33,176 nt of DNA from an uncultured bacterium. Its GTDB lineage: Bacteria; Patescibacteriota; Minisyncoccia; Phycocordibacterales; CAINVO01. The notes beneath the pieces were generated by a model. That model made no database searches, was not told the DNA's origin, and saw nothing but the letters and a program-made list of their open reading frames with translations. The position numbers were made by a program, and so were the translations under genes. Positions 1 through 33,176 of this stretch are shown one piece after another. Each line of letters opens with the position of its first letter. The first letter of the stretch is position 1. The stretch covers positions 1-33,176 of the forward strand of contig CAINVO010000040.1 in NCBI GenBank assembly GCA_903854195.1, in the 5' to 3' direction.

Positions 1-336
1 AACGGAACCAACACCGGAAACAACGGTTCAACAAACCCAGCAGGACTAATACTTAAAGCAACAACAAAATTTGTTTCAAACAACACATGTTCACTACAAT
101 ACTCAGTAGGAGGAATAGTAGGAGGGACTTGTGAAATCACTTCAGCTGATGGATCCAAACCATCAATTCCAATCACACTAAGTTCTCTTGGAAACAGTAC
201 TTCACCTGCAACACCAATTAGTATCAGTGGTGTAACTCATACAACTAAGTTCACTCTGTCATGTTTGAAGAGTGACAACACCACAGTTGCAACCTCAACT
301 ACTTGTCAGTTGCCACCAGGGTTTAAGGAGTTTTAG
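1..336 (+). CDS. C-terminal fragment of secreted/surface Ser/Thr/Asn-rich protein with paired cysteines (5' truncated)
   Basis: Open frame 1 from window edge to TAG at 334-336; translation NGTNTGNNGSTNPAGLILKATTKFVSNNTCSLQYSVGGIVGGTCEITSADGSKPS...TCQLPPGFKEF*. Confidence 0.65.
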   Translation, partial: NGTNTGNNGSTNPAGLILKATTKFVSNNTCSLQYSVGGIVGGTCEITSADGSKPSIPITLSSLGNSTSPATPISISGVTHTTKFTLSCLKSDNTTVATSTTCQLPPGFKEF

Positions 337-343
337 GTGGTAA

Positions 344-382
344 ATTCGAGCCCCATTGTCAAGTTGACAATGGGGCTCGAAT
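344..382. terminator. Perfect 19-bp inverted repeat with 1-nt centre; probable terminator stem-loop lacking a U-tract
   Basis: attcgagccccattgtcaa-g-ttgacaatggggctcgaat, 8 nt after the TAG of the upstream CDS. Confidence 0.55.
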
Positions 383-458
383 GATTTAGAATGGTTCATC
401 TACGCTCTACCGATTGTGTAAAGGCTCTGGGCTGCATTATTAGTGATTTATTAGCGCC

Positions 459-486
459 AAATAAGGTTTAACAAACCCTTATTTTT
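459..486 (+). promoter_or_regulatory. Stem-loop plus U-run in rpoB leader (attenuator candidate)
   Basis: aaataaggttt-aac-aaacc(c)ttattttt, 14 nt before the rpoB ATG. Confidence 0.35.
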
Positions 487-500
487 ATTTCTTAATAACA

Positions 501-3500
501 ATGCGTCCACAAAAATATTTCTCGCATTTCAAGGAGCCTCTTGCAGAGCTCCCAAGTTTGGTAGAAGGTCAGTTAACATCATATAAATGGCTTATTGAGA
601 AAGGTCTCAAAGAAGTCTTCGCAGAGTTCTCATCAATCAAGGACTACTCCGATAAAAAGTTTGAACTCGATTTCACAGGCTTTGAGCTTTCTGAGCCAAA
701 GAATGATGAATTTTATGCAAAGGAAAATAAAATGTCCTATGAGGCACCTCTAAAAGTAAAGGTGCTTCTAAAGAATAAAACATTTGCTTCATCAAAGGAG
801 CAAGAAATTTTCATGGCAGATTTTCCACTCATGACATGCCATGGAACTTTTATTATTAATGGTATCGAACGTGTAATTGTACCCCAACTGGCTAGATCCT
901 TTGGGGTTTTCTTTACGTCTGAGGAAGCCAAAGGACGTCAATACTTTGGAGCAAAAATCATTCCTGCTCGTGGCGCATGGGTAGAAATTGAAAGTGATGC
1001 TGACGGTGCTATTTACGTTCGTATCGACAGAAAGCGAAAGTTTGCTATCTCATCACTTTTTCGTGTTCTTGGAGTAAAGACAGACAAGGAACTTAATGAC
1101 TTGTTTAAGGACAATGAAAATGCAAAAAGTTATATTGAAACATCTCTTGTAAAAGACCATGCAAAAACTCCTGATGAGTCATACATTGAAATTCACAAGA
1201 GACTTCGTGATGGAGATCTTGCTACAGTAGACAACGCTCGTGAGTTTATTAACTCTATTTTCAGTAAAGAGAGATATGATCTTTCTCGTGTTGGAAGATT
1301 CCGTTTTAACAAGCGTTTCGGCAAATCAATGGACGAAAAGGATCTTGTAAAAGGCACCGTTTCCATTGAAGATCTAGTTGTTATCGTAAATCAGATTATA
1401 GAGCTCAACAATAATGGTGAGGCTGTAGCTGATGATATCGACCACCTAGGTTCACGACGTGTAAGATATGTCGGAGAACTTCTACAACAGAAGATTCGTG
1501 TTGGTATGACACAAATCAAACGAAACATTCAAAATAGAATGTCTACTATTGATGCTGATGCTACACTTCCTGTGCAGTTTATTTCTCCACGACCTCTTCA
1601 GGCTCGTATCAAAGAATTTTTTACAACAAACCAGTTGTCACAGTTTATGTCTCAGGAAAACATTCTTGGAGAAATTGAGCACTTGAGACGAGTTTCTGCT
1701 CTTGGTCCTGGCGGTCTATCCCGTGAACGAGCAGGTTTTGAAGTTCGTGACGTGCACCCATCTCACTATGGTCGCCTATGTCCTATTCACACACCTGAAG
1801 GTCAAAACATTGGTCTCGTGCTTCATCTTTCAACATATGCTCGTGTAAACGAGTTCGGAATGATTGAGACACCTTATGTAAAAGTTAAAAATGGAAAAGT
1901 TACAAAGGAAGTCATTTATGTTAACGCTCTTGAAGAAGAGGGTTCAACTATCGCTCATGCTGCAACAAAATATGATAAAGATGGAACAATCACAGAGGAG
2001 CAGGTAGAAGTTCGTATCAAAGGAAAGCCAGGAATGGTTTCTCCAGCGGAAGTTGATTTTCTAGATGTATCTACAAACCAGGCATATTCTATTGCTACAT
2101 CTATGATTCCTTTCCTAAACCACGACGATGCTAACCGAGCATTGATGGGTTCGAACATGCAAAAGCAGGGTACACCTTGTATCATTCCAGAAGCCCCTCT
2201 AGTTGCTACAGGTATTGAAGGAAAAGCAGCTCTAGACACAGGACGTGTAGTTGTTGCTCCAGAAGAGGGAACAATTTCACATGTTGATGCTCGCAAAGTT
2301 ACATTTAAAAATACAAAAGGAAAAGAAACAGAATACAAACTTGTTTCTTTCAGCCGAACAAACCAGTTCACAGCTTTTCACCAGAGACCTACAGTTTCAC
2401 TTGGTCAGAAAGTAAATAAGGGTGACGTTTTGGTAGATACTTCAACATCAGACGGTGGTCAGATGGCTCTTGGGCAAAATGTTCTTGTTGCGTTTATGAC
2501 ATGGTCAGGTGCTAACTACGAAGATGCCATCATTGTTTCAGAGCGTCTTGTAAAAGAATCAAAATTTACATCTATTCACATCGAAGAGTTTGTGATTAAT
2601 GTTCGTGATACAAAGCTCGGACCTGAAGTTACAACTCATGATATTCCAAATGTCGGTGAAGCTCGTCTTAAGAATCTTGATGAAGACGGTATTGTCCGCA
2701 TCGGAGCTGAAGTTCATCCAGGAGATATTATTGTTGGAAAAATTACACCAAAGGGTGAAACACAACTTACTCCTGAAGAAAGATTGCTTAGATCTATTTT
2801 CGGCGAAAAATCACGTGACGTAAAAGACACATCAAAGCGTCTTGAAAATGGAAAGAGAGGAAGAATTATTTCTGTGAAAGTATTTTCAAGAGAAAAAGGT
2901 GACAAGCTTGAGTCAGGTATTATCAAGCGCATACACGTAGAAATTGCACAACTCCGAAGTGTATCTGTAGGTGACAAGCTTGCAGGACGACACGGAAACA
3001 AAGGTGTTATTTCAAAAATTCTTCCAGTAGAAGATATGCCTTACATGGCAGATGGTACTCCTATCGATATTGTTCTTACACCTCTTGGAGTTCCTTCTCG
3101 TATGAACCTCGGACAAATCATGGAGCTTCACCTTGGTCTTGCTGCAAGTACTCTAAACTATCAGGCAGTCGTGCCTCCATTTGCTGGAGCAACTGATAAG
3201 GAAATCAAAGAGGAGCTAGTAAAGGCTGGATTCAATTCAAATGGAAAGATGAAATTGTTTGACGGACGTACAGGTCAAGCTTATGAACAAGATATTGCAG
3301 TTGGATATATGTATATTCTAAAACTTCACCACATGGTAGAAGACAAGATCCACATGCGATCAATTGGTCCTTACTCTCTAATTACTCAGCAACCGCTTGG
3401 AGGAAAGGCTCAGGGAGGAGGTCAAAGATTTGGAGAAATGGAAGTGTGGGCACTCTCAGGCCACGGCGCTGCATATACTTTGCGCGAAGTGCTCACTATC

Positions 3501-3689
3501 AAGTCAGATGATATCGTCGGACGTTCTGCAACCTTCGATGCTATCGTTAAAAATGAAAGAATTAAAGATCCAAACGCGCCCGCGTCGTTTAGTGTTCTTT
3601 TGAACAACTTACGAGGTCTTGCTCTTGATGTCGAACTAGAGAAGCTCAACAAAACAGAAGAAGAAAGTGATGAAGATTATAACAACTAA
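501..3689 (+). CDS. rpoB: DNA-directed RNA polymerase subunit beta
   Basis: 1062 aa; RpoB signatures such as HPSHYGRLCPIHTPEGQNIGL, SGANYEDAIIVSERLV, GDKLAGRHGNKGVIS, GGKAQGGGQRFGEMEVWAL. Confidence 0.98.
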   Translation: MRPQKYFSHFKEPLAELPSLVEGQLTSYKWLIEKGLKEVFAEFSSIKDYSDKKFELDFTGFELSEPKNDEFYAKENKMSYEAPLKVKVLLKNKTFASSKEQEIFMADFPLMTCHGTFIINGIERVIVPQLARSFGVFFTSEEAKGRQYFGAKIIPARGAWVEIESDADGAIYVRIDRKRKFAISSLFRVLGVKTDKELNDLFKDNENAKSYIETSLVKDHAKTPDESYIEIHKRLRDGDLATVDNAREFINSIFSKERYDLSRVGRFRFNKRFGKSMDEKDLVKGTVSIEDLVVIVNQIIELNNNGEAVADDIDHLGSRRVRYVGELLQQKIRVGMTQIKRNIQNRMSTIDADATLPVQFISPRPLQARIKEFFTTNQLSQFMSQENILGEIEHLRRVSALGPGGLSRERAGFEVRDVHPSHYGRLCPIHTPEGQNIGLVLHLSTYARVNEFGMIETPYVKVKNGKVTKEVIYVNALEEEGSTIAHAATKYDKDGTITEEQVEVRIKGKPGMVSPAEVDFLDVSTNQAYSIATSMIPFLNHDDANRALMGSNMQKQGTPCIIPEAPLVATGIEGKAALDTGRVVVAPEEGTISHVDARKVTFKNTKGKETEYKLVSFSRTNQFTAFHQRPTVSLGQKVNKGDVLVDTSTSDGGQMALGQNVLVAFMTWSGANYEDAIIVSERLVKESKFTSIHIEEFVINVRDTKLGPEVTTHDIPNVGEARLKNLDEDGIVRIGAEVHPGDIIVGKITPKGETQLTPEERLLRSIFGEKSRDVKDTSKRLENGKRGRIISVKVFSREKGDKLESGIIKRIHVEIAQLRSVSVGDKLAGRHGNKGVISKILPVEDMPYMADGTPIDIVLTPLGVPSRMNLGQIMELHLGLAASTLNYQAVVPPFAGATDKEIKEELVKAGFNSNGKMKLFDGRTGQAYEQDIAVGYMYILKLHHMVEDKIHMRSIGPYSLITQQPLGGKAQGGGQRFGEMEVWALSGHGAAYTLREVLTIKSDDIVGRSATFDAIVKNERIKDPNAPASFSVLLNNLRGLALDVELEKLNKTEEESDEDYNN

Positions 3690-3700
3690 TATAAAACACC

Positions 3701-6700
3701 ATGACTACACAAACTAAAGTACACAAGAAAGAGATTAGTGACTTTGACGCAGTGGTGTTGAAGGTTGCTTCACCAGATCGTATTCGCGAATGGTCATATG
3801 GCGAGGTTACAAAGCCTGAAACTATGAACTATCGAACACAACGTTCAGAAAAGAACGGATTGTTTGATGAGAAAATTTTCGGACCAGATAAAGATTTTGA
3901 ATGTTACTGTGGAAAATATAAAGGTATTCGATACAAAGGTATTGTCTGTGAAAAGTGTGGAGTGGAGATCACTCGCTCAATTGTAAGACGAGAAAGAATG
4001 GGACACATAGAGCTTTCAACTCCTGTGTCACATATCTGGTTCCTACGAGCTATGCCATCACGTATCGCTATGATACTTGGTATGAATAGTGGTGATCTAG
4101 AAAAAGTAGTTTACTTCGCAGGATACTTGGTAGTAAAAGTAAATGAAGAAGAAAAAATAAAATTCCTAAAGGAACTTGATTCCGAATACAAATCAAAAGT
4201 TAAATCAGTTCAGGATGAAAAAACAAAAGAAGCTATCACTGAACTTTTGATGGGAGCAAAATCTGACATTGAAAGTATTCAGGTTGGAAGAGTTCTAGAT
4301 GAAATTCAGTATCACAAGTTTTCTCTAAAATACGGTACAACTTTTGAGGCATCTATTGGTGCTGAAGCTGTTTACACTATTTTCAAGCAGTTGGATTTGA
4401 AAAAACTTTACACAGATTTAAGTGAGCAGGTCTCAAAGGCTTCATCACTTGAGCGTGAAAAACTTATCAAACGTTTGAGTTTGATTAAGGCTATGATTCG
4501 TTCAAAAGTTCGTCCAGAGTGGATGTTCCTTACTGCACTTCCTGTTATTCCTGCAGCACTACGTCCTATGGTTGCTCTAGAAGGAGGACGTCATGCAACA
4601 TCAGATGTGAACGATCTTTACCGACGTGTTATTAACCGTAATAATCGTCTAAAGAAACTAAAAGAAATTCACGCACCGGATGTTATTCTTCGAAATGAAA
4701 AGCGTATCTTGCAGGAAGCTGTGGATGCTCTTATCGACAACTCTATCCGTCATGGTAACCAGCTTTTTGCTGGAGTAAACCAGGCGCAAAGACGACCACT
4801 TAAATCTCTAGCTGATAACCTAAAAGGTAAGCGCGGTCTATTCCGTCAGAACCTTCTTGGTAAGCGTGTAGACTATTCAGGTCGTTCTGTTATCGTTGTG
4901 GGTCCAGATCTTAAACTAAATCAATGTGGTCTTCCAAAACACATGGCTCTCGAGCTTTTCCGACCTTTCGTTATTTCAGGACTACTTCAGAAAGAATTAG
5001 CATTCAACATTCGTGGAGCATCTCGTCTTATTGACGACAGTATTCCTGAAGTTTGGGCAATTCTTGAAGATGTTATTAAAGAAAAATATGTACTTCTAAA
5101 CCGTGCTCCTACATTGCACAGATTGAGTATTCAGGCTTTTAAGCCAGTACTTATCGAAGGCAACGCTATTCAGGTTCATCCACTTGTATGTAGTGCTTTC
5201 AACGCCGACTTCGACGGAGACACAATGGCCGTACACGTTCCTCTGTCTGCTGAAGCACAAAAGGAGGCTTCTGAGATTATGGCCGCTGACAAAAACATTC
5301 TAAAGCCAGGAAGTGGAGATCCTACAGTTACAGCAAAACTTCTTGACGTGGTTCTTGGTTGTTACTGGATGACAAAGACAGTAAAAGATCAGAAGGGTGA
5401 AGGCAAATATTATGGAAGTCCAGATGAAGCAATTGCTGCTTTCAACTATGACCAAGTTGCTTTCCGAGCTCAGATCAAGGTTTTGCCAACAGCTAGTGCA
5501 AAATATGCAGAATTTGATGGTAAACTTTTCGACACAACTGTTGGACGACTTTTGTTCAATGCTATTTTCCCTGAAGAATATCCTTATATAAACAAAGAAG
5601 TTACAAAGTCAGTAATGAACTCATTGGTAGATGATTTGATCATTCGATACGGTATTGATGCTATCCCTCCAATCCTAGATGAAATTAAAACTTTTGGATT
5701 CAAGTACGTTACACAATCAGGTATTAGTTGGGGTATTGACGATGTTCTTATTCCAGAAGGAAAGACAAAAGTTGTAGATGCTGCTCAGAAAAAAGCTGAT
5801 GAAGTAGTTGAACAATACAATGATGGTCTTTTGTCAGAAGAAGAAAAACTAAGAAAAGAAATTGAAATTTGGCAAACAGCTAAGAGTGATGTAGAAAAAC
5901 TTATTCCTGCAACACTTGATCAAAACGGATCAGTTCATGACATGGTTCTCTCAGGTGCCCGAGGTTCCCTTGGAAACCTTACACAGATGGTTGGTATGAA
6001 AGGTCTTATCACAAACACAGCTGGAGAGACAATTGAGTTTCCAATTCTTTCATCATTCAAGGAAGGCCTTACACCTATTGAATACTTCATTACAACTCAC
6101 GGCGCTCGAAAGGGTATGACAGACACCGCTCTAAACACAGCTAAGGCTGGATATCTAACACGTAAACTATTCGTGGTTGCTCAGAATATTATTATTACTG
6201 AGGACGATTGTGGAACTAAAGAAAGTATTGTTATCCGAAAAGAAACAGCCTCAGGTATTGAACAATCTCTTGTTAAGACAGTAAATGGCCGAGTACTTGG
6301 AAAAGATATTCTTGGTAAAAATGGAGAGGTTATATTTAAACGAGGTCACTTGGTAAGTAAAGCTGATGCACGAGCAATAGAAGCTGAAGGAATATCTGAG
6401 GTTGTTGTTCGTTCACCACTAAGTTGTAAGAGTCCTCGAGGCCTATGTCGAATGTGTTATGGATTGGATCTTGGTAAAAACAAGATGATTGATCTAGGAG
6501 AAGCAGTAGGAACAGTGGCCGCTCAAGCTATTGGTGAGCCTGGTACACAGCTTACAATGCGTACTTTCCACTCAGGAGGTGTGGCTACAGCAGGTGGAGA
6601 CATTACTCAAGGTCTCCCTCGTGTGGAAGAAGTTTTTGAAAAGCGAAAACCAAAAAATCCAGCTCTTGTTAACCGAGTAGATGGAGTAGTTATTGAAATC

Positions 6701-7378
6701 AAAGAATCAGGAAAAGAAAAAATCATTAAAGTTATTCCAGAAATTGCAGAGAAGAAATCAAAAACTGGAAAGAATGAAATCGAATACACTATTCCTCATT
6801 TCCGTATTCCTCTAGTAAAAGTTGGTCAGGCTGTAAAGAAGGGTGAAATTATCACAGACGGATCAGCTGATATAGATGAAGTTTTCCAATATGCTGGACG
6901 TGAAAGAGCACAAGAATATATTATTTCTGAAGTTAAAAAACTTTATGAACTGCAAGGAGAATCAGTATCACGTAAACACATTGAGGTTATCGTGCGTCAG
7001 ATGTTCTCACGTATTAAAGTTAAAGAACACGGAGATACTCTATTTTCAACTGGAGAAATTATCGAAAGTCACGAACTAGACGAAGAAAATGCAAAGGCAA
7101 TTAAGGAAAATGGTATTGAAGCAAAGGGCGAATCAATAGTGATGGGCATCACAGATGTATCCCTTTCTCGTAGAAGTTTCCTTTCAGCCGCTTCATTCCA
7201 ACACACAAACAAAATTCTTATCAATGCTGCCGTTCGTGGAGCAGAAGACCAACTCTATGGTCTAATGGAAAATGTTATTATCGGAAGATTGATACCAGCA
7301 GGAACTGGTTTTCCAGGTAGTCCAAAGGCTGAAATGATTGCAGAAGTTAAAAGAGAATTAGATCGAGCACAACAGTAA
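3701..7378 (+). CDS. rpoC: DNA-directed RNA polymerase subunit beta'
   Basis: 1225 aa; NADFDGDTMAVHVPLS catalytic motif, CYCGKYKGIRYKGIVCEKCGVE zinc motif, GEPGTQLTMRTFHSGG. Confidence 0.98.
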   Translation: MTTQTKVHKKEISDFDAVVLKVASPDRIREWSYGEVTKPETMNYRTQRSEKNGLFDEKIFGPDKDFECYCGKYKGIRYKGIVCEKCGVEITRSIVRRERMGHIELSTPVSHIWFLRAMPSRIAMILGMNSGDLEKVVYFAGYLVVKVNEEEKIKFLKELDSEYKSKVKSVQDEKTKEAITELLMGAKSDIESIQVGRVLDEIQYHKFSLKYGTTFEASIGAEAVYTIFKQLDLKKLYTDLSEQVSKASSLEREKLIKRLSLIKAMIRSKVRPEWMFLTALPVIPAALRPMVALEGGRHATSDVNDLYRRVINRNNRLKKLKEIHAPDVILRNEKRILQEAVDALIDNSIRHGNQLFAGVNQAQRRPLKSLADNLKGKRGLFRQNLLGKRVDYSGRSVIVVGPDLKLNQCGLPKHMALELFRPFVISGLLQKELAFNIRGASRLIDDSIPEVWAILEDVIKEKYVLLNRAPTLHRLSIQAFKPVLIEGNAIQVHPLVCSAFNADFDGDTMAVHVPLSAEAQKEASEIMAADKNILKPGSGDPTVTAKLLDVVLGCYWMTKTVKDQKGEGKYYGSPDEAIAAFNYDQVAFRAQIKVLPTASAKYAEFDGKLFDTTVGRLLFNAIFPEEYPYINKEVTKSVMNSLVDDLIIRYGIDAIPPILDEIKTFGFKYVTQSGISWGIDDVLIPEGKTKVVDAAQKKADEVVEQYNDGLLSEEEKLRKEIEIWQTAKSDVEKLIPATLDQNGSVHDMVLSGARGSLGNLTQMVGMKGLITNTAGETIEFPILSSFKEGLTPIEYFITTHGARKGMTDTALNTAKAGYLTRKLFVVAQNIIITEDDCGTKESIVIRKETASGIEQSLVKTVNGRVLGKDILGKNGEVIFKRGHLVSKADARAIEAEGISEVVVRSPLSCKSPRGLCRMCYGLDLGKNKMIDLGEAVGTVAAQAIGEPGTQLTMRTFHSGGVATAGGDITQGLPRVEEVFEKRKPKNPALVNRVDGVVIEIKESGKEKIIKVIPEIAEKKSKTGKNEIEYTIPHFRIPLVKVGQAVKKGEIITDGSADIDEVFQYAGRERAQEYIISEVKKLYELQGESVSRKHIEVIVRQMFSRIKVKEHGDTLFSTGEIIESHELDEENAKAIKENGIEAKGESIVMGITDVSLSRRSFLSAASFQHTNKILINAAVRGAEDQLYGLMENVIIGRLIPAGTGFPGSPKAEMIAEVKRELDRAQQ

Positions 7379-7437
7379 AACGTTAGAGCGAAAATTAGCA
7401 GTCCGGTTTAACTTTCTTAGGGCGCTTGCTCTAAAAC

Positions 7438-9327
7438 ATGTCATCATCAACCGTACAACAAATTAAGGATAAGTTGAGCATAGTAGATGTGGTTGGCTCA
7501 TACATCAAAACTGAAAAGGCAGGAGCAAATTATAAAGCTCGCTGTCCTTTTCATAATGAAAAAACTCCTTCATTTTTCATTTCACCATCTCGTAATTCTT
7601 ATTATTGTTTTGGTTGTGCAATGAAAGGGGATATTTTTACTTTCGTTCAAGATTTTGAAAAGGTTGATTTTCTAGGGGCATTAAAGATTCTAGCCGAAAG
7701 GGCAGGGGTGCCTATTGTAAATGAGAAGCCCGAAGTTAAAACTGAAAGAGATAGACTCTTTTCTGTACTTGAAGAAGCTACAAAATTCTTCGAGAAAAAT
7801 CTTGAGTTTACAAAGGATGGTGAGGAAGGTGGGGTAGTGAGCGTTGCGGGCGGTGGAGAATCAAATAATGTAAAGAGTGCTAAAAAATATTTGTTGAGCC
7901 GCGGCCTTACAGAGGAAACTATCACAGATTGGCGTTTGGGGTATGCTTCACCTGAGTGGAGATTACTCCTAGAGAATTTAAAGGGAAAAGGATACAGCGA
8001 ATCTGACATGGAAAAAGTTGGGTTGATAAAAAAAGCCGAACCTAAAGAAGGAGGTATTTCTGGACAGGGAATATCAAATCAAAGTGGACATGCAGAAGTC
8101 CGATATTATGATCGTTTTCGAGGTAGAGTTATTTTTCCATTGTTTGACCCATCGGGTCGAGTGATTGGATACTCAGGACGCATCTTGGATGATAACGGCA
8201 AAGAAGCAAAATATCTAAATAGTCCAGATACACCCCTCTTTAATAAATCAGAAATACTTTATGGATATCATAAAGCTAAGCATGATATTCGGAAAAGAGA
8301 TTATTCATTGCTAGTTGAAGGTCAAATGGACTTGCTAATGTCTCATCAGTCAGGGTTTACCAACACTGTCGCATCTTCTGGTACAGCTTTGACATTGGAT
8401 CACTTGATAAAACTCAATCAGATTTCTTCAAATCTCATGATCGCATACGATGCAGATCGCGCAGGTTTGTCAGCATCACTACGGGCATGGGCAAATGCAC
8501 TTTCTCTTGGAATGGAAGTAAAAATCGTTTCACTACCTGCAGGTGAGGATCCAGCATCTTTAATTTTAGAGGATTCTGATAAATGGAAAAATTGCTTACG
8601 TAGTGCGAAGCACATTATTGATTTTTATCTTGGTATCTTGATTGAAGAGAATAGGGTTAATCCCGACGAGCGGAAACTTTGGAAGGAAGTTGAAAAGAAG
8701 GTTTTGCCTTATGTAAGGGTTTTGCCGAGTGCGATTCAAAGGTCACATTTCATTTCTCGAATATCCGATGCTACTGATATCCCGATAAAAGCATTAACAG
8801 AAGAGTTAGAGAAAATTCAAGCAAATGAAAGTGAAACAAAAAATGGAACATCAGGGTATGTAGATAGACAGACCAGTGGATTTCAAAACGAAAGCGATAA
8901 AAAAGCTGCACAGGATGACAAAGAAAAAAATATAGGATCATTGTCAAACCACCCTTCACTTAAGCGCTTAAAAGCAATTATCGCTTGGAAGAGCGATGAG
9001 GAAGTTCGAAAGAGTTTAGAGAGTATTTTGGATTCTGCAGGGTTGAGAGATTTACTTATAATCAACCCGGATGATAAGGCGGAGCTTGCGGTAGAGGCAG
9101 AAGTTGTCTATGAGGGCATGACTGACCTGCTGCTTAAGGAGGATATCGAAAGTTTACTCTATCGTCTGGAGGAAGATGTAATTAAAGACCGTCTTTCAAA
9201 ATCAATGACGGCAATGCATCATGCAGAGAAGGAAAACAACGCGGACAAAATGGTTTTACTCAGGGTTGAGTCAGACAATTTATTCAAACAATTATCAGCG
9301 CTTCAAAAAAAGCTAAAGTCAGGATAA
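7438..9327 (+). CDS. dnaG: DNA primase
   Basis: 629 aa; N-terminal CHC2 zinc motif CPFHNEKTPSFFISPSRNSYYCFGC; Toprim motifs VEGQMDLL and AYDADRAG. Confidence 0.96.
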   Translation: MSSSTVQQIKDKLSIVDVVGSYIKTEKAGANYKARCPFHNEKTPSFFISPSRNSYYCFGCAMKGDIFTFVQDFEKVDFLGALKILAERAGVPIVNEKPEVKTERDRLFSVLEEATKFFEKNLEFTKDGEEGGVVSVAGGGESNNVKSAKKYLLSRGLTEETITDWRLGYASPEWRLLLENLKGKGYSESDMEKVGLIKKAEPKEGGISGQGISNQSGHAEVRYYDRFRGRVIFPLFDPSGRVIGYSGRILDDNGKEAKYLNSPDTPLFNKSEILYGYHKAKHDIRKRDYSLLVEGQMDLLMSHQSGFTNTVASSGTALTLDHLIKLNQISSNLMIAYDADRAGLSASLRAWANALSLGMEVKIVSLPAGEDPASLILEDSDKWKNCLRSAKHIIDFYLGILIEENRVNPDERKLWKEVEKKVLPYVRVLPSAIQRSHFISRISDATDIPIKALTEELEKIQANESETKNGTSGYVDRQTSGFQNESDKKAAQDDKEKNIGSLSNHPSLKRLKAIIAWKSDEEVRKSLESILDSAGLRDLLIINPDDKAELAVEAEVVYEGMTDLLLKEDIESLLYRLEEDVIKDRLSKSMTAMHHAEKENNADKMVLLRVESDNLFKQLSALQKKLKSG

Positions 9328-9403
9328 AGGAAGTTAATCACAGAAAGATAAGCGGATAGGGTTTCATTAAATTAAGTTTTCATATATAATCCACACCATA
9401 CAA

Positions 9404-10690
9404 ATGTCAAAATCGCCATCAAAAAATAATAAAAAAGTCCTCAAAAAAGTGGTTAAAAAAACCACTCCTAAATCTGTAAAAGTTGCTCCAAAAGCATCAG
9501 CAAAAAAAGTTTCAGAAAAAAAGATAACAAAAACTGATAAGGTTGTTGTAAAAAAGGCATCAGTAAAATCACCAAAAGCTGCAGGTGTTGCAAAGGTTTC
9601 AAATAAAGCAAAGGAGCTAGAATTAAAGGCACAAAAACTACTCGTAAAAGGTAAGGCGCGCGGCTTCGTTACATATGATGAAATTTTAAAAGAATTTCCA
9701 ACAATTGAGGAGGATGTTTTTTTCCTAGATAATTTATATGAAAAGCTTTCAGTAGCCGGTATTGATGTTTTAGAAGGAGGAGGTCTTTTGGAAGTTAAAC
9801 AAGATGAGGACGAGATCATCAAAAAATACGCATATGGTAATAGTAGAAGTTCTGATTCCAACTATGATTCAATACAAATGTATTTGAAAGAAATTGGTCA
9901 GTACCCATTGATTCATGCTCATGAAGAAAAGGAACTAGCTAAGCGAATCGAAGACGGTGATGAAGAAGCAAAAAATCTTCTAGCAAAAGCAAACCTTCGT
10001 CTTGTTGTTTCTATTGCTAAAAAATATGTAGGGCGTTCTCCAGATCTTACTTTGCTTGATTTGATTCAAGAAGGAAACCTAGGTCTCTTTAAGGCTGTAG
10101 ATAAGTTTGACTGGACAAAAGGATATAAATTTTCAACATATGCCACTTGGTGGATTCGACAGTCTATTACTCGAGCTTTAGCTGATCAATCAAGAACTAT
10201 TCGTGTGCCTGTACATATGGTTGAGACTATTGCAAAATACAAACAAGTTTATCGTCGTTTGAGTCAGGACTTAGGGCGTGATCCTTTGCCTGATGAAATA
10301 GCGGTAGAGATGGGTCTCGATGTAGATAAGATTTACACTATTGAAAAGATTGATCAAAACACAGTATCCCTAGATACTCCTGTTGGAGATGATGATGATG
10401 GCAAGTCTACCTACGGAGATTTTATTTCTGATGATAAGATCTTGTCACCGGATCAAGAATCTTCACGTCGTATTTTGTCAGATCAGGTTAGAGAAATTCT
10501 AGATGATCTTTCTGAAAAGGAGCGTGAAATTTTGAAAATGCGTCACGGACTTGATGATGGTGTTCAACACACATTGGAAGAGGTGGGACGTATCTTCGGG
10601 GTAACTCGTGAACGTATTCGTCAAATTGAAGCCAAAGCTCATGAGAAGATAAGACAGCATGAGAAGGTAAATCGATTGAAAAACTACTAA
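9404..10690 (+). CDS. rpoD: Primary sigma-70 factor with Lys-rich N-terminal extension
   Basis: 428 aa; [76 protein letters not shown]. Confidence 0.97.
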
Positions 10691-10737
10691 CAAAATAATA
10701 ACCCCGTTGTTCTAGAACAACGGGGTTATTATTTTGT
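10690..10737. terminator. Rho-independent terminator, 24-bp perfect palindrome
   Basis: acaaaataataaccccgttgttct/agaacaacggggttattattttgt immediately after the rpoD stop. Confidence 0.9.
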
Positions 10738-10773
10738 AGTAATTCTATCCAGAATGAGCCTAATATAATGCTA

Positions 10774-10782
10774 TGTTATAAT
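10774..10782 (+). promoter_or_regulatory. Extended -10 promoter (TGt-TATAAT) for helicase gene
   Basis: TGTTATAAT ending 9 nt before ATG 10792. Confidence 0.55.
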
Positions 10783-10791
10783 CAAACAACG

Positions 10792-13700
10792 ATGCCAAAC
10801 ACCCCATTTGATAAAGAATTCGAAAGATTAAACAAAGAACAAAAAAAGGTTGTAGAAACCATTGATGGACCTCTTTTGGTTGTTGCAGGTCCTGGAAGTG
10901 GAAAAACTCAGGTCCTCTCTTTGAGGGTTGGTAGAATTTTACGTGAGACTGACATGAGACCTTCAAATATTCTATGTCTAACATTTACTGAGTCTGCTGC
11001 TGTTAATATGAGACAACGCCTCGCAGGTCTTATTGGCCAAGAAGCATATCGTGTAGCAATTCACACCTTTCATAATTTTTGTGTAGATATTATTGGACGT
11101 TACCCACATTTTTTTTATGGCGGAGCTTTTTTTCAACCAGCTGACACGTTAGTGCAGTACGACATTCTTGAAGATATTATAAAATCTTTACCATCTGGTG
11201 ATCCATTGAGATCGGAACATCCTGAACAGGGTTTTGTCTATTTGAAGCCAGCACTTGATGCTATAGGCGCTCTTAAAAAAGGAGGTATGTCTCCAGCTGA
11301 GTTTTCAGATTTGCTTGATAAAAATAATGAAGAGTATGAAAAATGTCAGGATTTAGTCGGTGAAGTGTTCGGTGGAACTTTAAGTAAAAAAAGTTTTGGG
11401 GCGGTTTCAGGACTTCTAGATGAGCTTAGAAGAATTTATTCTGGAAACGTAAAATCTAAAAAAAGTTTGGAAGGGACGGAGGATTTGAATCTTGGTGATT
11501 ATCGAAAATCTTTTACATACCACTTGGCTGAATCTCTCGCTCGAGCTCTTGATGAAAGTGTAAACGCTGAAAACACAAAGGCTCTTTCATCATGGAAATC
11601 AGAGCGAACTACAAAAGAAGATTTGGGTGGGGGAGAAACATGTCGAATTTTAAAGGAAGTCTCACAACAGGATAGACTCCGCTCTCTGTCACATATTTAT
11701 AAATTATATCGTGAGGAAATGCACCGCAGAGGTTTTTATGATTTTGATGACATGCTCCTTGATGTTATTTCTGCTATAGAAAAAAATCCTACACTTAGAT
11801 ATGAAATTCAAGAGCAGTTTCAGTATATCTTGGTAGATGAATTTCAAGATACAAACGGCGCTCAAATGAAGCTTATAGAGCTTATTGTATCAGCTCCTGT
11901 GAATGAAGGTCGGCCAAACATAATGGTAGTCGGTGATGACGACCAAGCTATCTATAAGTTTCAAGGTGCTGATGTTTCAAACATACTTGATTTCAAGAAA
12001 AATTTTGTTGATGTTACGACTGTAACTTTGACTGCTAACTATCGATCTACTCAGGATATTTTGGACGTGGCTTCAGAAATTATTTCAAAAGGTGAACATC
12101 GTTTGTCTAGACTTTTGCCTGATATGGAAAAAGTTTTAGTATCAAAAAATAAAGAACTTGGTGGAGGGCGAATTGTCAGTCGAGTTTTTCCAACTAATGC
12201 ACATGAGTTTCATTATGTCTCGCGTGAAATTGCTAAGCTTATAGAGGATGGGGTAAAGCCAAGTGATATTGCTATCATTACTCGTAGACACCGTGAGCTT
12301 GAGGCAATGGTGCCATACTTAAAGGGTTCAAATGTTCCAGTTTCTTATGAAAGAGAACAGGATGTTTTTTTGGAGCCTCATATTATACAGCTCATTTCGA
12401 TGGCTAGGTTTACAGCTTCTCTTTTGCAAAAAGAACAAGATGAAGCTGACATTTTTCTACCTGAGATTTTAAGTTTTCCTTTTTGGGAAATACCTAGACA
12501 AAAAATATGGGAAATTAGCCGCGCCGCTCGCGGCGCGGCATGGATAGGTGTAATGCTCGATGATATAGATTCAAAAATACAAAACATCGCAAGATTTTTT
12601 CTAGACCTTTCGGCAAAGGCCAACTATGCACCACTTGAGATGATTCTGGATGATCTTATCGGTGCCCATACCCCTCTCGCAGTAGACAATGAAAATGATG
12701 ACGGTGGTGATGATATTGATGATGATACAAATGATGAACATAACAGTGGTGATAAAAGTGGCGATAAAAATATTTCTAAAAATTCACAAAAGAATCAAGC
12801 ATTTTTTAGTCCATTCAAATCATATTATTTTAGTAAAGAAAAATTTGATCATTCTCGAGCTGAATATTTATCATTTCTTTCATCCCTTAGAGTTTTTGTT
12901 CGGTCACTCCGAGAATATAAGAGTGGAGAAATTCTTTCACTCAAGGACCTCATAGAGTTTGTTGATATTCACAAAAAAAATAAAATTCCATTGAATGATA
13001 GAAGTCCTTTTGTAAACGCAGATCAGGCAGTAAACTTGCTGACTGCTCATAAGGCAAAAGGCCTTGAATTTGATACTGTTTTTATACTTTCATGTCAGGA
13101 CGAAGTTTGGACTGGGCGTGGCAGAGTAAAAATGCTTCCGTTTCCTTTAAATCTTCAGATATATCCTGCGGGGGATAATATTGATGACCAGCTCAGACTT
13201 TTTTATGTGGCGCTTACTAGAGCAAAAAAACATTTGTATTTAACTTCATATAAAAATGATGAATCAGGAAGTGAATCATTACGCTTACAATTTTTAGTAC
13301 CTAAAGAAAAATCAGAGACAACATCGGATATTCTTCAAAATATATATAATCCGGAAATCATTACTGGGACTGAGGCAGGTGCTCCTACTACACATGATGT
13401 TCTTACCGCTTCATGGCTCAGGTACAATACAGCACCATTTTTGGGTGAAGAAGCTGCACTACTTAAAACTCTGGTGAAGGATTATAAAATGTCAGTGACG
13501 CATTTAAATAATTTTTTAAATGTTAGTAGAGGTGGACCGGAGCTTTTCCTCGGGCAGAATTTACTTCGTTTTCCTCAGGCTAAAACAACCAGTGGTTCAT
13601 ATGGGACAGCCATGCATAAAGTGATGGAAAAAATATATTCCATTGTTAAAAATGATTCAAAAGGGAAGGCCCCTGAACTCACTGAAGTGCTGGAATGCTT

Positions 13701-14337
13701 TGAGGAGTCTCTTCGTCGAGAAAGAATGACAAAACTAGATTTCGCTGAATTTCTTGAAAAAGGGAAAAAAGCGCTCACAGAATTTTATACAAAAAAGAGT
13801 GATAAATTTTTATCAACAGACAGATCTGAGGTTGATTTTAAAGAACAAGGTGTTGTTGTTCACCCATATAGTCCTAGAGAAAAGGAGCCAGCATTCCTAA
13901 CAGGAAAGATAGATAAAATGGTTGTTGGTGGTGTTTTAAATAGCTCTACACCTATTGGCACAATAGAAGTGCATGATTTTAAAACAGGGAAGCCAAAAGA
14001 AAAATGGACCGGAACAAACCCTGGTGAAAAAATCCAACTTTATGAATACGAACGCCAACTTACTTTTTATAAAATCCTGGTAGAAGGATCTCGAGAGTTT
14101 GGAGAAAAATATAAAGTTAATAAAGGTGTTCTTGAATTTGTTCAACCAAATAAGAGAGACCAGCTTTTGGACTTATCATTAGATATTGATAGCGAGAAAT
14201 CAGAGAGACTTCAGAAACTTATTTCTATTGTCTATAACAAAATATTAAATTTGGATTTTCCTGAGACAAAAAAATACCCTCAAGATCTTGAGGGTATTAA
14301 AGCATTTGAAGAAGATTTGCTTTCAGGAAATATTTAG
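10792..14337 (+). CDS. UvrD/PcrA-family superfamily 1 helicase with C-terminal PD-(D/E)XK nuclease-like region
   Basis: Walker A VVAGPGSGKTQ, Walker B ILVDEFQDTN, VVGDDDQAIYKFQGA, LTAHKAKGLEFDTVFI, RLFYVALTRAKKHLY; C-terminal GTAMHKVMEKI...LTGKIDKMVV...EVHDFKTGKPKEK. ORF track start 10768 overlaps the putative -10, so ATG 10792 (MPNTPFDKEF) is preferred. Confidence 0.92.
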   Translation: MPNTPFDKEFERLNKEQKKVVETIDGPLLVVAGPGSGKTQVLSLRVGRILRETDMRPSNILCLTFTESAAVNMRQRLAGLIGQEAYRVAIHTFHNFCVDIIGRYPHFFYGGAFFQPADTLVQYDILEDIIKSLPSGDPLRSEHPEQGFVYLKPALDAIGALKKGGMSPAEFSDLLDKNNEEYEKCQDLVGEVFGGTLSKKSFGAVSGLLDELRRIYSGNVKSKKSLEGTEDLNLGDYRKSFTYHLAESLARALDESVNAENTKALSSWKSERTTKEDLGGGETCRILKEVSQQDRLRSLSHIYKLYREEMHRRGFYDFDDMLLDVISAIEKNPTLRYEIQEQFQYILVDEFQDTNGAQMKLIELIVSAPVNEGRPNIMVVGDDDQAIYKFQGADVSNILDFKKNFVDVTTVTLTANYRSTQDILDVASEIISKGEHRLSRLLPDMEKVLVSKNKELGGGRIVSRVFPTNAHEFHYVSREIAKLIEDGVKPSDIAIITRRHRELEAMVPYLKGSNVPVSYEREQDVFLEPHIIQLISMARFTASLLQKEQDEADIFLPEILSFPFWEIPRQKIWEISRAARGAAWIGVMLDDIDSKIQNIARFFLDLSAKANYAPLEMILDDLIGAHTPLAVDNENDDGGDDIDDDTNDEHNSGDKSGDKNISKNSQKNQAFFSPFKSYYFSKEKFDHSRAEYLSFLSSLRVFVRSLREYKSGEILSLKDLIEFVDIHKKNKIPLNDRSPFVNADQAVNLLTAHKAKGLEFDTVFILSCQDEVWTGRGRVKMLPFPLNLQIYPAGDNIDDQLRLFYVALTRAKKHLYLTSYKNDESGSESLRLQFLVPKEKSETTSDILQNIYNPEIITGTEAGAPTTHDVLTASWLRYNTAPFLGEEAALLKTLVKDYKMSVTHLNNFLNVSRGGPELFLGQNLLRFPQAKTTSGSYGTAMHKVMEKIYSIVKNDSKGKAPELTEVLECFEESLRRERMTKLDFAEFLEKGKKALTEFYTKKSDKFLSTDRSEVDFKEQGVVVHPYSPREKEPAFLTGKIDKMVVGGVLNSSTPIGTIEVHDFKTGKPKEKWTGTNPGEKIQLYEYERQLTFYKILVEGSREFGEKYKVNKGVLEFVQPNKRDQLLDLSLDIDSEKSERLQKLISIVYNKILNLDFPETKKYPQDLEGIKAFEEDLLSGNI

Positions 14338-14345
14338 TTTTTTAT

Positions 14346-15053
14346 CTATTTTAACAATTGATCAATCACTGAAGATAGTGCGTCAAATGGAATGGCGCCT
14401 TGAGTGATAGGGATTTTCTTGCCACCTGCAAGGATAACTGTGTAAGGAGTACCTTGACCACCAGCTGCTATTGCGTCAGCGTGCTGAGATTCAACTTTTG
14501 CAGAATATTTTCCACTTGATAAACAAGTATTAAATTTAGCTACATCAAGTCCTAGACTTTCTGCAATCTTAGGAAGTTGTAGAGGATCAAGGTTGTTGTT
14601 TGATGGGGTAATGCTGTAAACCTGATCTGTGTATTTCCAAAACATTGAATCTCCGCCAAGTTCAGTTGCACATTCTGTTGCTTCTGATTCTTTTCGTGAT
14701 TTTGGATGAAGTTGGTCAATAGGGAAATGTCTGTAGACCCAAGCAACCTGTCCGGTAGATGTTCCATATTTATTCATAATCTGATGAAGCGTGTTGTGAA
14801 ATTGCTTACAGAATGGACATTCTAGGTCAGAATATTCTACTAATATAACCTTTGCATCTTTACTTCCAATAATGTGATCTGCATCTGTAACAGGTGCAAT
14901 TGTAATATCCTGTGCTGGTGTCGCAGGTTGTACCCCAGTGTCTGACTGTTTTGAAGGTGCTTTACCTCCTAGAAAAATAGCACCAGCAATGAGTGCTCCA
15001 GCAATAACTATTGCTACCGGAAGAATAACTTTATTTGTTGTTGATGTTTCCAT
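14346..15053 (-). CDS. DsbA-like thioredoxin-fold disulfide oxidoreductase, membrane anchored
   Basis: 235 aa; N-terminal TM segment VILPVAIVIAGALIAGAIFL; EYSDLECPFCKQFHNTL CxxC motif; WVYRHFPI; GTPYTVI cis-Pro region. Confidence 0.92.
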   Translation of the reverse strand: METSTTNKVILPVAIVIAGALIAGAIFLGGKAPSKQSDTGVQPATPAQDITIAPVTDADHIIGSKDAKVILVEYSDLECPFCKQFHNTLHQIMNKYGTSTGQVAWVYRHFPIDQLHPKSRKESEATECATELGGDSMFWKYTDQVYSITPSNNNLDPLQLPKIAESLGLDVAKFNTCLSSGKYSAKVESQHADAIAAGGQGTPYTVILAGGKKIPITQGAIPFDALSSVIDQLLK

Positions 15054-15120
15054 AATATTTTATTAATTTTATAAAATTATATCATAATAAATGCTAATTT
15101 TGGCAAAATTCCAATAATGC

Positions 15121-15699
15121 CTAAAACGGCATAGTGAAGGTCATTTTTGTGTCCTCAACTTTTTCCCATGATGACGTGTCTAGTGGTATTTCTTTTGGTG
15201 CCCCTGTGTCATCAAGATATTTTAGGTGGCCGTTTTTCATAGCAAAATCGTAAACTTCCTTTGTAATTTTTACATCTTCAAGTCAGTATTTTATGATTTT
15301 ATCTACTTCACCTTTTTTCCACCATGTTACTGCCTCAAGCCCATGAGCAATTTTATTTTTTCCAAGAGTACCTTCTGCGATATCATCGAGTTTGATTCGT
15401 CGTCCAAGGGATTGTCTGATTTCTTTCAGTAGATCTAAACTTTTTATTTTAGTTAGATCTCCTGGGTAGTATTTATTTAAAAGTGGAATATCAAAATGAT
15501 CGCTATTGTATCCAATGAGCATGTCTGCCTGTTCAATAATAGGCCACAGCTTTGGAAGATCCTCTTGAATATATGATGAATACGTGTCTGTGGCCTCATC
15601 ATAAATACAAACAACAGATACATCTAGATCAGCTGGGTCGTTTGACTCAGCTTCCTGAAATGTATTCCTAGTTTCAATATCAAAAACAATTTTTCGCAT
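15121..15699 (-). pseudogene. DnaQ-like 3'-5' exonuclease (RNase H fold) interrupted by one in-frame TGA at 15283-15285; recoding or pseudogene
   Basis: MRKIVFDIETRN (DxE motif), IGYNSDHFDIPLL, then KIIKY-TGA-LEDVKITKEVYDFAMKNGHLKYLDDTGAPKEIPLDTSSWEKVEDTKMTFTMPF and TAG at 15121-15123; same frame continues after TGA with the expected family motif. Confidence 0.75.
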
Positions 15700-15722
15700 T
15701 TTGGGTTGGTTTTTTAGGTGTT

Positions 15723-16556
15723 ATGGCGTACATTGTATCAATAATGTTGTTGATGCACAAAAACAAGGGAGAGACCCCACTACAGGCTCTAAAACGCCTC
15801 AAAATAGGTAATTTAGAGGCATATCCACAAGGAATACCAGATAGCGAACCACTAACGTACGCGGGCCGTTTAGACCCTATGGCGGAGGGGTTACTTTTAG
15901 TGTTAATTGGTAAGGATGAGAATCGCCGAAGGGAAGATTTCATGGGGCTAGATAAGGAATATGAAGTAGATATTTTACTCGGAGTTTTGACTGATACGGG
16001 GGATGTTTTGGGGGTGGTTGGGGGTGGCTTAAAATCAGAAGGTGAAGATAAGGAAAATTCGAAATCAAAAAATAAAGAAAGTTTAATTGAAAAGTTAAAA
16101 GAAATAAATCAAGAAAAAATAAAAGAAGTTTTGCGGAGTTTTGTTGGTGAGCGGGAGCAGTTTTACCCTGCTTTTTCTTCAAAGCCGGTAAACGGTGTGC
16201 CTCTTTTCCAGTTAGCGAAGCAAAATATTTTTCCAAAAGTTTCTAGAAAGGTAAATATTAACTCAATAGGTTTGATAGAGTTTTCAAATGTTTCTAAAGA
16301 GAGTTTAAAGAGTTTAATAGAAAGTGATTTTCCATTGATGAAAAGTGTTGATGGTGATTTTAGACAGGATCAGGTGATTGAAAGTTGGAATAACTTTTTT
16401 AATAAAACTGAAATCCGTGATTTTATTGTTTGCAAAATAAAAGTCAGTTGTGGAAGTGGTACATACATGAGACAGATTGCCATGGAGGTGGGGAAGACTT
16501 TGGGTGTTGGGGGGATAGCAATGAGAATAAATAGAGTAAAAATAGGCAATTTTTAA
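15723..16556 (+). CDS. truB: tRNA pseudouridine(55) synthase TruB (divergent; start may lie further downstream)
   Basis: KNKGETPLQALKRLK, YAGRLDPMAEGLLLVLIG (catalytic D), GLDKEYEVDILLGVLTDTGD, VGEREQFYPAFSSKPVNGVPLFQLAK, VSCGSGTYMRQIAMEVGKTLG. Confidence 0.88.
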   Translation: MAYIVSIMLLMHKNKGETPLQALKRLKIGNLEAYPQGIPDSEPLTYAGRLDPMAEGLLLVLIGKDENRRREDFMGLDKEYEVDILLGVLTDTGDVLGVVGGGLKSEGEDKENSKSKNKESLIEKLKEINQEKIKEVLRSFVGEREQFYPAFSSKPVNGVPLFQLAKQNIFPKVSRKVNINSIGLIEFSNVSKESLKSLIESDFPLMKSVDGDFRQDQVIESWNNFFNKTEIRDFIVCKIKVSCGSGTYMRQIAMEVGKTLGVGGIAMRINRVKIGNF

Positions 16557-16669
16557 TAAAAGACCTTTTGAGCGGTTTAGTTGGCACTTATAAAAAAAGG
16601 TTTATCTCTTTATTTAATATTAATATTTCGTTGTCGGTTATTTTATCTACCATGTTTTAGTATCTATAC

Positions 16670-17764
16670 GTGGTAAAAAATCAGTTTACATTTTTAGATA
16701 AAAAACTTTTCAAAGTTAATTCTGCGCCAGATATTGTTGATGCATTAATGGATGCAGCTTTATTGGAAAATGCTTCTGACATACATATAACACCCACTTC
16801 ATCTTTCGTTAGAGTTAGGTTTCGTGTAGATGGTATTTTGTACGACGGTATTAATTTACCTTTAACTTTTCATCATGCAATTATTTCAAGATTCAAAATT
16901 CTTGCACGATTGCGTAGTGATTTGCATACGATTCCTCATGATGGCCGATTTTTTTATGAAGCTATGGATGGTCCGTTGGGTGGTCAGAGAATTGATGCAC
17001 GCATTTCTATCGTACCGACGTATTATGGTGAAAATGCAGTGATTAGATTGCTTGTCGCAAGATTTTTGCCTAAAAATTTAGCAGAGCTAAATTTTTCTGA
17101 AAGAGATCAGTTTGAAATCATGAAGGCTTTGAGGAAACAACAAGGGTTGGTGGTAGTTGCTGGGCCAACTGGTTCTGGAAAAACAACAACGTTGTATACG
17201 ATTATAAGGGTTCTATCATCTCCAGATGTTTCTATAGTTACGATTGAGGACCCAGTCGAGTACGCATTAGAAGGCTCAACACAAATACATATTTCTCCAG
17301 ATAAAAATATAAGTTTTGCCTCTGCTTTAAGGTCAGTTCTTAGACAGGATCCTGACATTATTATGCTTGGTGAAATCAGAGATGGAGAAACAGCAAAGAT
17401 TGCAGTTCAAGCTGCACTTACTGGTCATCTAGTTATTTGCACAATCCACACGTATGAATCATCCGCAGTAATCCCGAGACTAATTGATATTGGAATAGAT
17501 CCATATCTGATTGTTTGTACTCTAAGGTTGGTTATTTCACAACGCTTGGTCAGGGGTACATTCTTAAGTGGCAGGATAGGTATAAATGAAGTTATGGTAG
17601 TTGATGAAAAAATTCGCACAGCTATTAAAAATGATATTGATGCAGATTTAATTAAAGACTTGGCAATACAGGGTGGAATGACAACCTTGCATCAAGACGG
17701 TTTAAGAAAGGCTGAGTGTGGACTTACAACAGAAGAAGAAATTGTTAGAGTTTTGTCGGAGTAA
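16670..17764 (+). CDS. Type IV pilus / type II secretion ATPase (PilB/GspE-like), GTG start, lacking tetracysteine zinc module
   Basis: DIHITPTSSFVRVRFRVDG, VVVAGPTGSGKTTTLYTI Walker A, TIEDPVEYALEG, LRQDPDIIMLGEIRDGETAKIAVQAALTGHLVICTIHT. Confidence 0.93.
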   Translation: MVKNQFTFLDKKLFKVNSAPDIVDALMDAALLENASDIHITPTSSFVRVRFRVDGILYDGINLPLTFHHAIISRFKILARLRSDLHTIPHDGRFFYEAMDGPLGGQRIDARISIVPTYYGENAVIRLLVARFLPKNLAELNFSERDQFEIMKALRKQQGLVVVAGPTGSGKTTTLYTIIRVLSSPDVSIVTIEDPVEYALEGSTQIHISPDKNISFASALRSVLRQDPDIIMLGEIRDGETAKIAVQAALTGHLVICTIHTYESSAVIPRLIDIGIDPYLIVCTLRLVISQRLVRGTFLSGRIGINEVMVVDEKIRTAIKNDIDADLIKDLAIQGGMTTLHQDGLRKAECGLTTEEEIVRVLSE

Positions 17765-18849
17765 TGATTTTTATAAATAAAATGAAGAAAAAATTAAAAT
17801 TTTCAAAAAAGGATCAAGAAATATTTTTTAGGTCTTTAGGTTTTCTCCTCAAGTCTAGTATTACTTTAATGGAATCTTTGGATATTTTATACAGTCAAGA
17901 AAGTGATTTGCGCAGAAAAAATTTAATAAAAAATATAAAAGAAAATGTTGTTCTTGGATATTCATTATCTGAAAGTTGTGAACTTTTTCCAAAAATATTT
18001 GATTCAGTTACCTTGGCTCAGATTAAGAGTGGGGAAGTTTCAGGACATTTATCGTCAATCCTAGTAGACTTGTCAAACAACATGAGGCTTGCTAGGCAAT
18101 CAAAAGAAAAAATTGTCGGTATCTTAATCTACCCAAGTATTATTATTTTGGTAGGAGTAATTTTGGTTTCTTGTCTTATTGTTTTTGTCTTTCCTAGAAT
18201 GATCTCAGTATTTCAAAGTTCCTCCGCTCCTTTGCCTTTGTTTACAAAAATAGTTCTGAATATTAGTAATTTTTTGGGGAACTTTGGTTTGTGGATTTTC
18301 CTTTTAATTTTAAGTATTGCAATGCTTGCTAGGCAATTAGTAAAAAAAAAGACCAGAGCTAGATTGTTTTCAGAAGCATTGGTTGTAAACATTCCAATTA
18401 TTGGAAATATTGTTTGTGGTCTATCGGTCATATCTTTTTTAAAAACAATCGCAATGCTTATGCAATCGGGTTTTACTTTATCTGAGGCATTAGAAATTTC
18501 AGAAAAAAATCACAGATTAATGATTGGCAGGAATATGGCTAGACATGCGTTAAGGCTTGTTTCCAATGGATTATCTTTTTCTGAATCCCTAGATCATTCC
18601 CCATATGCCCCAGTGTTGATTCCAAATTCAATTTTGCAAATGATAAAAATTGGAGAAAAATCATCATATTTGGCCGAAACTATTCAGAACACAATCGATT
18701 ATTACAACATAGATCTAGAAGAAAAAATTAATAGAGCCACTCAGTTTATTGAACCAGTCGTGATGATATTTATAGGTGTGATTGTCGCTGTAATTGCACT
18801 TTCGATTATTACTCCAATGTATTCATTGACCCAGCATGTCTACCATTAA
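17764..18849 (+). CDS. Type II secretion/type IV pilus inner membrane protein (PilC/GspF family)
   Basis: 361 aa; two T2SF-like halves with LAQIKSGEVSGHLSSILVDLSNNM and MIKIGEKSSYLAETIQNTIDYYN plus TM helices. Confidence 0.9.
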   Translation: MIFINKMKKKLKFSKKDQEIFFRSLGFLLKSSITLMESLDILYSQESDLRRKNLIKNIKENVVLGYSLSESCELFPKIFDSVTLAQIKSGEVSGHLSSILVDLSNNMRLARQSKEKIVGILIYPSIIILVGVILVSCLIVFVFPRMISVFQSSSAPLPLFTKIVLNISNFLGNFGLWIFLLILSIAMLARQLVKKKTRARLFSEALVVNIPIIGNIVCGLSVISFLKTIAMLMQSGFTLSEALEISEKNHRLMIGRNMARHALRLVSNGLSFSESLDHSPYAPVLIPNSILQMIKIGEKSSYLAETIQNTIDYYNIDLEEKINRATQFIEPVVMIFIGVIVAVIALSIITPMYSLTQHVYH

Positions 18850-20230
18850 AATTAGAAAGAAGGGTAGCCTCATGTTGGAGCTACTAATAGCTTTGTTTGT
18901 TGGAACAATTATTTTGTCTTCTCTAAATCAACTTGTTTTAGGTAATCAAATAATTTATCAAGATATATTAAAAAATGATTCTTGGATTTCCAAGGTGGAG
19001 GCAACATCCAGTCTGGCCTTTTCTGATGAACAGTCCGTAGCAAAACAAATATCAGATTTTGTATGGCAAAAAATTTTTTTTGATCTTTCAGTTTTGTTTA
19101 CAACAAAGACGCATGATTGGAGTGATGATTTTGGCAAAAACACATGTACTTTCGGGACTGATCCATCCTCGGATTATAGTAAACCAATAGTTTCTATGTT
19201 TAACATAGTGATGGATCCAAGTAATACGCCAACACAGATTTTTTCAAGGGGACGATATTTATATATGACAACAAATAGTTCAAGATCTACAAGTACAGAT
19301 TTTTATATTATTGATAAATATTCTAATGCAGCAAAAGGTGACTGGAGCTTTAACCCACGTCTTGTTTATGCTTTGGATACAGGTCCAGGACTCGCTGCTA
19401 TATATGTCGTCGGCACGATTGCTTATGTTGGAAATACTAGTTCAACAAATCAACTTAGAATCATTGATGTCAGTGACCCAACTCATCCACAAATTCTTTC
19501 ATCTTTAAAAATGTCCCATTTAACTAATGGGGTAACGACAATGGCTCAAAGTATTTTTTATGATAATGGTTTTGTTTATTTAGGGTTAGCAAAAAATTCA
19601 GGAGAAGAATTAAGGGTGATAGATGTATCGAGTTCAACTTTCCCAGTTGAAGTTGGAGGGTTTGAATTGGGTGCTGGAGTAAACTCAATCTATGTTCAGG
19701 ACGGTTATGTTTATGTTGCTACCCCAAACAACCCAGAGCTTGTGGTTCTTTCTGTTAATTTTTTTGGCAAGATTGTTGTATTGAAACAAGTCGGATCTTT
19801 TGATGCCACAGGGTCGTCAGGAAATGGTAAAAGTTTAGATTTTTCCATGGGTAATATTTATCTTGGTAGAACAAAGGGGGGAGGAAAGGAGGTCTATAGC
19901 TTGTCTTCCAGTTCCTTGATGCAATCAGCAGTTGTAGATGATTCGAGTTCAGTTTTAAAATCATTTGTCGTTGATTCTAGTGTAGATGCTATTGCAGGTA
20001 GGGGATCATTGATTGCCTTGGCGTCTGCAAGTACCACTGGGCAGTTTGAAATATGGAAAGATTCTGTAATTCAATCAGGGATAAATTTTTCAAACTCAAT
20101 AGACCATGTGAAATACAGGCCAGCATCTTTGTCCTGTGACGGAAATTCATTCTTTGTTGCTACCGCCACATCGTCGTATTTTTTGTATAAAATAGATTTC
20201 CAAAAAAATAAATTAACTGCGAAAATTTAA
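18836..20230 (+). CDS. Type IV pilin-like N-terminus fused to LVIVD/beta-propeller-like repeat domain
   Basis: KKGSLMLELLIALFVGTIILSSLNQLV prepilin-like segment; repeated LRIIDVSDPTHPQILSSL, LRVIDVSSSTFPVEVGGF, NNPELVVLSV units. Confidence 0.75.
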   Translation: MSTIKIRKKGSLMLELLIALFVGTIILSSLNQLVLGNQIIYQDILKNDSWISKVEATSSLAFSDEQSVAKQISDFVWQKIFFDLSVLFTTKTHDWSDDFGKNTCTFGTDPSSDYSKPIVSMFNIVMDPSNTPTQIFSRGRYLYMTTNSSRSTSTDFYIIDKYSNAAKGDWSFNPRLVYALDTGPGLAAIYVVGTIAYVGNTSSTNQLRIIDVSDPTHPQILSSLKMSHLTNGVTTMAQSIFYDNGFVYLGLAKNSGEELRVIDVSSSTFPVEVGGFELGAGVNSIYVQDGYVYVATPNNPELVVLSVNFFGKIVVLKQVGSFDATGSSGNGKSLDFSMGNIYLGRTKGGGKEVYSLSSSSLMQSAVVDDSSSVLKSFVVDSSVDAIAGRGSLIALASASTTGQFEIWKDSVIQSGINFSNSIDHVKYRPASLSCDGNSFFVATATSSYFLYKIDFQKNKLTAKI

Positions 20231-20247
20231 AACAAATCCACAAAAAA

Positions 20248-20430
20248 ATGAAAGGATTCACCTTATTAGAATGTATTATTTATATAAGTTTGTTGTATGT
20301 TATTTTATCCACACTTATTGTGACTTTCTACACCTTCACATTTGAAAGTCAAAAAAGTAATCAGTGGGCACAAGATTTTATAAATAAAAAATCGACAGAG
20401 TTAGAAAATCTAAGCTCTATCGATTTTTAA
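20248..20430 (+). CDS. Short type IV prepilin-like protein
   Basis: 60 aa; MKGFTLLECIIYISLLYVILSTLIVTF class III signal (G|FTLLE); follows pilus genes in same orientation. Confidence 0.72.
   Translation: MKGFTLLECIIYISLLYVILSTLIVTFYTFTFESQKSNQWAQDFINKKSTELENLSSIDF
20386..20429 (+). terminator. Intrinsic terminator overlapping the 3' end of the short prepilin CDS
   Basis: aaaaatcgacagag-ttagaaaatctaa-gctctatcgattttt imperfect hairpin followed by further T-run. Confidence 0.55.
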
Positions 20431-20450
20431 TTTTTTTATGTATGTGAATA

Positions 20451-21998
20451 TTACTCTACTAGGCTTTTTCCTGTCATGGCGTCAGGAATATTTACGCCAA
20501 GAAATTTTAAGGTTGTAGGCGCAAGATCTGATAGACCTACACCATCTTGTCGAAGTTTCAAACCTTCTTCAGTGATGATACATGGTACAGGGTTTGTTGT
20601 GTGGGATGTGTGTCGGATACCTGTAATTGGATCAACATTTACTTCTGCATTTCCATGGTCCGCTGTGATGATGGCGATACCGTGTTCACCGTTCTCATCT
20701 TTCTTTTCAACAAGTGCATCAATTACTCGCTTGAGCTGAGTATCTACTTCTTCTACCGCAGTGATGATGGCAGGAACATTTCCAGTGTGACCAACCATGT
20801 CAGCGTTTGCAAAGTTAATAAAAATAAAATCAGTCCCTGCATTTATTTCTTCTATCGCCTTGTCTGCAATACCCTCAGCTCGCATTTTTGGAGCTAGGTC
20901 ATGTGTCGGAACATCCTTATGGCTTGGAAGCATGATGTGTTTTTCTCCTGGATAAGGATTTTCTACTCCGCCATTTAGAAAATATGTAGCATGGGCAAAT
21001 TTTTCTGTCTCGGCAATGTGAGCTTGAGTTAGTCCTGCTGCGGATATTTCTTTTGCTAAAGTCGTATCAACTTTTATGGGTGGAAAGGCAACAAGACATT
21101 TGAACTCTATTTTGTATTCTGTCATGGTCACAAAACATACATCTTCCTTTGGGGCCATTTCCAAAATTTTCTGTGAAAGCATGCGAGCTCGGTCCGCGCG
21201 GAAGTTGAAAAAGAAAACACCATCATGAGGTTGAATTGAACATCCTTTTCCGTTTATATCTAGACAAACAATTGGTTCGAGTTGTTCATCCATTTTTCCT
21301 TCTTTGTATAGATTTTCTACGTACTCTGATGGTTGAATATCTTTGAGCTGACAAATATTTCCTTTGCATTCAAACATAGCTTGTTCAACTTTCTCTAGAC
21401 GATCCCAGTTATTGTCTCTGTCCATAGCGTAAAATCTTCCGGACACTGTAGCGATAAAAGCAATTTTTACTTCTTGCAAAACCTTCTCAAGTTCACGTAG
21501 GTATTCTGCTGCACTTTGCGGAGGAGTATCGCGACCATCTGTGAAAACATGAATAGCAACTCTTTCAATACCTGCATCTTTTGCTGCACGAAGGAATGCA
21601 AAAAGATGATCTTGGTGAGAGTGTACTCCGCCATCACCAATTAGACCTTGCACATGAAGTGTGGAGTTGTTTTTCTTTACATGATCAAATAGTGCAGCGA
21701 AGGCAGGATTTTTTGCATACTCACCTGTGTCTATGGCTTTACCAATACGTACAAGTTCTGTATCTACTGGTCGTCCTGCACCAATGGTTGTGTGACCCAC
21801 TTCACTATTTCCCATTTGACCTTCGGGTAGACCAACAGCATCACCACTAGCTTTTAGGAGTGTGTGTGGGTATTTTCCCCATATTTCATGGAAAAAAGGA
21901 GTTTTAGCTTCTGCAATCGCATTATTTTTTGGATCTTCCCTGTAGCCCCAACCATCGAGGACTATTAGAGTAACTTGTGGGTGATTTTTTTGTGTCAT
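20451..21998 (-). CDS. gpmI: 2,3-bisphosphoglycerate-independent phosphoglycerate mutase
   Basis: 515 aa; LIVLDGWGYRED, GLPEGQMGNSEVGHTTIGAGR, HVFTDGRDTPPQSA, FNFRADRARML, NFANADMVGHTG, ITADHGNAE. Confidence 0.97.
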   Translation of the reverse strand: MTQKNHPQVTLIVLDGWGYREDPKNNAIAEAKTPFFHEIWGKYPHTLLKASGDAVGLPEGQMGNSEVGHTTIGAGRPVDTELVRIGKAIDTGEYAKNPAFAALFDHVKKNNSTLHVQGLIGDGGVHSHQDHLFAFLRAAKDAGIERVAIHVFTDGRDTPPQSAAEYLRELEKVLQEVKIAFIATVSGRFYAMDRDNNWDRLEKVEQAMFECKGNICQLKDIQPSEYVENLYKEGKMDEQLEPIVCLDINGKGCSIQPHDGVFFFNFRADRARMLSQKILEMAPKEDVCFVTMTEYKIEFKCLVAFPPIKVDTTLAKEISAAGLTQAHIAETEKFAHATYFLNGGVENPYPGEKHIMLPSHKDVPTHDLAPKMRAEGIADKAIEEINAGTDFIFINFANADMVGHTGNVPAIITAVEEVDTQLKRVIDALVEKKDENGEHGIAIITADHGNAEVNVDPITGIRHTSHTTNPVPCIITEEGLKLRQDGVGLSDLAPTTLKFLGVNIPDAMTGKSLVE

Positions 21999-22015
21999 AG
22001 AGCCGTATTTTACAC

Positions 22016-22151
22016 CAAAAATATAAAAATGAAAATTATGATATTTTTCGTCAAACAGAATAAATTTTTGCTAAAATTTTTCTTCTTGCTCGGGGCCAAG
22101 CCCCTGCGCAAAGTTTCCTTAAAATACATAATTTTCATTTTTATATTTTTG
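22016..22151. repeat. MITE-like/long stem-loop element with perfect 25-bp terminal inverted repeats and an internal GC hairpin
   Basis: Left caaaaatataaaaatgaaaattatg (22016-22040), right cataattttcatttttatatttttg (22127-22151), exact reverse complements; internal ggggc-caa-gcccc. Confidence 0.8.
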
Positions 22152-22227
22152 ATATAGAAATACTTATTGTTGATTAGGACCATGTTTTTTGTTTTCATTG
22201 TGATATCATTTGCAATACTAAAAATAA

Positions 22228-22734
22228 ATGAAGATAAAAGAAAAAAATTCTAGTAGGCCAAGTAAGGTTGCCTTTGAGGAACTTGTTGGTTTTTTAAAGG
22301 ATGAGGAAAAGATAATGCAATCTCGTGTTAATTTGAAAAGTCTTTTGGGATTGTATAAAAATAAAAAAGCATATTTTTGTTTTAGCTCCGATATTCCGGT
22401 TGCTTTTGCAGGTCTTTGGTCAACAAAAAGTAAGGAGTGGTTAGAGTTTGGTACCTTGTGGGTTAATCCAAATTTCAGAGGGATGGGTTTCTCGTTGGAA
22501 GCTTTTGAGGAATGCATTTCTCTTGCTCCACCTAAGAAGAATATTTTTCTTATCACGCGAAGTAAAAGGGTAATGGATATAGCAAAATCTTATGGATGGT
22601 TTGAATGGAAATCACAGGATTGGACTAAGGATTCATTGTGGCAAAAAATTGCAGAGCCGTGGGGAAAGAATGAGAAGCTTCCAAAGGCTACAAGAATGTT
22701 TCCATCTGGAGGTAGGTTGTTTATCAAGCCATAG
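22228..22734 (+). CDS. GNAT-like N-acetyltransferase
   Basis: 168 aa; EWLEFGTLWVNPNFRGMGFSLEAFEECISL resembles acetyl-CoA-binding motif A. Confidence 0.6.
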   Translation: MKIKEKNSSRPSKVAFEELVGFLKDEEKIMQSRVNLKSLLGLYKNKKAYFCFSSDIPVAFAGLWSTKSKEWLEFGTLWVNPNFRGMGFSLEAFEECISLAPPKKNIFLITRSKRVMDIAKSYGWFEWKSQDWTKDSLWQKIAEPWGKNEKLPKATRMFPSGGRLFIKP

Positions 22735-22778
22735 AAAAATAAAAAGCCCCGGCGAAGGCCGGGGCTTTTTATTTTTTT
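22735..22778. terminator. Bidirectional intrinsic terminator between GNAT gene and eno
   Basis: aaaaataaaaagccccggc-gaag-gccggggctttttatttttt, 19-bp stem with A/T tracts. Confidence 0.93.
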
Positions 22779-22781
22779 CAG

Positions 22782-24119
<1,338 letters not shown>

Positions 24120-24127
24120 TTATTTAA

Positions 24128-24583
24128 TTAATTATTTTTATAATTACTACAGCTACAATGGCTTTCACATTTATCATCTTTGCAATTTTTACAATGTTTG
24201 CATGTCCACAAACAAATGTGACCAGGACCTGAAATGATTACTGAGATTAATGCCAAGACAAGTATGAATGCATATTCATATCCACCTTGCGCAATGAAAC
24301 CATTTTTGAAATGAACAGTGATAATAGCTCCAATCATGTCTATTGCCAAAAGTAGAGCTGAAAAGCGACTCGCTACACCAAGTAGTAAAGAAATACCTCC
24401 AAGAAATTCAACATAGGCAACTAGGTAAGCTGTAAAAACTGGCCATGGAATACTTATTGCTGTAAAAAAACCAATTGTTCCAGGCATGCTTGTAATCTTT
24501 GCGTATCCGTGTGCAATAAAAATTAACGCAAGCCCAACACGAATGAGCAAAAGCGCTAAATGTGAATGATGTGTTTTTTTCAT
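24128..24583 (-). CDS. DoxX-family membrane protein with Cys-rich C-terminal tail
   Basis: LLLIRVGLALIFIAHGYAKI, AYVEFLGGISLLLGVASRFSALLLAIDMIGA; tail GHICLWTCKHCKNCKDDKCESHCSCSNYKNN; ATG 24583 preferred over upstream track start. Confidence 0.82.
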   Translation of the reverse strand: MKKTHHSHLALLLIRVGLALIFIAHGYAKITSMPGTIGFFTAISIPWPVFTAYLVAYVEFLGGISLLLGVASRFSALLLAIDMIGAIITVHFKNGFIAQGGYEYAFILVLALISVIISGPGHICLWTCKHCKNCKDDKCESHCSCSNYKNN

Positions 24584-24592
24584 AGTGCGCAT

Positions 24593-24601
24593 ATGATACC
24601 A
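24593..24601 (-). promoter_or_regulatory. Extended -10 promoter (TGg-TATCAT) for doxX
   Basis: Minus strand TGGTATCAT ending 9 nt before ATG 24583. Confidence 0.45.
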
Positions 24602-24612
24602 TATAGATATAT

Positions 24613-24876
24613 ATGTATACAAAACATTCGTATTATTGGTTTAAGCCAAAAAAAGTTGGAGTTTTTGCAATCTATTATCCAACTAATTTTCCAGGATGGG
24701 TTGTAACTCTATCGTGTTTATTCTACCTTTTTTATTTTGTTTCCATTGCTAGTCAGATTTCATCAAATATCTCATCTTATATTTATTGGTTTCTGCCTAG
24801 AGCTATTATTGTTCTTATTGTTTATGATTTATTTTGTTTCAGAGCAGGAGAGTATCCTTATTGGTGGAGAAAATAG
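24613..24876 (+). CDS. Small hypothetical membrane protein
   Basis: 87 aa with two hydrophobic segments (WVVTLSCLFYLFYFVSIA, WFLPRAIIVLIVYDLFCF). Confidence 0.5.
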   Translation: MYTKHSYYWFKPKKVGVFAIYYPTNFPGWVVTLSCLFYLFYFVSIASQISSNISSYIYWFLPRAIIVLIVYDLFCFRAGEYPYWWRK

Positions 24877-24936
24877 AAAAAGAAATTTAAGTTCGGGTTT
24901 GTGTTTAAGATAACATCAAATGTTTAGTATAAAAAG

Positions 24937-24972
24937 AAACAGCCTGTTTTTGAGATAACAGGCTGTTTTATT
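24937..24972. terminator. Intrinsic terminator hairpin
   Basis: aaacagcctgtt-tttgagat-aacaggctgttt followed by tattttgg. Confidence 0.8.
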
Positions 24973-25014
24973 TTGGCTCAGTTGAGTGAGCTAGTTTCTT
25001 GGAGGCCTTTTGTT

Positions 25015-25404
25015 TTAGGCTGCAGTTTCAACCTTGTCGTCGGGGTGAGGTTCGACGTAGTTTTCTTCCAGGTACCTCTCAATTGATTGTGAGGCTTTGT
25101 TCATCCAGGTGTGCGGCGTGTTTCTGATGATGTTTTTCCCTTCGATCAGTTCGCAGGAATGTGTCTCGTAGGACCCATCCGTTTCAGTGATGTGAAAATC
25201 AACTTTGCCATTGGTGATGTCGATGTCGACAATGATAAAGCAGTTGTTTCTGAGGGGGTGTTCATAAATCAAAATTCCGAGCTCTTCCCGTATACAATGA
25301 ATCTTGCTCATTTCGGGCAAAGTTCCAAAGTCGATGATGTTTCCGTTGTAGTCCATTACCACAACGTTGCCATAAAGGCGCTTCAAATTTTTGTGTGCCA
25401 ACAT
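25015..25404 (-). CDS. Hypothetical protein
   Basis: 129-aa ORF MLAHKNLKRLYGNVVVMDYNGNIIDFGTLPEM...DKVETAA; ends at TAA near the shared terminator; acidic C-terminus. Confidence 0.55.
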   Translation of the reverse strand: MLAHKNLKRLYGNVVVMDYNGNIIDFGTLPEMSKIHCIREELGILIYEHPLRNNCFIIVDIDITNGKVDFHITETDGSYETHSCELIEGKNIIRNTPHTWMNKASQSIERYLEENYVEPHPDDKVETAA

Positions 25405-25505
25405 ACTAAATAAATCTAAGAAAACATTACCACTCTTTATGAAATAGTCAAAGTTTATAGGGTGTGGTAGTGTGAGTAAAAATATCAGTTTTCGGTATCA
25501 TATTT

Positions 25506-26606
25506 ATGTTAAAAAAACAGGAAAAAAAATCTAAAAATTTTTGGCAGGAGCAAAAAAATAAGGCTGACAAAGCTAGTCGCCCCATTGTTGTGCTTGCACC
25601 TATGGCAGACGTAACGGATGCTCCTTTTCGTCGTGTCATTGCAAAGTATGGCAAGCCAGATGTTTTGTGGACAGAGTTTGTTTCTGCTGATGGATTGATG
25701 AGAGCAACACCAGAAGGTAAAGAAAAACTAAAAAAAGGTTTGATTTTTGATGAGAGTGAACGACCTATAGTTGCTCAGTTTTTTACATCAAATCCAGAAC
25801 ATATGAAAAAAACTGCTGAACTTGCGGTTGAACTCGGTTTTGATGGCATTGATATCAATATGGGTTGTCCAGATAAAGGGATAGAAAAGCAAAATGCTGG
25901 GGCCGCAATGATGAAAAATCCAAAACTTGCTAGAGAAATAATTCGTGCAGCGAAAGATGGTGCAGGATCTTTGCCTGTATCTGTAAAAACCAGAATTGGA
26001 TTTAATAAAGTTGAACTTGAGACTTGGTTACCTGAGCTGCTTGCGGAATGTCCCGCGGTCATTACCATACATGCTCGTACTCGTAAGGAGATGTCAAAAG
26101 TTTTAGCACGTTGGAAATTTGTTAAGAGGGCTGTTGAAATACGAGATGAAGTTCAAAAAGATTTGGATCCCAAAGAAAGAACTCTTATTTTTGGAAATGG
26201 AGATGTTAAAGATGTTGCAGATGCAAAGCGACTTGCAAAGGAAACCGGATGTGACGGAGTAATGCTCGGGCGTGCTATTTTTGGAAATCCTTGGCTTTTT
26301 GCAGAACTTGGAAATAATAAAAAAGATATAAAAAATGAAAGTAAAAATAAAACAAAAGTCACAGAAAAAGAATTTGTCCCAGTGTCATTAGTCTTGCGCC
26401 TAAAAGCTCTTCTGGAACACACAAAGCTTTTTAATAAGTTGCTCGGAGATACAAAGAATTTTGCAATAATGAAAAAACACTTTAAGTCCTATGTTTCAGG
26501 TTTTGATGGGTCAAAGGATCTCAGGGAAAAATTGATGGAGGCAAATAGTTTTAAAGATGTTGAAAAAGTCATTAAAAATTTTATCTCTTTACAAAAAACA
26601 AAGTAG
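25506..26606 (+). CDS. dus: tRNA-dihydrouridine synthase
   Basis: VVLAPMADVTDAPFRRV, VAQFFTSNPEHM, GIDINMGCPDKGIEKQNAGAAMM, VSVKTRIGF, TIHARTRKEM, GNGDVKD, GCDGVMLGRAIFGNPWLF. Confidence 0.95.
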   Translation: MLKKQEKKSKNFWQEQKNKADKASRPIVVLAPMADVTDAPFRRVIAKYGKPDVLWTEFVSADGLMRATPEGKEKLKKGLIFDESERPIVAQFFTSNPEHMKKTAELAVELGFDGIDINMGCPDKGIEKQNAGAAMMKNPKLAREIIRAAKDGAGSLPVSVKTRIGFNKVELETWLPELLAECPAVITIHARTRKEMSKVLARWKFVKRAVEIRDEVQKDLDPKERTLIFGNGDVKDVADAKRLAKETGCDGVMLGRAIFGNPWLFAELGNNKKDIKNESKNKTKVTEKEFVPVSLVLRLKALLEHTKLFNKLLGDTKNFAIMKKHFKSYVSGFDGSKDLREKLMEANSFKDVEKVIKNFISLQKTK

Positions 26607-26638
26607 GTGTAGTATATTCGACAGATCAAGTTCCAGAT

Positions 26639-26923
26639 ATGTCAGGACTAAACATGTATGGGTACTCTCACGGGTATTCGTTGATCGGATTTCTTTCGAT
26701 TGTCTTTTTCTGTCTGATGTCGCTGGGTTTTCAATCATTGAGTTTCTGGTCTTGGCAACAAGATTATGAGGTTCTTGATGTGATGAATGAGAGGCCTTCA
26801 AGCTTCTCCTTTGTTACTGATGTCTTAAATCTTTTCCGTTTTAAACATTCAGGTTTCAATTTGGGACCAAAAATGTCGTCGACGACTAGAAGGATTCAAG
26901 AGGTCTATGACCATCCAACGTAG
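26639..26923 (+). CDS. Possible small membrane protein
   Basis: 94-aa ORF with one hydrophobic segment SLIGFLSIVFFCLMSLGFQSL; no family recognised. Confidence 0.35.
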   Translation: MSGLNMYGYSHGYSLIGFLSIVFFCLMSLGFQSLSFWSWQQDYEVLDVMNERPSSFSFVTDVLNLFRFKHSGFNLGPKMSSTTRRIQEVYDHPT

Positions 26924-27061
26924 AGGGGTAACTCCCAATACATCATTTATGCGGCTTCGCACCAAGCCACAACAACTGTTGGTGCATTAATATCTACCAA
27001 ACTCTAAACCGGAACCTGACGCTAGTTATAGGCGTTCTAAAAAAGGAGGGGATAGAAAAAT

Positions 27062-27096
27062 AGGGGCAACGCATGCTGAATGCGTTGCCCCTTTTC
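27062..27096 (+). terminator. Intrinsic terminator
   Basis: aggggcaacgca-tgctgaa-tgcgttgcccct followed by ttt. Confidence 0.88.
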
Positions 27097-27167
27097 ATTT
27101 GTCTATTTAGAATTCAGCCAAAGTTCTTTAGCCTAAATTGGCTATATTTTTATATTAATTTCCATTC

Positions 27168-27176
27168 TGGTATACT
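27168..27176 (+). promoter_or_regulatory. Extended -10 promoter (TGg-TATACT) for dnaX
   Basis: TGGTATACT then 6 nt (ttcgac) then ATG 27183. Confidence 0.6.
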
Positions 27177-27182
27177 TTCGAC

Positions 27183-28286
27183 ATGGCATCATCTAATACT
27201 CCAACTTCACAGCACTTATCTTTATATAGAAAATATCGACCTACAGTTTTTGATCAGGTTGTGGGGCAGGAACAAGTTGTTGAAGCTCTTAAGGGTGCAC
27301 TTCAAAATGGAGCTATTGCTCATGCATATCTTTTTTATGGTACACGTGGTACTGGAAAAACTTCTGTTGCTCGTATTTTTGCTGCAGCTCTCGGCACATC
27401 CTCAAATGATCTTTATGAAATAGATGCCGCATCAAATAACAGTGTCGATCAGATTCGTGATCTTAATGAGTCAATCAATACTGTTCCACTTCAGTCTAGA
27501 TATAAAGTATATATTTTGGATGAGGTACATATGCTTTCAAAAGCGGCTTTCAATGCGTTTTTGAAAACTCTTGAAGAACCTCCAAAACATGTTGTTTTTA
27601 TTCTAGCTACCACAGAGCTTGAGAAAGTTCCAGAAACGGTGATATCTAGATGTCAGGTTTTTACTTTTAAAAAACCAAACCGTACAGTTCTTCGTCAGGT
27701 GGTGGAGAGTACTGCAAAGAGTGAAGGGTTTGCTATTGATGGAGATGCTGCAGAGCTCGTGGCACTACTCGGCGATGGATCTTTCCGTGATACTCATGGA
27801 GTGCTACAAAAAGTTTTGTCAGGTGCAAAAAAAACAGTCAAACGCAAAGATGTTGAACGTTTAACGAATGCACCCAAAGGGGAATTGGTAAATGATCTGA
27901 TAAATTCAATTGCAATTGGAGATCTGAATAAGGCCCTTTTTGTTGTATTGGAAGCTTCTCGTGCAAACATTGATATTTCACTTTTTGTCACACTGATTAT
28001 TCAAAAGGTGCGTGCTTTTCTTTTATTAAAATACAGCCCATCTGCGGAGAGTTTTTTGAAAGAAGATTTTTCTTCGGAGGATTTTAATATGTTGAAAGAA
28101 TTGGTAAAAAAAGCAGGGGATCAGAGTGGCGCTTCTTCTGCGAACGCCTCGGGTATTAATTCCTTAGTTCTGTCTGAGCTTTTGTCTGTCTCAGCGGCTA
28201 TTTCTCGTTCTGTGGTGCCCCAAGCCCCACTTGAGCTTGCATTGATTCGGCTTATCGGGCAGAATATCAAAGCGACCGAAAAGTAG
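27183..28286 (+). CDS. dnaX: DNA polymerase III clamp-loader subunit gamma/tau, short form lacking zinc module
   Basis: YRPTVFDQVVGQEQVVEAL, AYLFYGTRGTGKTSVARIFAAALG, YEIDAASNNSVDQIRDL, VYILDEVHMLSKAAFNAFLKTLEEPP, FILATTELEKVPETVISRCQVFTF. Confidence 0.96.
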   Translation: MASSNTPTSQHLSLYRKYRPTVFDQVVGQEQVVEALKGALQNGAIAHAYLFYGTRGTGKTSVARIFAAALGTSSNDLYEIDAASNNSVDQIRDLNESINTVPLQSRYKVYILDEVHMLSKAAFNAFLKTLEEPPKHVVFILATTELEKVPETVISRCQVFTFKKPNRTVLRQVVESTAKSEGFAIDGDAAELVALLGDGSFRDTHGVLQKVLSGAKKTVKRKDVERLTNAPKGELVNDLINSIAIGDLNKALFVVLEASRANIDISLFVTLIIQKVRAFLLLKYSPSAESFLKEDFSSEDFNMLKELVKKAGDQSGASSANASGINSLVLSELLSVSAAISRSVVPQAPLELALIRLIGQNIKATEK

Positions 28287-28331
28287 GGTAAATACTGAAG
28301 GGTAAAAAGGGAAGTCGCAAATAAAATAAAT

Positions 28332-28402
28332 TGGGGGATCGTCTAATGGTAGGACAACAGATTTTGGTTCTGTTTATCGGGGTTCGAGTCCCTGTCCCCC
28401 AG
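28332..28402 (+). tRNA. tRNA-Gln (anticodon UUG), no encoded CCA
   Basis: tggggga acceptor pairing tccccca; D-arm gtctaatggtaggac; anticodon arm acaga-ttttggt-tctgt (TTG); T-arm cgggg-ttcgagt-ccctg. Confidence 0.93.
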
Positions 28403-28574
28403 CAGTCATCTGAGACCGACCGAGGTCTATATATCAACACTTTTTTGAGAGCAGAAGTTCGCACCAGTCATGGACACGAACTTTGTACAAGAGAGTGAAG
28501 AAATGTAGAATCTCGTTTGAATTATCACACGATACTATTCCGTAAATTGCATACCTGCTTAGAGCAGTATTCAG

Positions 28575-28608
28575 AACTAAAAAGCACCCAATTGGGTACT
28601 TTTTAGTT
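28575..28608 (+). terminator. Intrinsic terminator / palindrome downstream of tRNA-Gln
   Basis: aactaaaaagcacccaa/ttgggtactttttagtt, one internal mismatch. Confidence 0.8.
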
Positions 28609-28621
28609 TATAGTTCAAAAA

Positions 28622-28630
28622 TGGTAAAAT
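28622..28630 (+). promoter_or_regulatory. Extended -10 promoter (TGg-TAAAAT)
   Basis: TGGTAAAAT then taaatg then ATG 28637 (second of two tandem ATGs). Confidence 0.5.
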
Positions 28631-28633
28631 TAA

Positions 28634-29404
28634 ATGATGGATTCATCTACAATAAATAAGATATCACAGCTTAAGATTGCTCTTGAAAAAGTAGATGGCT
28701 TTTCTGCTGAATTTGGTTTGCGGATTCAAAATATCGTTAATGAACACAAGACAAACGGTGGACATCTGGAATACGCTTATGTTGAGCATTTTCATAAAGA
28801 GATTGTTGGTCTCTCAAAGTTATTTCAGTATCTTTTAAAAGATGACTTTAATCAGAAGTATGTTTTCTTTGCTGTCAGAGCATCTTTTGAGGTCATTTTT
28901 TATCTTGAATATGTATTACGATTAGCTAAGGAAGACAGTAAAAAAGTACTCGAATTGCTTTCTCGGGATATGGCACAAATTGGATCGGCAATAGATGCTG
29001 CGATTCCACCCAAAGAAGAACATGATATGCACAAGACACTTAAAGCCGTTGGTGTTGTAAATAAAATTCTTAAAACAGATTTTGATTTAGCAAAAGTAAA
29101 ATCAAATACAAAAGTGTTTCCATCAATCAAAGATTTATGTGACAAAAGCTCGCTCAATCTTAAGGATCAAAGAGATTCGAGTATGTATCACATTTATGTT
29201 CTTTATAGTGAATCAAACCATCTTCGCTTGGGTAACCAGCACGCCATTACAGATGATGTGGATTTGTTAACTTGTTGGGCGTTGGAATACTTCTTAGAGA
29301 TTTACATAAAATTTTATCAACAACTCATAGATACAAAAATCTTTCCTGAAAAATACACTAGTGACTTAATGGCAATAAAGCAATCTATAGGTATGAGTTG
29401 GTAG
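28634..29404 (+). CDS. DUF5677/HEPN-like helical protein
   Basis: 256 aa; VRASFEVIFYLEYVL and YVLYSESNHLRLG motifs shared with 30729-31493 product. Confidence 0.55.
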   Translation: MMDSSTINKISQLKIALEKVDGFSAEFGLRIQNIVNEHKTNGGHLEYAYVEHFHKEIVGLSKLFQYLLKDDFNQKYVFFAVRASFEVIFYLEYVLRLAKEDSKKVLELLSRDMAQIGSAIDAAIPPKEEHDMHKTLKAVGVVNKILKTDFDLAKVKSNTKVFPSIKDLCDKSSLNLKDQRDSSMYHIYVLYSESNHLRLGNQHAITDDVDLLTCWALEYFLEIYIKFYQQLIDTKIFPEKYTSDLMAIKQSIGMSW

Positions 29405-29425
29405 AGCGTTTATATAAGTTAAAAA

Positions 29426-29434
29426 TGTTAAAAT
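29426..29434 (+). promoter_or_regulatory. Extended -10 promoter (TGt-TAAAAT)
   Basis: TGTTAAAAT then 6 nt (gtattt) then ATG 29441. Confidence 0.55.
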
Positions 29435-29440
29435 GTATTT

Positions 29441-30724
29441 ATGTCTGGACCAGCACTAATATTTGATAAATCCGCGCTTCAAGGGTTAAGTGCAGATGAA
29501 TCCATGTGGCTTGAAAATTTCTATACTACAAATATAACCCCATTATTTTTTGTGGAGACTCTTGCTGATCTCGAAAAAGAAGTACGCTCTAAAAGAAAAC
29601 CAGAAGATATTGTCGGAGATATTGCTCACAAGACACCCGATATGGGATGTGTAAATACTCACCACAGAGATTTAATGGCTGGAGAATTAATGATGAAAGG
29701 AAAAATAAAAATGGATGGAAGACCTCTTCTTTCTGGAGGAAGAACTGTAGAGTTAGGGGGTAAATTAGGAGTGCTTTTTCAAGATGCTCCTGAGGTAGAA
29801 GCATCCAAACGCTGGGAAAAAAGGCAGTTTTTAGAAATAGAAAGAACCATTGCGAAAGGTTGGAGAGAAGAACTTTCTTTAATGGGGCAAGAAGATTTTA
29901 CATATTTTGAAAAACTTTTTGATGCGATGGGTAAACCAAAAACATTTAAAGAATTAAAAACTCAGATTGACTTAATGATTAATGAGAAAACAGGAGAAAC
30001 CCTTTTTGAATTTGGAATGACTCTTTTGGGTGTTATGCCTGAAACTAGAGCTAGGGTCATTGAGATTTGGAAGGCTTCTGGCTCTAAACCAATAAGAGAA
30101 TATGCTCCATATTTTACATTCGTATTTTCAATAGATTTATTTTTCTATGTTGGAACAGCTGGTAAACTTTTTAATCAGTTTCCACATGCCCAAACTCACA
30201 AAGTAGATATAGCTTATCTTTACTATCTTCCATTTTGTAAGATATTCACATCAAGCGATAAACTTCACATTACACTGGCTCCAATATTTATGGAGCCAGA
30301 TCAAACTTTTATCTCAGGATCTGATCTAAAAGCTGATTTTGCAAAACTTGATGCTCTTTATGATTTACTACCCGATGAAGTGAAAAATAGAGGCTCAGTG
30401 GTATTTGCACCATGTCCTCCTGATGATGTTTCATTTCTCACTACTCAAATGTGGGATAAATACATGGCAAAAGAATGGAGAAAAATAAAAGATCGCATGC
30501 GTAAATTTGATGGAACAGATAAAGTTAATCCAGAATTAGAACAGGCTCTTTTTGAAAAACTGAAAAAGTTCGCAAAGGAATCAAAAACAGTAAGTCCAGA
30601 TAAGCTTCCAGATTCCGACGAAGCTGATAGCATGATGACTAGACACATGGTTTCTATACAAAAAGGTAAATGGAAAAAGTTTCCACCTGAAGTAATAAAT
30701 AGTAATAAAAGGATCCTTGAATAA
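29441..30724 (+). CDS. Putative PIN-like domain protein with large internal insertion
   Basis: 427 aa; N-terminal ALIFDKSALQGLS...FFVETLADLEKE and C-terminal DIAYLYYLPFCKIFTSSDKLH resemble PIN-fold acidic motifs. Confidence 0.55.
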   Translation: MSGPALIFDKSALQGLSADESMWLENFYTTNITPLFFVETLADLEKEVRSKRKPEDIVGDIAHKTPDMGCVNTHHRDLMAGELMMKGKIKMDGRPLLSGGRTVELGGKLGVLFQDAPEVEASKRWEKRQFLEIERTIAKGWREELSLMGQEDFTYFEKLFDAMGKPKTFKELKTQIDLMINEKTGETLFEFGMTLLGVMPETRARVIEIWKASGSKPIREYAPYFTFVFSIDLFFYVGTAGKLFNQFPHAQTHKVDIAYLYYLPFCKIFTSSDKLHITLAPIFMEPDQTFISGSDLKADFAKLDALYDLLPDEVKNRGSVVFAPCPPDDVSFLTTQMWDKYMAKEWRKIKDRMRKFDGTDKVNPELEQALFEKLKKFAKESKTVSPDKLPDSDEADSMMTRHMVSIQKGKWKKFPPEVINSNKRILE

Positions 30725-30728
30725 AATT

Positions 30729-31493
30729 ATGGAACAAAAATTGAAAAACATTATTGAAAAGACTTTGAAAGTTACGGATCCACTTGTTAATGTGGGAGCT
30801 CCTTCAGATTCTAAATTCATTAATGTAATTCTTGGTATATATAGGGTATCGTTTGGAACACTTAGAGATATTTATTATCTCTCTAGTAATGAAGATGTTG
30901 GTAGTAGTTCCTTGGCCTTAACTAGAAAAATTATTGAATACGGAATTACAGTTGAATACATGCTTTGGAAAGGAAAAGAAAAAATGGCTGAGCAATTTCA
31001 AAAGCACTTATATAAGGAAATCCATGAAGAGATTGAATTTTTAAAATTTATAGGACAAAATCCTGCAGATCAAAGTGGTGAACTAAAAATTGGAGTTGAA
31101 GACTCTGAAGAGAAATACAATAATCTTAATTCCGAAGCGAAAAGTAGAAATAGCTGGGCTGGAATATCAGTAGATAAAATGGTTGAAAAATTGCACGAAG
31201 CAAACCAGTTAAAAGATTTTGATTTTTCACGTATAAGCCAAGCGTATATATGGGGATGTCGTTTAAATCACGTAAGCCCTATGGTGGTTCAAAATTATAT
31301 GAGTCAAACAGAAGCTGTTGTAGCAAGTAGTTTTTATCTGCGACAAGCACTTATGATCGCAACTCTTTTTCATATCCGTCTAACGACAAGATATATAGAT
31401 GAAATTCGTTTAATTAAAGGTGTAGATGATCACAAAGATATAGCTGATGAAATATTATTAATTTGGGATGATATTAATGCTATAAAAGAGTAA
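30729..31493 (+). CDS. DUF5677/HEPN-like helical protein
   Basis: ORF track 30717 uses TTG overlapping upstream CDS; ATG 30729 (MEQKLKNIIEK) preferred; motifs TRKIIEYGITVEYML and AYIWGCRLNHVSP. Confidence 0.6.
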   Translation: MEQKLKNIIEKTLKVTDPLVNVGAPSDSKFINVILGIYRVSFGTLRDIYYLSSNEDVGSSSLALTRKIIEYGITVEYMLWKGKEKMAEQFQKHLYKEIHEEIEFLKFIGQNPADQSGELKIGVEDSEEKYNNLNSEAKSRNSWAGISVDKMVEKLHEANQLKDFDFSRISQAYIWGCRLNHVSPMVVQNYMSQTEAVVASSFYLRQALMIATLFHIRLTTRYIDEIRLIKGVDDHKDIADEILLIWDDINAIKE

Positions 31494-32769
31494 TTTTCTT
31501 ATCTTTTAGGATTAACTTGCTTCTCAGGTGACTTAATAGTTCTCTTTTTTCATACATAGATTTTTTTCTCAGGATATGTTTTGCATAATTTCTGATGTCT
31601 ACTTCTTTAATCTTCACTTTCTCTTGAACTGCTCGTCCGAGTACTGATTCTTGAAATTCATTATGTGACTCTATTTCAGATTTAATTTTGTCTTTCATTC
31701 CTATCTCATCAAGTGAAACTGTATCGAGTATATTCGCTAGTTGTTCAATCAGCTCTTCCTCGCGTACATATCCACAAGGACAATTTTTGTCCTTGAATTT
31801 TGTACATCCGTAGTAAACATATCTATTTGTTGTACCATCTTTAAGTTTTTTAAATTTTTCATCTGCGGTGATTCCTGATTCGCACAACCCACATGTAATC
31901 ATTCTGGTGAAAGCGAACTCTTTATCTTGTGCTCGCACCGTATATTCATTAGTTATCTTATTTTGTACTTGGTTATATAAATCTTTTGTAATAATTGGCT
32001 CGTGTTTTCCTACATACCACAATCCACCTCCTTTTGGATATTCAAACTCTCCATAATAGAAAGTGCTTTTGAGGATGATATAAATATTACTTAGTGTTAA
32101 CGGTTTACCACTTTTTGTTTTGAATAGTATATCTTCCTTAAGCCATCTGAAGAGTTTTCGTCCAGACCAACCATCGTACGCAACTTTTTCAAACATCTGC
32201 TTGATTACACAAGCTCTTTGTTCGTCGAGAACTACTTCACATTTTCTTCTTCTGTCTGAATGGTTCAAGTACCCAGTTGGTGCTACTGATGGCCACAATC
32301 CCATTTCAACTCTTGCTCTCAAACCTCTCTTCACATTAACCATCTTGTTGTCGTTTTCAAGTTTGGCTTGTGACCCAAGAATCATCAGAAGGAATTTTTC
32401 ATTTGGGTTATTTGTAAACTTTTGTCCGTAAGTTCGTATTTCAATTAAGTGTTTTTGATCCATTAGATCTACTACACTTCCGAGATCACCTGCATTTCTT
32501 GATAGGCGATCTGGTGCCCATGTAAGTATTCCATTAAACTTTCCTTGTCTGATTTCATTGATAAGTTCGTTGTACACAGGTCTTTGACCAACCTCTTTAG
32601 AAGAGTGTGATTCACGCTTTATTTCTACTATTTCAAGCCCCTCACGTTCCGCTAGTGACTGCATTTCCTTCACTTGAGACTCTATCGAAAGAGCCTGTTT
32701 ATCCTCCTGTTCTGTTGATTTTCGGGCGTATAAACAGTACTTTATTTGTTCTTTTTCCATACACATCAT
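31480..32769 (-). CDS. Large serine recombinase (resolvase + recombinase domain + zinc ribbon)
   Basis: YCLYARKSTEQEDKQALSIESQV (catalytic Ser), GILTWAPDRLSRNAGDLG, TGYLNHSDRRRKCEVVLDEQRACVIKQMFE, MITCGLCESGITADEK...YYGCTKFKDKNCPC. Confidence 0.95.
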   Translation of the reverse strand: MMCMEKEQIKYCLYARKSTEQEDKQALSIESQVKEMQSLAEREGLEIVEIKRESHSSKEVGQRPVYNELINEIRQGKFNGILTWAPDRLSRNAGDLGSVVDLMDQKHLIEIRTYGQKFTNNPNEKFLLMILGSQAKLENDNKMVNVKRGLRARVEMGLWPSVAPTGYLNHSDRRRKCEVVLDEQRACVIKQMFEKVAYDGWSGRKLFRWLKEDILFKTKSGKPLTLSNIYIILKSTFYYGEFEYPKGGGLWYVGKHEPIITKDLYNQVQNKITNEYTVRAQDKEFAFTRMITCGLCESGITADEKFKKLKDGTTNRYVYYGCTKFKDKNCPCGYVREEELIEQLANILDTVSLDEIGMKDKIKSEIESHNEFQESVLGRAVQEKVKIKEVDIRNYAKHILRKKSMYEKRELLSHLRSKLILKDKKITLL

Positions 32770-32849
32770 TAATGACGCAATGCCCTGTATGAGTCTAGAG
32801 CGTCCTAGACCCTAGTTTGTTGATAACTAATATATTTAAATACAACGTT

Positions 32850-32878
32850 TCAATATAATGTAACAAATGTTATATTGA
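32850..32878. promoter_or_regulatory. Inverted repeat operator overlapping the XRE gene promoter
   Basis: tcaatataa-tgtaacaaatg-ttatattga, 9-bp arms, overlaps TGt-TATATT. Confidence 0.6.
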
Positions 32879-32882
32879 TATA

Positions 32883-33089
32883 GTGAAAAATGAGTCAGCA
32901 AAATTGGGTAAAAACATGAAGAAAATTCGAACTGAGAAAGGTATCTCTCAGGGTGATATTGCTCGTGCACTAGGGCTTGGGCGAGGATATATAAGTAATA
33001 TTGAAAATGGAAAAACAAATCCTACACTTTCAACAATTACTAATCTAGCAAAAGCTCTTGGAGTCTCAACTAACGAACTCCTAAAATAA
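32883..33089 (+). CDS. XRE-family HTH transcriptional regulator (GTG start)
   Basis: 68 aa; KNMKKIRTEKGISQGDIARALGLGRGYISNIENGKTNPTLSTITNLAKALGVSTNELLK. Confidence 0.93.
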   Translation: MKNESAKLGKNMKKIRTEKGISQGDIARALGLGRGYISNIENGKTNPTLSTITNLAKALGVSTNELLK

Positions 33090-33093
33090 ATTT

Positions 33094-33176
33094 ATGGAAA
33101 AAGAATTATCAAATTATATAAAGTACTGTCTTGGATATATTAAACTCACAAGAGAGCGCACTGTAGCTGCTCAACA
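33094..33176 (+). CDS. Start of hypothetical CDS truncated by window end
   Basis: ATG 5 nt after XRE stop; MEKELSNYIKYCLGYIKLTRERTVAAQ, open to edge. Confidence 0.45.
   Translation, partial: MEKELSNYIKYCLGYIKLTRERTVAAQ

Follow-up and report, generated by a model that had tools for sequence, protein, structure and literature searches.

A predicted split PIN-type nuclease as probable defence cargo of a serine-integrase element at tRNA-Gln in a Patescibacteria genome

The window analysed here, a stretch of 33,176 nucleotides that forms one whole contig of an 814-kb Patescibacteria genome, carries three genes (A, B and C) between a tRNA-Gln gene and a large serine recombinase. The reading we favour, at a probability of roughly two in three, is that these genes are defence cargo of an integrative element or prophage at tRNA-Gln, in which B is a stand-alone nuclease effector of the PIN type and A and C are not obligate to it. 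The trio would be accessory cargo of a serine-integrase element inserted at the tRNA gene, most likely a prophage or the remnant of one. For B we infer a PIN fold, nuclease activity, an RNA target and a trigger in infection: it would be a metal-dependent enzyme and most likely an RNase, with a helical insert that divides the domain and probably serves as a sensor or a restraint. Presumably kept off by its own insert until infection and then activated, B would act alone against the phage and protect the lysogen or the host; A and C may be DUF5677-like helpers of B or independent defence proteins. The features of the region are the following.

27183-28286: dnaX, directly upstream of tRNA-Gln
28332..28403, + strand: tRNA-Gln (TTG), found by ARAGORN; probable integration site
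28404..28430, + strand: probable left attachment site AGTCATCTGAGACCGACCGAGGTC, carrying a GACC element; direct repeats stand at the corresponding place in relatives
28634..29404, + strand: gene A, 256 aa, divergent DUF5677-like helical protein
29441..30724, + strand: gene B, 427 aa, predicted split PIN-like nuclease family
30717..31493, + strand: gene C, 258 aa, DUF5677 (PF18928)
31480..32769, - strand: large serine recombinase (Pfam Resolvase, Recombinase and Zn ribbon), convergent with the cargo
32883..33089, + strand: Cro/C1-type HTH regulator, 68 aa (Pfam HTH_3, E=3e-19), adjoining the recombinase start

The ORF and tRNA coordinates agree with the preliminary description in that three co-oriented ORFs lie downstream of the tRNA gene and in that the second and third overlap, the end of B and the start of C sharing 8 nt. 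Inspection of the start region of C revealed a TTG start preceded by AAAGGA, with an alternative ATG start just past the stop codon of B. The contig ends 407 bp beyond the integrase gene. The 68-aa HTH protein is very like one found in the cargo slot of another locus (L179), and is possibly a controller protein common to these elements.

The co-directional genes, the short gaps, the B-C overlap and the good ribosome site before the TTG would all fit an obligate system of A, B and C, for example one in which B is a toxin, one DUF5677 protein keeps it in check and the other does the sensing. A candidate three-gene system had been proposed, and a search for the same trio in other genomes had been named as the test that might refute it; the trio was found nowhere else among about 77 B loci. 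A DUF5677 gene lay near B at two of the 76 other loci and was absent from the remaining 74, and with no trio elsewhere the three genes are therefore not a conserved system. The two loci were detected by a DUF5677 profile search and missed when the complete A and C proteins served as queries; in one, from Granulicella (L030), B and DUF5677 lie near conjugation genes, and in the other (L052) near GmrSD-like genes and a tRNA-Asn. Two such cases exceed the 0.03-0.06 expected from random density, which counts in favour of an obligate link, yet in both the genes are 0.9-1 kb apart and arranged in a different order, a pattern to be expected where defence islands are shared. Among the 380 genomes searched, moreover, strong B matches (four genomes) and DUF5677 (21 genomes) coincided only in the present one. 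Weighing both sides, we consider an obligate trio unlikely.

Both neighbours of B had been described as DUF5677/HEPN-like proteins with a shared signature. The DUF5677 part of this label stands: C matched PF18928 with 37.5 bits against a curated Pfam cut-off of 27.1 (E=3.2e-9), and A, for which hmmscan gave no PF18928 match, scored 14.9 bits with a DUF5677 HMM built here without A, the best score among A and 2000 shuffles. As A falls below the Pfam cut-off and matches this HMM weakly, it is called DUF5677-like only. The signature itself, RxxxE-x6-Y ... Yxxx[SC]xxxH, is real in both proteins and weak for A; it occurs in at most about 1 in 3,000 shuffles, and all six residues, the conserved R-E-Y and Y-S-H, are present in A (R82-E86-Y93 ... 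Y188-S192-H196). BLASTP gave no alignment between A and C. Searches of genomes, plasmids and viral contigs brought up no relatives of A at useful significance, and C likewise had no match in the plasmids and viral contigs. The HEPN part of the label is not supported, since a conserved Rx4-6H motif is absent from C and from its closest relative (42% identity, from a genome in which B was not found), and since Foldseek of the all-helical model of C (pLDDT 80.5) against the PDB returned no significant match to any solved structure, HEPN included. In protein A, a single sequence without homologues, RDSSMYH and RLGNQH each fit Rx4-6H once. Among the papers searched, one, on Salmonella severity, mentions DUF5677.

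Gene B matched no model in Pfam, NCBIfam, PHROGs or PADLOC. The 380 Patescibacteria genomes yielded three strong homologues besides that of the window (39-41% identity), and a profile made from these four sequences was used to search an 84,980-species collection, in which 89 loci were confirmed and 79 kept. As judged from these matches, the family extends over at least 89 contigs and more than ten phyla, its bacterial hosts including Patescibacteria, Acidobacteriota, Nitrospinota/Nitrospirota, Proteobacteria, Bacteroidota, Ignavibacteria, Verrucomicrobiota, Planctomycetes, Poribacteria, Omnitrophota, Chlamydiae and Hydrogenedentota; it was also found in two archaeal bins. Many of these hosts are metagenome bins, so that individual phylum assignments may be wrong. 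Three IMG/VR contigs carry B, and a truncated Granulicella copy was the sole find in plasmids, phages and E. coli. The C-terminal end varies among members: in those of Bacteroidota it is a SEC-C zinc motif (CPCGSGKK..CC), at the position of which the window protein has a KGKW motif. PADLOC E2/PDC matches seen in some relatives were traced to this SEC-C motif and set aside.

PIN-like acidic motifs separated by a long insert had been noted in the middle protein, and the alignment of 61 homologues establishes them far beyond chance. All 61 sequences share D9, K10, S11, E39, D256 and D273; Y259 and a YYLPF string are also invariant, and the only fully invariant acidic residues are the quartet D9, E39, D256 and D273. 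The D9-E39 and D256-D273 spacings (30 and 17, respectively) are constant in all aligned members and that between E39 and D256 is 210-223, so that ~165 inserted residues would separate the two halves of a PIN core. Among 26 true PIN toxins retrieved as a reference set the corresponding spacings were about 30-45 and mostly 18; the order of the acids and the spacing within each half of B are as in these toxins.

The AlphaFold2 model of B, built on the 61-sequence alignment, is confident (pLDDT 92.4). It runs from strand-D9 through helices, a strand and a helix with E39 into a helical insert, which is followed by a helix with D256, a strand (268-271), D273, a helix and a strand. This order of elements provides the strongest support for a PIN fold short of a solved structure, and is not proof of one. 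Foldseek of B gave nothing significant against the PDB and viral models, with only a weak match to the PIN domain of SMG6 at an E of 2.7; HHalign of the spliced core against the 26 PIN toxins did not rise above shuffled columns, and a Pfam search of spliced cores gave no match. As profile searches found no resemblance to PF01850 or to its related models, B is termed PIN-like and is not counted among the Pfam PIN proteins. With VapC and the other PIN toxins of PF01850 it has in common the same invariant D..E..D..D quartet and a like spacing in both halves; it differs from them in the lack of any sequence or profile match, in the distance of about 217 residues from the E to the third acid, and in having no VapB-like partner.

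VapC-type PIN toxins occur most commonly in toxin-antitoxin or addiction loci, and one possible explanation is that B is a conditional toxin of this type, which stabilises its element and has no part in defence. Its presence on mobile elements would agree with this, as would the nucleotidyltransferase-like gene that follows a B relative in L009. There is, however, no recurring partner in the 76 loci, the immediate neighbours differ in nearly every one, many B genes are isolated, with divergent genes on both sides, and the published defence protein DS-3 has no antitoxin (PMC13092281). The nucleotidyltransferase was rejected as a standing partner, its motif being present in L009 only. An addiction toxin appears to us improbable.

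At a number of loci the neighbours of B speak for the defence reading. Immediate co-directional ones include DUF6414, a PD-(D/E)XK protein, a weakly GIY-YIG-like protein and an E2/ThiF fusion as well as, by reading of the sequences, TIR, HsdS, HsdR and trypsin-like proteins. HsdR-type genes occur near B at about 8 of the 76 loci, and integrases or serine recombinases at about ten. The gene lies within Type I RM operons in four loci (L086, L076, L080 and L266), follows an E1/E2-type gene in L077 and adjoins tyrosine integrases in L084, L085 and L060. On one IMG/VR phage contig (L265) type III RM genes are followed by B and then by Mu-type-like phage genes, and on another IMG/VR contig (L266) B sits inside its RM operon directly after a trypsin-like gene; gene names in both were assigned by reading the sequences. 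In L031 B occupies the same tRNA/serine-integrase slot, at a tRNA-Ser and with a homologous integrase beside it, and in L016 it adjoins a tRNA-Gln that follows dnaX, which is also where the window has it.

An additional scenario makes B an RNA-processing enzyme with a regulatory or housekeeping role, whose travel on mobile elements is incidental. The SEC-C ends of the Bacteroidota relatives suggest protein or nucleic-acid binding, and many B loci have no recognised defence genes nearby, which also tells against the defence reading. Yet the gene is patchy and rare (strong matches in 4 of 380 Patescibacteria), broken copies occur (truncated in L008; split in L056, L065, L068 and L074), and the RM and integrase neighbours also argue against such a function, which we hold to be very unlikely.

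Two further arrangements were observed at B loci. A trypsin-like protease gene lies directly 5' of B in two distant loci (L266, 7176-9275, and L082, 5005-7215), a possible protease-nuclease pair. In L077 (4430-7674) a Prok-E2_C/ThiF fusion gene stands 17 bp upstream of a B gene with an extra C-terminal domain.

That the trio is mobile-element cargo beside a recombinase, as first suggested, is upheld by the convergent serine recombinase and by the architecture seen around its relatives. These integrases, found in the window and in L162-L222, form a CPR-wide family; relatives were present in 63 of 287 sampled Patescibacteria genomes (about one in five), and the genome under study has three copies. 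The sixty-odd loci display a common plan, consisting of a tRNA gene, cargo mostly in the direction of the tRNA, an integrase facing the cargo and often, beyond it, ParB-TerS-TerL. The tRNAs concerned are Gln, Ser, Asn, Glu, Trp, Arg, Asp, Lys and others. A tRNA lay within 5 kb on the 3' side of the integrase in 45 of 60 cases, compared with 4 of 48 on the other side (p=1e-12), and all 45 point towards the integrase. The phage genes ParB, TerS and TerL, named by reading the proteins of L178, which served as queries, are mainly on the integrase 5' side, where 36 of 64 relatives have them; with one query no terminase was found in the present genome, and in the window the contig stops before such genes would be reached.

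A GACC element about 20 nt after the tRNA was found in 31 of 44 integrase-linked tRNA flanks and in 5 of 52 control tRNAs (p=6e-10); it was chosen and tested on the same data, and leads all 256 tetramers by several orders of magnitude. A palindrome, GTCANNTGA, was also considered as an attachment motif and was not clearly enriched, whereas GACC is. In one genome (G265) a 29-bp sequence located 2-30 nt after tRNA-Gln has a second copy at a distance of 18.0 kb, and another genome (G060) repeats a 21-bp sequence at 14.7 kb, both being expected attachment repeats; 7 of the 11 elements tested had no clear direct repeat. A second attachment site was not found in the window's own genome, and its left site is given as probable because the right end of the element is beyond the contig.

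The slot is empty in L162, L178, L207 and L212. Elsewhere, its cargo or near neighbours match type II RM, GmrSD, SIR2, AriA, a HEPN model, PD-T4-2, PD-Lambda-3 and others, in a scan that excluded loci with host-like genes in the gap and that reports raw matches, not enrichment over random loci. The tRNA-integrase slot thus often holds defence genes. The earlier interpretation is partly supported: it holds for mobile cargo in such a slot, and not for a three-gene module. Beside an integrase relative in L092 (8303-15924) the tRNA-Gln slot contains an OLD-like ATPase, and on the other side of that integrase lie an EcoRI-type methylase, a GmrSD_N/HNH gene, a 243-aa gene, DUF5677 and a macro domain gene. 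Slot cargo that is helical and, by eye, HEPN-like was noticed in L164 (8440-8925), L216 (6577-7527) and L222 (1906-2571).

The nearest described counterpart of B is DS-3, a validated one-protein defence found in E. coli with DefensePredictor, in which a PIN domain is split between the N and C terminus; its defence is lost on mutation of catalytic residues, and its authors suggest auto-inhibition (PMC13092281). Both are single proteins without a constant partner and would have PIN halves on the N- and C-side (acids 9/39 and 256/273 in B), a likeness of layout as described in that paper and not one of sequence homology. DS-3 comes from E. coli, whereas B occurs in Patescibacteria and many other phyla and has a variable C-terminal end; at the DNA level, a search of 5,426 E. 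coli genomes with a Pseudomonas B gene gave no match. For the slot, a parallel is provided by the P2 and P4 phages, whose integrases are of the tyrosine type. Integrase-side defence hotspots are known in these phages and their satellites, and in others (PMC9122126), and like the window slot they hold variable antiviral cargo at a fixed place beside the integrase. The window slot differs from them in its serine integrase, in its position between the tRNA attachment site and the integrase, and in belonging to phages of Patescibacteria. Such a slot is not described in the searched passages of two papers on Patescibacteria phages (PMC13059738, PMC12911398).

A broader proposal would be that the split-PIN immune nucleases represented by B are an undescribed family of nearly pan-prokaryotic range and, at the same time, that the serine-integrase/tRNA slot is the main exchangeable immune store of the prophages of Patescibacteria, whose genomes are mostly without CRISPR; we put this forward tentatively, as a possibility rather than as our expectation. 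If true, these results would name a nuclease family that is absent from the model libraries searched and that accompanies RM systems, phages and integrases in bacteria as well as archaea. The defences of Patescibacteria are little known, and the gap between tRNA and serine integrase would then offer a simple address at which their immune genes may be found.
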